From the NCBI RefSeq assembly GCF_016612505.1, contig NZ_JAENRR010000009.1, positions 1-64,000 on the forward strand: 64,000 nt of DNA. The letters are read 5' to 3'. Positions 1-64,000 of this stretch are shown piece by piece. Every line of letters starts with the position of its first letter. Positions within the stretch are counted from its first letter, which is position 1. The notes beneath the pieces were generated by a model. That model made no database searches, had not been told where the DNA came from, and was given only the letters and a program-made list of their open reading frames with translations. This DNA is from Carboxylicivirga marina. Its GTDB lineage: Bacteria; Bacteroidota; Bacteroidia; Bacteroidales; Marinilabiliaceae. Both the position numbers and the translations under genes were made by a program.

Positions 1-74
1 GAGCCGTGTGATGGGAGACTATCAAGCACGGTTCTGTGAGAGGCTTAGGGTGAAATTCCCTTTGCCTACTCGAC
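1..74 (+). mobile_element. Group II intron, 3' end (domains V and VI)
   Basis: Positions 1-34 fold as a canonical 34-nt domain V. An outer stem pairs GAGCCGTG with CACGGTTC, the AGC catalytic triad sits at positions 2-4, an AG bulge follows, and an inner stem is closed by a GAGA tetraloop (GNRA type). Positions 35-74 form a domain VI-like hairpin (GAGGC pairing with GCCT plus CTC) with an unpaired A near the 3' side, and the sequence ends in AC at 74, the usual intron 3' terminus (AY). The rest of the intron, including any reverse transcriptase/maturase gene, must lie left of the window. The 3' exon begins at 75. Confidence 0.85.
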
Positions 75-313
75 TAGCCAACGTTACCTGTAATTGATGA
101 AAGAGAAGACTTATATATTGATATTTATTTTCCTAATTAGCGGTTTGGAGTTGCTAAATAAGAAAGGAATAAAGGTTAATCCTCCTTTCGCTTTATGCAG
201 CAGAACGTCAGACTGTGCAAAAACTCCCTTTAATTGTTGATAACTACACATCAGATACTTAGATGTTGATTCTATGATTTATTATCTTGAAAGTGAATCA
301 AATACGGAGAGCT

Positions 314-1834
314 ATGGTTCATCAGCAAGGAGAAGATCGCAATCAAATGTTCATGTTTAGCCTGGAAGGAGCAATTGCCCCGGATGCCTTTGTCAGGGTA
401 GTTGACGCTTTTGTCGATGCAATAGACCTAAAGAGCTTTGGATTTAACCATGTCGAATGTAAAGAAGAAGGTCGCCCGCCCTATCATCCTGGTGCATTAA
501 TGAAGCTCTATTTATATGGGTACCGTTACGGTATTCGCACTTCACGACGATTAGAACGTGAAGCACAGACAAACATTGAGGCCATGTGGCTATTATCGGG
601 CTTACGGCCCAAGTATAAGACAATAGCCGATTTTAGGAAGAATCACCCCAAAGCATTCAGAGAAGTTTTTCGTCGTTTTGTTTGCCTGCTAAAAGAATGG
701 AAACTGATAGATGGAGAAACCATCGCCATTGACTCATTTAAAATACGGGGAGACAACTCCTTAAAGAACAATTTCAATGAAAAGAAGCTGAAACAACACA
801 TCGAATACATCGATAATAAGATAGCTGAGTATGAGGTGCAATTGGAACAGGCAGAAAAAGCAGAAGAGAAAGAGGCTTTAACCAGCAAGATAAAAGAGCG
901 CCAAGATAAGAAAGTCAAGTATGAGCAAATAAAGAACCAATTGGATGAGAGAGGTGAAGACCAGATATCGACCACCGATCCGGATGCCAAATCAGTTGTC
1001 TTTCAGCGCAACTCGGTGCGAGTAGGCTATAACATCCAGGCTTCATCGGGAGCCAAACACAAATTGATGGTTGAATTTGGTACAGGAGACGTTAATGACA
1101 CCCATGCCTTGGCACCTATGGCGATAGCTTCTAAAGAATTATTACAGGTAGAAGAACTTAGTGTATTGGCTGATAAAGGTTACCATACAGGTGAGCAGCT
1201 GCATCAGTGCCATACCCATAATATTACCAGTTTTGTTTCTCCAAAAGAGCCCTCTACAAAAGACACAGGTCTTTATCCGATTTCGGCATTTATTTACAAT
1301 ACAGAACATGACTACTATACATGTCCTTGTGGCAGCAAGATGCTAAGTAATGGCAAATGGCACAAACGCTCAGAAAACCGACGAAGAAAAAAGAGTGATA
1401 CACTCTTTAAACGCTATACTACCAAGGATTGTAAAACTTGTGATTCCAGACAGCTCTGTACTCAAAGCAAAGTTAATGGGCGTAACATTGACCGCAGTCA
1501 ATATGCTTATGACGTCGAACTAAACAATCAACGAGTCAATAATAACCCTGAATACTATCGACAGCGTCAACAAATAACCGAACACATGTTTGGTACATTT
1601 AAACGACAATGGGGCTTTACCCACACACTTCTTAGAGGTAAAGAGAAAGTGTTAGGTGAAGTGGGGTTATTGTTTATCAGCTATAACCTTAGTCGAAGTA
1701 TCAACATCATTGGTGCAAAAAAGTTAATTGATATGCTGAAAAAGCATGCATCAAAATTAAATTATCAAGTTAGAGCAATTTTAAGCCTATTTGAGGCTCT
1801 GAAATTTCAAAGTTTAGAAGTTCAATTGTCATGA
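314..1834 (+). CDS. IS1182-family DDE transposase
   Basis: This is a full-length transposase of about 506 residues. It has the N-terminal transposase region typical of IS1182 (the YHPGALMKLYLYGYRYG stretch), a lysine- and glutamate-rich coiled segment near residues 160-220, and a DDE core: AIDSFKIRGD, LADKGYHTGEQ, and a C-terminal EHMFGTFKRQWGF carrying the last acidic residue. A Cys-rich stretch (CPCGS, CKTCDSRQLC) lies between the second and third catalytic blocks, as is common in this family. A TTG start at 287 is possible, but the ATG at 314 has a GGAG ribosome-binding site 4 nt upstream and matches the usual family N-terminus. The frame is intact, so the element may be active. I could not define its terminal inverted repeats with confidence. 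Confidence 0.9.
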   Translation: MVHQQGEDRNQMFMFSLEGAIAPDAFVRVVDAFVDAIDLKSFGFNHVECKEEGRPPYHPGALMKLYLYGYRYGIRTSRRLEREAQTNIEAMWLLSGLRPKYKTIADFRKNHPKAFREVFRRFVCLLKEWKLIDGETIAIDSFKIRGDNSLKNNFNEKKLKQHIEYIDNKIAEYEVQLEQAEKAEEKEALTSKIKERQDKKVKYEQIKNQLDERGEDQISTTDPDAKSVVFQRNSVRVGYNIQASSGAKHKLMVEFGTGDVNDTHALAPMAIASKELLQVEELSVLADKGYHTGEQLHQCHTHNITSFVSPKEPSTKDTGLYPISAFIYNTEHDYYTCPCGSKMLSNGKWHKRSENRRRKKSDTLFKRYTTKDCKTCDSRQLCTQSKVNGRNIDRSQYAYDVELNNQRVNNNPEYYRQRQQITEHMFGTFKRQWGFTHTLLRGKEKVLGEVGLLFISYNLSRSINIIGAKKLIDMLKKHASKLNYQVRAILSLFEALKFQSLEVQLS

Positions 1835-1958
1835 AAAAGCGCCAACATAACGCCCCATATAGGACAAATACAACCTAATTGTTACCTTTTATCCAATATA
1901 AATGGGTTTATTACACAAACTCCCGTTGGCTTGCATTAGATACTACAATACCTCATAA

Positions 1959-2162
1959 ATGATGAATAGATTGATAACGTATATTTTTGTGACAATAGGC
2001 TTTTTATTGACACCAATAACTGAAACTAAAGCTCAAAGCATCAATTTCAGGACGGACTTAGAGAAGTACAATGGATTTTACACAGCTATTGAAATGACTG
2101 GTGGAAATATTCCTATTGAAAAAATCCCAGATAGAATTAGAAACTATAAAGACCGACTGTAG
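1959..2162 (+). pseudogene. Truncated secreted protein of unknown function
   Basis: The frame encodes 67 residues starting with a good Sec signal peptide (hydrophobic core at residues 5-18, probable cleavage after KAQ at about residue 26). About 40 residues of mature sequence follow that I do not recognise. The TAG stop lies inside an 18-bp sequence that is repeated in tandem at 2158-2193 and resembles an IS end. The gene therefore looks like the 5' remnant of a longer secreted protein cut by an insertion that supplied the stop codon. A genuine short protein is possible but less likely. Confidence 0.5.
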
Positions 2163-2200
2163 CCTTCCCTGAAAATGTAGCCTTCCCTGAAAATCGGACA
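2158..2200. repeat. Tandem 18-bp repeat resembling an IS3-family terminal repeat
   Basis: TGTAGCCTTCCCTGAAAA occurs twice head to tail (2158-2175 and 2176-2193), the second copy running on into TCGGACAG. The TGTAG...CCCTGAAAATCGGACA pattern is like terminal inverted repeats of IS3-family elements. No transposase of that family is present, so this would be a solo or duplicated end left after element loss. The family assignment rests on pattern recognition only. Confidence 0.5.
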
Positions 2201-2229
2201 GTTTAGAATTGTACTAATTAGAATGAAAA

Positions 2230-2306
2230 GTACTTTTTCTGTACTTAATAGATCGTCAATAAATAAGCGAGTTATATGATGTCAGTACCAAAGTACAGAA
2301 AAGTAC
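2230..2306. repeat. Imperfect inverted repeat downstream of the integrase
   Basis: GTACTTTTTCTGTACTT (2230-2246) and AAGTACAGAAAAGTAC (2291-2306) are reverse complements apart from one extra T, separated by 44 bp. The right arm lies just beyond the integrase stop codon. It could be a recombinase or excisionase binding region or a transcript 3' hairpin. The sequence does not decide between these. Confidence 0.5.
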
Positions 2307-2319
2307 CATCAAAAAGCTA

Positions 2320-3516
2320 CTACTGGTCCAATTTTCTCATTGCATCGATTAAGTAATGCTTATTGGGTTTAGTATAGAGCTCTGTAGTCTTAATTTCAGT
2401 GTGTCCAAGCATTTTACTTACATATTTAAGTGCTACTCCTTTATGTAAAGTGTTGGTTGCAAAAGAATGTCTGGCACAATGAAAACTAATGTTACTTGCT
2501 TTGTTTATTTTACATTTTGTGATTGATTTTCGGAGTATTTTATTGGTATTCTGATTTGTTATAACTCTAAATATCGGCTTTCTAGTGTTGGCTACATATT
2601 TAGGTAGGTATGTTAAAGCTTTTTTTGTTAGAGGTATAACAACATCAATTTTAGTTTTATGCATTTGTTTCTCGACAGTTTTCCAGTCATCAACACCACC
2701 ATCTTCATTTGAAAGAATTGAATTGGATATAATGTGATTGGGGGTTAATAGTTTAACATCCATAAATCGTAATCCGGTATAACAGCTAAATAAGAAATAC
2801 TGAAGTACATTTTTTTCTCCTTTAGGTATATTTGATGAGTTGTAATATTTTTCAAGTAATTCTACTTCATATGAAGTTAAATACTCTCTTTTACCTGGCA
2901 CCTTATGTAATTTAATCTTTTTAAAGACATTGGTATCTAATAAGTCATTCCTAATGGCGTCATTCAAAACAGCTTTTATAAAACCTAATGATTTGGTGAT
3001 TGTATTTGTTTTATTGCCAAGTTTCGTGTGCATATAGTTTTTGTAACCTTGAATAAAGTCAAGATTGTTCACTTCTGATAGCTTTAGGGTTTTGATATTT
3101 TTATAATTATCAAGTTTGGTTAGTTGACTTTTGTAAGTTCGTTTGGTATTTGCAGATATATCATCATGTTTATCAATGTACAAGTTTGCAAATGCAAAGA
3201 AACTATCCTTTGAGAAATTGCCACGAAACTTATTTGTGAATTCAGTGAAGGTTGGCGGCTTGTTAAACCTGATAAAATCATTATTGATTTTCTTGGCCTT
3301 CGTTATTGCATCAACCAGCTTCAAATTATTAATGCTACTATCTTTAACGGTAGAACGAATTCTTTCCTTTTTTTCAAGCCAGTCGTCATTTAAGCAATAA
3401 ATACCCAGTGAAAAGTATTTAGACTGTCTGTTGATGGTAATTCTTAAATAAATCGGATGAGAACCATCTGTTTTGGAGTACGATTTTCTTAAAACTAATT
3501 TTGAACTTGCATTCAT
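2320..3516 (-). CDS. Tyrosine recombinase / integrase next to ssrA
   Basis: A site-specific recombinase of about 398 residues with the layout of Bacteroidota phage-type integrases: an N-terminal beta-rich arm-binding region (SKTDGSHPIYLRITINRQ), a SAM-like core-binding domain near residues 100-200, and a C-terminal catalytic domain. Counting from the ATG at 3516, the catalytic set is visible as R250 (CYTGLRFMDV), a lysine near 287-289 (HKTKIDV), H346 and R349 (FHCARHSF), H372 (MLGHTEIKTT) and the nucleophile Y381 (ELYTKP). The start at 3516 is preferred over 3540 because an AAAAGGAAA ribosome-binding site precedes it. The gene ends up beside the tmRNA 3' end, 144 bp away, facing away from it. 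That is the standard arrangement for an element integrated into ssrA. Confidence 0.92.
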   Translation of the reverse strand: MNASSKLVLRKSYSKTDGSHPIYLRITINRQSKYFSLGIYCLNDDWLEKKERIRSTVKDSSINNLKLVDAITKAKKINNDFIRFNKPPTFTEFTNKFRGNFSKDSFFAFANLYIDKHDDISANTKRTYKSQLTKLDNYKNIKTLKLSEVNNLDFIQGYKNYMHTKLGNKTNTITKSLGFIKAVLNDAIRNDLLDTNVFKKIKLHKVPGKREYLTSYEVELLEKYYNSSNIPKGEKNVLQYFLFSCYTGLRFMDVKLLTPNHIISNSILSNEDGGVDDWKTVEKQMHKTKIDVVIPLTKKALTYLPKYVANTRKPIFRVITNQNTNKILRKSITKCKINKASNISFHCARHSFATNTLHKGVALKYVSKMLGHTEIKTTELYTKPNKHYLIDAMRKLDQ

Positions 3517-3569
3517 ATTATTTCCTTTTTTGTAAAACAATTGTCAAACAAATCTGGAAATAAGTTGAG

Positions 3570-3608
3570 ATTTAGACATTCAATTAGTTTAATAGAATTC
3601 GTCTAAAT
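3570..3608. repeat. 8-bp inverted repeat between integrase and ssrA
   Basis: ATTTAGAC (3570-3577) and GTCTAAAT (3601-3608) are perfect reverse complements separated by 23 bp. They lie in the short interval between the integrase start and the tmRNA 3' end, where recombinase arm-type sites or an autoregulatory operator would be expected. The functional reading is inference. Confidence 0.4.
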
Positions 3609-3617
3609 AGTTGAAAA

Positions 3618-3654
3618 TGAAATGATTTGAAGTTTCATATTTCAAATCATTTCA
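3618..3654 (-). terminator. Perfect 14-bp hairpin just past tmRNA 3' end
   Basis: TGAAATGATTTGAA (3618-3631) pairs perfectly with TTCAAATCATTTCA (3641-3654) around a 9-nt loop. It starts 6 nt beyond the mature tmRNA 3' end in the direction of tmRNA transcription, so it is likely the tmRNA terminator. The following T-tract is weak. It could instead be a recombination site for the adjacent integrase. Confidence 0.5.
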
Positions 3655-3659
3655 CTTTT

Positions 3660-4060
3660 TGGTGGAGCTGCGGGGGATCGAACCCCGGTCCAGACAAGGA
3701 AGCTTTGCGCTTTCTACATGCTTAGCTAAGACTTAATTTTCGAATAATAACTGGATCAAAGCCACCGATTATTACCTTATCCTTTTAAGTTTCGGAAAAG
3801 ATCCAAGGCTTACCTTTTCCTAGTTCTGATTTTCCAGCATCTCTAATGCGAACCGCCTCAAAACGTTAGCATTCGCGAGATGTCTCGTTTCAGCACCTAG
3901 TGCCGAAATAAAGCTAATCTACTATGATTCGATTAAGCAGCAAGAGCAAAATTATTTTCGCCAATTAAAATGTTTGAGATCCGGGATTAACGAGCCAGCA
4001 TCACGACGCTCGACATGCTTACACATCACTTTGCCAAGCTGTCAAATCCACGTCAGCCCC
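3660..4060 (-). ncRNA. ssrA: tmRNA (transfer-messenger RNA)
   Basis: The 5' end GGGGCTGACGTGG (4060 downward) pairs with CAGCTCC at the 3' end, which carries an encoded CCA (3660-3662) and a T-arm GGTTCGATCCC. The molecule is about 401 nt. The tag frame runs from 3962 down to 3933 and reads GENNFALAA followed by TAA, with resume codon GGC. This is close to the known Bacteroidetes tags of the GExNYALAA type. The RNA charges with alanine and rescues stalled ribosomes by trans-translation. Its 3' end is the likely attachment site of the element to the left. Confidence 0.97.
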
Positions 4061-4077
4061 TTAAAGAAATGCGACTG

Positions 4078-4085
4078 CAAAAATA
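4078..4085 (-). promoter_or_regulatory. Candidate ssrA promoter (-7 element)
   Basis: On the minus strand TATTTTTG matches the Bacteroidota -7 consensus TAnnTTTG, 18 nt upstream of the mature tmRNA 5' end. No clear TTTG -33 box lies at the expected 19-nt distance. Confidence 0.4.
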
Positions 4086-4150
4086 ATAAAATATGTGTAT
4101 GGTCAGGCATTTATTAATAGAAAGAGTGCCGTATTAATAATTATAAGACC

Positions 4151-4179
4151 ATAAAAAAGCCATGCTTTACAGCATGGCT
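4151..4179 (-). terminator. Terminator of the WM-repeat gene
   Basis: AGCCATGC (4158-4165) pairs with GCATGGCT (4172-4179) around a 6-nt loop. On the minus strand the stem is followed by TTTTTTAT. It lies 27 nt past the stop codon of the upstream gene. Confidence 0.75.
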
Positions 4180-4205
4180 CCAATGGAGGATTTTTATTTT
4201 ATTTC

Positions 4206-5024
4206 TTATTTAGCGACTGCTAACCATTCTGATGAATCAAGCATCCAGTTCTCAATTGCTAAAGGAGTTTCAGTAAAATCAGTATCGTTAAAAATTGCTG
4301 ACCAACTGCTTAAGCTAAGCATCCATTCTTCAATGTGTAATTGTTCACTGGCAAATTCGTTAGCAACATATGCGCTACCTTGATTTAAAACCTCCCACTC
4401 TTGAGTGTTTAACATCCAGCTTTCAATGGCTATGGTTTCTTCTTCAAATTCGGTGCTTTGTTCGATAATTGAATAGCTCGCCAAGCTTAGCATCCAATCT
4501 TCAAGATAAAGCTGTTCCTCAACAAATTCATTGCTGGCGTAAGGACTTGTTGGTGATAATACAGCCCATTCTTCGGTATTCAACATCCAACTTTCAATAG
4601 CAAGTGTTTCTTCAGAAAAATCACTATTAGCTGAAGCTATTGTCCAGCTATTGATATCAGTCATCCAGTCCTCAACAGCAATAGCTTGCTCGGTGTATCC
4701 TGTAGGTATTGAATAGGTTTTAGCAGGTGCAGTTGTTGCGGCATATGATTCTGTCATCCATGGTTCAATAACGATAGGAGATTCAGCATCACTTGTCATC
4801 ATTTCTTTAAGATTTACTGAATACGTTTCGGTAATAGGAGCTGTAGAAACATGCTTGGTTAATCGTGAGTTTACCATGTAAGACATGTCTTTGTAAAATG
4901 TTACTTTCTCTTCTTGTTGAAAATATGAGAAATAAATACTCAAAGTAAATATGCTTGCTGCAATACCAAAAAACAGGTAGTTTATTACTGAGTTCTTGTG
5001 GCTATGGTTAACTGTAGTTTTCAT
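4206..5024 (-). CDS. Membrane-anchored protein with seven WM repeats, function unknown
   Basis: I do not recognise this 272-residue protein (277 if started at 5039). The ATG at 5024 is favoured because a GGAGG ribosome-binding site lies 8 nt upstream. It has one transmembrane segment near residues 13-34, so the rest probably faces the periplasm as a signal-anchor protein. In the 277-residue numbering, seven Trp-Met pairs occur at 94, 125, 151, 182, 208, 239 and 265. They are spaced exactly 31, 26, 31, 26, 31, 26, so the true unit is a 57-residue double repeat. Each unit reads roughly F-x-EE-x-(L/I)-x-(I/L)-E-x-WML-x(4-5)-W/Y. The protein is strongly acidic, with no Cys in the repeat region. 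It has its own terminator and appears monocistronic between mdh and ssrA. A binding or scaffolding role is only a guess. Confidence 0.8.
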   Translation of the reverse strand: MKTTVNHSHKNSVINYLFFGIAASIFTLSIYFSYFQQEEKVTFYKDMSYMVNSRLTKHVSTAPITETYSVNLKEMMTSDAESPIVIEPWMTESYAATTAPAKTYSIPTGYTEQAIAVEDWMTDINSWTIASANSDFSEETLAIESWMLNTEEWAVLSPTSPYASNEFVEEQLYLEDWMLSLASYSIIEQSTEFEEETIAIESWMLNTQEWEVLNQGSAYVANEFASEQLHIEEWMLSLSSWSAIFNDTDFTETPLAIENWMLDSSEWLAVAK

Positions 5025-5183
5025 CTCTAATTCCTCCATTGTTTGTTACGTCAATGGTATATCAGATTATGTGCCATGATTTGTAAGTGTCACATATATA
5101 GTGGATAAGATGCTTGTTTGGGGTTTTGGGACTTCTTTTTTTGAACGATATTGCAACAAGCCAATGTTCGAAATCGAACAAAT

Positions 5184-5215
5184 AAAAAATCCTGCCAATA
5201 ATCGACAGGATTTTC
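5184..5215 (-). terminator. mdh terminator
   Basis: AAAATCCTG and CAGGATTTT (outer arms about 5186-5214) form a stem with a G-U pair near the loop. The minus strand continues with a T-rich run. It is about 30 nt past the mdh stop codon. Confidence 0.75.
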
Positions 5216-5244
5216 ATGATGTTTATCTATGAATTTGCTCTTTA

Positions 5245-6174
5245 TTAAGCATTCTTTTCAAGTACACTCATTACTTCAAGTACATGTTTACGACTTGTTT
5301 CAAGTAGTTCTTTTTCTGCAGCATTCAAGTCAAGCTCAATTACTTTCTCAACACCGTTTTTGCCTAAAATTACAGGAACTCCAAGGTAACAATCATTGAT
5401 ACCATATTCACCATCTAATTTGATACAAACCGGAAATACTCGTTTTTGGTCTCTTACAATGGCTTCAACCATTTGTGCTGCTGCCGAACCTGGTGCATAC
5501 CAAGCTGAAGTACCCATTAGTTTAACCAGCTCACCACCACCAAACTTGGTGCGTTCGATAATAGCATCTAGTTTTTCGCTGTCAATTAGTTCAGTAACCG
5601 GTATTCCTGCAACTGTTGTGTAGCGTGGAAGTGGCACCATAGTATCTCCATGTCCACCCATCAATACAGCTTGGATATCTTTTGGTGATACATTTAATTC
5701 CTCAGCAAGGAAGGCACGGTAACGAGCTGTATCCAGAATACCAGCCATACCCATTACTTTTGTGCGTTGGAATTTAGACGTTAAATGTGCCTGATATGTC
5801 ATTACATCCAATGGGTTGGATACAATAATGATAATTGCTTCGGGTGAATGCTTAACCACCTGTTCTGTTACAGATTTAACAATGCCGGCATTAGTTGAGA
5901 TTAAGTCATCACGAGTCATTCCTGGTTTACGAGGAAGACCAGATGTGATAACAACAACATCTGAGTCAGCTGTTTTTTCATAGTCATTGGTCGAACCAAC
6001 AGTTCTTGTATCATACAAGTTAATCGGAGCTTTTTGCCAAATGTCAAGCGCTTTTCCTTCTGCAACGCCTTCTTTGATGTCAACTAGTACTACTTCGTTA
6101 GCAATTTCTCTATATGCGAGAACATCAGCACAGGTTGCACCAACATTACCTGCTCCAACTACCGTTACTTTCAT
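5245..6174 (-). CDS. mdh: Malate dehydrogenase
   Basis: A 309-residue NAD-dependent malate dehydrogenase of the LDH-like type. It interconverts malate and oxaloacetate in the cytoplasm. Visible features are the Rossmann GAGNVGAT motif (residues 7-14), D32 at the end of the second strand (NAD preference), the active-site loop GLPRKPGMTRDDL with R82 and R88, substrate-binding R151 (LDTARYR) and catalytic H175 (GGHGDTMVP). The arginine in the loop identifies malate rather than lactate as substrate. Length is normal for the family. The gene appears to be transcribed alone, with a hairpin terminator after it. Confidence 0.95.
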   Translation of the reverse strand: MKVTVVGAGNVGATCADVLAYREIANEVVLVDIKEGVAEGKALDIWQKAPINLYDTRTVGSTNDYEKTADSDVVVITSGLPRKPGMTRDDLISTNAGIVKSVTEQVVKHSPEAIIIIVSNPLDVMTYQAHLTSKFQRTKVMGMAGILDTARYRAFLAEELNVSPKDIQAVLMGGHGDTMVPLPRYTTVAGIPVTELIDSEKLDAIIERTKFGGGELVKLMGTSAWYAPGSAAAQMVEAIVRDQKRVFPVCIKLDGEYGINDCYLGVPVILGKNGVEKVIELDLNAAEKELLETSRKHVLEVMSVLEKNA

Positions 6175-6586
6175 AATAATAGGTATTAATTTAGTGTTAT
6201 ATAATATTTTCCTTAAATCCAGATATTGTGCGGCTTAGTATAGCTTAACATTTACTCAATAAAGTGTTTAATTTTTTGCACACGCAAATATAAAACTTTA
6301 TTTAGCGACACCTTGATAAATTAGCTCTTTAACGTTTGTTTGCAAATGATGCCGTGCTTATAATATTTTGATATATAGTTGTATGTGAATATTTTTATTT
6401 AATGAAAAAATTCTCTATTTAAAGATTTTGGCTTTAAATGTTAATAAACCTGACCATTACCTAATTTCACGAAAAGTTGATTACTCAACCTATAAATTCT
6501 ATTGTCTGGAACAGAGCTGATAATTTGTATTAGCTTTGTAAAACAATTAACAATTAGAGGCTCATCATGTTTAAATATATTTGTAA
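6175..6586. other. Divergent intergenic region between mdh and folP
   Basis: No gene is visible in these 412 bp. On the minus strand TATATTTG (plus-strand 6285-6292) is a candidate mdh -7 element, and TAGCTTTG at 6531-6538 is a candidate folP -7 element. Both fit TAnnTTTG, but neither has a convincing -33 box. Confidence 0.4.
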
Positions 6587-7444
6587 ATGTCGATGAATAG
6601 TAGTGTAAAAGAACATATAATCAATCTAAAAGGCGAGTTAAAGAGTTTGAGCAGTCCATTGGTAATGGGCATTTTAAATATAACACCCGATTCTTTTTTT
6701 GATGGTGGCAAGTATCAATTACAGCACGATATTGAAAAACGATGTGAACAAATATTGGCCGAGGGTGGTGAAATAATTGATATTGGGGCCTACTCATCAA
6801 GGCCTGGAGCTATCCATATTGATGAAAAGGAAGAAGTTAAGCGCCTGACTGAGGCTTTATCCTGGATACGTAAAAGTTTTCCTGAAGCGATTCTGTCAGT
6901 TGATACTTTTAGATCATCAGTAAGTCAATTAGTAGTTGGTGATTTTGGTGTTGATATGATTAATGACATATCGGGCGGCACCATGGATGATGCTATGTTT
7001 AAAACTATAGGTGAGTTAGGCGTTCCGTATATTATGATGCACATGCAGGGCACTCCTCAAAATATGCAACTTAATCCAAACTATAAGGATTTGATTGGTG
7101 ATATCAGCCTCTTTTTTGCGCAGCAAGTGAAGAAACTGGCAAGCTTTGGGGCGAAAGACATTATTTTGGACCCAGGCTTTGGTTTTGGAAAGACCTTAGA
7201 GCATAATTATCAACTTTTAAACGAATTAAGACAGTTCGAATTATTAGGGCTTCCATTGTTGGTTGGGGTGTCGCGTAAGTCAATGATATACAAGTTGCTT
7301 GATGTGTTGCCTCAGGATGCTTTAAACGGAACTACTGCTTTAAATACCGTGGCTTTATTAAACGGGGCCAACATTTTAAGGGTGCATGATGTCAAAGAAG
7401 CCGTAGAATGTATTAATTTAGTGCGTCAACTTAAAAAAGCCTGA
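6587..7444 (+). CDS. folP: Dihydropteroate synthase
   Basis: A 285-residue cytoplasmic TIM-barrel enzyme that condenses p-aminobenzoate with dihydropterin pyrophosphate in folate synthesis. Family blocks are clear: GILNITPDSFFDGG, DIGAYSSRPGA, SVDTFR, NDISGG, MMHMQGTPQNM, ILDPGFGFGKT, VGVSRKSMIY and the C-terminal RVHDVKEA. The second ATG (6593) is an alternative start two codons in. It is followed after 7 nt by the diadenylate cyclase gene, an order I associate with many Bacteroidota. A TAGCTTTG -7 element lies about 50 nt upstream. Confidence 0.96.
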   Translation: MSMNSSVKEHIINLKGELKSLSSPLVMGILNITPDSFFDGGKYQLQHDIEKRCEQILAEGGEIIDIGAYSSRPGAIHIDEKEEVKRLTEALSWIRKSFPEAILSVDTFRSSVSQLVVGDFGVDMINDISGGTMDDAMFKTIGELGVPYIMMHMQGTPQNMQLNPNYKDLIGDISLFFAQQVKKLASFGAKDIILDPGFGFGKTLEHNYQLLNELRQFELLGLPLLVGVSRKSMIYKLLDVLPQDALNGTTALNTVALLNGANILRVHDVKEAVECINLVRQLKKA

Positions 7445-7451
7445 TTACTAA

Positions 7452-8219
7452 ATGACATTTCTGGATATACGCTTTATCGATTTAGTCGACATTGTTTTGG
7501 TAGCTTACCTGATGTTTCGCATTTATAAGCTTATCAAAGGTACAGTGGCGCTTAATATTATGATAGGGATTGCTGCCTTTGGACTTTTCTGGTTCATTAT
7601 TAACATCTTTAATATGCAGCTATCTACCAGTATAATGGATAAGGTGGTGAGTGTTGGAGTAATTGCTTTTATTGTTGTTTTTCAGCAAGAAATCAGACGT
7701 TTTTTGTTGTTATTGGGTTCGAGATATAATGTGACCAATCGATTCTCAATGGATAAGGTCTTTGTATCAGAATCCAAAGGAATGATGTCGATTTATAATA
7801 AACCTGTTGTGCGAGCTTGTGTATCACTTGCTAAAACGAAGACTGGAGCCCTGATTGTAATCACTAAAAATTCAGAATTACTGGATTATGTACAAACGGG
7901 CGAACTTATAAATGGCGTTATTTCAACCCAATTAATAGAGAATATTTTCTTTAAAAATAGCCCATTGCATGATGGAGCTGTTATTATTACCGGAAATAAA
8001 ATAAAGGCAGCAGGATGTATTCTACCTGTTTCTCAAAATACAGCTTTACCTAAACGTGTTGGTTTAAGGCATAGAGCTGCCATGGGCATTACCGAATCAA
8101 CCGATGCACATGCCATTGTAGTGTCTGAAGAAACCGGGCGAATTTCCTTTTTTAGTAAAGGGCAAATGGAGATGGGGGTAACAGATGAAGAGTTACAAGA
8201 ATTTTTGAACAAATCCTGA
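7452..8219 (+). CDS. cdaA: Diadenylate cyclase, CdaA type (c-di-AMP synthase)
   Basis: A 255-residue membrane enzyme that joins two ATP into cyclic di-AMP. The first 80 residues hold about three transmembrane segments, followed by a DisA_N cyclase domain. The two signature motifs are intact: DGA at 174-176 (PLHDGAVII) and RHR at 206-208 (LRHRAAMGITE). c-di-AMP is known to control potassium and osmolyte handling and cell-wall homeostasis. It is translated 7 nt after folP, so the two genes are very likely one operon. No cdaR-like partner is present in this window. Confidence 0.95.
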   Translation: MTFLDIRFIDLVDIVLVAYLMFRIYKLIKGTVALNIMIGIAAFGLFWFIINIFNMQLSTSIMDKVVSVGVIAFIVVFQQEIRRFLLLLGSRYNVTNRFSMDKVFVSESKGMMSIYNKPVVRACVSLAKTKTGALIVITKNSELLDYVQTGELINGVISTQLIENIFFKNSPLHDGAVIITGNKIKAAGCILPVSQNTALPKRVGLRHRAAMGITESTDAHAIVVSEETGRISFFSKGQMEMGVTDEELQEFLNKS

Positions 8220-8254
8220 CATATGAGTTTTAAACTAATAAAGTAGAAAATGAT

Positions 8255-9142
8255 ATGCCGCAAAGGCTCACAAAATATAAAGTTGCTATTAGTGGAGCAA
8301 CAGGTTTTATTGGTACAGCATTAAGTAGTTTTTTAGAAAGTAATGGTTTTGATGTCATTCGTCTAAAACGCCATCATTTTACATCAAAACGCGTTGGACA
8401 GCTAAATAAATTACTAAATGGATGTTCTGTCATTATTAATCTCGCAGGAGCACCTGTGGCTGCCAAAAAATGGACCAAGGCTTATAAACACGAAATATTA
8501 AATAGTCGCATCGATACTACAGAACGCCTCGTGGAAGCGATACATGAAATGACAACCAAACCCGATGTTTTTATCTCCACTTCGGCTGTCGGGATTTATG
8601 ATAGTTATGAGGTTCACGATGAGTTTTCGACGAATTATAGCAATGATTTTTTAGCCGATGTATGCCAACAATGGGAAGCAAGAGCATATCGGGCACAGTC
8701 TTTAGATAATGTTCGCTTATGTATTGTCCGGTTGGGTGTGGTACTGGGTAATGAAGGAGGTGCATTTCCTCGAATGATAAAACCTTTCAAACTTGGTCTT
8801 GGCTCAAAGTTAGGGGATGGACATCAGGTATTTCCATATATCCACATTAATGATGTATTGAGCGCCTTTTGGTATCTCATTCAGCGAAAAGCATCACACG
8901 GTATATACAACTTTGTAGCACCTCAAATGATTTCTAACCTTGAAATAACAGAAGCTCTGCAGAAAAGGACGCGTAAGTCACTTCTGCCAGCAGTGCCCAA
9001 GGCAGCACTTCGCTTGCTTTATGGCGAAGGAGCTGAGTTATTACTGACTGGACAGAAAGTGAAACCTAAAAGACTCGAAAAAGATGGTTTTCATTTTGCC
9101 TTTCCTGATATTGAATCAGTACTTGACGATTTGTGCTATTAA
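8255..9142 (+). CDS. TIGR01777-family SDR epimerase/oxidoreductase
   Basis: A 295-residue protein of the extended short-chain dehydrogenase family known as TIGR01777 (YfcH-like). It shows the NAD(P) motif GATGFIGTAL near residues 14-23, the family block NLAGAPVAAKKWTKAYK, the STSAVGIYD stretch and a C-terminal region typical of the group (DUF1731-like, residues 235-290). The substrate is not known for most members. It lies 35 nt after cdaA on the same strand and may belong to the folP-cdaA transcript. Its stop codon is 5 nt from that of the convergent hlyIII-type gene. Confidence 0.88.
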   Translation: MPQRLTKYKVAISGATGFIGTALSSFLESNGFDVIRLKRHHFTSKRVGQLNKLLNGCSVIINLAGAPVAAKKWTKAYKHEILNSRIDTTERLVEAIHEMTTKPDVFISTSAVGIYDSYEVHDEFSTNYSNDFLADVCQQWEARAYRAQSLDNVRLCIVRLGVVLGNEGGAFPRMIKPFKLGLGSKLGDGHQVFPYIHINDVLSAFWYLIQRKASHGIYNFVAPQMISNLEITEALQKRTRKSLLPAVPKAALRLLYGEGAELLLTGQKVKPKRLEKDGFHFAFPDIESVLDDLCY

Positions 9143-9147
9143 GTGCT

Positions 9148-9780
9148 CTAATTGATGTACCAATATACTGCATGATAATGCGAATAAGCACCAGCTACTA
9201 CGAACACATGGAAGATGGCATGGTTAAAAGGTATGCGTTTAATTTGATATAAGATAGCGCCAACAGTATAAAAAACACCGCCAATAGCCAGCCAGGTTAG
9301 CGCTTCTTTAGAGAGGGCATCGAGCAATGATTTACTTGCAATAATCACTACCCAGCCAAGTGCTACATAGCTAATCGTTGATAACAGTCGGAATCGCCCT
9401 GTAAAAAAAAGTTTTAATATAATACCAGCAATTGCCAGACCCCAAACACCTGCCATCACCAAATAAGCAAAAGGTGTTGCAATGCCCAATACAATAAACG
9501 GAAGGTAAGAGCCGGCAATCATTAAATAAATAGCACAATGATCAAATACTTTAAGTTTGCGTCGACGATTTGGGTCTTTCTCTGAATGGTAAAGGGTGGA
9601 TGCCGTAAAAAGGGTAATAATACAAACTCCATAAATAGCGTAGATAGTAAAGTGTAAAGGACTGTTCGCTTTTACAAGTAGTAAAATTAGCGATATAATG
9701 CCTGCTACAATTCCTGTCAAGTGACTATATATGTTTATCTTCTCTTCAAGCGGGCTGTAAGTTGTGGTTTTATGCTGCAT
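9148..9780 (-). CDS. Hemolysin III family (PAQR-like) membrane protein
   Basis: A protein of about 210 residues with seven predicted membrane helices. Conserved family features are EKINIYSHLTG near the N-terminus, TLYHSE, DHCAIYLMIAGSY, and the C-terminal HAIFHVFVVAGAYSHYHAV with the histidines thought to bind a metal. The family (YqfA/TrhA, related to PAQR receptors) has been linked to membrane homeostasis, and hemolysis is rarely its real role. The frame is open to 9840, but the Met at 9780 begins the conserved part. The region between its start and the next gene holds a 22-bp tandem repeat array. Confidence 0.9.
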   Translation of the reverse strand: MQHKTTTYSPLEEKINIYSHLTGIVAGIISLILLLVKANSPLHFTIYAIYGVCIITLFTASTLYHSEKDPNRRRKLKVFDHCAIYLMIAGSYLPFIVLGIATPFAYLVMAGVWGLAIAGIILKLFFTGRFRLLSTISYVALGWVVIIASKSLLDALSKEALTWLAIGGVFYTVGAILYQIKRIPFNHAIFHVFVVAGAYSHYHAVYWYIN

Positions 9781-9933
9781 TTTTATTTCAAAAATAGTTG
9801 AATAAATGATGAAAATAGTCAAAAAATCAATTGTTTTCATTTGAAACGATAGTTCAAACTTCTTAAGAAAAGTTTGTTTTATCTACCCCTTTGCCTTTTA
9901 AGAAGTTTCCCTTAGCCTTGTAGACTTCAGGGT

Positions 9934-10065
9934 TAAACCAAAGAAGCTGTAGGCTTAAACCCTGGGTGTCCTTCGGTTAAACCTTGGGTGTCCTTCGGTT
10001 AAACCCTGGGAAGTCTTGGGTTAAACCCTGAATAGTGTCTGCTTAAACCCTGGGAGAAATAAAAT
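9934..10065. repeat. 22-bp-period tandem repeat array
   Basis: TTAAACC starts at 9934, 9956, 9978, 10000, 10022 and 10044, always exactly 22 bp apart. Copies 2-6 share TTAAACC(C/T)TG, in most followed by GG. The remaining bases vary except in copies 2 and 3, which are almost identical. Degenerate units may extend left to about 9890. The array lies upstream of the hlyIII-type gene and beyond the terminator of the GH13 gene. Twenty-two bp is close to two helical turns, so the cores would lie on one face of the DNA. Confidence 0.85.
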
Positions 10066-10098
10066 AGGCTTTTACTTCGGTGAGTAAAAGCCTATTAT
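10063..10098 (-). terminator. Terminator of the GH31-GH13 operon
   Basis: AATAGGCTTTTAC (10064-10076) pairs perfectly with GTAAAAGCCTATT (10085-10097) around an 8-nt loop. It lies 24 nt past the GH13 stop codon and is followed on the minus strand by a T-rich stretch. Confidence 0.8.
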
Positions 10099-10121
10099 CA
10101 ATTTTTATTATAAAGCTTGAT

Positions 10122-11978
10122 TTACTGTAGTTGGTAGATAAAAGATTCTAAAGGTTGCAGGCTCATTTTAATCGAACCAACTCCATTATTGATTTTTAAG
10201 GTGTTATTTGAACCATACAGTACATCTGTCAGCTGGTACGAACCATCTTTTAGTCCCCATTTTTTAATTATTTCAGCCGGAACTTTCAAGGAAAAAGCTT
10301 CAGCATCTGCTGGCTTAAAGCTAGATGTAATTATCAACTTTTCATCGCCACTCCATCTCACAAAGCTGAAAACCTTATCGCCATATCCTTCTGTATTTGC
10401 ACGATTGAAACTGTGAATTTCTTCATATTCACCCATTAAAGCAGTGCTTTTAGTTGAAAAAGTAAGTAATCGTTTATAGAAATCTCTTAAGGCTTTTTCA
10501 TCGTCAGATAACTGGCCTCCGTCAAAGGCACCGTTATTCATCCAACGCTGATGATGTGGAACACCGATGTAATCAAAAATACTGGTGCGACTGTTACTGC
10601 CAAAACCAGCATCTTCGGCACCTGGTTCACCAACTTCTTGCCCAAAATAAAGCATGGTAGGAGCGGTGCTAATGCATGTAGAAACGACCATGGCTGGCAT
10701 GCCTTTATCGGCATCTCCTACAAATTCTGGACTGGCAATGCGTTGCTCATCATGGTTTTCAAGGAAATGCAGCATGTGGTGCTCAATATCTTTTAAACCT
10801 TCCTGGATGGCTGGTAAATTGTCTGTCAAGCCATGTCCTTGCATAATGTGCTTTAGTGTATCGTAGAGTTCTACTTTGTCATAGAGGTAGTCCATCTTTC
10901 CTTTATGGATATAATCGCGATACAAGGATGGGTTGTATACTTCTGCCAAAAGAAAAGCATCAGGATTGGCATTTTTGATGGATGAATTCATGAAACTCCA
11001 AAATTCAACCGGTACCATTTCTGCCATATCAAAACGAAAACCGTCTACACCAAGTTTGGTCCAATACAAAGCAATATCACGAAATTTAATCCACGAATCA
11101 GGCACTTGTTTATCTTGCCAGAAATCAAAATGCGCTTTTTCATCCATTTGGTCATAATCCTCAGGTAAAAAAGGGAAATCGAAGGTTCCATCAGGACGAA
11201 CGCCGTAATTAATTTTTACGGTTTCGTACCAGTCGTGGAAGCCAGGTTGTGCAAGTCGCGAACCATTGCCCGTCCATTTTGCCGGATTTTCATCAAATTG
11301 TCCATCAGATAACGGATGCTTCTCGCCACCCAATGGTTGGTAGTTATTCTCAGCAGCTGGTACTTTAAATGTCTCACCCGGGATGTAATAGAAGTTGTTA
11401 TTAGCAGCATATTCAACACTCGTATCGTCAGTAGCGCCAAAATCCAAAACGCCTTCTGGGTTGTTCTTTCCTTCATAGTGACGTGCTACATGGTTTGGTA
11501 CAATATCGATCAGTACCTTCATGCCATGTTTATGGGTACGTTCAATAAGTGCTTTAAACTCATCAAGGCGCTTATCAGGATCATCTGCCAAGTCAGGATT
11601 TACCTGGTAATAATCTTTAACAGCGTACGGAGATCCGGCACGCCCTTTTACTGCATCCGGATCATCATTTGAAATACCATAGGCCGTATAATTATTGATA
11701 ACAGCATGGTGAGGAACACCTGTGTACCACATGTGAGTTACACCAAGGTCTTTCAGTTCGATTAAGGCTTTATCGGTGAAGTCATTGAATTTTCCAACGC
11801 CATTTTCTTCAATGGTGGCCCAGGTTTTGTTGTTGGTATTAGTATTGCCAAATAAGCGGGTGAAAACCTGGTAAACAACAGCTTTTTGTTCTGTTTGTAA
11901 TGCAACTTGTTCCTGCTTTGGCTGCTGACAGGCCCAAAGTAAGGCAAGCATAAGTGCGAATGATAATAATTTCTTCAT
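10122..11978 (-). CDS. GH13 alpha-amylase family lipoprotein
   Basis: An alpha-glucan hydrolase of about 618 residues (621 from the alternative ATG at 11987, whose numbering is used here). An MKKLL-type signal is followed by the lipobox LLWAC with Cys20, so the enzyme is lipid-anchored. The GH13 regions are all present: DIVPNH (161-166), GFRFDMAE with nucleophile D320, LLAEVYNP with acid/base E349, and ENHDEQR with D413. An Asn/Asp-rich insertion before residue 130 could be a calcium site. It is the second gene after the GH31 gene, only about 13-22 nt downstream, so the two act together on starch or maltodextrins, probably outside or at the outer membrane. Exact product specificity cannot be read from the sequence. 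Confidence 0.93.
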   Translation of the reverse strand: MKKLLSFALMLALLWACQQPKQEQVALQTEQKAVVYQVFTRLFGNTNTNNKTWATIEENGVGKFNDFTDKALIELKDLGVTHMWYTGVPHHAVINNYTAYGISNDDPDAVKGRAGSPYAVKDYYQVNPDLADDPDKRLDEFKALIERTHKHGMKVLIDIVPNHVARHYEGKNNPEGVLDFGATDDTSVEYAANNNFYYIPGETFKVPAAENNYQPLGGEKHPLSDGQFDENPAKWTGNGSRLAQPGFHDWYETVKINYGVRPDGTFDFPFLPEDYDQMDEKAHFDFWQDKQVPDSWIKFRDIALYWTKLGVDGFRFDMAEMVPVEFWSFMNSSIKNANPDAFLLAEVYNPSLYRDYIHKGKMDYLYDKVELYDTLKHIMQGHGLTDNLPAIQEGLKDIEHHMLHFLENHDEQRIASPEFVGDADKGMPAMVVSTCISTAPTMLYFGQEVGEPGAEDAGFGSNSRTSIFDYIGVPHHQRWMNNGAFDGGQLSDDEKALRDFYKRLLTFSTKSTALMGEYEEIHSFNRANTEGYGDKVFSFVRWSGDEKLIITSSFKPADAEAFSLKVPAEIIKKWGLKDGSYQLTDVLYGSNNTLKINNGVGSIKMSLQPLESFIYQLQ

Positions 11979-12000
11979 ATATGTCATGTTGTATTTGTTT

Positions 12001-14427
12001 TTACTCTGTAATAATGGTGAGGATATTATTGCTCAATTTTGTTTTGATGTGCAGCTTGCCTGTTTTAGACTTATAAGCAGCGCCTTCATCAAGTTTGTTT
12101 AATCGACGTAATGAACCACCAATTTTATATTCTTTATCATCAATTTTAATGTGCTTGGTTTTACGATGAAAGTTATGCACTACTATTTCTATTTCACGCT
12201 CTTGAGGCATGCCTTCATATTGATATCGTAGTGGTGTTAACTTAAAGGTTAGATAACCTCTGTTGATACAATCAAATAGTATTGTTTCTGATTGTTGTTT
12301 TAAATGGCTGTCTTTGGTTTTTCCATCATCTTCATACATATATCCATGACCATTATGAACAGCATCATCATGGTAATAGTGTAAAGTCAGTTGTTTAGAT
12401 GAATATTCTTCGGCATTCATAAATTTAGGCACCATAGGAATAAATGCACCAGCTTTGATAAATACAGGGATGGTTTTAATATCAACGGGCACATCAACAT
12501 ATTGACCACCATAATGTTTTTCGCCCGTAAAATAATTATACCAAATATGATGGGCTGGCAGATATACCTTTTGTGATGTAACTCCTTTTTCAACTGCCGG
12601 TGATACCAAAATGTCATCGCCCCACAAGTATGTTTTAGTTTCATCTAATAACTCGGGGTTTTCGTCCATGTAAAAAAGCGGACGCATCATTGGGAGGCCA
12701 AGAATTGCATTTTGATGCATTATGGTATAATTATAAGGCATTAATTGGTAGCGAAGGTTGATATATTCTCGAACAATATTTTTTGTGCTATCGGGCCAAA
12801 AAATAGGTTCAGGAGGTACATCTTCCTGTGCATGAGTTCTAAATATGGGTTGAAAAATGCCGTATTGCAACCAGCGGGTATAGAGTTCATCGTCCCGATA
12901 ATCACCTGCGAAACCACCTAAATCGGAATGCATGTAACCATGTCCCTGCATGCCCATTTGAAGTGAAATTTCGATTTGCGATTGTAATCCACCCCATGAG
13001 CGGTTGACATCACCCGACCATGGCACAAGACCATAGCGTTGCGAACCAATGAAACCAGAACGCATGAGAATAACAGGTCGAGTTTCGGGGAAATCATTTC
13101 TATAACCTTCGTGCAGCACTTTGGCCCATTCGTGGCCATATAAATTATGCACTTCATCAGCACGACCATTGACGTGTAGTAAATCATCCGGATGTACTTC
13201 GGGTTCGCCTAAATCGCCCCACCAGCCATCAACACCACTAAAGGTATGCTTTTTATAAATAGTCCAAAACCAATCCTGTGCTTCGGGCTTAAAGATATCT
13301 AGTAATGCAGTGGTTCCAAAAAAGAAATCGAAGATATAAGGACTTCCATCAGCCTTAGTTCCCAATAAATTTTGTGCCGCACATTCAGCATATTTTCCAC
13401 TATTCTTTAAAATGAATGGTTCGGTGATTAAAACAGTTTTAACACCTTTTTCTTTATTTCGTCTCAGCATTAATTCTGGTTCAGGAAATGAATCGCGATG
13501 CCATTCAAGGTTACCCATGTGGCCGGTAACGTCGGGACCAAACCAGTAGAGATCAAGCACAATACCGTCTAAAGGTATTTCATCTTCAATGTATTTGTCA
13601 ATTACAGATTCTAATTCTTCTTGCGAATGATAGCCCATGCGAGATGAGATATTTCCAAGCGACCAACGAGGTAACATTGGCTGACGTCCGGTTAACTCAG
13701 TGAAGTTGGCTACAAGTCCCTGCCAGGTATCTGATATGACTACAAAATAACTTTGACGCCCACCAATGGTTTCGAATTGCAGGATGTCTTCTTCTGTTTT
13801 TCCTAAATCGAGCCATCCGCTGGCACCATTGTCAAAGCCAAGCATGTATTTCTCCGACGAGATAACCAAAGGCATGGAGTAATACATTAATTCAGCATGT
13901 GTTTCATAGCCATATGAGGCCCGGTTGTATAGCTGTAATCGGTGCCCTCGGCGATTCATCCCAAGCGCCCGCTCACCAGCTCCGAATAGGTGTTCTGTTT
14001 TATTCAGGTTAAACCGAAAGCCACTAATACTATCGTTGGAAAAGTAACCTTGTTCTTCTGAAAACAGGAATTCGCCCAATCGATAGTAACAAATTTTAAA
14101 AGGCTTTTTATTAATGACAGCAGATATTTTGGTTGTGGCAAAGTGTATTTGGTGCTCATCGTTTAAGTAGGTGATTTTATCCAGATAAGGTTCATCAATG
14201 ATAGCATTGGAAGGAAATGGAGTGGCAGTCGAATCTTCAATGAAATGAATTTCAAGATTAACATCGGAATATGGAGTGATTATTATTTTACCATCAGAAA
14301 CATTAAGCGTGAGTATATTATTGTTAAGGTTGGCCGATACAAACTCACGTTCTTTGTTTTGAGCTGAGATTGAAAGACTGAATAATAAGTATATTGGAAG
14401 TAACAGGCTTGATAATCTGATAGTCAT
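12001..14427 (-). CDS. GH31 alpha-glucosidase or 4-alpha-glucosyltransferase
   Basis: An 808-residue secreted enzyme with a Sec signal peptide (cleavage near SAQ, residue 23). It has an N-terminal beta-sandwich, a GH31 barrel from about residue 250, and C-terminal beta domains including a DUF5110-like part. The nucleophile is D405 in GWWGDLGEPE, and the acid/base is D473 in PWSGDVNRSW. The DLGEPE form of the nucleophile motif resembles the GH31 branch that contains bacterial 4-alpha-glucosyltransferases such as CjAgd31B. Transglycosylation is therefore as likely as simple hydrolysis; this is from memory of the family. It is the first gene of a two-gene operon with the GH13 lipoprotein. A LacI-like palindrome lies about 255 bp upstream. 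Confidence 0.92.
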   Translation of the reverse strand: MTIRLSSLLLPIYLLFSLSISAQNKEREFVSANLNNNILTLNVSDGKIIITPYSDVNLEIHFIEDSTATPFPSNAIIDEPYLDKITYLNDEHQIHFATTKISAVINKKPFKICYYRLGEFLFSEEQGYFSNDSISGFRFNLNKTEHLFGAGERALGMNRRGHRLQLYNRASYGYETHAELMYYSMPLVISSEKYMLGFDNGASGWLDLGKTEEDILQFETIGGRQSYFVVISDTWQGLVANFTELTGRQPMLPRWSLGNISSRMGYHSQEELESVIDKYIEDEIPLDGIVLDLYWFGPDVTGHMGNLEWHRDSFPEPELMLRRNKEKGVKTVLITEPFILKNSGKYAECAAQNLLGTKADGSPYIFDFFFGTTALLDIFKPEAQDWFWTIYKKHTFSGVDGWWGDLGEPEVHPDDLLHVNGRADEVHNLYGHEWAKVLHEGYRNDFPETRPVILMRSGFIGSQRYGLVPWSGDVNRSWGGLQSQIEISLQMGMQGHGYMHSDLGGFAGDYRDDELYTRWLQYGIFQPIFRTHAQEDVPPEPIFWPDSTKNIVREYINLRYQLMPYNYTIMHQNAILGLPMMRPLFYMDENPELLDETKTYLWGDDILVSPAVEKGVTSQKVYLPAHHIWYNYFTGEKHYGGQYVDVPVDIKTIPVFIKAGAFIPMVPKFMNAEEYSSKQLTLHYYHDDAVHNGHGYMYEDDGKTKDSHLKQQSETILFDCINRGYLTFKLTPLRYQYEGMPQEREIEIVVHNFHRKTKHIKIDDKEYKIGGSLRRLNKLDEGAAYKSKTGKLHIKTKLSNNILTIITE

Positions 14428-14814
14428 ACCGATTTATTTTTGTTTTAATAATGTCGTAATTGGCACTAAAAAGCTTATAAATTCAATAAAGCAAGATACA
14501 AATAAGGAGTCTTTATTAACAATTGTTAGTGAGGAAATTAGCTCGTTGACAATAGTTAATAGCGATTTTGCGTTTCGGTGTTATAGGAAGATTGTCAGAG
14601 TGTTGTAGTTACTTATGTGGAAAGTTTAAATTGGATAGTAGACAAAAATGTAGATGAATATTTTTGTAATAAGCTATTTGCAAACGTTTTCGAACGTAGT
14701 TGTAAAGTTGTATTTCTTACCTGAAGATGATTGGTTTTTTCAAAGTAGGCATATTTAGTGAATTGTTTTATCTTAGCGCCCCAATTATTTAAACAAATTA
14801 TTAAAACATATACG
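14428..14814. other. Intergenic region between GH31 operon and MaoC gene
   Basis: No gene is visible in 387 bp. It holds a LacI-type palindrome near 14679-14692 and a degenerate -7 element TATCTTAG at 14769-14776, about 40 nt before the MaoC-like start. The rest is AT-rich without clear structure. Confidence 0.4.
14679..14692. promoter_or_regulatory. LacI-family-like operator
   Basis: TGCAAACGTTTTCG is a near-palindrome centred on AACGTT and matches the general LacI-family pattern TGnAAACGTTTnCA at most positions. It lies in the region upstream of the alpha-glucan operon. LacI-type repressors commonly control such operons, but no regulator gene is present in the window. Confidence 0.4.
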
Positions 14815-15279
14815 ATGAGTAAAGTAGTTATTAAGAGTTTTGACGAATTAGAAAAATTAATAGGTAGTGACCTTGGAATTTCTGATTATCATGAATTTAC
14901 TCAAGAGCAAATTAACCTTTTTGCTGATGCCACTTTAGATCACCAGTGGATTCATACCGATGTTGAAAAGGCCAAAGAAGGACCTTTTGGAAGTACAATT
15001 GCACACGGTTATTTAACACTTTCAATTTTGCCACACCTGTGGAATCAGATTGTAGATGTGCAAAACCTTAAAATGCAGGTTAACTACGGTATCGAAAAGT
15101 TGAAATTTAATGCACCAGTATTGGTTAATAATAAAGTACGCTTGCATGCCAAAGTAAACAATGCGGTAAATTTACGTGGTGTTTGCCGTGCTAATATTGG
15201 TATCAAATTAGAGATTGAAGGAAGCAGAAAGCCTGCTTACGAAGGAGAGATAGTATTCCTTTATCACTTTAATGCTTAA
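14815..15279 (+). CDS. MaoC-like hydratase (hotdog fold)
   Basis: A protein of 154 residues. The ATG at 14815 gives the expected N-terminus; an upstream in-frame ATG at 14758 would precede the likely promoter. The hydratase motif is visible in DHQWIHTDVEKAKEGPFGSTIAHGYL, with the Asp and His that in R-specific enoyl-CoA hydratases activate water, and the conserved Gly-x-x-Ile-Ala-His-Gly. A later KFNAPV block is also typical. It probably hydrates an acyl-CoA or acyl-ACP double bond in the cytoplasm. The gene stands alone and ends at a strong bidirectional terminator. Confidence 0.88.
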   Translation: MSKVVIKSFDELEKLIGSDLGISDYHEFTQEQINLFADATLDHQWIHTDVEKAKEGPFGSTIAHGYLTLSILPHLWNQIVDVQNLKMQVNYGIEKLKFNAPVLVNNKVRLHAKVNNAVNLRGVCRANIGIKLEIEGSRKPAYEGEIVFLYHFNA

Positions 15280-15299
15280 TCAGTAGAACGAAAATAAAC

Positions 15300-15330
15300 A
15301 AAAAAGGTGCTCCTGGGCACCTTTTTTTTA
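15300..15330 (+). terminator. Bidirectional terminator
   Basis: AAAAAGGTGC (15301-15310) pairs with GCACCTTTTT (15317-15326) around a 6-nt loop, with T-runs on both strands. It serves the MaoC-like gene and the convergent aminotransferase gene. Confidence 0.85.
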
Positions 15331-15343
15331 TTGAAGTATGTTG

Positions 15344-16492
15344 TTAAGAGTATTGATTGATTGCTTCTTCTAGTCTGTTAAGAGCTTCGTCCATTTCATC
15401 TGTAGCTAATGAAATGCGAATATGCTCCTTAGCGCCAAAAGCTATTCCCGGAATGACTACAACACCATTTTCTTTTGAGGCTGTTTCAAGACAGAAGTCT
15501 TTAGTGTCTTCTCCCACTATTGAACTCAGCTTAGGAAAGATATAAAAACTACCTCTTGGGCTATTGAAAGGTATGTCCATACCTTTAAGAAAACTTTCAA
15601 CTTTATCGCGATTGTTCTTCAAAACCTGATTGTAATCTTGAATTGTAGCATTGGTTTCTCCTTTAACAATCGGTAAGGCAGCAAATTGATTGACTGTTGG
15701 AGGTGTGCTAATTATAGTAGCATTGTTGGAAGTAAGCGCCTTGGCCAATTGTTGATTGCGGGTAACTAACCAACCAACACGAAGCCCGGCTACAGCACCA
15801 CTTTTAGAAACGCCATCAGCGGTAATGGTACGTTCAAAGTATTTTGAAAAAGACTCAAATGCTGTTCCCTCATACACTAATGCACCATATATTTCATCCG
15901 AAATAACATAGCCTTCTGTAAGTTTTTGTTCAAGAAGCTTTGCCAGTGATTTTAATTCATCGCTTGTGAACACCTTTCCAGTTGGGTTCGATGGTGAGTT
16001 TAGGATAATAATGTCATCAGGTAAAATCAGTTCCTCTAAAGCTTGAAGGTTGATACTGAAATCATCATTAAGCGGATAACAAAGAACTTCAAGTCCAAAA
16101 TCAGCCGGAATCTTCTTATAAATACCAAAATGAATGGATGGAATGAGAACACGTTTGGCTCCAAGCTTCTGAAGAGTTCGGATGGAGGTATAAATCGCAT
16201 TCTGAACTCCAATGGTTACAACCACATTGGTTTCATCATAATCAAAGCCATCTTGTTCATGTTGTTTTTGAGCAATGGCTTTTCTGAGCCCCGGCAAACC
16301 AGCATTTTGAGTATAAGATGTTCCTCCATTACTCCAGTTGTTTTGCAATGATTCAAATATCTTTTTATCTACCCGAAAGTTTTTTAATTCGCCTAAGCCC
16401 AAGCTAATGCCACTTGGATGTTTTGATAAATTCACTTCGCGGATAGCGGGTAGGGGAAAGTTGGTATTGGCTAATCGCTCATCGATGCTCAT
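15344..16492 (-). CDS. PLP-dependent class I/II aminotransferase
   Basis: A 382-residue fold-type I aminotransferase. The PLP Schiff-base lysine is K230 in DGVSKSGAVAGLRVGW. Other family marks are LNSPSNPTGKVF, SDEIYGALVYEG and the C-terminal arginine in HIRISLA that holds the substrate carboxylate. The N-terminal part (LGLGELKNFRVD) is less standard than in typical aspartate aminotransferases, and the lysine is followed by SGAVAG rather than the usual xAMTG. The substrate may therefore differ from the second aminotransferase at 45576. It is monocistronic and faces the MaoC-like gene. Confidence 0.88.
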   Translation of the reverse strand: MSIDERLANTNFPLPAIREVNLSKHPSGISLGLGELKNFRVDKKIFESLQNNWSNGGTSYTQNAGLPGLRKAIAQKQHEQDGFDYDETNVVVTIGVQNAIYTSIRTLQKLGAKRVLIPSIHFGIYKKIPADFGLEVLCYPLNDDFSINLQALEELILPDDIIILNSPSNPTGKVFTSDELKSLAKLLEQKLTEGYVISDEIYGALVYEGTAFESFSKYFERTITADGVSKSGAVAGLRVGWLVTRNQQLAKALTSNNATIISTPPTVNQFAALPIVKGETNATIQDYNQVLKNNRDKVESFLKGMDIPFNSPRGSFYIFPKLSSIVGEDTKDFCLETASKENGVVVIPGIAFGAKEHIRISLATDEMDEALNRLEEAINQYS

Positions 16493-16542
16493 AATTTTAT
16501 GCTTTTATTTGAAGCTGCAAAAGTACAGGCTTTCTTTTAGAC

Positions 16543-16575
16543 AAAAAAAAGAGGGCAACTTTAAAAGTGCCCTCC
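16543..16575 (-). terminator. rbr terminator
   Basis: GAGGGCA (16551-16557) and TGCCCTC (16568-16574) form a stem, followed on the minus strand by eight T. It is about 27 nt beyond the rubrerythrin stop codon. Confidence 0.8.
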
Positions 16576-16600
16576 GGATGCCAATACTTGACTCTGCGGT

Positions 16601-17185
16601 CTAGTAATTGGGTTCGTTAATTTCAAAATATGCTTGTGAATGTAAGCAGGCCGGACAAGTCTTAGGGGCCTTTGTTCCTTCGTGAATAAAACCACAATTG
16701 CGACACATCCATGTTACTTTACCATCTTTTTCAAATACCTTGCCTTCTGCCAGGTTATCATATAACTTACGATATCTGGCTTCGTGATGAGCTTCTACCT
16801 TAGCAATCATTTTAAAAGCAACAGCAACTTCTTTGAAACCTTCTTCTTCTGCAATTCTAGCAAATTCAGGATATAATTCAGTCCATTCTTCGTTTTCGCC
16901 ATCTGCAGCAGCTTTCAGGTTTTCTTTTGTATCACCAATAATTCCGGCAGGATAAGTAGCTGTAATTTCTACCATTCCACCTTCCAAAAATTTAAAGAAA
17001 CGTTTTGCGTGTTCTTTTTCTTGTTCAGCAGTTTCTAAAAAGATGGCAGAAATTTGTTCTAGGCCTTCTTTTTTAGCTTGTTTTGCAAAATACGTATAGC
17101 GATTACGTGCTTGCGATTCGCCAGCAAATGCTTTAAGTAAGTTCTTCTCCGTTTGCGTTCCTTTTAAGCTTTCCATTTTGTTCAT
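16601..17185 (-). CDS. rbr: Rubrerythrin
   Basis: A 194-residue non-haem iron peroxidase. The N-terminal ferritin-like four-helix domain carries the di-iron ligands ([40 protein letters not shown]). The C-terminal rubredoxin domain has cysteines 161, 164, 177 and 180 (CRNCG, CPAC). It reduces hydrogen peroxide in the cytoplasm with electrons from rubredoxin. The Hrb-like flavin reductase-rubredoxin gene lies 126 nt upstream on the same strand and is a plausible electron donor. A TATATTTG -7 element at plus-strand 17225-17232 suggests its own promoter, and it ends at a strong hairpin terminator. Confidence 0.96.
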
Positions 17186-17224
17186 CTAAGGATTAATAAT
17201 TATTAATGTCTGGGTTGGACTAAG

Positions 17225-17232
17225 CAAATATA
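17225..17232 (-). promoter_or_regulatory. Candidate rbr promoter (-7 element)
   Basis: On the minus strand TATATTTG fits TAnnTTTG, 40 nt upstream of the rubrerythrin start. The -33 box is not clear. Confidence 0.45.
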
Positions 17233-17311
17233 AGATATCATAATTTTTTTCATCCTATTTAATTTCCAATAGTCCCTAATTTAGGTCGCTTCTAAATACC
17301 AACGGGTCTTA

Positions 17312-18016
17312 TTAAATTGGCTCAAACATTTCTTTCGGTGAGCCACATGTTGGGCAGGTCCAATCGTCAGGTAAATCATCAAAAGCAGTTCCTGGCGGTA
17401 TGTTGTTTTCCGGATCGCCAACTTCAGGATCGTATATGTAGCCACAAGCCAAACATTTATATTTCTGCAGAGTGCTTTGAGTTTTATTATCTGTTGATTT
17501 AAATTTGGCTTCATCAATATAAGTAGGTGCGTTTTTAGGAGCTAATCCTTTTTTTATTTCATGATAATAGGCGTAAGTGAGTGGTTTTTCATTTTTGAAA
17601 AGTATGTCATTATCAACAATGCCAGCAATAAATAAGATATGGGAACCAACATCTACCATCTTATTTACTTTGCAATCAAACCAGGCAATAGTATCTTCAG
17701 TAACAACAGGAGAGCCAGTTGTGGCGGTAATGTATTCAATATCTTCAAACTTATTAATTTCTTTACCAGATTTATATCCAAATAAACCAATGGTTTCGGA
17801 TTTGGCGTTTTGATTTAAGATGGATATGGAAAAGATTTGACTGGATTGAATCAATTTACAGGTGTAATTGTCTTTACTGCAGCTTATTGCAATTTGGGGT
17901 GGATCGGCAGTAACTTGAAATGCTGTATTGGCTATATAGCCGTTTAGTTTATTTCCATTTTTTGTTGCAATAATATATAAGCCGTAGGTGAGCTTAAAGA
18001 ATGCTTCAATATTCAT
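17312..18016 (-). CDS. Flavin reductase-rubredoxin fusion (Hrb-like)
   Basis: A 234-residue two-domain protein. Residues 1-155 form a flavin reductase-like FMN-binding domain ([32 protein letters not shown]). A linker follows, then a complete rubredoxin at 186-234 with the iron ligands C188, C191, C221 and C224 ([15 protein letters not shown]). This layout matches the high-molecular-weight rubredoxin of acetogens, which passes electrons from NAD(P)H to flavodiiron proteins or rubrerythrin. It precedes rbr on the same strand, which supports a shared role in detoxifying oxygen, peroxide or NO. No flavodiiron protein is present in the window. Confidence 0.9.
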
Positions 18017-18193
18017 AGGGGTAAATTTAGTTTGTATAATGTCTCAAACCAATTTAGTGATAAGTACTTTAGTATGAAAATCAATGCAAACACTATTATG
18101 CTTGATGAGGAGGTAAAACGCTAATTTAGAATTGGTGTAAATTGCTAAGGGGTAACTAAAGTCATTATTTGAGTATTATTCGATAGGTATATT

Positions 18194-18248
18194 TACCTTT
18201 GGAAATTCTAAAAAATGCTAGAGTTTATATGAACTCTGATTACCTTTG
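18194..18248 (+). promoter_or_regulatory. Two candidate promoters for the nfn operon
   Basis: TACCTTTG occurs twice, at 18194-18201 and 18241-18248, both fitting the -7 consensus TAnnTTTG, 85 and 38 nt upstream of nfnA. The upstream copy has TTTG at 18168-18171, 22 nt before it, as a possible -33 box. Confidence 0.45.
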
Positions 18249-18285
18249 GGTCTTGGGTACTATAACTAAGTAATTGTTTGTTATA

Positions 18286-19116
18286 ATGAACAGAATTATT
18301 GAAAAGGAGTTTTTTTCGGAGAATGTGGTTCGTCTGGAAATTGAAGCTCCCCGTATTGCAAAAGCCCGTCGGGCCGGTCATTTTGTGATTGTAAAAGTTG
18401 GTGAAACAGGAGAGAGGATTCCTCTGACCATTGCTGCTTCTAATCCTGAAAAAGGAACCATCACATTGGTAATTCAACGTGTTGGTGTATCATCTCGTCG
18501 GATTACAGAACTAGAGGTTGGTGATGTTTTAACCGATTTGGTTGGACCTTTGGGAGAGGCTACACATATCGAAAAGGTAGGTACTGTGCTGGCATGTGGT
18601 GGCGGAGTTGGAGTTGCTCCTTTGTTACCTATTGTAGAGGCACTAAAGAAGGCTGGAAATAAAGTAGTAACCATTTTAGCTGCTCGTAACAAGGATCTAA
18701 TTATTCTCGAAGAGCAAATAGCCAAATACTCAGATGAGGTGATTGTAATGACCGATGATGGTTCTTACGGTAAAAAAGGATTAGTTACAGACGGAATGAA
18801 AGAGGTGATGGAGCGCGAACAAGTGGATGAGGCGGTAGTAATCGGACCAGCCATTATGATGAAATTTGCCTCTTTAACTACAAAAGAATATAATGTACCT
18901 ACGGTTGCCAGTTTAAATACCATCATGGTTGATGGCACGGGTATGTGCGGCGCATGTCGTATAACAGTTGGTGGTAAAACTAAGTTTGTTTGTGTTGATG
19001 GTCCTGAGTTTGATGCCCATCAGGTTGATTTTGATGAAATGCTTCTTCGCCTTAATGGTTATAAAGAAATTGAAAAGGGAGCAGAACAAGAATATCTTAA
19101 ATCAAAAGACAAATAA
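18286..19116 (+). CDS. nfnA: NfnA-like FAD/NAD-binding ferredoxin:NADP oxidoreductase small subunit
   Basis: A protein of 276 residues, with ATG 18286 preferred over 18274. The N-terminal FAD domain has the RxxxF-type region (ERIPLTIA), the middle NAD(P) domain has CGGGVGVAPLLP, and the C-terminal cysteine cluster GMCGACR plus FVCVDGPEFD binds a [2Fe-2S] cluster. It belongs to the sulfide dehydrogenase/dihydroorotate dehydrogenase electron-transfer family. With the gene 6 nt downstream it forms the NfnAB type of enzyme, which bifurcates electrons between NADH, ferredoxin and NADPH in the cytoplasm. PyrK-like function is an alternative, given the DHODH-like third gene. Confidence 0.88.
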   Translation: MNRIIEKEFFSENVVRLEIEAPRIAKARRAGHFVIVKVGETGERIPLTIAASNPEKGTITLVIQRVGVSSRRITELEVGDVLTDLVGPLGEATHIEKVGTVLACGGGVGVAPLLPIVEALKKAGNKVVTILAARNKDLIILEEQIAKYSDEVIVMTDDGSYGKKGLVTDGMKEVMEREQVDEAVVIGPAIMMKFASLTTKEYNVPTVASLNTIMVDGTGMCGACRITVGGKTKFVCVDGPEFDAHQVDFDEMLLRLNGYKEIEKGAEQEYLKSKDK

Positions 19117-19122
19117 ATAGTT

Positions 19123-20607
19123 ATGGCTGTTACAAAAGAGTTTTTAAAAGAAGAAAGAGAGCAGGCATGGCGAGTAGATATTCGTAAACTGCTTAAAAAT
19201 AAAGAACGTACAGCACTCACTCGTGTTCACATGGGCGAGGTTGATGCTAATGAGCGTATTTTATCAAACATTGAAGTTAATACCGGATTAAGTGAAGAGG
19301 AAGCAGTAAATGAGGCCAAGCGCTGTTTAGACTGCCCTGATCCGACATGTATCACAGGCTGTCCGGTAGAAATTAATATTCCAAAATTTATCAAGCGTAT
19401 TGAGCAGGGCGATTACTTAAAAGCTGCTCAAGTGTTGAAACAAACAAGTGCCTTGCCAGCTGTGTGTGGTCGTGTTTGTCCACAAGAGAAGCAATGTGAA
19501 GCTAAATGTTTCTATCAGCTTAAGATGAAGAAAGAGCCTGTAGCTATTGGGCATTTAGAGCGTTTTGCGGCTGACTATGAGCGTGAGTCGGGTCAGATTT
19601 CAGTGCCCGAAGTTGCTAAGGGAAATGGGGTTAAAATAGCCGTTATTGGCAGTGGGCCAGCTGGCTTAACCTTTGCAGGCGATATGGCCAAACAAGGATA
19701 TGATGTAACCGTTTTTGAAGCTCTGCATGAAATCGGTGGTGTTTTAAAATATGGTATTCCTGAGTTTCGATTACCTAACAGTATTGTTGATGTTGAAATC
19801 AATAGCCTCACAAAAATGGGAGTTAAGTTCGAAAATAACTTTATTGTTGGTAGAACCGCAACCATTGAAGATTTAAAAGAGGAAGGTTTCGAAGCATTCT
19901 TCACAGGTAGTGGGGCAGGATTACCTCGTTTTATGAATATTCCGGGTGAGAACTATATTGGCATTTTAAGCTCCAATGAGTATTTAACGCGTGTTAACCT
20001 GATGGATGCTGCTAATCCAAAGACGGATACTCCGGTTATTAGTGGTAAAAATGTAGCGGTTATCGGTGGAGGTAATACAGCTATGGATTCAGTTCGTACA
20101 GCCAAGCGTTTAGGAGCAAAACGCGCCATGATTGTATATCGTCGTTCGATGGAGGAGATGCCGGCACGTGTTGAGGAAGTAAAGCACGCGCAGGAAGAAG
20201 GAATCGAGTTTTTAAATCTGACTAATCCGGTTGAGTACTTTGCTGATGAAAACGGCCGTGTTAACAAAATGCGTGTTCAAAAAATGGAGTTGGGTGAGCC
20301 AGATGCATCTGGTCGTCGTCGTCCGGTTGTGATCGAAGGTTCAGAATATGATATTGAAGTGGATACAGTTGTTGTAAGTGTCGGTGTGTCGCCTAATCCT
20401 CTTATACCAAGTTCGTTGCCTCAGTTAGAGACCACGCGTTGGGGAACCATTGTTGTGGATGAAGAGAAGCTACAAACGTCTATTCCGGAAATGTTTGCCG
20501 GAGGAGATATCGTTCGCGGTGGAGCTACAGTGATATTGGCAATGGGAGATGGGCGCAATGCCGCAGCTGCGATGCATAACTATTTACAGGATAAACTAAA
20601 TGCTTAA
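19123..20607 (+). CDS. nfnB: NfnB-like NADPH-dependent glutamate synthase-type oxidoreductase
   Basis: A 494-residue flavoprotein of the homotetrameric GltA/NfnB family. The N-terminal domain binds two iron-sulfur clusters (CLDCPDPTCITGCPVEI and CGRVCPQEKQCEAKC). It is followed by FAD motif IGSGPAGL and NADPH motif IGGGNTAMDSVRTAKRLGA, and a C-terminal AGGDIVRGGATVILAMGDGR that closes the FAD site. It pairs with the preceding gene, from which it is 6 nt away, to form the NfnAB complex. The large glutamate synthase subunit is absent, so ammonia assimilation is unlikely. The third gene of the operon follows after 10 nt. Confidence 0.92.
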   Translation: MAVTKEFLKEEREQAWRVDIRKLLKNKERTALTRVHMGEVDANERILSNIEVNTGLSEEEAVNEAKRCLDCPDPTCITGCPVEINIPKFIKRIEQGDYLKAAQVLKQTSALPAVCGRVCPQEKQCEAKCFYQLKMKKEPVAIGHLERFAADYERESGQISVPEVAKGNGVKIAVIGSGPAGLTFAGDMAKQGYDVTVFEALHEIGGVLKYGIPEFRLPNSIVDVEINSLTKMGVKFENNFIVGRTATIEDLKEEGFEAFFTGSGAGLPRFMNIPGENYIGILSSNEYLTRVNLMDAANPKTDTPVISGKNVAVIGGGNTAMDSVRTAKRLGAKRAMIVYRRSMEEMPARVEEVKHAQEEGIEFLNLTNPVEYFADENGRVNKMRVQKMELGEPDASGRRRPVVIEGSEYDIEVDTVVVSVGVSPNPLIPSSLPQLETTRWGTIVVDEEKLQTSIPEMFAGGDIVRGGATVILAMGDGRNAAAAMHNYLQDKLNA

Positions 20608-20617
20608 ACCCTTAATC

Positions 20618-21610
20618 ATGAAAGATTTAAAAACTACATATCTTGGATTATCCATTAAGAATCCCATCGTTGTTGGTAGCTCAGGTTTAGCATCAACCAT
20701 TGGTGGTATTAAAAAGTTGGCCAATGCAGGAGCTGCAGCAATTGTGCTGAAGTCCGTTTTTGAAGAGGAAATTAAAGCCGAAGCTGAGCAGACTGTAGGT
20801 CAGCAATTAGGCATGGATGAAAATAATCTGGAATTTTACGATTATTACGATTATCAGGTAAAAAACGAAGTGTTGGAAAATTACGTATCGTTAATTCGCG
20901 AAGCGAAGGAGGCGGTTGATATTCCAATTATTGCAAGCATCAATTGTAGTAGTTACAGTGAGTGGGTGTCATTTGCCAACAAAATTGAAGATGCCGGGGC
21001 AGATGCAATCGAACTAAATATTTTCAAGTTACCGTTTGGTATTAATGATGAGGCCTCTGAAATCGAGAAAGTATATTTCGATATAGTTCGGAAAGTAAAA
21101 GAGCGTTTGTCCATTCCGGTTGGAATCAAATTAGCACCTTATTTTACCAATCTTGGTAATGTCATTAATCGATTGTCGCATAGCGGTGTTAGTGGCTTAA
21201 TTCTTTTTAATCGTTTTACGTCGGTTGATTACGATATTGAAAATGATCAGGTTATAACTGGTAAAGTGTATTCGGGAGCTGATGATTATGCTAATACCTT
21301 ACGATGGGTTTCAATTTCTTCGAACCTGGCAGGTTGTGACATTGTGGCTTCAGGTGGTATTCATGACTATCGTACGTTGGTTAAAATGCTTTTGGCAGGT
21401 GCTGCATCTGCGGAAGTGGTATCGGCAATATACAAAGAAGGGCCAGAGGTGATTGGAGCTATGCTAAAGGAATTAGAAGCTTGGATGGAGCGTCGTAATG
21501 TGAATTCTATTAATGAGTTTAAAGGTCGTTTATGTCAAGGGAAAGCAACTAATCCGGAGGTGTTTGAACGCGTTCAGTTTATGCGTTATTTTTCCGGACA
21601 TAAGCATTAA
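20618..21610 (+). CDS. Dihydroorotate dehydrogenase-like flavoprotein
   Basis: A TIM-barrel FMN protein of about 330 residues. ATG 20618 is preferred; 20600 would overlap nfnB. Visible parts are the N-terminal YLGLSIKNPIVVGSSGLAS, IIASINCSSYSEW, IELNIFKLPFG, the FMN-phosphate site region VASGGIHDY and a KLAPYFTN lysine block. It is related to class 1 dihydroorotate dehydrogenase and PreA, but the active-site loop (NCSSYSEW) differs from typical PyrD. The true substrate may be another pyrimidine or an unrelated enone. Its position as third gene after nfnAB suggests that it takes electrons from them. Confidence 0.85.
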   Translation: MKDLKTTYLGLSIKNPIVVGSSGLASTIGGIKKLANAGAAAIVLKSVFEEEIKAEAEQTVGQQLGMDENNLEFYDYYDYQVKNEVLENYVSLIREAKEAVDIPIIASINCSSYSEWVSFANKIEDAGADAIELNIFKLPFGINDEASEIEKVYFDIVRKVKERLSIPVGIKLAPYFTNLGNVINRLSHSGVSGLILFNRFTSVDYDIENDQVITGKVYSGADDYANTLRWVSISSNLAGCDIVASGGIHDYRTLVKMLLAGAASAEVVSAIYKEGPEVIGAMLKELEAWMERRNVNSINEFKGRLCQGKATNPEVFERVQFMRYFSGHKH

Positions 21611-21699
21611 AATAGCAATAGAATAGATGGTTTGAAGGCAGAAGGTATATGAAACATACTTCTGTCTTTTGCCTTTTAACTAAATCACTAATTTACTGC

Positions 21700-21730
21700 T
21701 TTGTTTCTTCTTATTTTATTTCTATCTTTG
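21700..21730 (+). promoter_or_regulatory. Promoter of the rpsF-rpsR-rplI operon
   Basis: TTTG (21700-21703), a 19-nt spacer and TATCTTTG (21723-21730) match the Bacteroidota consensus exactly in both boxes and spacing. Transcription would start near 21736, giving a leader of about 30 nt. Confidence 0.8.
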
Positions 21731-21767
21731 CGCCCTGATTATTTAAACCTTCTAAAATTAAGAAGAT

Positions 21768-22115
21768 ATGTTAAATCGTTATGAAACCGTTTTCATTTTA
21801 ACTCCCGTTTTGTCTGATGTTCAGATGAAGGAAGCGGTCGACAAATTCAAAGGTTTGATTGTTGAGGCCGGAGGAAAAATGGTAAATGAAGAAAATTGGG
21901 GACTTCGTAAGCTTGCTTACCCAATTCAAAAGAAGTCAACAGGATTTTACCAGTTGTTCGAATTCGAAGCTAATGGTGACTTTATTACAAAGTTCGAAAC
22001 CGCTTTCCGTCGTGATGAGCGTGTTCTACGTTTCTTATCGTTTAGATTAGACAAATACGCAATGGCGTATGCAGAGAAAAGAAGAGCAACTAAAAAAGAA
22101 AAAAAGGAGAACTAG
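21768..22115 (+). CDS. rpsF: 30S ribosomal protein S6
   Basis: A 115-residue ribosomal protein of the 30S platform that binds S18 and 16S rRNA. The family pattern is clear: [14 protein letters not shown] at the N-terminus, [27 protein letters not shown] in the middle, [16 protein letters not shown] near the end, and a Lys/Glu-rich tail. It heads the rpsF-rpsR-rplI operon, with only 3 nt to rpsR. A near-perfect promoter lies about 40 nt upstream. Confidence 0.98.
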
Positions 22116-22118
22116 ACC

Positions 22119-22388
22119 ATGGCACAGAATCAATCAGAAATCAGGTATTTAACTCCTCCTTCAGTTGAAATTAAGAAGAAGAAGTACTGTCGTTTCAAAA
22201 AGAACAAGATCAAGTATATCGATTACAAAGATCCTGAGTTCTTAAAGAAATTCTTAAACGAGCAAGGTAAAATTTTACCTCGCCGTCTAACAGGTACATC
22301 TTTGAAGTATCAAAGAAAAGTTTCGCAAGCAGTGAAGCGTGCACGTCACTTGGCCTTGTTGCCATACGTAACCGATTTGATGAAATAA
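22119..22388 (+). CDS. rpsR: 30S ribosomal protein S18
   Basis: An 89-residue ribosomal protein that forms a heterodimer with S6 on the 30S platform. The core is recognisable ([53 protein letters not shown]). A basic N-terminal extension of about 20 residues precedes it. It starts 3 nt after rpsF and is followed 18 nt later by rplI, a conserved order in bacteria. Confidence 0.98.
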
Positions 22389-22406
22389 GAAAAAGGAGGA
22401 TTTACG

Positions 22407-22850
22407 ATGGAAATTATTTTAAGAGAAGATATTCAGAATCTTGGCCATAAGAATGATATTGTGAAGGTTAAGAATGGTTACGGACGTAACTATTTAATCC
22501 CACAAGGACTTGCTATATTAGCAACTCCAGGTGCCAAGAAAGTACACGCAGAAAACTTGCGTCAGAGAGCTCATAAAGAAGAGAAAATCAAGAATGAAGC
22601 TCTTGAAGTCGCTAAGACACTTGAAGGTAAGTCATTTACTATCGGTGCTAAGGCTTCATCAACTGGTAAGATTTTCGGTTCAGTAAACACTATCCAAATT
22701 GCAGAGGCATTAACAAAAGAAGGGTTCAGCGTAGAGCGTAAGAACATTTCTATGAAAGAAGATGCTAAAGAATTGGGTACTTTCAATGCAACTGTAAAAT
22801 TACACCGTGAAGTTAAGGTTGACATCTCAATTGAGGTGGTTGCCGAATAA
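22407..22850 (+). CDS. rplI: 50S ribosomal protein L9
   Basis: A 147-residue two-domain ribosomal protein of the 50S stalk-proximal region. The N-domain shows MEIILREDIQNLGHKNDIVKVKNGYGRNYLIPQGLA, the family signature. A long connecting helix (about residues 42-75) leads to a C-terminal rRNA-binding domain. An unusually strong AAGGAGGA Shine-Dalgarno sequence lies 8-9 nt before the start, which stands out because Bacteroidota genes generally lack one. The operon ends at a strong hairpin terminator. Confidence 0.98.
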   Translation: MEIILREDIQNLGHKNDIVKVKNGYGRNYLIPQGLAILATPGAKKVHAENLRQRAHKEEKIKNEALEVAKTLEGKSFTIGAKASSTGKIFGSVNTIQIAEALTKEGFSVERKNISMKEDAKELGTFNATVKLHREVKVDISIEVVAE

Positions 22851-22899
22851 CAATTTTATTAATCTCGGATAGATTATAAAAACATTTTTCAAACAGACA

Positions 22900-22932
22900 T
22901 AAACCACCATGGGGACATGGTGGTTTTTTTAG
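22900..22932 (+). terminator. Terminator of the ribosomal protein operon
   Basis: AAACCACCAT (22901-22910) pairs perfectly with ATGGTGGTTT (22917-22926) around a 6-nt loop and continues into a T-run on the plus strand. Confidence 0.9.
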
Positions 22933-23001
22933 TACCCAAATGTTACACTTTTCATCACTTATATTGGTAATTTGCTTTAGAGCGCGTTGTTGATGTAAGT
23001 G

Positions 23002-23038
23002 CAAAAAAAAAAGCGGATAACCATAATGGTCATCCGCC
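23002..23038 (-). terminator. ridA terminator
   Basis: GCGGATAACC (23013-23022) pairs with GGTCATCCGC (23028-23037) with one G-U wobble. The minus strand continues with ten T. It lies 24 nt past the ridA stop codon. Confidence 0.88.
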
Positions 23039-23060
23039 TGATATTATTATTGAAAACAGA

Positions 23061-23438
23061 TTACTTTACTGCAATCGTTTCAATTTCTACCAATACACTC
23101 AATGGTAATTCTTTTACTGCAAATGCTGCACGTGCCGGAGGGTTCTCTTTGTAATACGAACCGTATATTTCATTCATAGTTGCAAAGTTGCTCATATCAC
23201 TTAGTAAGCAAGTTGATTTAACCACATCGGCAAAGGTATAACCAGCCTCATCTAAAATAGCAGCAATGTTTTTCATTACCTGCTCGGTTTGTTCTTTTAC
23301 ACCGCCTTCTACTACTTTACCAGTTGCAGGATCAACAGGTACCTGACCTGAAATGTATAATGTACCATTTACTTCAATAGCCTGGCTGTATGGGCCGATA
23401 GCACCAGGAGCTTTAGTTGTTGAAATTACTTTTTTCAT
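23061..23438 (-). CDS. ridA: RidA family reactive imine/enamine deaminase
   Basis: A 125-residue cytoplasmic protein of the RidA/YjgF family, which hydrolyses reactive 2-aminoacrylate-type enamines released by PLP enzymes. The family pattern is complete: APGAIGPYSQAI, LYISGQVPVDPATGKV, QVMKNIAAILDEAG, STCLLSDMSNFATMNEIYG, and PPARAAFAVKELPL with the catalytic arginine, ending in VEIETIAVK. Length is standard. It stands alone between the ribosomal operon and lptD. Confidence 0.95.
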   Translation of the reverse strand: MKKVISTTKAPGAIGPYSQAIEVNGTLYISGQVPVDPATGKVVEGGVKEQTEQVMKNIAAILDEAGYTFADVVKSTCLLSDMSNFATMNEIYGSYYKENPPARAAFAVKELPLSVLVEIETIAVK

Positions 23439-23472
23439 TTTACTTAGTTATTTAAGGATTAATCATGTATTC

Positions 23473-26205
23473 TTAATAGAAGTTACCATTGTCGCGAGGG
23501 TGGTTGCGCTTTTCGTATTTAAGATCTTGCAGCATGCTCGAATTAACCCGAATTGTAAAGAAATACGACTTATATCTTCCCACGGGAACCAGGTTGAAGT
23601 TCATACTCCAGCAGTGTAGATCTCTGCTAATTCCGATATTCGTGTGGGCAATTTCATTAAGGTCGAAGCTATAACCTGAAGAAAAATTAATCCGCCACTT
23701 TGGAGTGAGGGAAACGTTTCCATTAAGGTTTATATCAGAAGTAACCTTAAAGTCGTAATCCATTTTACTTTTATTGAATGTGCCTTTACTCAGGCGGAAT
23801 GAATAATTCAGCGAAATATTCCAGGGGATTTCAAACTTGGCATAACCATCATCTCCTTCCACAAAGCTGGCATTGCTGCCTTTGAATGCTGCCTGTGGGT
23901 CAAATTCTTGATTGTTTAATGGATCTGGAGGCAAAGCATTGGGGTCGTCTTCAATATCGTTTGGATCTGTGGTGGTGTTCTTTTTATCTTTCTTTTTAAA
24001 AGTATCGGACCCAAAGTTTAGACCAAAACTTAGGTTGGCACTCTCTAATCGAAGTAACTTCCCTTGTTGTGATAACACTGACTCATTTACGCGAATCGGT
24101 TGTCCTGTACTTGTCGTGTCAATAGCATAAGGGTCAAATCGAGCACCAAAATTAACATTAGTGCCAAATAATTTAGTTCTACCTGTCATGTTAACGGGTT
24201 GCCATTTCAAAGAATCAGCCAGAAAGTTGTGGCTCGTGCTAAAGTTTAAGCTTTCCAGAATTTTTAACTTTTTGAACCCTGTGGTGTCTTTATCGCTTTT
24301 AACTTTCATTTCGAGGGTGTTGCCTAAACTTACGCTCATCGAGCCTGATTTGCCACTTCCAGGGGTGCCATATAGAGAGTTTTGATAGTATGAATAATCG
24401 TGTCTTACAATTTCATCTCTTTCTTCATCGTAATATTCAAACCAATCGTAATAGCCATAGCTGGGATCGCTGAAATCAGGACGATAAGACATCGAAACAG
24501 AAGGTGTTGCAACGTGTCGAATTTTATCCACCTTATTGCCAAAAAGTTTCCTCCAGGGTGTGAAGAATGTATATATTTTAGTAGATGTTCCAGCGCTTAA
24601 GCTGTAGTCATAAACTCGGTTAAATCCCGTGATTGTATCGGTGTTGACAACTGAGTTAGTTTCTTCGTCGTATCCTTGTTCAACTTTACTTAGGTACCAT
24701 CTTTCAGTGTAATTAAACGATGGGGTGACTGTAAAGTGCTTTAGAAATTTCAGGTTCATTGCGACCGGAATACTATGCTTAGCTCCGTTCTTCCATTGTG
24801 TAATAAAGCTATCGCCATCTACTCCCAGTTCCGATTCCTTGGCGTGTACGTAATTTTTCATGTTACCAGTATACGAAACACTGATTTTTTCAAGCATATT
24901 TTCTTTAGTGCCAACTTTATCCTTTTTCTTAAACGGATAAAAACGATTAACCGTAAATGTCAAATCAGGCAAGGTTAAGTCAATGGTTGTATCTCTGCTA
25001 TTTTGTGAGTGTAATAGGTTAGCTGAGAAATTGTAAGGCTTGCCAGCCCACCGTTTGCCATAGGAAATACTTGAGCGTTTAGTATTGGTCGAGATATCGT
25101 TATTGGCAGGATTATAAAGGTTGTTAATGTTGTTTTGATCAAATGAGCTGGTCGAAAAATTAACACTAGCTGAGAAGGTTTGGTAGGGATTGGCCTTGGC
25201 ATCTTGTCGATGGGTCCAGTTAATGGCCATATCCTTGGTTTTTCTATAGTCAGGTAAATCTTTTTCACTGAATATATTGGTGATATATTGGAAGTTAAAG
25301 CGCCCACTGTATTTATATCTGACTTTGTAATTTGAACCTGTTCTGATAGCCCATGAACCATTGGTGAAAATATCACCTTTAACCATGAAGTCAAAATAAT
25401 CGCTTGCCGCCCAATAATAACCACCATCAGTTAAACCAAATCCCCGTTCTTGTTCATCGCGATACGAGGGGAATAGAAATCCAGAACTGTAAGAGCTAGT
25501 TGTTGGTATCATGGCAAAAGGCACAACTATTGGTAGTTTTACATCTTCAACTACAAGGTAAGCAGGGCCGGTAATTGTTTTTTTGCCAGGTATTACTTTT
25601 GCTTTAGTTAAATTAAGATAGAAGTGAGGGTGATCGTGGTGATCGCAGGTTGTGTATTTGGCATTTTTCATGCAATATGAGTTATCCTCAATTTTTTTTG
25701 CTTTACTACCCACAACAAAACCTTCACCTTGTTCAGTAACGATGTGTTCGATTATTGCTTTTTCTGTCTTGAAATTGTATTTCATGCGGCGCATCGTGTA
25801 TTCACCGCTCGGATCGGTGAAAACGGGCAGCCCGGTTTCATTTCCAACAGAGTCAACCGTACCATAGGCTAGAGCCGTGCTGCTATCCATATCAAGTACA
25901 ATTGTATGTGCTTTTAGTAAAACTTCCTGATAACTTACTTCAGCATTTCCATACAAATATGTTTTTTGGGTTGCCAAATCGAAGTCAATGGAGTCAGTGG
26001 CTTTGTATTGTACCTCAGCATCAATAATAAATGAACCAGATGGGGTTTTAGTACTGTCGGGTTCTTGTATTTCTTGACTGTCAATTGCTTGTATTGGTGT
26101 TTCTTGACCCAATGCAATTGTAGAGAGTTGAGAGAGGCTCATTAATGCAAAAGTTAATGCTGTTAGTCTGAGCGTCTTATATACTTTAGTTCTAATTAGT
26201 GTCAA
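23473..26205 (-). CDS. lptD: LPS-assembly outer membrane protein LptD-like
   Basis: A 910-residue outer-membrane protein. After a signal peptide (cleavage near LGQ, residue 34) comes an OstA-like periplasmic beta-jellyroll with FIIDAEVQYKATDSIDFD, YLYGNAEVSYQEVLLKAHTIVLDM and ALAYGTVDS. A large beta-barrel follows, with alternating aromatic strands and the LPTSS/FLFPSYRDEQERGFGLTDGGYYWA region seen in Bacteroidota LptD proteins. It inserts lipopolysaccharide into the outer leaflet. A pair of cysteines (about C177 and C188) may matter for folding. It is transcribed divergently from amiC, with 137 bp between. Confidence 0.9.
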   Translation of the reverse strand: MTLIRTKVYKTLRLTALTFALMSLSQLSTIALGQETPIQAIDSQEIQEPDSTKTPSGSFIIDAEVQYKATDSIDFDLATQKTYLYGNAEVSYQEVLLKAHTIVLDMDSSTALAYGTVDSVGNETGLPVFTDPSGEYTMRRMKYNFKTEKAIIEHIVTEQGEGFVVGSKAKKIEDNSYCMKNAKYTTCDHHDHPHFYLNLTKAKVIPGKKTITGPAYLVVEDVKLPIVVPFAMIPTTSSYSSGFLFPSYRDEQERGFGLTDGGYYWAASDYFDFMVKGDIFTNGSWAIRTGSNYKVRYKYSGRFNFQYITNIFSEKDLPDYRKTKDMAINWTHRQDAKANPYQTFSASVNFSTSSFDQNNINNLYNPANNDISTNTKRSSISYGKRWAGKPYNFSANLLHSQNSRDTTIDLTLPDLTFTVNRFYPFKKKDKVGTKENMLEKISVSYTGNMKNYVHAKESELGVDGDSFITQWKNGAKHSIPVAMNLKFLKHFTVTPSFNYTERWYLSKVEQGYDEETNSVVNTDTITGFNRVYDYSLSAGTSTKIYTFFTPWRKLFGNKVDKIRHVATPSVSMSYRPDFSDPSYGYYDWFEYYDEERDEIVRHDYSYYQNSLYGTPGSGKSGSMSVSLGNTLEMKVKSDKDTTGFKKLKILESLNFSTSHNFLADSLKWQPVNMTGRTKLFGTNVNFGARFDPYAIDTTSTGQPIRVNESVLSQQGKLLRLESANLSFGLNFGSDTFKKKDKKNTTTDPNDIEDDPNALPPDPLNNQEFDPQAAFKGSNASFVEGDDGYAKFEIPWNISLNYSFRLSKGTFNKSKMDYDFKVTSDINLNGNVSLTPKWRINFSSGYSFDLNEIAHTNIGISRDLHCWSMNFNLVPVGRYKSYFFTIRVNSSMLQDLKYEKRNHPRDNGNFY

Positions 26206-26314
26206 AGTGGTATTTTTTTCAAGCGTTCACAAAAATAATTAAAAATTACGCACATGCAGGCTCATCCTGTAAAATATGCGGATTCCCTGTTTTTTTAAGT
26301 GTGTATAATTTTCC

Positions 26315-26322
26315 TATTTTTG
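26315..26322 (+). promoter_or_regulatory. Candidate amiC promoter (-7 element)
   Basis: TATTTTTG fits TAnnTTTG and lies 20 nt before the amiC start. The -33 region is a run of T without a clear TTTG. Confidence 0.4.
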
Positions 26323-26342
26323 AAAAGTAATAATGTAAAAGT

Positions 26343-27452
26343 ATGACAATTAATTTATTTAAAACACGGCATGCGATTTTAGTAAGTTTATGTGTTTTAT
26401 TTCTTTTTAACACTTCAGGTGTTTTTGCGCAAGAATCAATACAGTTTAAAACAGTTGTAATTGATGCCGGACATGGTGGTAAAGATCCAGGAGCCATAGG
26501 GAAGGCTTCGAAGGAAAAAGATATTGTATTAAACGTAGCACTTAAGTTGGGCGCTTATATCAATGAATATCTACCCGATGTTAAGGTTGTATATACGCGT
26601 AAGACTGATGTTTTTATTCCACTTAATAAAAGAGCAGAAATTGCAAATAAAAGTGATGCAGATTTGTTTATATCAATTCACGCCAACGCCATCTCAACAC
26701 CCAAAATATATGGGGCCGAAACTTTTGTTTTAGGACTGCACCGAACTAAAGAGAACCTCGAGGTTGCAAAGCTTGAGAACTCAGTAATTGTACTTGAGGA
26801 TGACTATACAGCAACCTATGAAGGATTTGATCCCAACGTATCTGAATCGTACATCATTTTTGAATTAATGCAAAATGTACATATTGATCAAAGTATTCAG
26901 ATGGCTTCATTGGTTCAAAACCAATTTAAAGAACGTGTTGGTAGGAGAGACAGGGGGGTGAAACAAGCCGGATTTTTGGTGCTGCGAAAAGCGTCAATGC
27001 CAAGTGTGCTGGTTGAACTTGGTTTTTTGACCAATAGTTCAGAAGAAAAGTTTATGGCGTCAGAAAAAGGACAAACTTATATGGCTTCTGCTATATTTAG
27101 AGCGGTACGTGATTATAAGCTTGAATTTGATTCAAAAAGCAAGATGGGAGACATTGCCCGCAAGGCTGCCGAGTCAGAGATGCCAAAAATCAATTATCGT
27201 ATTCAGATAGCATCTTCAAAAAGAAAGATTAAAGAAGGTACCCAGGTTTATAAAAAGTTCGATGACATTTGGTTTTATAAAGATGGCGAACGTTTTAAAT
27301 ATACAACCGGGTGTACATCCGATTATAATGTGATATTAGATTCATTGTCGAATGTGCGAAATGTTATTTCTGATGCTTTTGTCGTAGCTTTTAGGGGCGA
27401 TAATAAAATAAGCATTAGTGAAGCAAGAAACCTACAGGGGCAAAAGAATTAA
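26343..27452 (+). CDS. amiC: N-acetylmuramoyl-L-alanine amidase with SPOR-like C-terminus
   Basis: A 369-residue periplasmic amidase that cuts the bond between muramic acid and the stem peptide. A signal peptide ends near FAQ (residue 30). The Amidase_3 domain (about 35-258) has the zinc ligands H44 (DAGHGGKD), E58 and H113 (ISIHANA), and catalytic E225 (SVLVELGFL). Residues 284-365 form a separate C-terminal domain, starting YRIQIASSK and containing YTTGCTS, that resembles an SPOR peptidoglycan-binding fold. A similar domain ends the protein of the next gene. The helix that blocks the active site in E. coli AmiC-type enzymes may correspond to residues 140-195. Confidence 0.92.
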   Translation: MTINLFKTRHAILVSLCVLFLFNTSGVFAQESIQFKTVVIDAGHGGKDPGAIGKASKEKDIVLNVALKLGAYINEYLPDVKVVYTRKTDVFIPLNKRAEIANKSDADLFISIHANAISTPKIYGAETFVLGLHRTKENLEVAKLENSVIVLEDDYTATYEGFDPNVSESYIIFELMQNVHIDQSIQMASLVQNQFKERVGRRDRGVKQAGFLVLRKASMPSVLVELGFLTNSSEEKFMASEKGQTYMASAIFRAVRDYKLEFDSKSKMGDIARKAAESEMPKINYRIQIASSKRKIKEGTQVYKKFDDIWFYKDGERFKYTTGCTSDYNVILDSLSNVRNVISDAFVVAFRGDNKISISEARNLQGQKN

Positions 27453-27536
27453 TTATTTGGGTAATGGCCCGATTTTTTAATAAATTGCCCTGTTTATCCA
27501 TACTTATTGAAATACTCAACCACCAAATAACTAACG

Positions 27537-28781
27537 ATGAAGAAAGAAGTTAAGATAGGATTAACAGTATTTGTAGCTTTCCTGATTGTCGTATGGGGAT
27601 TTAATTTCCTCAAAGGACGCAATATAATAGAGGTTGGAAAATCTTATTATGGTGTTTATAATCGGATTGATGGTCTTACAAAAGCTAGTCCTGTATTTTT
27701 TAGGGGGTTTAAAATTGGTTCGGTGCGCGATATTGAGTTTCATCCGCAAGAGCCTAATCGCTTTTTGGTAACTTTTACCTTATTCGATGAAATTTTAATT
27801 CCGGTTGATTCAAAAGCGCAGATCTATAGTTTGGATTTAATGGGGTCAAAAGGGGTGCAGTTTATTGTTGGTGAAAGTCAACAAATGCTGGCGGTCGGTG
27901 ATACTATGAATACTTCAGTTATGGGTGATTTGGCTCATAAGATGAGTATGGAGGTTTTGCCATTAAAAGATAAGACAGAGCGTTTGATTGTAAAGCTGGA
28001 TACTGTTCTGACGAATATTGGCGAAATGTTTAGCGAAGAAAAGGGCCGATTTAAATCGAGTATGCGTAATCTGGATATGTCACTACAGCATTTTGAGCGA
28101 GTGAGTCGAAGCTTGGCTAATAAGATGGCTGATGATGGTGAAGTAACAGTTATGCTTCAGCGTACCGATTCTATATTGGCAATGATGTCGGCCCAACGGC
28201 CATATATTGATTCTACATTTTCGAAACTGGCCAGTTTCTCACAGCAGTTAGAATCGTCAAATATTGATGGTACAGTAGAGCAGCTTAATAAAACCCTCTT
28301 AAGTGCCAATTCTTTATTGGATAGCCTTAACTCAGGTAATGGTTCGTTAGGGCAGTTAATGACCGATGAAGAACTGTATCATTCACTTACTGAAGTTAGT
28401 AATAACCTTAATCGTTTATTGATTGATTTTAGGCATAATCCAAAGCGATATGTTTCATTTTCAGCTGTTAATATGGGGCGTAAGGTTGTAGTAAGCGATC
28501 AGGCTTATGGAGTTGGAGGACTTGTATACGAAGTCGTCATTAGTGAGTCAAAACAACCTCAGGATTTTGGTAATGCAATACTGAATGGCTTATATAAAGT
28601 ACACGAAGATTATCGAAATTCGAAATATATTTATACTTGTGGCCAAACTTCAAATTTTGACGAAGCACAAAAAATATTAGATGAAGTGATTGTTATTTAT
28701 GACCAATCAAAAATAGTTGCCTTGGAAAATGGGGTGCCAATCAGCTTGAAAAAAGCCAAAAAGATTGAGGTCAAAAAATAA
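27537..28781 (+). CDS. MlaD/MCE family lipid-transport protein with SPOR-like C-terminus
   Basis: A 414-residue inner-membrane-anchored MCE protein. One transmembrane segment lies at residues 6-24, followed by the MCE domain (35-115: YYGVYNRIDGLTKASPVFFRGFKIGSV, VQFIVGES). A long helical stretch (about 135-300) then probably forms a tube or coiled stalk as in other MCE hexamers. The last 80 residues (330-408) form a small domain like that at the end of the preceding amidase (YEVVISESK, YTCGQTS, PISLKKAK). MlaD proteins move phospholipids between membranes. The permease and ATPase partners are not nearby. It starts 84 nt after amiC and is probably cotranscribed. Confidence 0.9.
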   Translation: MKKEVKIGLTVFVAFLIVVWGFNFLKGRNIIEVGKSYYGVYNRIDGLTKASPVFFRGFKIGSVRDIEFHPQEPNRFLVTFTLFDEILIPVDSKAQIYSLDLMGSKGVQFIVGESQQMLAVGDTMNTSVMGDLAHKMSMEVLPLKDKTERLIVKLDTVLTNIGEMFSEEKGRFKSSMRNLDMSLQHFERVSRSLANKMADDGEVTVMLQRTDSILAMMSAQRPYIDSTFSKLASFSQQLESSNIDGTVEQLNKTLLSANSLLDSLNSGNGSLGQLMTDEELYHSLTEVSNNLNRLLIDFRHNPKRYVSFSAVNMGRKVVVSDQAYGVGGLVYEVVISESKQPQDFGNAILNGLYKVHEDYRNSKYIYTCGQTSNFDEAQKILDEVIVIYDQSKIVALENGVPISLKKAKKIEVKK

Positions 28782-29086
28782 ATATACTGTTAATAAATGT
28801 TACTTTAATTTTTTTTTGAAAAAAAATACTTTATCTAGCGCAATTCATTCAATAGGTTTAATTACAGGGCTTTTACTGTGTTAACTAAAAGTTAGTGGTG
28901 TGGTATAAAGTGCATAATATCAGGAAGTTGCTCGAATTATATTTAATTAGCTGATTTCTAGATATCAAATATTAGCTTTGTAAAAGTCAAGTCTTTTTAA
29001 GTTTTTTTTTCATTTTTTTTTTCACAAATTTTGTTTTCGCATTAAAAGTAGTTAGGAAACATAATTCTAAAACGGAAGCAGAAAGA
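28782..29086. other. Region upstream of dnaA
   Basis: AT-rich, with long T-tracts at 28811-28825 and 28996-29024, but I find no cluster of TTATCCACA-type DnaA boxes and so no support for an origin. TAGCTTTG at 28973-28980 fits the -7 consensus and is the best dnaA promoter candidate, giving a leader of about 100 nt. Confidence 0.45.
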
Positions 29087-30514
29087 ATGGAAGTAGATTG
29101 CAAAAGAATTTGGGGTAATTGCCTGAATGTTATAAAGGATAATATACCACAGATTAGTTACCAGACCTGGTTTGAGCCTATTGTACCAATTAAAATTGAT
29201 AAAGATGTTTTAACAATTCAGGTGCCAAGTCTTTTCTTTTATGAATACTTAGAAGAACAATACATTGATCTTTTAAGTAAGACACTGAGAAAGGAGCTTG
29301 GAGGTAATGCAAAGCTTGAGTATAATGTTGTAATGGATAATGCACACGTCGCTAACCAGCAACCATATACTTTAAACTTCCCAACAAGTAACAAAACTGA
29401 TTTAAGAAATCGTCCTGTTAGTGTTTCCAATCAGGAAAAACCTGATATTCGAAATCCTTTTGTTATTCCAGGAATTAAACGCTTAAGCGTGGATCCTCAA
29501 TTAAATGGGGATTACAACTTCGAAAATTTTGTAGAAGGAGAGTGTAATCGACTGGCACGTAGTGCTAGTTTAGCGGTAGCTAAGAATCCAGGTAAAACAG
29601 CTTTTAACCCATTGTTCCTTTATGGTAATTCTGGTTTAGGTAAAACACACTTGGCTCAATCTATAGGTATCGAAGTTAAACGTGAAATGCCAGAGAAAAC
29701 TGTTTTGTATGTCAATGCTAACAAATTTCAAACGCAGTTTACCGACTCAGTACGCAATAATTCACAAAATGATTTCCTGAACTTCTATCAGATGATTGAT
29801 GTGCTAATCATTGACGACGTTCATGAGTTTGCAGGAAAAACAAAGACGCAAAATACTTTCTTCCATATCTTTAATCATCTTCATCAATCAGGCAAACAGT
29901 TAATTCTAACGAGTGACAAAGCGCCGGTTGAATTACAAGGATTAGAAGATCGATTGTTATCACGTTTTAAGTGGGGATTAGCTGCTGATCTACAGATTCC
30001 TGACTTTGAAACACGTGTTTCTATTCTTAATAAGAAGATTTATAAAGATGGCTTAAGTGTACCAGAGGAAGTGGTGTATTATATTGCTAGTAATGTGGTT
30101 AATAATGTAAGAGAGTTGGAAGGTGCTCTTATATCATTACTTGCGCAGGCTACCTTAAACAAGAAGGAGATAACATTTGAATCGGCGAAACAGATAATTG
30201 ATAAGTTAGTTAAAAAGACAACTAAAGAATTGTCAATTGATTCCATTTCACAAACGGTATGTGATTACTTCGGATTGGAGCTTGATATTTTGCAATCTAA
30301 AACTCGTAAGCGCGAAATCGTGCAAGCGCGCCAGATTGCCATGTTTTTTAGTAAGGGCTTAACCAACTCATCCCTGTCTACCATTGGTGCTAAAATCGGT
30401 AAAAAGGATCATGCTACTGTGTTGCATGCCTGTAAAGCCATTAATAATCTAATTGAAACAGATAAGGATTTTAAAGGTCAAATAAAAGAAATTGAAGCGC
30501 AATTGAAATCATAA
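29087..30514 (+). CDS. dnaA: Chromosomal replication initiator DnaA
   Basis: A 475-residue AAA+ initiator that binds DnaA boxes and melts oriC. Domain I (about 1-80) starts with the family WxxCLxxI-type helix and SYQTWFEPI. A short variable linker follows. The ATPase has Walker A GNSGLGKT (180-187), Walker B VLIIDDVHEF (239-248) and an arginine finger region (GLEDRLLSRFKWG). The C-terminal DNA-binding domain carries the signature KKDHATVLHACKAIN (about 439-453). Length is typical. It is a single gene with its own terminator, and gyrB and dnaN do not follow it directly. Confidence 0.98.
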   Translation: MEVDCKRIWGNCLNVIKDNIPQISYQTWFEPIVPIKIDKDVLTIQVPSLFFYEYLEEQYIDLLSKTLRKELGGNAKLEYNVVMDNAHVANQQPYTLNFPTSNKTDLRNRPVSVSNQEKPDIRNPFVIPGIKRLSVDPQLNGDYNFENFVEGECNRLARSASLAVAKNPGKTAFNPLFLYGNSGLGKTHLAQSIGIEVKREMPEKTVLYVNANKFQTQFTDSVRNNSQNDFLNFYQMIDVLIIDDVHEFAGKTKTQNTFFHIFNHLHQSGKQLILTSDKAPVELQGLEDRLLSRFKWGLAADLQIPDFETRVSILNKKIYKDGLSVPEEVVYYIASNVVNNVRELEGALISLLAQATLNKKEITFESAKQIIDKLVKKTTKELSIDSISQTVCDYFGLELDILQSKTRKREIVQARQIAMFFSKGLTNSSLSTIGAKIGKKDHATVLHACKAINNLIETDKDFKGQIKEIEAQLKS

Positions 30515-30537
30515 CTCGATATAGAAGTTGCAAAACA

Positions 30538-30571
30538 TAAAGACATCTCATTTTGGGATGTCTTTTTTTTA
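30538..30571 (+). terminator. dnaA terminator
   Basis: AAAGACATCTCA (30539-30550) pairs with TGGGATGTCTTT (30554-30565) with one wobble and is followed by a T-run. It lies 25 nt past the dnaA stop codon. Confidence 0.88.
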
Positions 30572-30626
30572 TACTTTTGATTTTTCGCTGAAAATTTCAG
30601 TCATCATTAAATCCAATCTAAATATT

Positions 30627-32753
30627 ATGACGATGAATAAATTATTTAGTTTTTTGCTGGCCGTAATGGTGTTGGCAAGTGCATGTCAAACCCCCACAAA
30701 GACAACGGAAAATATGAACCCGTTCTTCTCTGAGTATGAAACACCTTTTCAAACACCTCCGTTTGACTTGATTAAAGTTGAACATTATATGCCTGCCTTT
30801 GAGCAAGGAATGCAAGAGCAGGTTGATGAAATTGCTACCATTGTTGCCAATACCAATGAGGCTAATTTTGAGAATACCATTTTGGCTTATGACCGTTCAG
30901 GAGCATTATTAGATAAGGTTAGTTCCGTTTATTTTAATATGCAAAGCACTGACAATTCAGATGAGATTCAGGAGATTGCACGCGTTATAACACCTTTGCT
31001 AACTAAGCATTCAGATAATATTTCAATGAACATGGCCTTGTTTACGAAGGTTAAGGCTGTTTATGAGCGACGCAATGATATGAATTTAACAGCAGCTCAG
31101 AAACGTGTAACAGAAAAGTATTACAATGATTTTGTCAGAAATGGTGCCGAATTAACCGGTGATGCACAAACGCAGCTAAAGAAATTAAACGAAGAATTAT
31201 CAAAATTACAGCTTCAGTTTAGTGAAAATCAATTAGCTGAAACCAATAAGAACTTCAAGCTGGTAGTTGATAAGAAAGCAGACTTGGCTGGATTGCCAGC
31301 GGGTGTTATATCTGCTGCTGCCGAAGTTGCTACAGACAACGGAATGGAAGGGAAATGGGTGTTTACTCTACAGAAGCCAAGTTTGATTCCTTTTTTGCAG
31401 TATGCTGATAATCGTGATTTGCGTGAGCAGATTTACCGCGGGTATTTTATGCGAGGTAATAATGACAATGAATTTGACAACAAAGACATTGCGCGAAAAA
31501 TGGCCATGTTTCGTAGTCAAAAAGTGAAGCTTTTAGGATACGATACGCATGCAGCTTATGCCATTGATGTGAATATGGCTAAAACTCCTGAAAATGTTGA
31601 TGAGTTTCTAATGGGACTTTGGAAGCCTGCATTAATAGTTGCCAAACAGGAGTTGAAGGAAATGCAAAAGATAATTGACCGTGAAGGCGGTAATTTTGAA
31701 TTGCAATCGTGGGACTGGTGGTATTATGCCGAAAAGTTAAGAAAAGAGAAATATGACCTTGATGAGTCTGAAATAACACCATATTTTCAGTTAGGTAATG
31801 TGCGTGATGGTATGTTTTGGGTAGCTCAAAAACTCTATGGTATTACATTTACGCCTGTCTCAAATATTCAGCTTTATAATCCAGAAGCTGAGGTGTTTGA
31901 GGTTAAGGAGGCTAATGGAGAACATATCGGATTGTTATATCTTGATTATCATCCGCGAGCCAGTAAGCGCCCAGGTGCTTGGCAAACCAGCTTCCGTGAA
32001 TCGATTACTATGGATGGAGAAAAGGTGTCTCCATTGGTATCTGTTGTTTGTAATTTTACGAAGCCTACTGGTGATCTTCCATCCTTGTTAACATTTGATG
32101 AAGTGAGTACTCTTTTTCACGAATTCGGACACGCCTTACATGCCTTATTTACAGCTGGTGAATTTCATCGTACAGCTGGTGTGGTTCCACAGGATTATGT
32201 AGAACTACCATCGCAAATTATGGAAAATTGGGCGGCCGAACCACAAGTAATGCGTCATTACGCGCGTCATTACAAAACTGGTGAGGTTATTCCGAATAAT
32301 TTAATTGAAAAGATTCAAAAGAGTGGTCATTTTAACCAGGGATTTGTTACCGTTGAATATCTTGCTGCATCGTTGCTTGATTTGAGCTGGCATAACCTTA
32401 AGGCAGATGAGAATATCGAAAATTCTTTGGAATTTGAACAGCAGGCAATGGATAATATTGGATTAATTGAAGAGATTATCCCAAGATATCGTTCAACGTA
32501 TTTTAGTCATATTTTTAGTAGTGATTATTATGCCGCCGGATACTATGTGTATATTTGGGCTGCCGTGTTGGATTCAGATGCTTTTGATGCTTTTAAGCAA
32601 AGTGGTGATATTTTTAACACGGAATTGGCTCAGAAATTTAGAAAACACTGTTTGTCAGAATGTGGAGATGATGAAGGTATGGTGCAGTATCGCAAGTTTA
32701 GAGGACAGGACCCTTCGTTGCAACCTTTATTAATTAAACGAGGATTGAACTAG
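30627..32753 (+). CDS. dcp: M3 family metallopeptidase lipoprotein (Dcp/oligopeptidase A type)
   Basis: A protein of 708 residues from ATG 30627 (30633 also possible). A frame open to 30528 would run through the dnaA terminator and is rejected. The N-terminus is a lipoprotein signal with lipobox LASAC. The rest is an M3 zinc peptidase: the helical N-lobe begins FKTPPFD-like (FQTPPFDLIKVEHYMPAFEQGM), the zinc motif HEFGH is at 498-502 (LFHEFGHALHALF), and the C-terminal block SSDYYAAGYYVYIW binds the substrate. It would act in the periplasm or at the membrane on small peptides, removing dipeptides. The family is normally cytoplasmic in E. coli; lipoprotein forms are common in Bacteroidota. Confidence 0.93.
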   Translation: MTMNKLFSFLLAVMVLASACQTPTKTTENMNPFFSEYETPFQTPPFDLIKVEHYMPAFEQGMQEQVDEIATIVANTNEANFENTILAYDRSGALLDKVSSVYFNMQSTDNSDEIQEIARVITPLLTKHSDNISMNMALFTKVKAVYERRNDMNLTAAQKRVTEKYYNDFVRNGAELTGDAQTQLKKLNEELSKLQLQFSENQLAETNKNFKLVVDKKADLAGLPAGVISAAAEVATDNGMEGKWVFTLQKPSLIPFLQYADNRDLREQIYRGYFMRGNNDNEFDNKDIARKMAMFRSQKVKLLGYDTHAAYAIDVNMAKTPENVDEFLMGLWKPALIVAKQELKEMQKIIDREGGNFELQSWDWWYYAEKLRKEKYDLDESEITPYFQLGNVRDGMFWVAQKLYGITFTPVSNIQLYNPEAEVFEVKEANGEHIGLLYLDYHPRASKRPGAWQTSFRESITMDGEKVSPLVSVVCNFTKPTGDLPSLLTFDEVSTLFHEFGHALHALFTAGEFHRTAGVVPQDYVELPSQIMENWAAEPQVMRHYARHYKTGEVIPNNLIEKIQKSGHFNQGFVTVEYLAASLLDLSWHNLKADENIENSLEFEQQAMDNIGLIEEIIPRYRSTYFSHIFSSDYYAAGYYVYIWAAVLDSDAFDAFKQSGDIFNTELAQKFRKHCLSECGDDEGMVQYRKFRGQDPSLQPLLIKRGLN

Positions 32754-32774
32754 ATATCAATTGAAAATCAATAT

Positions 32775-32807
32775 GAAAGGTCGATGAGTGTTCATCGACC
32801 TTTTTTA
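32775..32807 (+). terminator. dcp terminator
   Basis: AAAGGTCGATGA (32776-32787) pairs perfectly with TCATCGACCTTT (32792-32803), with a 4-nt loop and a T-run. It is 22 nt past the stop codon. Confidence 0.88.
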
Positions 32808-32899
32808 ATTCTTGGAAGAAAAACTACCGGAAATACAGAAAGATTGCATAAAAAGTAGTAGAGACTGAATGCCGGTAACTTCTCACATTATCCTCACTT

Positions 32900-33439
32900 T
32901 TAGCTATTAATCCAACTGATTACTTCTTCGTCATTCGGCTTTGTTTTTGGCGAAATAACTTTCTCTAACTCACCCTTTTCATTAATCAGATATTTTTGAA
33001 AATTCCACTTAACACTACTGTCACTGTGCTTATTGAGGGTTTTTGTTGTTAACCAATGATATAACGGATGCATATCATCTCCTTTGACGGAAATTTTGCT
33101 CATCATTTGAAAAGTAACACCATAGTTTTTCTGACAAAATGTAGCTATTTCATCATTTGTGCCTGGTTCCTGGCTCATGAAATTATTTGCCGGAAAGCCA
33201 ATGATGGTGAAATTATCTCCGCCATACATTTCAAATATTTGCTGTAATTGCTCATATTGCGGAGTGAGTCCACATTTACTGGCAACATTAACGATCATCA
33301 CCTTCTTGCCTTTTAATTGAGAGAGATCGTATGTTTTACCTTCAATAGTATTGACCTCAAAATCATAAAATGACTTTTGTGCAAATGAACTCATAATCGA
33401 GATGTTGAATAATAGTATTAATGAATAGATGATTTTCAT
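32900..33439 (-). CDS. Exported glutathione peroxidase-like protein
   Basis: A 179-residue thioredoxin-fold peroxidase with a Sec signal peptide (cleavage near SFAQ, residue 21). The mature part has the GPx motifs: NVASKCGLTPQY with peroxidatic C56, IIGFPANNFMSQEPGTNDEIATFC with the cysteine that probably acts as resolving residue, and VKWNFQKYLI with the conserved Trp and Asn. Such enzymes usually use thioredoxin rather than glutathione. It is the third of three minus-strand genes, 62 nt after pcm. Export suggests that it removes peroxides in the periplasm. Confidence 0.92.
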   Translation of the reverse strand: MKIIYSLILLFNISIMSSFAQKSFYDFEVNTIEGKTYDLSQLKGKKVMIVNVASKCGLTPQYEQLQQIFEMYGGDNFTIIGFPANNFMSQEPGTNDEIATFCQKNYGVTFQMMSKISVKGDDMHPLYHWLTTKTLNKHSDSSVKWNFQKYLINEKGELEKVISPKTKPNDEEVISWINS

Positions 33440-33501
33440 GCTTTTAAATATTAAATAAGTATTTGATTACCTATTTGTAACGCTTATTTGTTTCCAATTG
33501 T

Positions 33502-34179
33502 TTAATCTTTATGGCGTGTGAATGGTACAAAGCGCACGGCTATCAATTGTTTCGTTTTTATTTTATTTTTGGTTTTGGTATACAGAGTTAAATATTGCTG
33601 TCCGTTTTTTTCGATTGGTGCAATGAGTTGTCCGCCTTCTTTTAATTGATTTAAAAGTTTTTCGGGAACCTGTAGTGGAGCTGCAGTAATAATAATGGCA
33701 TCAAAGGGGTGATGTTCTTCCCACCCATGATAACCATCGCCAATGCGACAGCCAATGTTTGTGTAGTTATTGTTTTTGAAGGTCGTTTCTGCCTGTTTTC
33801 CAAGTTGGGGAACAATTTCAATGGTGTAAACCTCTTTTACAATTTTGCTTAACACGGCAGCCTGATAGCCTGAACCTGTGCCAATTTCCAGAACTTTGTC
33901 ACTCGACTTGAGATTTAACATTTCGGTCATGTAAGCCACAATATAGGGTTGTGAAATCGTTTGATTGTGGCCAATTGGCAAAGGTCGATCGTGATAGGCA
34001 TAAATCTGAAGATCAGAAGGAACAAAAAGGTGGCGAGGAACGGTTTTGAGCGCATCAATTGTGGCGCTATGTGTAATGCCACGTTTGATTATTTGCTCTT
34101 CTACCATTTCTGTTCGCATACTTATATAATCTTGACTGCTTAATAGTTGCAAAGTTAATATGAATGTAAAAAACACCAT
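33502..34179 (-). CDS. pcm: Protein-L-isoaspartate O-methyltransferase, probably exported
   Basis: A 225-residue SAM-dependent enzyme that repairs isoaspartate in aged proteins. The core motifs are complete: VPRHLFVPSDL, LPIGHNQTISQPYIVAYMTEML, the SAM site VLEIGTGSGYQAAVL, and FDAIIITAAP. An N-terminal extension of about 18 residues (FFTFILTLQLLSSQ) looks like a signal peptide, though it lacks a charged n-region. The internal Met21 (MRTEMVEEQI) would give a cytoplasmic form. The start at 34179 directly abuts the previous stop codon (TAAATG), which favours translational coupling and the long form. Confidence 0.9.
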   Translation of the reverse strand: MVFFTFILTLQLLSSQDYISMRTEMVEEQIIKRGITHSATIDALKTVPRHLFVPSDLQIYAYHDRPLPIGHNQTISQPYIVAYMTEMLNLKSSDKVLEIGTGSGYQAAVLSKIVKEVYTIEIVPQLGKQAETTFKNNNYTNIGCRIGDGYHGWEEHHPFDAIIITAAPLQVPEKLLNQLKEGGQLIAPIEKNGQQYLTLYTKTKNKIKTKQLIAVRFVPFTRHKD

Positions 34180-34626
34180 TTATTCATTAATATTAGGTAA
34201 AGTGTTATCGGGTATTGATATGTGGCTTTGTACAATTAGCCACTTGTTATTTCTTTTTTCAAGTACACCAGTATGTCTGAATCCTTCAAGTCTAAATGGT
34301 TCTCCTTTAGTTTCAAAACAGGTATCAAGTAGTTGAGAGTACCAGGCAACTTCTTTGGATTGGCTTAGTTGAACACGCGTATCTTTTGAGGCAATGGTGT
34401 AATCGGGTTTGTTTTTAATAGCGGTTTTCATCCAATCATAAAACGACGACCAAGTATACCATATTTCATCAAGGTCGGTACCTATATTTACTGTTTTATC
34501 ATCCTGTGCAAAGCATTCTGAAAAGGCATTTAGGTTGCCGTTTTCTTGCGAGTGGATGAGTTTATCCAGAATTGCAAGAATGGGAGTTGTTTCTTGATTG
34601 ATTTGTGGACTTTTGATTGTTTCCAT
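34180..34626 (-). CDS. SnoaL-like / NTF2-like domain protein
   Basis: A 148-residue protein with one NTF2-like fold of the SnoaL_3/DUF4440 type. Residues 14-30 form the first helix (PILAILDKLIHSQENGN), followed by FAQDDKTVNIGTDLDEIWYTWSSFYDWMK and a C-terminal sheet ending NKWLIVQSHISIP. Members are small enzymes or ligand-binding proteins, and the reaction cannot be predicted. It has no signal peptide. It is the first gene of a three-gene minus-strand group with pcm and gpx, and its stop codon touches the pcm start. Confidence 0.82.
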   Translation of the reverse strand: METIKSPQINQETTPILAILDKLIHSQENGNLNAFSECFAQDDKTVNIGTDLDEIWYTWSSFYDWMKTAIKNKPDYTIASKDTRVQLSQSKEVAWYSQLLDTCFETKGEPFRLEGFRHTGVLEKRNNKWLIVQSHISIPDNTLPNINE

Positions 34627-34747
34627 GGTGCAGATTTTTGTGGTTAGTAGTTTTTAAGTTTTTAATTAGCAGGTTTATTAAAGTTAGTTATTTGACCAAA
34701 CGATGTCAACCAGTACTGATGTCTTCTTATTCAGGAATAATTTTGTT

Positions 34748-34755
34748 TAACTTTG
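34748..34755 (+). promoter_or_regulatory. Candidate truA promoter (-7 element)
   Basis: TAACTTTG fits TAnnTTTG, 24 nt upstream of truA. No clear -33 TTTG lies 19 nt before it. Confidence 0.4.
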
Positions 34756-34779
34756 GCGGCTAAAAATCGTAGTTGAATT

Positions 34780-35559
34780 ATGCACAGGTACTTTATTGAA
34801 TTAGCATATAACGGAGCATCGTTTCATGGGTGGCAAATTCAGCCGAATGCAATAAGTGTTCAGGAGGTTTTAAATGAGGCTTTAAATAAGGCTTTGCGAC
34901 AAGATGTGAAGGTAGTTGGATGCGGACGAACCGATACTGGCGTTCACGCTTCTTATTTTGTGGCGCATTTTGATAGTGCTGTTGAAATTGAAAACACGAA
35001 TAAATTAGTACATAAGCTTAATCGTATCGTTGGAGATGGTGTTGTGGTTTATTCGGCTCAAAAGGTAAGTGAAGAGTCACATAGTCGATTTCATGCCATT
35101 GCTCGCACGTATCATTATTATTTGCGAAATGAAAAAAATCCGTTTGTGGTTGATTTTAGCTATCGTCCATTTTATCAGTTTGATGTTGATAAAATGAATG
35201 AAGCCGCCAGGATTCTGTTTGAATTCAATGATTTTACAAGCTTCAGTAGGCTTCATACTGATGTGAAGACGAATAATTGTAAGGTTGTTCAGGCTGAATG
35301 GAAGCAAGTGGGTGATGGTGTTGTGTTTGTGATTAAAGCAGACCGTTTTTTACGTAATATGGTTCGTGCCATTGTTGGTACATTGCTTGAGGTGGGACGT
35401 GGGAAGATTACAGTTGAGCAGTTTAAAGAGGTTATTAAGAAAAAGGATAGGGGAAGTGCAGGTACTTCAGTACCAGGTAAGGCTTTGTTTTTAGTTGATG
35501 TTGAGTATCCAGATAATGTTTTTAAACCGACAGCAAAACGATTTCCGCCATTTAAGTAG
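34780..35559 (+). CDS. truA: tRNA pseudouridine(38-40) synthase
   Basis: A 259-residue enzyme that isomerises uridines 38-40 in the tRNA anticodon arm. The catalytic motif GCGRTDTGVHA places the nucleophile at D52. Other family parts are ELAYNGASFHGWQIQP at the N-terminus, HSRFHAIARTYHYYL, FTSFSRLHTDVKTNNC and FLRNMVRAIVGTLLEVGRG near the end. Length is standard. It converges on aroE with only 2 nt between stop codons, and no terminator separates them. Confidence 0.97.
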   Translation: MHRYFIELAYNGASFHGWQIQPNAISVQEVLNEALNKALRQDVKVVGCGRTDTGVHASYFVAHFDSAVEIENTNKLVHKLNRIVGDGVVVYSAQKVSEESHSRFHAIARTYHYYLRNEKNPFVVDFSYRPFYQFDVDKMNEAARILFEFNDFTSFSRLHTDVKTNNCKVVQAEWKQVGDGVVFVIKADRFLRNMVRAIVGTLLEVGRGKITVEQFKEVIKKKDRGSAGTSVPGKALFLVDVEYPDNVFKPTAKRFPPFK

Positions 35560-35561
35560 TC

Positions 35562-36302
35562 TTATTCATTCCAAATTTTCCAGGCTGCCTCAGCTTGAAG
35601 ATGCAGCATTTCTAATCCATTCTTTATCGCAGCGCCCTGTTCTTTGCCATTTTTTAGAAATTGTGTTAGCTCAGGGTTGTAGGTTAAATCGTACAGCAGA
35701 TGCTTTTCTGATAGCAAGGCATAAGGTATGTCAGGGCATTCAGTGATGTTTGGATACATGCCTAGTGGTGTACAATTGATAATCACAGTGTATTCATCAA
35801 GGATGGCTTTGTTTAGCTCTGAGTAAGTGAGGTTATCATTATTCTTCTTTCTTGAAACGTACTTGGATTCAATTCCCAGTATTTTCAACCCTTGAACAAT
35901 GGCTTTAGCTGCACCTCCGGTTCCAAGAACTATTGCTCTTGTGTGATGTTCTTTTATAAGCGGTTTAATTGACTCTGTAAACCCAATAACATCGGTGTTG
36001 AAGCCGGCGAGCTTTGGGTTTTTATTGCTCCACGTTATTTTAACGATATTGCATGCGCCTATCTCTTTTGCTGCTTCATCAATATCATCAAGGTATTTAA
36101 ATACATTTTCTTTGTGAGGAATAGTAATACTTAATCCTGCGATGTAGGCATGATGGTTTAATACTTCAGGTAATTCGGTAATGTCTTCCATCTCGAAGTT
36201 AAGGTATCGGGCATCGATGTTTTCATCCTTAAACTTTTTCGTAAAATACTTCTGTGAGAAAGATTGTGCTAATGGAAATCCTATTAAACCAAACGTTTTC
36301 AT
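35562..36302 (-). CDS. aroE: Shikimate dehydrogenase
   Basis: A 246-residue NADPH-dependent enzyme of the shikimate pathway. Recognisable parts are the substrate site PLAQSFSQKYF, catalytic lysine in TIPHKENVF, NTDVIGF with the catalytic Asp, the NADP motif GTGGAAKAIVQGL, and NCTPLGMYPN. The protein is slightly shorter than the E. coli enzyme, as is usual in this phylum. It is the last gene of a minus-strand group after a TPR gene and a DUF368 gene, 4 nt from the latter. Confidence 0.96.
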   Translation of the reverse strand: MKTFGLIGFPLAQSFSQKYFTKKFKDENIDARYLNFEMEDITELPEVLNHHAYIAGLSITIPHKENVFKYLDDIDEAAKEIGACNIVKITWSNKNPKLAGFNTDVIGFTESIKPLIKEHHTRAIVLGTGGAAKAIVQGLKILGIESKYVSRKKNNDNLTYSELNKAILDEYTVIINCTPLGMYPNITECPDIPYALLSEKHLLYDLTYNPELTQFLKNGKEQGAAIKNGLEMLHLQAEAAWKIWNE

Positions 36303-36306
36303 AATC

Positions 36307-37218
36307 CTAGTCTTTCTTTTTGGTTGCTAAAAGCTCGGTTATTGTAATGCTTGCAATACCTAAAATAATAAAAAGAACAGCAAAATAAAACTCCGAATTG
36401 AGTTCAGGTTGGAAATAATGGTAGTCTACCGTTTTAATTTTATCACCAAACTGCTGTGTTACTTCATGTTTCCAAGGCCATAAAATACCAAGTGAACCTG
36501 CAATAAATCCGGTAAGTAAAGCAATAGTTTGATTGTGGTATTTTTTTAATAACCACGATAAGAAGTGAGAGAAGGCAATGAGTCCAACCCCTGCACCAAT
36601 GGCTATTGGAAATAAAATTTTGACAGATAAATTATTGATGGCATCAATCATAACTAATTGGTAATTGCCTAATAGTATCAAAACAAACGAACCTGAAAGT
36701 CCGGGTAATATCATGCTACAAATAGCTACCACCCCGCAGAGTATTAAATAAAAGAAGGAATCATTCTCATTTGCAGGAGTCAGTACGGTAAATGATATAG
36801 CGATACCTGTTCCTATCACTAAACTGATAATTGATGAGATGTTCCATTTCTTAACTGTTTTACCTACAAAATATACCGAAGCGAGTACCAGTCCAAAAAA
36901 GAATGCCCAAATATAGATCGGGTAATTATCAAAGAGAAATTCAAAAAGTTTAGCCAGTGTGACAACTGCAATTCCAACCCCGCTAAAAAGTGCAACAAGA
37001 AAATACAGGTCGATATGTTGAGCGAATGCTTTTAATTCTCCTTTTAAGAGGAGTTGTACTGCTTTTCCGTTGAAGGACTTAATGGCATTAATAAGTCGTT
37101 CGAAAATACCGGTAATCAGTGCGATAGTGCCACCCGAAACACCTGGGATAACATTAGCCGCACCCATGGCAGCTCCTTTAATGGCAATGTTTATAAATGA
37201 AGTAACTGAATTATTCAT
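36307..37218 (-). CDS. DUF368 membrane protein (PopT-type polyprenyl-phosphate transporter)
   Basis: A 303-residue protein with about eight membrane helices. The family signature GAAMGAANVIPGVSGGTIALITGIFERLI opens the protein, and a second, related half begins MILPGLSGSFVLILLGNY. The inverted duplication is typical of DUF368. Members (PopT) have been shown in other bacteria to return undecaprenyl phosphate to the cytoplasmic face of the membrane for reuse in cell-wall and polysaccharide synthesis. It overlaps the upstream TPR gene by 8 nt and precedes aroE by 4 nt, so the three are an operon. Confidence 0.9.
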   Translation of the reverse strand: MNNSVTSFINIAIKGAAMGAANVIPGVSGGTIALITGIFERLINAIKSFNGKAVQLLLKGELKAFAQHIDLYFLVALFSGVGIAVVTLAKLFEFLFDNYPIYIWAFFFGLVLASVYFVGKTVKKWNISSIISLVIGTGIAISFTVLTPANENDSFFYLILCGVVAICSMILPGLSGSFVLILLGNYQLVMIDAINNLSVKILFPIAIGAGVGLIAFSHFLSWLLKKYHNQTIALLTGFIAGSLGILWPWKHEVTQQFGDKIKTVDYHYFQPELNSEFYFAVLFIILGIASITITELLATKKKD

Positions 37219-38641
37219 TGAGCTTATTCTTGTAATTTTCTTGATTGATGAGTTCTTTTACGTCACTGTCTTGCAAAAACGAAGGATAGTCTTGTTCAAT
37301 ATCACTAATGCCATCCGGATCAATTGAAAGGCCCTTTTTAAATGCTTGTAGAGCATTTTGTTTATCTTTTAAATAATGATAATGAGCGATGGCCGCAAGA
37401 TAATGTATCGCAGATGTATCAGGGTATCTTTCACTAATTGTGTTGATGTAATCAATGATGACAAAATCTTTGTTCAAGATGATTTTTAGTTTTAATAACT
37501 CAAACCAACCTGTTAGTTCGTCAGGATCTAAATTTAATCCGTTCTCCAGGCTGTGGGCTGCATCTTCTGCTTTGTCAAGTTCAAATAGACCTCTTGCATG
37601 CGCAAACCAATAATCGGCATTGAGTGCATTAATTGAAATAGCCTGATCGATAGCTTGGATGCCGCCCTGGAAGTTAGCTGATTCCATTAAACTAGTGCCC
37701 ATGCCATACCAGGCGTCGGACAGTTTCGGTGATAATTTAATGGCCAGCTTATAAAAACGAATAGCTAAATCATAATTGTTGAGTTGCTCCCAGCAGTCGG
37801 CAATGTATTGATAAGTTAGCGCTGTGTCTTTGCTAATGGTAATGTGCTCGGTATATGATTCAATCGCTTCTTTAAAGTGGCCAGACTGAACAAGGCTATT
37901 GCCTTTGTTGAAATAAGCTTCTTCGTGGTTTGGGTTTACAGCAAGTGTAAAATCATATGCCTGACAGGCGTCCAGGTGATTGCCAAGCTTGTTGTAGATG
38001 ATGCCAATATTGTACCAGCCATTTTCGGAGAAAGGATTTATATCCAGAAGACGTTTGTAGGCATCAATGCTTTGCTGATACTCCAATACTTTGTCTAAGG
38101 AATAGGCATATTCAAATAGGGCATTTTCATTTTGAGGATATGTTTTTAGTAATTCCTCAAGAAACTTTATTGCCTCAACATACAATTCATATTGATTGAG
38201 GTTGTATGCGATTTCCAAAAGAGTATCTTCCTTATCTTCGAATGAAACTTTAGCAGCTTTCCAAAAGTAGTTAAGTGCTTTGTTTGTCTGATGTTTTTGA
38301 AGCATAATCCAGCCTAATGTCATTAATACATCGGTGTTGGTAGACTCAATTGGTTCGATTTTATAAAGATGTTCCAGGGCTTCATCAATATCCCCGTTTT
38401 CGGCAATTAACATGGCTTTTTTAACAATCAGACTTGCTGCATTAGGGTGCTGCGAAAGTCCTATGTCTAATATCTTAGCCGCCTGGTCAGTTAAGTTCTT
38501 TTCAAAGTAGAAGTCATAAATGCTCTCAATCTGGTGCACGTCAAAATATTCAATTTTATCAGTGCTTATCATCTTCTCAAATCTTTCAATCGCCTGCAAA
38601 GCCTCATCGTGACTTGCGCGCAAGAAATCCTGCATATACAT
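37211..38641 (-). CDS. Tetratricopeptide repeat protein
   Basis: A 476-residue protein made almost wholly of TPR units of 34 residues from about residue 60 to 450. Examples are GWYNIGIIYNKLGNHLDACQ, AYFNKGNSLVQSGHFKEAI and AWYGMGTSLMESANFQGGIQ. No signal peptide or membrane segment is visible, so it is probably a cytoplasmic scaffold. It is the first gene of an operon with the DUF368 transporter (8-nt overlap) and aroE. The partner it binds is unknown. Confidence 0.9.
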   Translation of the reverse strand: MYMQDFLRASHDEALQAIERFEKMISTDKIEYFDVHQIESIYDFYFEKNLTDQAAKILDIGLSQHPNAASLIVKKAMLIAENGDIDEALEHLYKIEPIESTNTDVLMTLGWIMLQKHQTNKALNYFWKAAKVSFEDKEDTLLEIAYNLNQYELYVEAIKFLEELLKTYPQNENALFEYAYSLDKVLEYQQSIDAYKRLLDINPFSENGWYNIGIIYNKLGNHLDACQAYDFTLAVNPNHEEAYFNKGNSLVQSGHFKEAIESYTEHITISKDTALTYQYIADCWEQLNNYDLAIRFYKLAIKLSPKLSDAWYGMGTSLMESANFQGGIQAIDQAISINALNADYWFAHARGLFELDKAEDAAHSLENGLNLDPDELTGWFELLKLKIILNKDFVIIDYINTISERYPDTSAIHYLAAIAHYHYLKDKQNALQAFKKGLSIDPDGISDIEQDYPSFLQDSDVKELINQENYKNKLNE

Positions 38642-39193
38642 TATATTTAATGTTACAAAAATATCAATTTTATTACCAACGACAACCAGTCGCCGAAATT
38701 GTTATCAACAGGTTTATTGACAATTAGAATTGTAAACATCTATTTAAAGGTAAAAAAAAGGCACAAAAAAAGAGGCTGAACTCTTTTGGGTTGGGTTGCA
38801 GCCTCCATGCCTGAAGAGAAATTACACCTTTATCGCCAAAACACTAGAAACCGTGTTGGTGAATGTCCTTCAGGCGATCGCCTGGATTTTTAATGAAGAA
38901 ACTAATGAAGCAAGTGCCTCATTATTATAGTATAGTAAAGAAATCGCCATTTCCTTTGTGAGTGTTTGAATTCTTCATATTCCTGAGCAATACCTTCGTT
39001 TTGTTTTGTTATTATGCGCTATTAGCATTACAGTAATTGTCGTTACAATTGTCGGTGTTAAAACAATATATGTGCCACTGTTTGTAAGGATCAGTTATTG
39101 TGGAGTATAGCTGAATTTACGTTAGATTTCACCTTTGCGAAAATGTACGATTTTGTATGAAATGATGTACGATACCGTGCAATTGCCATTTGT
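38642..39193. other. Intergenic region with a candidate RNA
   Basis: No protein gene is visible in 552 bp. The left part, 38764-38886, holds a structured element ending in a terminator on the minus strand. The region 38887-39193 is AT-rich with no clear feature. Confidence 0.5.
38764..38886 (-). ncRNA. Candidate structured small RNA with terminator
   Basis: On the minus strand a 7-bp outer stem CCTGAAG/CTTCAGG (38868-38874 with 38810-38816) encloses further pairings: ATTCACC with GGTGTAAT, and CCAACAC with GTGTTTTGG. An intrinsic terminator follows at 38772-38805 (GAGGCTG and AAC pairing with GTTCAGCCTC, then seven T). A 14-bp perfect palindrome CAGGCGATCGCCTG (38871-38884) overlaps the 5' side. 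No frame of note crosses it. I cannot assign it to a known family; a 6S-like or phylum-specific RNA is possible. The promoter is not clear. Confidence 0.4.
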
Positions 39194-40093
39194 TTATGAA
39201 GAAAAAAGCAAAATGGATATACCTGCTAAAATACCCAGAAGATAAAGTGATTTCTTCTTAATGTTCTGTTCTTTAAATACAATGGCGCCAAATGTAAAAG
39301 CAATGATTACGCCTCCTCTTCTAATGGCAGAAATAACGGATATCAATGCATCAGTTTGACTAAGAGCTTTGAAGTAGAGGTAATCAGCTAAAACGAGCAT
39401 AATTCCTATGAGTGGAATGGTCCATCGAAATGAAAAAGGTGTAGATTTTTTTCTCGAAGGCCACCAAAGAAATGCAACTATTGGTATCATTAAAAACCAC
39501 TGATAAATTGAGAACCATGCTTGTATAGCCATTCGATCTAATTGTTGCAGTAAGTATTTGTCGTATAAGCCACTGACGGCACCACTAAGTGTGGCTAAGA
39601 TGATGAACCAAAACCATTTGTTGGAAATAAAACTAATTCCTTCTGTTTTGCCTGTTGTCGAAAATAAATAGAAGAATAATAGGGTGGTAGCTATTCCAAT
39701 CCATTGTAATCCATTTAGTTGTTCTGAAAATATAACTAATGCTCCTAAAAGTGTCCAAAGCGGTCCGGTTGCTCTAATGGGTGTTACAATAGTGATGGGT
39801 AAATGCTTGAGTGCAAAAAAAGAGAATATCCAAGATGTTAATACGATGACTGATTTTAGTACGACCTGTAGATGTTGTGTTGCATTTAGTTTGGGGATAT
39901 GAAGCCAATGCTCATGTCCGATAATATTGTAGTTTGATAATAATATAAATGGAATGAATATTAATGCCGATGTCGATATGCTTAGCATTAATACCGGTAG
40001 TACGGCATTGTTGTTAAGTGACATTTTCTTGAAAACATCATATATTCCAAGCAGCATGGCCGATGAAAAGGCAAGGTAAAACCACATAGACAA
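39194..40093 (-). CDS. EamA/DMT family transporter
   Basis: A 299-residue membrane protein with about ten transmembrane helices in two EamA repeats (roughly 1-140 and 155-298). Family hallmarks are PITIVTPIRATGPLWTLLGALVIFSEQLNGLQWIGI in the first half and TDALISVISAIRRGGVIIAFTFGAIVFKEQNI in the second. Members export or import small metabolites such as amino acids or nucleotides; the substrate cannot be inferred. It is transcribed alone, divergently from the amidohydrolase-like gene. Confidence 0.88.
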   Translation of the reverse strand: MSMWFYLAFSSAMLLGIYDVFKKMSLNNNAVLPVLMLSISTSALIFIPFILLSNYNIIGHEHWLHIPKLNATQHLQVVLKSVIVLTSWIFSFFALKHLPITIVTPIRATGPLWTLLGALVIFSEQLNGLQWIGIATTLLFFYLFSTTGKTEGISFISNKWFWFIILATLSGAVSGLYDKYLLQQLDRMAIQAWFSIYQWFLMIPIVAFLWWPSRKKSTPFSFRWTIPLIGIMLVLADYLYFKALSQTDALISVISAIRRGGVIIAFTFGAIVFKEQNIKKKSLYLLGILAGISILLFSS

Positions 40094-40222
40094 ATTATTT
40101 GCCGCAAAAGTATCAAAGATAATTTAGCCGTCAAGTTTTAGACTGATAAAAGGTAAAGATGCTTAGTGATTGATTTGCAAATGCTTAGTTGAATTGATAT
40201 ATTTAAAGAAAAAACAACTGCC

Positions 40223-41548
40223 ATGGATTATGTTCTAATTAAAAATGGGAAGATTGTTGTTGATGGAGAGTTGTATTATAAAGATGTTCTGATTGGGAAT
40301 GACAAACTAATGGAGATTAGTGAAGGGATTGAACGACCGGAACCGGAAACGCCTGTTATTGATGCCAAAGGTAAGTTGCTTATACCAGGTACAATTGATA
40401 CCAATATTTTTTTTAGTGAGCTAATATCGTCTGATGACGCAGCATTGAAACGCTTTAATCAAGCTCAAATTAGTGCAGGAACAACAACTGTGTTAGAGCC
40501 AATATTGCCTGAAGTTTCGTTTTCGTTTCGTGAGGAACTAATAAGAAAGAAGAAGATAAACTATGGGATAAATGCCGATTATGGTTATCATCTTTCTATG
40601 AGTGATTGGGATATTTTGAAAGGGGCAGATATCGACTATTGTTATGCCCATGAGGGTATCGCTTCCTTTTATTTAAAGTGGCCGGTTAAACAAGATGATA
40701 AAGATGCTTTAGAAAGATTATTGCATGTAACTGGCAAGGATTCTACCCCGGTATTAATTGACATGCAAAGACCTGTAGATGTTAATGTATGGTATGAATC
40801 ATTGTCCGATGAGTACCTTGAATCAATAAATAGTCATTTAGCACAAATGAAAGAGATTCTCGAGTTGTCTGTGCAAGCCAAATGTACTATTTGTATTCTG
40901 AATGTCTGTTTTAAAGAAGAATTGGAGTTGATTGAACGTTTCTCTGCTAATGGAAATGTTTATGCTGAGTTAATGTTTCCTTTTCATATAGCTGATTCCG
41001 ATAAGATGGTTATTGATAATCGTTCTGTTTATTCTGGTTTTCCATTGGTTGATAAACTTAATCTATTAGCAGAGGCAGACATTTGGCGTTGTTTGACAAA
41101 AGAAAACTTCCTGCTGGCCAAGCCTATGAATAAGTTGTCAGGGCAGGGTGTTGTAAAATCCAGTCAGGTTGATAATAGGCCCGATGAGTACATATTAATG
41201 AAAAACTTGTTGTCAGTGATGTATACATGGGGTGTTGCTCGCGGTAAAATTTCATGCGGCGAATGGGTAAACCTGATATCGTGTCGGCCAGCTCGATTTA
41301 TGGGAGTTTTTCCTCAAAAAGGGACCTTAAGGGTAGGTAGTGATGCTGACATTGTTGTTTGGAATCCGGATTATAAGCGTAATCTGTACTGCCACTTACC
41401 AGGGGTAGAAGCATCAGACGGCAATCCTTTTCCGTTGGAAGGTCGGGTGGAGTTTGTTTTTATTAAAGGATGCATGGTTTATAATGGTGAAAATTTTAAT
41501 TCGCATAAAGTTAATGGGCGCTATTTGTATCGTAGTCCTTATCTCTAG
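40223..41548 (+). CDS. Dihydropyrimidinase/dihydroorotase-like protein lacking metal ligands
   Basis: A 441-residue amidohydrolase-superfamily protein with the usual small beta domain (DYVLIKNGKIV...DAKGKLLIPGTID) and the C-terminal RPARFMGVFPQKGTLRVGSDADIVVWNPD. The catalytic set is lost. The D-x-H-x-H motif after strand 1 reads D59-T-N61-I-F63, and the carbamylated lysine of SFK is Y150 (ASFYLKW). Later histidines expected in V-H-A-E and H-x-S blocks are also missing. It is therefore probably a pseudoenzyme with a structural or regulatory role, as in eukaryotic CRMPs. It ends 62 nt before wzc on the same strand. Bacterial homologues of this kind are often called dihydroorotase, which is likely wrong here. 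Confidence 0.85.
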   Translation: MDYVLIKNGKIVVDGELYYKDVLIGNDKLMEISEGIERPEPETPVIDAKGKLLIPGTIDTNIFFSELISSDDAALKRFNQAQISAGTTTVLEPILPEVSFSFREELIRKKKINYGINADYGYHLSMSDWDILKGADIDYCYAHEGIASFYLKWPVKQDDKDALERLLHVTGKDSTPVLIDMQRPVDVNVWYESLSDEYLESINSHLAQMKEILELSVQAKCTICILNVCFKEELELIERFSANGNVYAELMFPFHIADSDKMVIDNRSVYSGFPLVDKLNLLAEADIWRCLTKENFLLAKPMNKLSGQGVVKSSQVDNRPDEYILMKNLLSVMYTWGVARGKISCGEWVNLISCRPARFMGVFPQKGTLRVGSDADIVVWNPDYKRNLYCHLPGVEASDGNPFPLEGRVEFVFIKGCMVYNGENFNSHKVNGRYLYRSPYL

Positions 41549-41583
41549 GGAGCAGGTAGTGTAATTAAAAGGCTGAAAATGTA

Positions 41584-41591
41584 TATATTTG
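41584..41591 (+). promoter_or_regulatory. Candidate wzc promoter (-7 element)
   Basis: TATATTTG fits TAnnTTTG, 19 nt before the wzc-like start. No -33 TTTG at the expected place. Confidence 0.4.
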
Positions 41592-41610
41592 GCAAGCCAA
41601 ATTAACATGA

Positions 41611-44004
41611 ATGAATAATACTGAAAATACGTCGCAGGCGTTTCAAGCTAATAATAAAAAATCTGCTGGGGATAACCTTTTTGATATCAATAGATTAATT
41701 CGTCTGGTTTTAAAAAACTGGTACCTGTTTGTTATATCTGTTCCGTTGTGTTTAGGAGCTGTCTTTATGTATCATCGTTATACAGTGCCTGTTTACAAGG
41801 CTTCGGCTACGTTAATGCTAAAAGGTAGTGAGCAGAAGACATTATCTCAAGCTGATTTAATTGAGGGCTTTGGTTTATCGCCAGAGATGCGAAGTGTTGA
41901 AAATCAGAGCTTCATTATTCGTTCACGCAATATTATTAAGAAGGCTATTGATAGGCTTGATTTTGGTGTGTCATACTATCAAAAAGGTCGTTTTAAAGAT
42001 TCAGAGTTATACAATAGTTCTCCTTTTACAATTGAATTTGATTCAGTTCACCCTCAGTTGGTAAATGTGCCTATTGAACTGGTTTTTAATGAGGTAAATG
42101 AGATTAGCGTAAAAATCAACAGCGAAGGTGGAGTGCTGCATAATTATTCGAGCGAAAAATTTGCCGGTCGAACAGGTGCACTCGAGTATTCTAAGCTTGT
42201 TAGTTTAAACGAATGGGTAAGTGAAGATGCATTCTCTTTTAAAGTCAGAAGAAAAAACAATGTCAATCTAACTCCTGGAGTTTCGTACTATTTTATTTTC
42301 AAAACACATCAGCAACTAACGAGTGAATACCGCTCTACACTTGGAGTTGCACCTTATCGCGAAGGTTCCAGTATTTTATTTATCTCGTCAATTGGAACAA
42401 GTAGGGGTAAAATAGTGAGGTTTTTAGATGAGTTGTGTGAGGTGATTCTTGAGCATAACCTGGATCGTAAAAACGATATGGCAACACGCTCAATTGCATT
42501 TATTGAAGCGCAGCTGAAAACAGTTTCTGATACGCTGGATAAAGTTCAAAACCGCTTATCATCTTATCGTAAAGCTAACCGCTTTATGGGGCCTTCGGAG
42601 TTTTCTCAAAAATTGGCCGATAAATATTATGATACCGAGAGTAAGCTTAAAATGCTTGATATGCGCATTGAATACTATGAGTATATTAAGAAAAACTTGG
42701 AGGTTTCTAATGATTTTGAAGAGTTTTTGTTGCCTGCTGTTGATAATAAAAACACAGGGCTTGTGAATGAGTTTGTGGCGCAATTAATTGAACTGCAAAA
42801 AGAAAAGGAGATGCTGAAAGGAGCAGCTCAGTTGAATAATCAATATTTAGTAACTGTTCAGAGCAAAATTGAAGTAACTGTTGATTTGCTCAATAAATCA
42901 ATTAACCAGGTATTACGAAATTTCGGCCTTGAAAAAGCGAAAATTGAAAAAGAGCTGAGCGCTATCTTGCAGGATATGGAGAAGCTTCCGGAGTTAGAAA
43001 AAGATTATTTAATAATCGATCGCACGTATAAACTAAATGATGCTATCTATACCTTCTTACTCCAAAAGCATTCAGAGACTCAGATTTCGAAAGCGAGTAA
43101 TGTGCCCGATAATGAAATCATTGACAATGCATCGATTAGTGCTATTGTGTCACCAAACAAAAATAGTGATTATAAAAAAGGCATCATGCTAGCCTTGCTT
43201 ATTCCTGCAGTATTTATTGGTTTAAAAGAGTTTTTAAACACAAAAGTACGAGGTGCAGATGATCTAAAATATTTAATTCCGGAAGTACCTGTATTAGGGA
43301 TGGTTTTCAATAATAAAAGTGGCGCCGAGAATGTAATTAATGAGCATCCACATTCTATTATTAGTGAATCATTTCGCTCAATTCGTACCAAGCTGAAGTT
43401 TATGGCTGGTGCCAATGATTTTAAGGTCATTACCCTTACAAGTTCCAATACCGGTGAAGGTAAAACTTTCTGTGCGCAGAATATCGCATCTGTATTTGCC
43501 ATTTCAGGTAAAAAAACGGTTTTGGTAGGTTTTGATATGCGTAAGCCTAGGCTAACTGCTTTATTTAATCTGAATAGTAAACAGGGCTTGTCGAATTACT
43601 TTATTGGCCAGAGTGCGGTTGAAGATATTATTTACGATACGGAGTTGGATGGTGTAAGTGTCATTCCGGCTGGGCCAATACCGCCAAACCCAAGTGAATT
43701 GATAGTGGGCGATAAAACACATGAGTTGTATCAATATCTTAGAGATAACTTCGATATTGTGGTTATCGATTCACCACCAATTGGTTTAGTGGCCGATGCT
43801 CGTTTGTTGATGCACTATTCAGATTGTAACCTCTTTATCGTTCGTTCGAATTATACATCGAAAGACCATTTGGTGCATACCATTGATAATCTAACAAGTG
43901 AGCGAGTTGATGGTCTTGGCGTTATTCTCAATGATCTTTCAATGAATGAAAAGGGCTACGGATATTATTCGGCAGAATATTATGGTGGTAAAACTCAATC
44001 CTAG
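41611..44004 (+). CDS. Polysaccharide export tyrosine autokinase, Wzc type
   Basis: A 797-residue inner-membrane protein. A Wzz chain-length domain lies between two transmembrane helices (about 33-52 and 523-540), with long coiled coils (about 290-480) reaching into the periplasm. A cytoplasmic BY-kinase follows, with Walker A SSNTGEGKT (611-619), Walker A' VLVGFDMRKPRL and Walker B VVIDSPPIG. The tail GYGYYSAEYYGG supplies the tyrosines that are autophosphorylated. It controls export and length of capsule or exopolysaccharide. The outer-membrane Wza partner is not in the window. Its TAG stop overlaps the stop of the convergent glycosyltransferase gene. Confidence 0.93.
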   Translation: MNNTENTSQAFQANNKKSAGDNLFDINRLIRLVLKNWYLFVISVPLCLGAVFMYHRYTVPVYKASATLMLKGSEQKTLSQADLIEGFGLSPEMRSVENQSFIIRSRNIIKKAIDRLDFGVSYYQKGRFKDSELYNSSPFTIEFDSVHPQLVNVPIELVFNEVNEISVKINSEGGVLHNYSSEKFAGRTGALEYSKLVSLNEWVSEDAFSFKVRRKNNVNLTPGVSYYFIFKTHQQLTSEYRSTLGVAPYREGSSILFISSIGTSRGKIVRFLDELCEVILEHNLDRKNDMATRSIAFIEAQLKTVSDTLDKVQNRLSSYRKANRFMGPSEFSQKLADKYYDTESKLKMLDMRIEYYEYIKKNLEVSNDFEEFLLPAVDNKNTGLVNEFVAQLIELQKEKEMLKGAAQLNNQYLVTVQSKIEVTVDLLNKSINQVLRNFGLEKAKIEKELSAILQDMEKLPELEKDYLIIDRTYKLNDAIYTFLLQKHSETQISKASNVPDNEIIDNASISAIVSPNKNSDYKKGIMLALLIPAVFIGLKEFLNTKVRGADDLKYLIPEVPVLGMVFNNKSGAENVINEHPHSIISESFRSIRTKLKFMAGANDFKVITLTSSNTGEGKTFCAQNIASVFAISGKKTVLVGFDMRKPRLTALFNLNSKQGLSNYFIGQSAVEDIIYDTELDGVSVIPAGPIPPNPSELIVGDKTHELYQYLRDNFDIVVIDSPPIGLVADARLLMHYSDCNLFIVRSNYTSKDHLVHTIDNLTSERVDGLGVILNDLSMNEKGYGYYSAEYYGGKTQS

Positions 44005-44756
44005 TCTTTTTTGAGGAATTGGATGAGTTTGCTGAAGTTTTTGATGAACAAGGCGTATATCCCTCCAACCTTATTGCTTGATAGGACAGCGTAATCTTCT
44101 TTTGACTTTTGAATAATGTTCTTGATGGAATTATTGCTTACTCCACCTAAGCGCATGTTTACGATGGTGTCATCTATATATAAGCTGTTTGTTTGGTGGT
44201 TACTAAATAGTCTTAATATATAATCGTAATCTGCCGAAATCTTAAAGTCGGTGTTGAAATAACCAAGTTCCTCGATTAATTCCTTTTTTATGTATAATGT
44301 TGGATGGGGTGGCATCCAGCCTCGTTTAAGTAGTTTGTGGTTAAATGCTTGGCTTTTCCAGTTGCGAATAATTTTATGTGGTGGTTGAGCCTGGATATAA
44401 TTTAAATTGCCATAGGTTGCATTAAAATTTGTGCCATCAACTCTGTTTAGTAGATTTTCTATCACATGATTGTTGGCAAAAATATCATCGGCATGTAAAA
44501 AGCCCACCCAATTGCAAGAAGCAAGCTTTAGGCCTTTGTTCATAGCATCATAAATTCCTTTGTCGGGTTCGCTAATCCAGTGGTTTATATCCGATTCATT
44601 TTTTTTAATTATATCAATGGTTCTGTCTTTTGATTGCCCATCAATTATAATGTATTCAATTTGATCTCTAACAGTTTGACTATTGATGCTTTCGATGGTG
44701 TCGGCAAGTGTTTGCTCGCAATTGTAAGTGACTGTTATAATTGATATTTTCTTCAT
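44001..44756 (-). CDS. Family 2 glycosyltransferase
   Basis: A 251-residue GT-A fold enzyme, soluble or peripheral. Family marks are ISIITVTYNCEQTLADTIESI at the N-terminus, the nucleotide-binding YIIIDGQSKD, the metal site LHADD, and a C-terminal SADYDYILRLF segment. Members of this WcaA-like group add single sugars to lipid-linked polysaccharide chains; donor and acceptor are not predictable. It is preceded by a DUF7935-like gene 8 nt upstream and faces wzc, the two stop codons sharing the bases CTAG. Confidence 0.92.
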   Translation of the reverse strand: MKKISIITVTYNCEQTLADTIESINSQTVRDQIEYIIIDGQSKDRTIDIIKKNESDINHWISEPDKGIYDAMNKGLKLASCNWVGFLHADDIFANNHVIENLLNRVDGTNFNATYGNLNYIQAQPPHKIIRNWKSQAFNHKLLKRGWMPPHPTLYIKKELIEELGYFNTDFKISADYDYILRLFSNHQTNSLYIDDTIVNMRLGGVSNNSIKNIIQKSKEDYAVLSSNKVGGIYALFIKNFSKLIQFLKKD

Positions 44757-44764
44757 TAATGCTT

Positions 44765-45292
44765 CTAGTCAAAATAATATAACTGGATGTCTTTTTTGAG
44801 TACTTCTTTGGCTTTCTTTATATAGAAGTTGGTGTCATTAATGCCTTTCTCCAGAATGATTCTTGACAATTCAATCGAGGGGGCATTGGCTTGAGTTTCG
44901 GCAGCTGATGTATTAATGAGTTTAACAACTTCGTCACGTGCTTTTATAATAGCATCCCATGTTTTTGCCGGTAAATAAATCTGCATGGCAAAATTATGCT
45001 CAAATTCCTGTCGAATGATTTGCAGGAGTTGCTTCTGGAATTGTAAACTGCTTAATCCTTGTTTGTTTTCTCTGATGACTATCGTTTCAGGGCTAATGCG
45101 CTCCAATAAAATAGCTAACCTTTCATAGGCCTGTAGTCTTGTGGGGATTAATTCCTTATAAGTGCTGTTGGCCAGTTCAAGTTCTTTTAATTTAAGGTTG
45201 TGTTTAAAAAACCATCTAATGAGAATTAAAAGTGGCAGGGCAATTAATAAAACTACGGCCGCTATTTTTAGTAATTCGTTTATGGTAATCAT
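44765..45292 (-). CDS. Membrane-anchored protein of the DUF7935 type
   Basis: A 175-residue protein with one N-terminal transmembrane segment (residues 9-29) and a helical cytoplasmic part. The block RLQAYERLAILLERISPETIV and the later QLLQIIRQEFEHNFAMQIYL is a pattern I associate with a conserved Bacteroidota family called DUF7935. The name is given from memory and is uncertain. No function is known. It is the first gene of a pair with the glycosyltransferase, 8 nt apart. Confidence 0.75.
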   Translation of the reverse strand: MITINELLKIAAVVLLIALPLLILIRWFFKHNLKLKELELANSTYKELIPTRLQAYERLAILLERISPETIVIRENKQGLSSLQFQKQLLQIIRQEFEHNFAMQIYLPAKTWDAIIKARDEVVKLINTSAAETQANAPSIELSRIILEKGINDTNFYIKKAKEVLKKDIQLYYFD

Positions 45293-45575
45293 TAACGTGT
45301 AATTTATGTGGTTTATGGTCCTAGTTGTTAAATTGTAAAATTATAATTCACAATATTAATGTGGTTAATTTATTTGATTCGAAATTTAATGTTTGTGCTA
45401 TGTTTGTATGTGTAAGTAAAAAACATTGAATTATGATGATGTATCTTATTGGAAATGTTGGTTGCTTATGATTTTTAACTAATTTTGTTCCAATTCGCAT
45501 GCAAGATATAAAATGTTTTGCACAGCCATATTGCTAAAGTTAATTATATCACTTTAAGAAAAAGGAGAGTTTTTG

Positions 45576-46775
45576 ATGAGTACAGCTGTTATTTCAAACC
45601 GGATTAATGCATTGTCTGAGTCGCAAACCATTCAGATGAACCAAAAAAGCAGGGAATTACAAGATAGTGGAGTTGATGTCATTAACCTAACACTAGGAGA
45701 ACCTGATTTTAATACCCCTGAACATATTAAGGAGGCAGCTATTAAGGCAATAAATGATAACCTTTCACATTACCCGCCTGTAGCAGGATTTCCAGCTTTA
45801 AAGCAAGCTGTTGTTGATAAGTTAGCAAAGGATAATGGTTTAGAATATTCGCCAAGTCAAATAGTCATTTCTGCTGGTGCAAAGCATAGTTTGGCTAATG
45901 TGTTACAATGCATTGTAGATGCTGGTGATGAAGTGATTATTCCGGCACCATATTGGGTAAGTTACATTGAATTAGTTAAGCTTGCCGAAGGCACCCCTGT
46001 TATTATCGAAGCTGGTGTTGAAACCAAATTTAAAATCACGCCAGAACAGCTGGAAGCCAGTATAACATCAAAAACAAAAGCGATTTTATTTAACTCTCCC
46101 TCAAATCCAACAGGAAGTATTTATGATGCTGATGAGCTAAAAGCCTTGGCTGCCGTCTTAGAAAAGCATCCACATATATATATTATTTCTGATGAGATTT
46201 ATGAGAAAATTAATTTTGTAGGCAAGCATGTGGGACTAGCTGAATTTGCTCCGCTAAAAGAGCGTACGATAGTTATTAATGGGGCGTCTAAAGGGTATGC
46301 CATGACAGGATGGCGAATTGGTTATATTGCTGCTCCGGCAGAAATTGCTAAAGCTGTTACTAAATTACAAGGTCAGTATACTTCTGGGGTGTGTTCTATT
46401 GCTCAAGCGGCATCTATACAGGCTTTTATAGGCGATCAGCAATGTGTCGAAGATATGCGTGTCGCGTTTAATAAACGTCGCGACCTGGTATTGGACAATG
46501 TAAAAGATATCCCTGGCTTTATAGTAGCGATTCCTGATGGCGCATTCTACATTTTCCCAGATATCAGTTCGTATTTTGGCAAATCAAATGGGGAGCACGT
46601 TATTAATACATCCATGGATATGAGTATGTACTTATTAGAAAAGGCTCATGTCGCTTCTGTACCTGGTAGTGCTTTTGGAAGTAATAACTGTGTTAGGTTT
46701 TCATACGCTGCTGCTGATGAATTATTGGTGAAGGCTTTTCAAAGAGTTAAAGACGCATTGGCACAACTTCAGTAG
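45576..46775 (+). CDS. aspC: Aspartate aminotransferase, class I (Ib type)
   Basis: A 399-residue PLP enzyme that exchanges amino groups between aspartate and 2-oxoglutarate. The Schiff-base lysine is K239 in NGASKGYAMTGWRIGY. Further family blocks are LTLGEPDFNTPEHI, PAPYWVSY, LFNSPSNPTGSIYD, SDEIYEKI and the carboxylate-binding arginine in NCVRFSYA. The ATG at 45576 (next to an in-frame TTG) is chosen because AAGGAGAG precedes it at a suitable distance. It is monocistronic or read through to ftsE, 90 nt further on. Confidence 0.93.
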   Translation: MSTAVISNRINALSESQTIQMNQKSRELQDSGVDVINLTLGEPDFNTPEHIKEAAIKAINDNLSHYPPVAGFPALKQAVVDKLAKDNGLEYSPSQIVISAGAKHSLANVLQCIVDAGDEVIIPAPYWVSYIELVKLAEGTPVIIEAGVETKFKITPEQLEASITSKTKAILFNSPSNPTGSIYDADELKALAAVLEKHPHIYIISDEIYEKINFVGKHVGLAEFAPLKERTIVINGASKGYAMTGWRIGYIAAPAEIAKAVTKLQGQYTSGVCSIAQAASIQAFIGDQQCVEDMRVAFNKRRDLVLDNVKDIPGFIVAIPDGAFYIFPDISSYFGKSNGEHVINTSMDMSMYLLEKAHVASVPGSAFGSNNCVRFSYAAADELLVKAFQRVKDALAQLQ

Positions 46776-46865
46776 TTGTGCCGCTGTTAATAACTAATGG
46801 TTTTATATCCCGCAAAAAAATTGTTTCTTTGATTGTTAATGTTCAAATACAATCATTGATTTGAT

Positions 46866-47597
46866 ATGAGTAAACAACCAGTAAAAAGCACCAATTCCGA
46901 AGGAAATATTATCGAATTTAAGAATGCATGTATTCGTCAGCAAGAGCATTTGATATTGCAAGATGTCAATTTTAGCATTCAACCTGGCGAATTTGTGTAT
47001 TTAATAGGTAAGGTTGGTACTGGTAAGTCAAGCTTGCTCAAAACTATGTATAAAGAATTGCCTTTGGAAGAAGGTTATGGTTTTGTGGCAGGTTATCCGC
47101 TAAAAACAATAAAAAGTAGTCAGGTGCCATTGCTTCGTCGTAAGATGGGTATTGTGTTTCAGGACTTTCAATTACTGTCTGATCGAACAGTATATGACAA
47201 CCTGATGTTTGTGTTAAAAGCCACTGGCTGGAAAGTTAAAAAGGATATGGATAAGCGTATTCGAGACGTTTTATCTCATGTTGATATGGTACATAAAGGC
47301 TATAAAATGCCACATCAGCTTTCAGGAGGTGAACAGCAACGTATTGGTATTGCCCGAGCTTTATTGAATTCTCCGGACTTGATTCTTGCTGATGAGCCAA
47401 CCGGAAATCTAGATCCTGATACTTCAGATGAATTAATGCAGCTGTTAAAAAAGATTTGTGCTTCAGGAAATACCGTTATAATGGCAACCCATAATTACAA
47501 TCTTCTTAAGAAATTTCCGGGGCGAACCATTCGTTGTGAGGATACGCGCTTATTTGAAGCAAAGCAAGAAGAGATTGACTTTGATTTACTTGATTAA
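46866..47597 (+). CDS. ftsE: Cell-division ABC transporter ATPase FtsE
   Basis: A 243-residue ABC ATPase. Walker A GKVGTGKS (48-55), Q-loop VFQDFQLL, signature LSGGEQQR, Walker B LILADEPTGNLD and the switch H in MATHNYNL are all in place. The sequence is closest to FtsE, which with FtsX activates peptidoglycan amidases at the septum. ftsX is not adjacent, as is common in Bacteroidota. A short N-terminal extension precedes the usual start (IIEFKNACI). Confidence 0.88.
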   Translation: MSKQPVKSTNSEGNIIEFKNACIRQQEHLILQDVNFSIQPGEFVYLIGKVGTGKSSLLKTMYKELPLEEGYGFVAGYPLKTIKSSQVPLLRRKMGIVFQDFQLLSDRTVYDNLMFVLKATGWKVKKDMDKRIRDVLSHVDMVHKGYKMPHQLSGGEQQRIGIARALLNSPDLILADEPTGNLDPDTSDELMQLLKKICASGNTVIMATHNYNLLKKFPGRTIRCEDTRLFEAKQEEIDFDLLD

Positions 47598-47756
47598 ACT
47601 ATAGCGGTGCTATTACTTCTTTTGTAAAAATATCTTAATACTTTAACTTTTCTGCTGAAGCACTTTTGTTATCTTTAAGCACCATAAAAAATGGATAGAC
47701 TAAAAGTTTATTTTAAACGTTTTAGTGTTAGAACTTAATTTAAAGGCCTTATCCTT

Positions 47757-50700
47757 ATGATGAGAAAAATCGCACTATTGCTTTTTGTCAGCCTTGTGCA
47801 CTGCACCTTTGCACAACAATCACTCAAATACGAATCACCCAAAGAACTTTATGAGCGTGGTATGGAAATGTATCGCCTCGGGAAATATGGCTTGGCTCGT
47901 ATTAATTTTAATAAATACGTTCAAGATGCCAATGGAGATAACTCCTCCATGGTGGCCGAAGCAGCCTACCTAACTCGTGTTTGCGCTCAAAAGTTAGGGA
48001 ACGATGATGTAAAGTATTTATGGGAAAGCTATCTGTTGGATTACCCTTATAGTAAACGCTTACATTATGCAAAAATGCATTTAGGCGATTTCTATAAAGA
48101 CCAGAATAAATACAAGCAGGCGTCGCGCTGGTATGATAAAGTAAAAGCATCTGCTTTAGATGATGATACACAGACAGAATATTACTTTTCGGCAGGTTAT
48201 ACACTTTTTATGCTTGAAGAGTTTGATAAGGCACTCGTTAAGTTTAACAAGATTAAAGGTCGAGATAATAAATACCATTCATCTGTTCAATATTATTATG
48301 CCCATATTCAATACCAAAAGGGTAATTATCAGACGGCGCTTGATGAATTTAAGCAACTCGAAAATGATAAAGGTTTTAAAAAAGTAATACCATTTTACAT
48401 CGCACAAATTCTTTACCTAAAAGAAGACTATAATGGTGCGATAAAGTATGCCGAACAATTATCCTCTGAAGGCACAAAAGCTCGACAGGCAGATATGAAT
48501 CGAATTATTGCCGATTCATACTATGCTCAAAAGAAATATGAGAAATCAGCGGTTTACTATCAAAAAGTAATCAATTTGGTCGACGAACCTTTGCGATCGG
48601 ATTACTATCATTTGGGTTTTGCCAATTATTTTATAAAAAACTATGAAGTAGCTGTTGAGGGCTTATCACAAGTAACTTCTGATGATGATGTGATGGCGCA
48701 AAATGCCTATTATCATTTAGGAGATTGTTATCTGAAGTTGAGCGATAAAAAGCGAGCACGTGTTGCTTTTGAAGCCGCTTCAAACAATGATTTTAACAAG
48801 GATATACAGGAAGATGCTTTGCTTAATTACATCAAACTAAACTATGAATTGTCGTTTTCTCCATTTAATGAAATCATCAATTCATTTATGCGATACATTG
48901 AATTGTTTCCTGAAAGCGATAAGATTGATGAGGCATACGAGTATTTAGGGAAGGCTTTTTTAACCACAAAAAACTACCGCGAGGCATTGGCTTCCATGGA
49001 GAAAATTAACCGCAAGACCGGAGATGTGTATCGAGCCTTGCAGCGTGTTGCTTATTATCGCGGATTAGAGCTATTTACAGATTTAAACTTTGGTGAGGCT
49101 ATTGAGTTTTTCGACTATAGCTTAAAGTATGCCGAGTATGATAAAACCTTAAAAGTTGGTGCTTATTACTGGAGGGCCGAAGCACATTATCGAATGCGTA
49201 ATTATCCAAAGGCTATTCTTGATTTTCGCGAGTACATATTCCAACCGGGCTCTTATGAGATGAAAGAGTTTCCTATTGCGCATTACAATATTGCATATTC
49301 GTATTTTAAACAAAAGGAATATACCGAAGCACAAAGTTGGTTCAGAAAGTATATAAACATGACCGATAAGCGCGATCGTGCTATGCTTGGAGATGCTTAC
49401 AATAGAGCAGGTGATTGCTATTTTGTCAGTCGTCAGTTCAATCAGGCTATTAAATATTATGATTTAGCTTCACAAATTCCGGAAAGTTCAGCTGATTATG
49501 CTTTGTTTCAAAAAGGCTTCTGTTTAGGACTTATGAAACAGTATGACCAAAAAATACAAGTGCTGGATAATGTGGTGCAACGTTACCCAACATCTACTTA
49601 TGTTGATGATGCCTTGTATGAAACAGGTCGTTCTTACGTGGCTCTGGGTAATAATGATAAAGCGATATATTATTACAAGTCAACTAAAGAAAAGTATCCG
49701 AAAGGAAGTTATGCCAAAAAAGCTTTGTTACAACTGGGTTTGGTATATTACAATAGTGATGATGCTAATAATTCAATGCGTTATTACAAAAGGGTTGTGA
49801 ATGAATATCCAGGTACCGAAGAGGCTGAAGATGCTTTAAATGGCATTCGTAATATTTATATGGATGACAATGACCTGAATGGTTATATGAAGTATACGGC
49901 TTCATTGGGTTCTTTTGCGCAAGTTGATGAGCGTGAGCAGGATAGTTTGACATTTGTGTCGGCCGAACGCTTTTACATGCAGAGTGATTGCAACAGAGCT
50001 ATTAGTCATTTTAAAAATTACCTGAATAAATTTCCTGAAGGTAAGTTTGTTTTGAATGCCCATTTTTACAAAGCCGATTGTCAATATAAAACCGGTGCAT
50101 ATACCGATGCCTTGAGTTCATTTAAATATGTGGCAGAACGCGAACGCAGCTTGTTTACCGAGGAGGCCTTAATACGAATGGGTGAATTATTATACCAGCA
50201 GAAAGACTACCGTAAAGCCTATGAGAGTTTTAACCGCCTTGAACTGGAAGCTGAGATCGCTGAAAACCGTTTAGAGGCAAAAATTGGTAAGATGCGCTGC
50301 CTGGTAAAGATTGAACAACCAGAAGAATGTATTAAAGCTGCAGAAAGCTTATTAACATCACATAAAATCGCCGATGAAATCAAACGTGAAGCGGTATTTA
50401 ATTTAGCGAAAAGTTATCAACAACTTGGAAATAAAGAACAGGCCTTTGAGCATTATAAAAAGGTAGCGGAAAATACTAAAAGTGAAGAAGGCGCAGAAGC
50501 CAAGTTTCAGGTTGCACAAATGCTTTACAACAAAGGCGAAAAGAATACTTCGGAGAAAGAAATTTTTGATTACATCGATAAAGGAACCCCTCATCAGTAT
50601 TGGTTAGCCAGAAGTTTTATCTTGTTAGCTGAAATATACCATGACAGGGGAGAAGCCTTTCAGGCGGTGCAATACCTGCAAAGTATCAAAGATAACTATG

Positions 50701-50801
50701 AAGGTGATGATGATATCGAACAGAGAGTGGATGCCTATTTAAAAAGCTGGCAAACAGAAGTCGAAGAGTCAACCAGTTCAGAAACTATTAACGTAGGATA
50801 A
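47757..50801 (+). CDS. Large periplasmic TPR protein
   Basis: A 1014-residue protein with a signal peptide (cleavage near TFAQ, residue 20). It consists of about 25 TPR-like units along its entire length, for example YYFSAGYTLFMLEEFDKALVKF, YYHLGDCYLKLSDKKRARVAF and ALYETGRSYVALGNNDKAIYYY. The repeats resemble those of YbgF/BamD-like cell-envelope scaffolds. It is followed, one codon later, by an outer-membrane barrel gene, and this TPR-barrel pairing is one I have seen in other Bacteroidota. A complex in the periplasm next to the outer membrane is a reasonable inference. The alternative ATG is one codon downstream. Confidence 0.88.
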   Translation: MMRKIALLLFVSLVHCTFAQQSLKYESPKELYERGMEMYRLGKYGLARINFNKYVQDANGDNSSMVAEAAYLTRVCAQKLGNDDVKYLWESYLLDYPYSKRLHYAKMHLGDFYKDQNKYKQASRWYDKVKASALDDDTQTEYYFSAGYTLFMLEEFDKALVKFNKIKGRDNKYHSSVQYYYAHIQYQKGNYQTALDEFKQLENDKGFKKVIPFYIAQILYLKEDYNGAIKYAEQLSSEGTKARQADMNRIIADSYYAQKKYEKSAVYYQKVINLVDEPLRSDYYHLGFANYFIKNYEVAVEGLSQVTSDDDVMAQNAYYHLGDCYLKLSDKKRARVAFEAASNNDFNKDIQEDALLNYIKLNYELSFSPFNEIINSFMRYIELFPESDKIDEAYEYLGKAFLTTKNYREALASMEKINRKTGDVYRALQRVAYYRGLELFTDLNFGEAIEFFDYSLKYAEYDKTLKVGAYYWRAEAHYRMRNYPKAILDFREYIFQPGSYEMKEFPIAHYNIAYSYFKQKEYTEAQSWFRKYINMTDKRDRAMLGDAYNRAGDCYFVSRQFNQAIKYYDLASQIPESSADYALFQKGFCLGLMKQYDQKIQVLDNVVQRYPTSTYVDDALYETGRSYVALGNNDKAIYYYKSTKEKYPKGSYAKKALLQLGLVYYNSDDANNSMRYYKRVVNEYPGTEEAEDALNGIRNIYMDDNDLNGYMKYTASLGSFAQVDEREQDSLTFVSAERFYMQSDCNRAISHFKNYLNKFPEGKFVLNAHFYKADCQYKTGAYTDALSSFKYVAERERSLFTEEALIRMGELLYQQKDYRKAYESFNRLELEAEIAENRLEAKIGKMRCLVKIEQPEECIKAAESLLTSHKIADEIKREAVFNLAKSYQQLGNKEQAFEHYKKVAENTKSEEGAEAKFQVAQMLYNKGEKNTSEKEIFDYIDKGTPHQYWLARSFILLAEIYHDRGEAFQAVQYLQSIKDNYEGDDDIEQRVDAYLKSWQTEVEESTSSETINVG

Positions 50802-50804
50802 TTG

Positions 50805-52571
50805 ATGAGTAAGATGAGATACTGCTATATAATTTCTATCATTTTTCTTGTGGCTGTTGGTAATCTAAATACTGTTGGTGCACAGGAAAAAATCAACCAG
50901 GATGTTAAGGTGGTTAAAGCCTATACGCCTATTGTTTCAGATGCTTTCAAGGTTAGTTATATGCCCGAAGTAGATGATTCAACAACGTTTAATCCCAATT
51001 TTAATTATCGGATATTAAGTACCGCGGTGTCGACTAATTATCAACCGGCACCAATCGCTGCTGCAAAAATCAATACAGCAAGAAAAGAATACCTTCACAA
51101 ATCCTATATAAAGGGTGGAGTTGGTAATTATAGCTCCGTACTGGCCGAATTGGGATATAATATATTGGAGAATGAAAAGTTTCTGTTAGGACTCAATATT
51201 TATCATTTAAGTTCCCTGGGAAATGTTACACTCGAGGATGATAAAACGGTTGATGCAACATTTCATGATACGTGGGTGGCGGCAGATTTTAAGCATTTTT
51301 TTGACGATAAAACACTGAGTGTTGATATTGGATTTAATCACAATAAATATCAGTACTATGGTTATCAGACATTATCTGATGGAACATTGTATGATATGCC
51401 TGATGGAAGTTTGCTTGCTGGAAGTTTTTTGGTACCTGATATTGATCAACGATTGTCAGGGCTTGAGGCGAAAATCAGTTTATCAAATAATGAAACTAAT
51501 GAGCGTAAAACGCAATATAACACATGGGCAGGTTTTAATACCTTTGGCAATTTAACAGGTGTTGGGCAGGCAGGTTTTGAATTAGGCGGTCATTTGTATC
51601 GTCCTATAAATGATTTAACCTTCGAATTAGGAGGAGCCATTGAGAGTTATAGCACCAGTGTACCCGATACCATTGGAACGATGTATACTTTTGCTGATCG
51701 CTCACATACTTTACTAAAAGTAAATCCATCAGTTCGTTTCAAATCAGATAATGCAAGTTTAAAAGTAGGCCTTATTATGGCTGGTGTACTAGATACTGAG
51801 GGAGATGAGTTTTACCTTACGCCAGATATCATGGGTGAATTAACAGTAGTTGAGGGGATTGCCAGTATTTATGTAGGTGTTAATGGTAAAGTTAATATGA
51901 ACGATTATCAAAGCATTATGACTGAGAATGCCTTTGCTTCTGCCGATATTAATGTCAAATCATCGGTTTACGGTCTGAATTTCATGGCAGGTATTAAAGG
52001 CAATTTTAGTGCTTCAACCTCATTTACGGCAGGCATGGAGTATGGATTCTTTAATAATGAGCACTTTTGGGTTAATAAAGCCTATTCTACCATGGTAACA
52101 TCTCCAGAGCTAATGACAATTCAGCATTATTCCAATCAGTTTGATGTGGTTTACGACGATGGATCTGTATTAAAGGTGATGGGTGAATTATTGTATAAAC
52201 CCAAGAAAACAATGGAGTTTGCTTTGAATGGAGCTTATTATGGCTGGAGTTTAGACACCCAGACAGAAGCATGGCACATGCCTGAGGTTGAAATAGGTGT
52301 TTCCGGAAGTTTCAATGTCCTTGAAAATTTATATGCAAATGCAGGTATTAAATACCTTGGCGAACGTTCGGCATATGATGTTACTGATGCTTCCTTTGTT
52401 AAAAAGCTAGACGGAGTTGTCGACGTTAATATCGGAGCTGAATACTTCTTTAGCAAACAATGGTCTTTCTGGGTATCAATGAATAATGTAGCAGCATCAA
52501 AATACTATAAATGGAATGGCTATCCAACCCAAAGATTCAATGCTAAAGCGGGCATAATTTTCTCATTTTAA
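50805..52571 (+). CDS. Outer-membrane beta-barrel protein with plug-like N-terminus
   Basis: A protein of 588 residues (an in-frame TTG lies one codon before the ATG at 50805). It has a signal peptide ending near VGAQ, then a short segment (DVKVVKAYTPIVSDAFKV) that looks like the start of a TonB-dependent receptor plug but is much shorter than a full plug. About 20 amphipathic strands follow, and the protein ends in a terminal aromatic (AGIIFSF), the usual outer-membrane targeting signal. It is coupled to the preceding 1014-residue TPR gene. A transport role is not certain; a structural partner for the TPR protein is equally possible. Confidence 0.85.
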   Translation: MSKMRYCYIISIIFLVAVGNLNTVGAQEKINQDVKVVKAYTPIVSDAFKVSYMPEVDDSTTFNPNFNYRILSTAVSTNYQPAPIAAAKINTARKEYLHKSYIKGGVGNYSSVLAELGYNILENEKFLLGLNIYHLSSLGNVTLEDDKTVDATFHDTWVAADFKHFFDDKTLSVDIGFNHNKYQYYGYQTLSDGTLYDMPDGSLLAGSFLVPDIDQRLSGLEAKISLSNNETNERKTQYNTWAGFNTFGNLTGVGQAGFELGGHLYRPINDLTFELGGAIESYSTSVPDTIGTMYTFADRSHTLLKVNPSVRFKSDNASLKVGLIMAGVLDTEGDEFYLTPDIMGELTVVEGIASIYVGVNGKVNMNDYQSIMTENAFASADINVKSSVYGLNFMAGIKGNFSASTSFTAGMEYGFFNNEHFWVNKAYSTMVTSPELMTIQHYSNQFDVVYDDGSVLKVMGELLYKPKKTMEFALNGAYYGWSLDTQTEAWHMPEVEIGVSGSFNVLENLYANAGIKYLGERSAYDVTDASFVKKLDGVVDVNIGAEYFFSKQWSFWVSMNNVAASKYYKWNGYPTQRFNAKAGIIFSF

Positions 52572-52654
52572 AAGGATTTAATTCAGCAATAATATCTTAA
52601 TGAAATACATGCAAAAATCATCATTTTAAACACTGTTTGAATGATGATTTTTGC

Positions 52655-52662
52655 TATATTTG
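52655..52662 (+). promoter_or_regulatory. Candidate gyrB promoter (-7 element)
   Basis: TATATTTG fits TAnnTTTG, 72 nt before gyrB. TTTG at 52636-52639 is a possible -33 box, but the spacing of 15 nt is short. Confidence 0.5.
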
Positions 52663-52701
52663 TGTGTCTTTCGATATGGAGGATGTATATGACCGGTTTA
52701 G

Positions 52702-54699
<1,998 letters not shown>

Positions 54700-54724
54700 G
54701 TAGTTCCTTCTTCTTAAAATATTA

Positions 54725-54759
54725 GCGAGACAATCATTTTAGTTTGTCTCGTTTTTTTT
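54725..54759 (+). terminator. gyrB terminator
   Basis: CGAGACAA (54726-54733) pairs with TTGTCTCG (54744-54751) and is followed by a T-run on the plus strand. Confidence 0.85.
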
Positions 54760-54765
54760 AGTACA

Positions 54766-54802
54766 TAAAAAATGCACGGCTATTTATTAACCGTGCATTT
54801 TG
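54766..54802 (-). terminator. Terminator of the efflux operon
   Basis: AAAATGCACGG (54769-54779) pairs perfectly with CCGTGCATTTT (54791-54801) around an 11-nt loop. The minus strand continues with a T-run. It lies 20 nt past the outer-membrane gene's stop codon. Confidence 0.85.
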
Positions 54803-54821
54803 TTATTTCTATCCGTTATTG

Positions 54822-56195
54822 TTATTGCCATCCGCCTCCGAGGGCCTGGTATAATTTAACGTAAGCTTCTAATAAATCTTGCTTGTTACTCGTTTGCGAC
54901 ATCTGTGCATCAAATGCCTGGCGTTGACTCTCTAGAAATTCGATGTAACTGGCGATTCCTTTATCATAACGATCGCCTGATAGAATGGCTGCTTCAACGG
55001 CTGCTTCCACATGTTCCTGAATAGCGGCTTCTTCTTCTTTTAAAGTTTCTATAGTTATCAAGGCATCTTCAACTTCTCTGAATGCATTCAAAATAGTGTT
55101 TTCGTATTGATAAATAGCAGCAACAGCTCTTGCCTTTTCAGCCTTAACACGATTCGAATTTTTATTCCAGTTGAATATTGGACCTAGTAAACTACCGCTT
55201 ATACTCCAGGCTGGATCTCCGGAAGTAATAGTGCTTAGGTCATCACTGGCAAGGCCAAACATACCGGTTAAACTCAAAGATGGTAATCGTGCAGCTTTTG
55301 CAACTCCTACCAAGGCATTTTGTGAAACCAATTGTTGTTCTGCCATCATTATATCAGGTCTTCTATTCAGCAGATCTGAAGGCAAACCTGGAGGAATAAG
55401 TGGTGCAGCAGTAAATGAATCCAACTTGTTTTCAATGATAAGTGGTTTCGGGTTTTCACCTAAAAGGACACTTAATAAATTCACTGATTGCGCTGCATTT
55501 CGCTTATAAACTGGTATGGCTGTGGCAGCAATGGCTTTTTGAATTCGCGAATGATTAACATCAATGGCTGGAATAATACCGGCTTCAAATCGATGCTTAA
55601 GAATTTTATAGGAGCTATCCCGTATTTCGTATGTCTGCTCAGCTATTATTGCTTTGGTGTTAAACTCCATCACCTGAAAGTAGGTGGTGGCTACTGTGGT
55701 GATTAGTGATAATCGCAAGGCATTTAAACCATATTCAGAAGCCAGATATTGCGCCTTCGCAGATTCGTTCATACGTCTGAGCTTACCCCAAAAGTCAATT
55801 TCCCAGCTTGCTTGCCCTACTAAACTGAAGTTATTTGTAGGTTCAGGTAGCTTTAGCATCTGAAAATTACCTCTACCAGCAGCGCCTGAATAATTAAACT
55901 GCGGCCAAAGATCTGCTTTTTGAATGGCCAACTGTAGCCTGGCAGCTTCAACATTTTGCGCTGTTGCCAATAAATCTTTGTTATTCTCCAGAGCTTTTTT
56001 TATTAAAGTATCTAACACCGGATCATTAAACAAATCCCACCACTTCATGGCTTCGTTGTAGGTAGTGTCACCATATGAAAATACGAAGCTATGGGGTGCT
56101 TCGATCTCGGGTCGAGAATAGTTTTCCCCCATTTTACAACTACTAATCAGTAATGTTGCTAATACGAGAAATAGAATATATTTAGTCATCTTCAT
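54822..56195 (-). CDS. Efflux outer-membrane lipoprotein, NodT/OprM type
   Basis: A 457-residue TolC-like channel. The signal peptide ends in lipobox LISSC (Cys about 20), so it is lipid-anchored. The sequence carries the duplicated OEP pattern of the family (AQNVEAARLQLAIQKADLWPQFNYS in the first half and GLPSDLLNRRPDIMMAEQQLVSQNALVGVAKAARLPSLSLTG in the second). It forms the outer duct for the RND pump encoded upstream. Its start codon overlaps the acrB-like stop (TGATG), which points to translational coupling. The third Met (56189) is an alternative start. Confidence 0.94.
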   Translation of the reverse strand: MKMTKYILFLVLATLLISSCKMGENYSRPEIEAPHSFVFSYGDTTYNEAMKWWDLFNDPVLDTLIKKALENNKDLLATAQNVEAARLQLAIQKADLWPQFNYSGAAGRGNFQMLKLPEPTNNFSLVGQASWEIDFWGKLRRMNESAKAQYLASEYGLNALRLSLITTVATTYFQVMEFNTKAIIAEQTYEIRDSSYKILKHRFEAGIIPAIDVNHSRIQKAIAATAIPVYKRNAAQSVNLLSVLLGENPKPLIIENKLDSFTAAPLIPPGLPSDLLNRRPDIMMAEQQLVSQNALVGVAKAARLPSLSLTGMFGLASDDLSTITSGDPAWSISGSLLGPIFNWNKNSNRVKAEKARAVAAIYQYENTILNAFREVEDALITIETLKEEEAAIQEHVEAAVEAAILSGDRYDKGIASYIEFLESQRQAFDAQMSQTSNKQDLLEAYVKLYQALGGGWQ

Positions 56196-59100
56196 CAGTC
56201 TTCTTTCTTTTGGTTAGATATGGCTCTTTTTTCTTCATACTTTGCTATTTTTCCAATAAATACAAATAGCATTGGGTACATGACAACTCCCAGAATTGTG
56301 GCAATGGTCATTCCTCCAAGTAGTGCCATACCCATTACTTTTCGGGCTTCAGCACCCGCTCCTGATGCAGTAACAAGTGGTAATACACCCAGTATAAAAG
56401 AGAATGCTGTCATAAGAATTGGCCTGAAACGGAGTCGTGCTGATTCAATAGCAGCATCGAATAAGCTTAAACCTTCATCGAATTTAATCTTTGCAAACTC
56501 AACAATCAAAATGGCATTTTTGGCCGCCATAGCAATGAGCATCACCAACGATATTTGCATAAACACATTGTTTTCGAAGCTAGGGCTCACTAAACGAGAC
56601 AGTAACACAAATATCATAGCGCCCAGCACAGCAAAAGGAGTACCTAATAAGATACTAAAAGGTAATGACCAACTTTCGTATTGAGCTGCCAATATGAGAA
56701 ATACAAAAATGAGGGCAAACACAAATACAATATTACCCGAACCACTTGCTTTTTTCTCTTGATAGGACATGTTTGCCCATTCGTATCCCATTCCCGGAGG
56801 AAGAACTTTGTTAGCTACTTCCTCAAGTGCATCTAAAGCCTGTGCAGATGAATAGCCTGAAGCCGGAGAACCTGTAATTTCGACTGAACGATAGAGGTTA
56901 AAACGATTTGTAAAGTCAGCACCATAGCTCTTCTCAACCGTCACGAGTGATGATAATGGGAGTGAGACGCCATCTTTATTTTTGACAAAGAACATATCGA
57001 GTTGTTCGCCACTTAATCGAAATTCAGGAGCAGCCTGAAGATAAGCTTTGTATAATCGACCAAAACGATTAAAATCATTGATGTAAGCCCCACCTAAAAA
57101 TGCACTGATAGTGGTGTATAAATCATTGAGTTGAACACCTGCTTTGAGTGCTTTGTCACGATTAATGTTCAATCGTCTTTGCGGCACATTGGCTCGATAG
57201 GTTGTAAATATATTTGCAATTTCAGGACGCTTTTGAGCTGCTTCAATAAACTTGGTAGCCTCATCGGCCAGGTACTGTGGTGTATTGCCTTGTTTATCCT
57301 GTAGCATCAACGAAAACCCCGAACCACTACCTAATCCAGGAATAGCGGGCGGACCAAAAGAAAAGACTTGTGCTTCTTTAATGCCCTTATAGAACATGAA
57401 GTTAAGTTTCTTCGCTATCCAGTTAGCTTTTAGAGAACGGTCGCTCCAATTCTTAAGTGTTACAAAAATAATACTTGAGTTAGTTGACATGCTACCGGAA
57501 AGAAGGTTATAACCTGATACCGATGCTACACTCTCGATCTCTTCAACACTGTTTAGAATAGTTTCTACTTCGTTAACTACTGCTTGGGTACGTTGAAGTG
57601 ATGCAGCATCAGGTAATTGCACATTTACAAACAAATATCCTTGATCTTCTTCAGGAATAAACCCTCCTGGAATAAAGCGGCCGACAACAACAATCAGAAC
57701 AACAGTTGCGCCGATAAAAATCATACTTCGTGTAATCTTTCGGGCAACAATATTGGTCACTTTCATGTACTTCACCGAACTTTTGTCAAATGCTTTATTG
57801 AATGATTTGAAAAAGCGCCCAAGAATACCACCTGGTAATTCTGGCTTTCGCAAGAGTATTGAAGCAAGGGCAGGAGAGAGTGTGAGAGCGTTAATTGATG
57901 AGAAGCAAACGGATACAACTACCGTGATGGCAAACTGTTGGTACAGCTGGCCTGTTATACCACCCATGGATGCGACCGGAATAAACACTGCAATTAGTAC
58001 GAGAGTTGTGGCTATAACGGGTGCCGTTACCTCCTTCATTGCAGCAATCGTTGCTTCGCGGTTATTCATGCCTTTTTCAATATTCACCTGAACTGCTTCA
58101 ACAACCACAATGGCATCATCAACTACAATACCAATTGCAAGCACTAGTCCTAACAGTGATAAGGTGTTAATAGTGAAGCCTAACATTGGGAAAATCGCAA
58201 AAGCTCCGATAAGGGAAACAGGTATGGCAATGGTTGGAATAAGCGTTGCTCGCCAATCCTGAATGAATATGAAAACAACTAATATTACCAGTATCAGTGC
58301 AACAATTAAAGTGATAGCAACCTCCTTAAGTCCTGCTGTAATAGGAGCTGTGGCATCAAGCGCCACATCGTAAGTTACGCCTTCGGGGAATGAAAGGGCC
58401 AGTTCATCCATGGTTTTAAGGATTTCTTCTCCCATGGTTACCGCATTAGTCCCCGGTGACTGATAGATTGCAATTAAAGCACAAGGCTTACCTTTAAATT
58501 GTGCATTTGAGTTATAACTTTCGGTTCCCAGTTCAATGGTAGCAACATCTTTAAGAAGTATTTGGCTACCATCGATATTGGTTCTGATGGCGACCTTGCC
58601 AAACTCTTCAGCTGTTACTAAACGATCTGGTAAAGTTACAGTATAGGTGTGTTCGGTTCCTGCCGGGGCAGGTTCTGCACCAAATTTACCACCCGGAACA
58701 ATCACATTTTGCTCGCGTATGGCAGCTGTTATTTCAGGCACCGTTAGGTTTAACTGCGAAAGCCTATCCGGTTTTATCCAAATTCGCATCGAATAGTCGC
58801 TGGCACCCATTACTTGTACTCTTCCAACGCCGTTGGTACGCGCCAAAATATCCTGAATATTAATGATAGAGTAGTTACCTAAGAACTCCTGATCAAAACG
58901 TCCATCACTGTAAACAGCAAGTGCCATTACAATACTACTCATACTTTTTTGAGTTGTTACCCCTAGACGTTTAACTTCTTCTGGTAACTTTGCTGTTGCA
59001 GCGGATGCTCTGTTCTGTGCAAATACAGTATTCATATCAGGATCTGTACCTACTTCAAATGATATATTAATCGCCATACTGCCATCATTGGCATTAGTCG

Positions 59101-59338
59101 ATTTCATGTATATCATATTTTCAACACCATTTAACTGTTGCTCAAGTGGTGTTGCTACTGATTGCTCCACATTTAATGAATTGGCACCAGTATAATTAGC
59201 ACGCACCTGAACCATTGGTGGAGTAATGTCTGGAAATTGCTCCATTGGTAGTTGCAGAGCTGAAATACTCCCAACCAATAATATTATAATGGCAATAACC
59301 ATGGCCACAATTGGCCTTCTAACAAAGAAACTTCCCAT
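56195..59338 (-). CDS. RND multidrug efflux permease, HAE1 type
   Basis: A 1047-residue AcrB-like proton-driven pump. It has 12 transmembrane helices, with the first after FVRRPIVAMVIAIIILLVGSI, and two large periplasmic loops. The proton-relay aspartates are visible in helix 4 (LAIGIVVDDAIVVVEAV). The family motif of the first loop (LPMEQFPDITPPMVQVRANYTGA) and the second-half AAKNAILIVEFA are standard. It exports drugs, bile acids or similar hydrophobic compounds across both membranes with the neighbouring adaptor and channel. It is the middle gene of a three-gene operon, 5 nt after the adaptor. Confidence 0.96.
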   Translation of the reverse strand: MGSFFVRRPIVAMVIAIIILLVGSISALQLPMEQFPDITPPMVQVRANYTGANSLNVEQSVATPLEQQLNGVENMIYMKSTNANDGSMAINISFEVGTDPDMNTVFAQNRASAATAKLPEEVKRLGVTTQKSMSSIVMALAVYSDGRFDQEFLGNYSIINIQDILARTNGVGRVQVMGASDYSMRIWIKPDRLSQLNLTVPEITAAIREQNVIVPGGKFGAEPAPAGTEHTYTVTLPDRLVTAEEFGKVAIRTNIDGSQILLKDVATIELGTESYNSNAQFKGKPCALIAIYQSPGTNAVTMGEEILKTMDELALSFPEGVTYDVALDATAPITAGLKEVAITLIVALILVILVVFIFIQDWRATLIPTIAIPVSLIGAFAIFPMLGFTINTLSLLGLVLAIGIVVDDAIVVVEAVQVNIEKGMNNREATIAAMKEVTAPVIATTLVLIAVFIPVASMGGITGQLYQQFAITVVVSVCFSSINALTLSPALASILLRKPELPGGILGRFFKSFNKAFDKSSVKYMKVTNIVARKITRSMIFIGATVVLIVVVGRFIPGGFIPEEDQGYLFVNVQLPDAASLQRTQAVVNEVETILNSVEEIESVASVSGYNLLSGSMSTNSSIIFVTLKNWSDRSLKANWIAKKLNFMFYKGIKEAQVFSFGPPAIPGLGSGSGFSLMLQDKQGNTPQYLADEATKFIEAAQKRPEIANIFTTYRANVPQRRLNINRDKALKAGVQLNDLYTTISAFLGGAYINDFNRFGRLYKAYLQAAPEFRLSGEQLDMFFVKNKDGVSLPLSSLVTVEKSYGADFTNRFNLYRSVEITGSPASGYSSAQALDALEEVANKVLPPGMGYEWANMSYQEKKASGSGNIVFVFALIFVFLILAAQYESWSLPFSILLGTPFAVLGAMIFVLLSRLVSPSFENNVFMQISLVMLIAMAAKNAILIVEFAKIKFDEGLSLFDAAIESARLRFRPILMTAFSFILGVLPLVTASGAGAEARKVMGMALLGGMTIATILGVVMYPMLFVFIGKIAKYEEKRAISNQKKED

Positions 59339-59343
59339 AATAA

Positions 59344-60483
59344 TTATTGATTATTGCGTATTGACTTAAATGCTTTCTCTTGTGGTATTATTGTCATTCC
59401 AGTACGTATCCTGTTAAGACCTTCCATAACAACTTGTTCATTGGTTTTAAGGCCGGAGGTAATAATGACCATGTCCATGAGTGTTTGACCAATTTCTACT
59501 GAGCGATATTCTACTTTGTTATCGGCATCAACTACAAACAAGCTGTATTGTCCCTGCACTTCTTGCAGGCACTTTAAAGGAATAACGACAACATCATTAG
59601 GGTTGTCAATGGTTAAACGAAGCTTTGCAAATTGTCCTGGACGAACCAATTCTCTTGGATTTGGAAATGAAGTTTGTACTAATAGCGTTCCAGTTGTGGG
59701 ATCTACATTTCTTCCAACAAAATCTACTTTTCCTAAGTGTGGATGTCGGCTACCATCAGCGAAAAACAGTTCAACTTCTGCTTTTTCTTCTTTACGAGGG
59801 TTTGTAACTGCTTCTTGAGCTTTGGAAAAGTTGATAATATTAAGATATTGTAGTTCTGTGAGGTGAAACTGAACTAAAATAGTATCAAGACGAGATACTG
59901 TATTTAATACAACCGGATTTGGTTCTCGACCGACATAATCACCAACTTTAGCTTTCGATCGACCAATTAAGCCATTTATTGGCGAATAAATCTTCGTGTA
60001 ACTCTGTTGAATTTTAGCATAATCCAAAGAAGCCTCAGCAGCTTCAAGAGAAGCTTGGGCAGCACCATAACTTGCTTTTGCAGCATCGTAATCACTTTGA
60101 CTCACCGCATTGCTCTCAGCTAATGGTTTATAGCGTTTATAGTCACTCTCCGCTTTAACTAAATTTGTTTTGGCCTGAGCAACCATGCTTAAGGCTTCTG
60201 CAACTTTGGCATTTAATGGAGCTGGATCAATTGAATAAAGTAACTGTCCTTTTTTCACTTTACCACCTTCGTCAAAATGTATGCCTTCAAGGTATCCATC
60301 TACTCGTGCTCTGATGGAAATGTCAAACAGGCCATATGTTTGTCCTACAAAGTCTTTGTGTAAGGCGATGTTCTCAGTTTGTGAAGTGTAAACGGGTATT
60401 TGTGGAGGTCCCATATCTGGGCGTTTGTTCTTACACCCGATAAGTAAGGTTATTAACAATAGAATTGATAATGTGTTTCTCAT
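59344..60483 (-). CDS. RND efflux periplasmic adaptor lipoprotein
   Basis: A 379-residue AcrA-like membrane-fusion protein. The signal peptide ends with lipobox LLIGC (Cys about 17), so it is anchored to the inner membrane. The lipoyl half motif GYLEGIHFDEGGKVKKGQLLYSIDP is followed by a coiled-coil hairpin (about 95-155: AKTNLVKAESDYKRYKPLAESNAVSQSDYDAAKASYGAAQASLEAAEAS) and the return lipoyl half YSPINGLIGRSKAKVGDYV. It starts the adaptor-pump-channel operon. A perfect 6-bp inverted repeat 42 bp upstream is a possible operator. No regulator gene is adjacent. Confidence 0.94.
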   Translation of the reverse strand: MRNTLSILLLITLLIGCKNKRPDMGPPQIPVYTSQTENIALHKDFVGQTYGLFDISIRARVDGYLEGIHFDEGGKVKKGQLLYSIDPAPLNAKVAEALSMVAQAKTNLVKAESDYKRYKPLAESNAVSQSDYDAAKASYGAAQASLEAAEASLDYAKIQQSYTKIYSPINGLIGRSKAKVGDYVGREPNPVVLNTVSRLDTILVQFHLTELQYLNIINFSKAQEAVTNPRKEEKAEVELFFADGSRHPHLGKVDFVGRNVDPTTGTLLVQTSFPNPRELVRPGQFAKLRLTIDNPNDVVVIPLKCLQEVQGQYSLFVVDADNKVEYRSVEIGQTLMDMVIITSGLKTNEQVVMEGLNRIRTGMTIIPQEKAFKSIRNNQ

Positions 60484-60524
60484 AATGTGAAAGGTTGATT
60501 AGTCTATAGTTTATTAATCTAGGC

Positions 60525-60540
60525 TGTATAAAAGTATACA
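60525..60540. promoter_or_regulatory. Possible operator of the efflux operon
   Basis: TGTATAAAAGTATACA is a perfect 6-bp inverted repeat around a 4-bp spacer, 42 bp upstream of the adaptor gene. The symmetry fits a dimeric repressor such as a TetR- or MarR-type protein. No regulator is encoded nearby. Confidence 0.4.
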
Positions 60541-60653
60541 TTTTAAGGGAATACCTATAACTGTTTAATTGTAATAGTTAAATATATTACAAAAACAGAT
60601 GATCTTGCTGAATGTTTAGATATTTTAGATTGAAATTTTAATAATTTGCATAT

Positions 60654-61142
60654 ATGAGTGAGATTAGAAAAATACGTAACCCTTTTATCGAAGAAAAGGG
60701 AGATAATTATAATTGTTTTGGGTGTTCTCCACAGAATTCAATAGGTTTTAAATTGCACTTTTATGAAGAGAATAATGTGGTGTTCACCAAATGGAACCCT
60801 GTTAAAAACTTTGAAGGTTATACCAATGTTGTTCATGGTGGCATACAGGCCACTTTAATGGATGAGATTGCCAGTTGGTATATTTATTCGATGTTGGATA
60901 CGGCAGGCGTCACAAATCGTTTAGATGTCAATTACCATAAGCCTCTATATATTAGTGGTGGTGAAGTCACAATTAGAGCATACCTAGAAGAGCAAACCAG
61001 ACGATTGGCACGCATAAAGACCGAGATTGTTAATTCAGCTGGAGTCATCTGTAGTTCAGCTATCGTTGAATATTTTTTGTTTCCAACAAACGTAGCCAAA
61101 GCCAAATATATGTATCCAGGTAAAGAGGCGTTTTGGGAATAA
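60654..61142 (+). CDS. PaaI-family thioesterase (hotdog fold)
   Basis: A 162-residue cytoplasmic acyl-CoA thioesterase-like protein. The N-terminus has a CFGC motif (residues about 22-25), seen in some family members, that may bind metal. The hotdog core shows VVHGGIQATLMDEIASWYIY with the conserved His-Gly-Gly and catalytic Asp/Glu region, and later NRLDVNYHKPLYISGGEVTIRAYLEE. The substrate is unknown. It is divergent from the efflux operon. Its product ends four bases before an inverted repeat. Confidence 0.9.
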   Translation: MSEIRKIRNPFIEEKGDNYNCFGCSPQNSIGFKLHFYEENNVVFTKWNPVKNFEGYTNVVHGGIQATLMDEIASWYIYSMLDTAGVTNRLDVNYHKPLYISGGEVTIRAYLEEQTRRLARIKTEIVNSAGVICSSAIVEYFLFPTNVAKAKYMYPGKEAFWE

Positions 61143-61512
61143 AAATGCCCCGCTCGGTTTGGAAAGAGTGTCAGAACGGGGCAAGGGGAAAACAACCTGT
61201 CAGGAAAGATGTTACGAAGATAAGTAAAAACGTGATGGCTAATACTGGAAAGTTTCTGTATTGTGATAAACGTTTGATTTTTTTAGACTAAAATGGAAAA
61301 ATATTCCATTAGTAGCATTGATTATTATTTTTAGTAAGAATAGTCATGTTCAAAACCTTATTATAGGTTAATCGCAGTCTTTTATAATTATTTCCTCTGG
61401 TATTATCAACTCTTTTCGATGTTGTTGTTAGGCTATGTTGGTAATGAAATTGTTGTCATATAAATGACAAGTTCACGTGATTCTTTAGGAAAGGCTACAA
61501 TTCCTAAAAAAG
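61143..61512. other. Intergenic region before the GH20 pseudogene
   Basis: An inverted repeat TGCCCCG/CGGGGCA (61146-61152 with 61177-61183) opens this region; the T-run (ATTTTT) is on the minus strand, so it would end a minus-strand transcript. The remaining 330 bp are AT-rich. I see no gene, promoter or recognisable remains of the 5' part of the GH20 gene. Confidence 0.45.
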
Positions 61513-62121
61513 ATGATTGACCAAATGGCTGATTATATTCATAAGCAGGGATATGCCCCTGTGGCCTAGGATGATGCTGCCGATTTTGGTGTAAAAACTC
61601 ATACCATTATTCAAAATTGGCAATGGCTCGATACGCCTATTGATGTTGAAGCTTTAAACAAAGGCCTCCAATTAATTCTATCTCCTTCAAACTTTATGTA
61701 TCTTGACAACCCGGAACATCTGGATGAAGCAGGAGCGGATTGGAAAGGAGTTATTAATGATGTTAATTCAGTTAAGATGATCTATAACTAGAATCCGATT
61801 AAAGTGACTTATGAAGCATCAAAACTAGATAATATCTTAGGCATAAAGGCCGCAATATGGACGGAGTTTATTAGTAATCAGAAACGTCTGGAATATATGA
61901 AATATCTGCGTTTGATGGCGATTGCTGAAAAAGCATGGACCATAGACAGCTGTCTGGATTGGGATTTATTCCAAAAGAAAATGGTGATGGAATTTGAACG
62001 CTATAATAATTTAGGAATTAATTATCGCATTCCGGCAATGGGTATTCAACGACGGAAAGAAATACAACCAGAAGCTTTTGAAGGACCTATACCGAGTGTT
62101 AAAAGTAAGTTTTTAAAATAA
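61513..62121 (+). pseudogene. Degenerate GH20 beta-N-acetylhexosaminidase (C-terminal part)
   Basis: One reading frame covers the C-terminal barrel region of a family 20 hexosaminidase but carries two in-frame TAG codons, at 61567-61569 and 61789-61791. Recognisable stretches are QMADYIHKQGYAPVA, IIQNWQWLDTPID, LNKGLQLILSPSNFMYLDNP, and GIKAAIWTEFISNQKRLEYMKYLRLMAIAEKAW. The usual N-terminal domain and the catalytic Asp-Glu pair are absent, so the gene is also truncated at its 5' end. The fragment after the second stop could be read as a 105-residue ORF but is not a functional enzyme. It precedes the GH29 fucosidase on the same strand. Confidence 0.85.
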
Positions 62122-62141
62122 ACGTAATCATTAAGGTACAC

Positions 62142-64000
62142 ATGAGTTATTTTTTGAAATTATTTATAGCTATTGCATTATCTTTTTATCTCCTTTCTTG
62201 TAATGGTTCATCAGGAAATTTAATGGAGCTTAACTCTACAATTGAAATAAACGATGATGATTCGAAGGATAGCATAATTTTAAAGGCAGCCCATGTAATC
62301 CCAACCTCCAATCAGTTTGAAGCATTAAAGAACGAATACATTGCCTTTATTCATTTTGGCCCTAATACATTTACCCGAATGGAATGGGGTAGCGGCATGG
62401 AAGATCCAGCAAGTTTTGACCTGCAAAATCTGGATACCGACCAATGGTGTGAAGCCATGGTTGCCGGAGGAATGAAAATGGTTATTCTTACCGTTAAGCA
62501 CCACGATGGCTTCTGTTTGTGGCAGTCGAGGTATACGACTCACGGCACTATGTCATCGCCTTACAAAAATGGTAAAGGTGATGTTCTTAAGGAGCTTTCC
62601 GAATCATGTGCCAAATATGGTTTAAAACTAGGTGTTTATTTATCTCCAGCTGATTTATACCAGATTGAAAATGAACGAGGGCTTTATGGGAACTTGAGTA
62701 AGTACACAGAACGTGTAATACCAAGGCGCGTCGATGAGCGTCCTTTTGAAAATCAGACAACATTTAAATTCATTGTTGATGATTACAACGAGTATTTCCT
62801 TAACCAGCTTTTTGAGTTATTAACCGAATATGGACCTATTCATGAGGTTTGGTTTGATGGCGCTCATCCAAAACGAAAAGGAGGACAACAATACAACTAT
62901 CTGGCATGGAAAGAGCTTATTCAAACATTGGCTCCTGAAGCTGTGGTTTTCGGAAAGCAAGATATTCGCTGGTGTGGCAATGAAGCGGGAAAAACGCGTC
63001 ATAGTGAATGGAATATCATTCCGTATCAGAAAAATCCAGCTTTGATGAATCGTTTTGGTGATTTAACGGCTAAGGAATTGGGCGAAAGAGCACAATTATA
63101 CGAAGGTAAATTCTTGCATTATCAACAGGCTGAAACCAATACATCGATACGAGAAGGATGGTTTTACCGCGACGATACCGATCAAGGTGTACGCAGTGCC
63201 GATGATGTATTTGATATGTATGAGCGATCGGTCGGAGGGAATTCAACATTTTTGTTGAATATCCCACCTAATCGTGAAGGTCAATTTTCTCCACGTGATG
63301 TGGCAGCTTTAAGAGAATCCGGCGAACGAATCAATGCTACTTATGGTCATAACATTCTGTCAGGAGCAAAAGGACCGAAAAATGTATTGGATGGTAATAT
63401 GGATACCTATGTATTATTAGAAAATACGAAGACCATAGAAATTAATACCAAAGAGCCAGTCACTATTAATCGTTTTGTTATTCAGGAATCTATTCAAACT
63501 CATAGTGAACGCGTTGAAAGGCATACTATGGAAGCCTGGATTAACGATGAATGGAAAGAAATTGCAACAGGCACCAATATTGGCTATAAACGCATTTTAC
63601 GTTTTCCGGAAGTGAGTTCTGATAGATTTCGTTTCAGGGTGACTGCAGAAAGGTATACGCCAGCCATTTCAACAATTTCAGCTCATTACTATAAAATGCG
63701 TCCGCCACAATTGGAGGTGAAGAGCGATGTCAATGGAGCAATCACCATTCAGTTAAAGCAACACAAATTCGGATGGAAGCAACATGGCGAAGACTTCTTG
63801 TCAAACTTAAACAAAGGATTAGAAATCAGATATACTACTGATGGAAGTATCCCTACACATGCTTCAGAATTATATACCGGAACTTTTAATTTCTCTTCCG
63901 GGATTGTTCATGCATGCGCTTTTGATAATGACATTGCAGGTCCGCTTACAAAAGCATTCATAGGTCTGGTTAAGACAGATTGGAAATTACTAAGTGCCTC
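62142..64000 (+). CDS. GH29 alpha-L-fucosidase lipoprotein (3' end outside window)
   Basis: The first 619 codons are in the window and the frame is still open at its edge. The signal peptide ends with lipobox LLSC (Cys20), so the enzyme is lipid-anchored. The catalytic barrel spans about 45-390, with HFGPNTFTRMEWG, LTVKHHDGFCLW, SPADLYQ and the nucleophile D239 in EVWFDGAHPK. Residues 390-510 resemble an F5/8-type carbohydrate-binding domain. Residues 530-610 (LEIRYTTDGSIPTHASELYTG) resemble a chitobiase/hexosaminidase C-terminal module. It releases terminal alpha-L-fucose from host, algal or other fucosylated glycans. It is 20 nt after the GH20 pseudogene and was possibly once part of a glycan operon. 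Confidence 0.93.
   Translation, partial: MSYFLKLFIAIALSFYLLSCNGSSGNLMELNSTIEINDDDSKDSIILKAAHVIPTSNQFEALKNEYIAFIHFGPNTFTRMEWGSGMEDPASFDLQNLDTDQWCEAMVAGGMKMVILTVKHHDGFCLWQSRYTTHGTMSSPYKNGKGDVLKELSESCAKYGLKLGVYLSPADLYQIENERGLYGNLSKYTERVIPRRVDERPFENQTTFKFIVDDYNEYFLNQLFELLTEYGPIHEVWFDGAHPKRKGGQQYNYLAWKELIQTLAPEAVVFGKQDIRWCGNEAGKTRHSEWNIIPYQKNPALMNRFGDLTAKELGERAQLYEGKFLHYQQAETNTSIREGWFYRDDTDQGVRSADDVFDMYERSVGGNSTFLLNIPPNREGQFSPRDVAALRESGERINATYGHNILSGAKGPKNVLDGNMDTYVLLENTKTIEINTKEPVTINRFVIQESIQTHSERVERHTMEAWINDEWKEIATGTNIGYKRILRFPEVSSDRFRFRVTAERYTPAISTISAHYYKMRPPQLEVKSDVNGAITIQLKQHKFGWKQHGEDFLSNLNKGLEIRYTTDGSIPTHASELYTGTFNFSSGIVHACAFDNDIAGPLTKAFIGLVKTDWKLLSA

Follow-up and report, generated by a model that had tools for sequence, protein, structure and literature searches.

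The window analysed in this study, a stretch of 64,000 nucleotides from Carboxylicivirga marina, starts with a group II intron fragment (1-74) and a DDE transposase (DUF772 / DDE_Tnp_1_6; 287-1834), followed by a tyrosine integrase at 2320-3540 and ssrA (tmRNA, tag GENNFALAA) at 3660-4060. Adjoining ssrA, and directly downstream of mdh, lies a gene on the reverse strand whose product carries repeated Trp-Met (WM) pairs and which is here called the WM gene. Its main features are as follows:

4206..5024, reverse strand: coding sequence of the WM-repeat protein, 272 aa from MKT (277 aa with the ATG at 5039)
5033..5037, reverse strand: Shine-Dalgarno-like GGAGG, invariant in nine orthologues
4920..4982, reverse strand: transmembrane anchor predicted from sequence, residues 20-40 (277-aa numbering)
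5185..5215, reverse strand: terminator-like hairpin in the interval between mdh and the WM gene
4156..4181, reverse strand: terminator-like hairpin 3' of the WM gene

The open reading frame from the first ATG spans 4206-5039 (reverse strand) and encodes 277 aa. The start at 5024 (MKTTVNH...) is preferable, because GGAGG is located 8 nt upstream of it and invariance among the orthologues begins at M6-K7; the 'MEDxx' ahead of these residues seems conserved as well, which would reflect the Shine-Dalgarno sequence read as protein. The deduced protein has a single hydrophobic segment at about residues 20-40, which is 82% conserved among orthologues, preceded by a short K- and H-containing N-terminus and followed by an ectodomain of 236 residues that contains 33 Glu and 9 Asp versus 6 Lys and 1 Arg, as well as 12 Trp and no Cys. 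On the basis of the positive-inside rule, the WM repeats would face the periplasm. Since terminator-like hairpins are present on both sides of the WM gene, it is probably a single-gene unit.

The Trp residues of the seven WM pairs are found at positions 94, 125, 151, 182, 208, 239 and 265 (277-aa numbering), in agreement with the original prediction of seven pairs at exact spacings of 31, 26, 31, 26, 31 and 26 residues. No more than five WM pairs occurred in any of 20,000 shuffles of the ectodomain, and placing seven pairs at random 200,000 times never produced the alternating spacing. The units surrounding these pairs, all on the reverse strand, are:

4737..4784: WM unit 1, residues 86-101, the least canonical
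4644..4691: WM unit 2
4566..4613: WM unit 3
4473..4520: WM unit 4
4395..4442: WM unit 5
4302..4349: WM unit 6
4224..4271: WM unit 7

The best 57-residue double units share 61% identity in both protein and DNA, while the single units of the protein are 34-66% identical in pairwise DNA comparisons, levels that point to old duplications. The 31/26 alternation reflects old duplications of a two-unit block under selection, and not recent slippage. An orthologue of the gene is present in all 14 Carboxylicivirga genomes, with five, six or seven WM units at spacings of 24-39 residues, which rules out the 31/26 pattern as a structural law. The alternation is a local feature and the conserved part is the 16-residue motif ExxLxLExWMxxxxxW. 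Using 216 units from 46 proteins, in which W0 and M+1 are invariant by the manner in which units were selected, the consensus ExxLxLExWM(L/T)(D/S/N)xxxW was derived, with Glu at -8 in 161, Glu at -2 in 189 and Trp at +7 in 142 of the units. In comparison with orthologues, motif positions of the window protein are 63% identical and linkers 40%; E-2, W0 and M+1 are conserved in 100% and W+7 in 84%.

For the close pair C. sediminis and C. mesophila, dN and dS were estimated at 0.022 and 0.394, respectively. Slippage alone, which the original prediction had named as a possible deflating explanation, does not apply here since the units are both divergent and under purifying selection. We attach scarcely any credence to the notion of a functionless low-complexity repeat maintained by slippage: counting of the repeats between species of the genus did reveal that their number changes (five, six or seven), as such a repeat would predict, but it would not account for a dN well below dS, for invariant motif positions or for a conserved promoter (see below). 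Near-perfect 25-residue tandem units, apparently the product of recent expansion, were seen in another WM protein (L062 / L233), unlike the window protein.

No match to a described family above the curated or usual threshold was obtained in Pfam, NCBIfam, PHROGs, PADLOC or the PDB, while sub-threshold Pfam matches (RAM, HILPDA and others), the best of which had an E-value of 0.22 and fell under the cut-off, were rejected. The library searches and the sequence composition thereby bear out the original description of an acidic, membrane-anchored protein without a described family. The searched viral contigs and plasmids yielded no relatives of the WM protein; a phage, plasmid or defence protein was rejected as a candidate, relatives being absent from viral contigs, plasmids and defence models. 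Structure prediction, which had been proposed as a check, was informative for the anchor only: AlphaFold2, supplied with 16 orthologues, modelled the membrane helix with confidence (residues 21-40, pLDDT 78-83), while the repeats acquired no confident fold, the remainder of the protein being of low confidence (mean pLDDT 52, pTM 0.17) with short helices around the WM units. The model of a distant family member was no better and likewise of low confidence. Low confidence in the repeats is what linear motifs carried by a flexible arm would be expected to give, and the acidic outer part of the protein is predicted to be disordered.

These models also bear on the idea that the units, being aromatic and acidic, embed themselves in membrane interfaces, so as to protect or space the envelope without a protein partner. 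The short helices around WM are amphipathic in the low-confidence model, and Trp and Met are suited to an interface; however, the strict E-x-W-M order, with E-2 in 189/216 units, goes beyond what an interface needs, and a net acidic arm is a poor fit to anionic lipids, making such a lipid-binding role decidedly unlikely.

Relatives were sought using a 20-column profile built from single WM units, which matched 42 of 52 near-complete genomes of the same family (E up to 1) and 35 of 290 near-complete genomes of the order (E up to 0.1), although some of the weakest matches may be chance. A profile search was among the checks initially proposed, and this one uncovered related repeat proteins in scattered families of the order. 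The window protein, with at least two ExxLxLExWMxxxxxW-like units spaced by 16-40 residues and an N-terminal export signal, is shown by these sequence comparisons to be a member of an undescribed Bacteroidales family, in which the motif is displayed one to ten times on acidic, poorly conserved linkers. Relatives occur in, among others, Carboxylicivirga sediminis, C. mesophila, C. linearis, Plebeiobacterium and Alkaliflexus, and the genome of C. marina itself harbours a second WM gene (contig 120) with five units at spacings of 19, 19, 20 and 29. Distant members possess 1-10 WM units behind signal peptides or lipoprotein signals, and the type of anchor differs, being a transmembrane helix in the window protein, a lipobox (LLMGC) in L109/L110 and a signal peptide in L005/L026. 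A strict nucleotide pattern for an ExWM triplet, applied to 392 phylum-wide genomes, gave one other match, and as this match carries an in-frame TGA, the family seems, as far as such a pattern can detect it, to be restricted to the order. A nucleotide pattern of three bare WM pairs was also applied across the order and abandoned as too noisy, the majority of its matches being simple repeats and CRISPR-like arrays.

A conserved repeated unit, variable linkers and export signals are also what one would expect of a multi-copy precursor that is cleaved into signalling peptides. Against this, no conserved cleavage site was seen in the linkers and no peptidase, modification or export gene was recurrent among the neighbours (clusters judged by eye), while a family member with a single unit exists (L228) and the transmembrane anchor is retained; we therefore consider a peptide precursor to be very improbable.

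Regarding genomic location, mdh is found directly upstream of the WM gene in the window and in most relatives, across WM protein identities from 67% down to 28%, and the linkage also holds in several further genera of this family. Within the closer group, the genes are ordered mdh, WM gene, ssrA, while in one relative (L045/L133) ssrA still adjoins the WM gene and mdh does not. The suggestion that the gene is recent or lineage-specific, originally made on account of its site next to ssrA and an island, is contradicted by its presence in 14/14 genomes of the genus, the family-wide linkage to mdh and the occurrence of the protein family in scattered families of the order. Equally, cargo of an ssrA-linked island was ruled out because the WM gene is positioned on the mdh side of ssrA and the integrase beyond it, on the far side; species whose fetched flank has no related integrase retain the WM gene as well. 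As regards the integrase, an 80% identical protein is encoded at the corresponding position of C. sediminis (L043, 7524-8726), which suggests that integration at ssrA has recurred within the genus.

Across the other WM orthogroups the neighbours are unrelated and differing housekeeping genes, and no operon partner recurs beside WM genes from one orthogroup to another. In the two other genera checked (L104 and L109), a DUF2807 (head GIN) lipoprotein gene is situated 3' of the WM gene that is linked to mdh. Several genera in which no WM gene was detected encode, directly 3' of mdh, a lipoprotein comparable in size and start. A passive protein of the cell surface or biofilm matrix would be in keeping with acidic repeats and with this DUF2807 'adhesin head' neighbour in two genera, yet the anchor is an inner-membrane helix, no signal for export to the cell surface was seen in the protein, and neighbours vary between orthogroups; we regard this role as quite improbable.

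Upstream of the WM gene, alignment of nine orthologues revealed TGGCAC-N6-TGATAT near the gene and TGTTCGATTTCGAACA about 100 bp farther up. The corresponding features in the window, all on the reverse strand, are:

5061..5076: sigma54-like -24/-12 element TGGCACATAATCTGAT
5142..5159: second conserved upstream block TTGTTGCAATATCGTTCA, a possible second activator site
5165..5180: upstream palindrome TGTTCGATTTCGAACA, a candidate site for an activator (bEBP), 104 bp upstream of the -24 element

This arrangement is widespread in the family: TGGCAC-N6-TG with the palindrome TGTTCG-N4-CGAACA 101-106 bp upstream was found before 60 of 85 WM genes (up to three mismatches), the distance to the -24 element being exactly 104 bp in 44 of those 60. 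The palindrome (three mismatches or fewer) is located upstream in 60 of the 61 WM genes with a -24/-12-like match, as compared to 291 of 5000 random same-locus segments, and with a leave-one-out matrix 43 of 83 WM genes scored beyond the top 1% of random regions; positions flanking the composite are of low information content. When the fetched loci and the window were scanned on both strands (2.76 Mb), all 53 distinct composites (two mismatches or fewer) preceded a WM gene, a figure that describes the sampled flanks and not whole genomes, as the loci had been selected because they contain WM genes, together with their flanks; an offset control returned 2 matches. Clustering of the DNA that separates the two elements gave 33 groups unlike one another, so that the composite is not simply a matter of recent ancestry. 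One other locus (L191; G029 contig 87) has three WM genes within 12 kb, each with its own composite promoter.

The assignment to sigma54 was assessed position by position. At -24 the GG is invariant in all 57 distinct sites, and at -12 TG occurs at the correct spacing in 57/57, its third base being A or T in 54 and C in 3. The sigma54 promoter consensus has TGC at -12 (PMC12316311), and we use the label 'sigma54-like' because the element reads TGA or TGT. A palindromic activator site at a fixed upstream distance, as found here, is a further property of sigma54 promoters. The C. marina genome contains rpoN (contig 55), as do all near-complete genomes of the family, so that its presence gives no contrast. 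No activator gene of the GAFTGA type was found beside any WM gene in the fetched loci, and none was seen beside rpoN. We know of no activator site that TGTTCG-N4-CGAACA matches, and the literature, as covered with most subscription journals outside, yielded nothing relevant on the motif, the palindrome or the promoter. Overall, it is very likely that the protein family and its composite promoter will hold as described, and likely that the WM gene depends on sigma54.

In the whole genome of C. marina, TGGCACNNNNNYTGAWAT occurs four times, namely upstream of both WM genes, of a thioredoxin gene and once elsewhere (reversed control, 0). At L243 (contig 144, 28678-28695), the thioredoxin gene pair has TGGCAC-N6-TG upstream and lacks the palindrome TGTTCG-N4-CGAACA, and is perhaps sigma54-type under another activator. 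It is nevertheless relevant to the possibility that the WM protein acts as a redox or metal buffer, in which exposed Trp-Met pairs and nearby Glu residues scavenge oxidants or bind copper. A thioredoxin pair among the four genomic matches to this half of the promoter, together with W and M fixed in every unit, would favour such a buffer, but each unit has one Met only, His and Cys are not enriched, the hydrophobic and Glu positions are likewise constrained, and the thioredoxin gene is without the palindrome. On balance, buffering seems improbable.

A second type of promoter was encountered in WM genes without the composite, which come mainly from one other family. The sequence TGTAAC-N17-GTC, which resembles an ECF-sigma promoter in form, is located upstream of nine WM genes (L060, L063, L064, L068, L069, L070, L225, L229 and L237), six of which belong to one other family of the order; spacers of 12-22 other than 17 gave zero matches, with the exception of one at 20. 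In L225 it coexists with a -24/-12-like element and a palindrome that has three mismatches. Neither promoter type was detected in about 15% of the sampled WM genes. That the genes of a single protein family have two unrelated types of inducible promoter suggests that WM proteins may serve an extracytoplasmic response with rewired control.

Based on these findings, we propose, at slightly less than an even chance, that the WM protein is an inducible envelope-response protein which displays a multivalent Trp-Met linear motif to a periplasmic partner. A sigma54 activator (bEBP) answering an extracytoplasmic condition would switch the WM gene on, a task that would fall to an ECF-type sigma factor in sister lineages. 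The protein would then form a flexible arm that reaches from the inner membrane into the periplasm, and its repeated Trp-Met motifs may bind a common periplasmic or envelope partner by avidity, thus making the protein a multivalent tether or scaffold in the envelope response. Because the linkers are variable and the anchors interchangeable, only display of the motif would matter. We infer induction by an envelope signal and, from motif conservation and multivalency only, the binding of a partner.

The partner may instead be the periplasmic sensor domain of the histidine kinase belonging to the activator, in which case the activator-induced WM protein would end the response, in the way that CpxP shuts down the CpxA response. 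An export signal and a dedicated inducible promoter fit a loop with its own regulator, but the numerous paralogues found in the genomes of some species (three in L191) and a range of 1-10 repeats would be unusual for a feedback regulator, and this version is unlikely. In its most far-reaching form, the proposed multivalent display would be part of a dedicated Bacteroidales envelope-signalling circuit, in which one conserved sigma54 activator has a regulon of almost only ExWM proteins, ExxLxLExWMxxxxxW is a new short linear motif recognised by its own dedicated receptor in the periplasm, and control has elsewhere been rewired to ECF factors; a circuit of this kind is possible, if doubtful.

What is new in the current study is the protein family and its motif, while the regulatory parts resemble known kinds; it is this regulation that is more interesting than the 31/26 spacing. 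The motif provides a signature for orphan proteins that no library describes, and the promoter that their genes have in common unites scattered hypothetical proteins as a co-regulated set. Two questions are made directly testable, namely which activator and signal induce these genes and what the Trp-Met motif binds.

Among known systems, ZraP, Spy, CpxP and the phage-shock proteins are stress-induced small envelope proteins encoded by single inducible genes, some of them under sigma54 or an envelope-stress sigma factor. The WM protein would likewise be a small envelope protein encoded by a single inducible gene, although it matches no Pfam or NCBIfam model of these proteins and, where they have a helical chaperone fold, would present a repeated linear motif along a disordered arm. 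Its composite promoter shares with NtrC-type sigma54 promoters TGGCAC with GG and TG at canonical spacing, a palindrome about 100 bp upstream and the presence of rpoN, and differs in that the -12 of WM genes is TGA or TGT, not TGC. SigX-type ECF-sigma promoters of Bacillus have the form TGTAAC-N17-CGAC, to which the TGTAAC-N17-GTC preceding nine WM genes is similar, whereas the window gene is without such a promoter. Lastly, TPR, Sel1 and LRR are solenoid repeat families, and the WM repeat, at 16-39 residues with a hydrophobic pattern, is reminiscent of them; in contrast to these solenoids, the length of the WM linker varies freely within one protein, and the repeat has neither a Pfam repeat match nor a confident fold.
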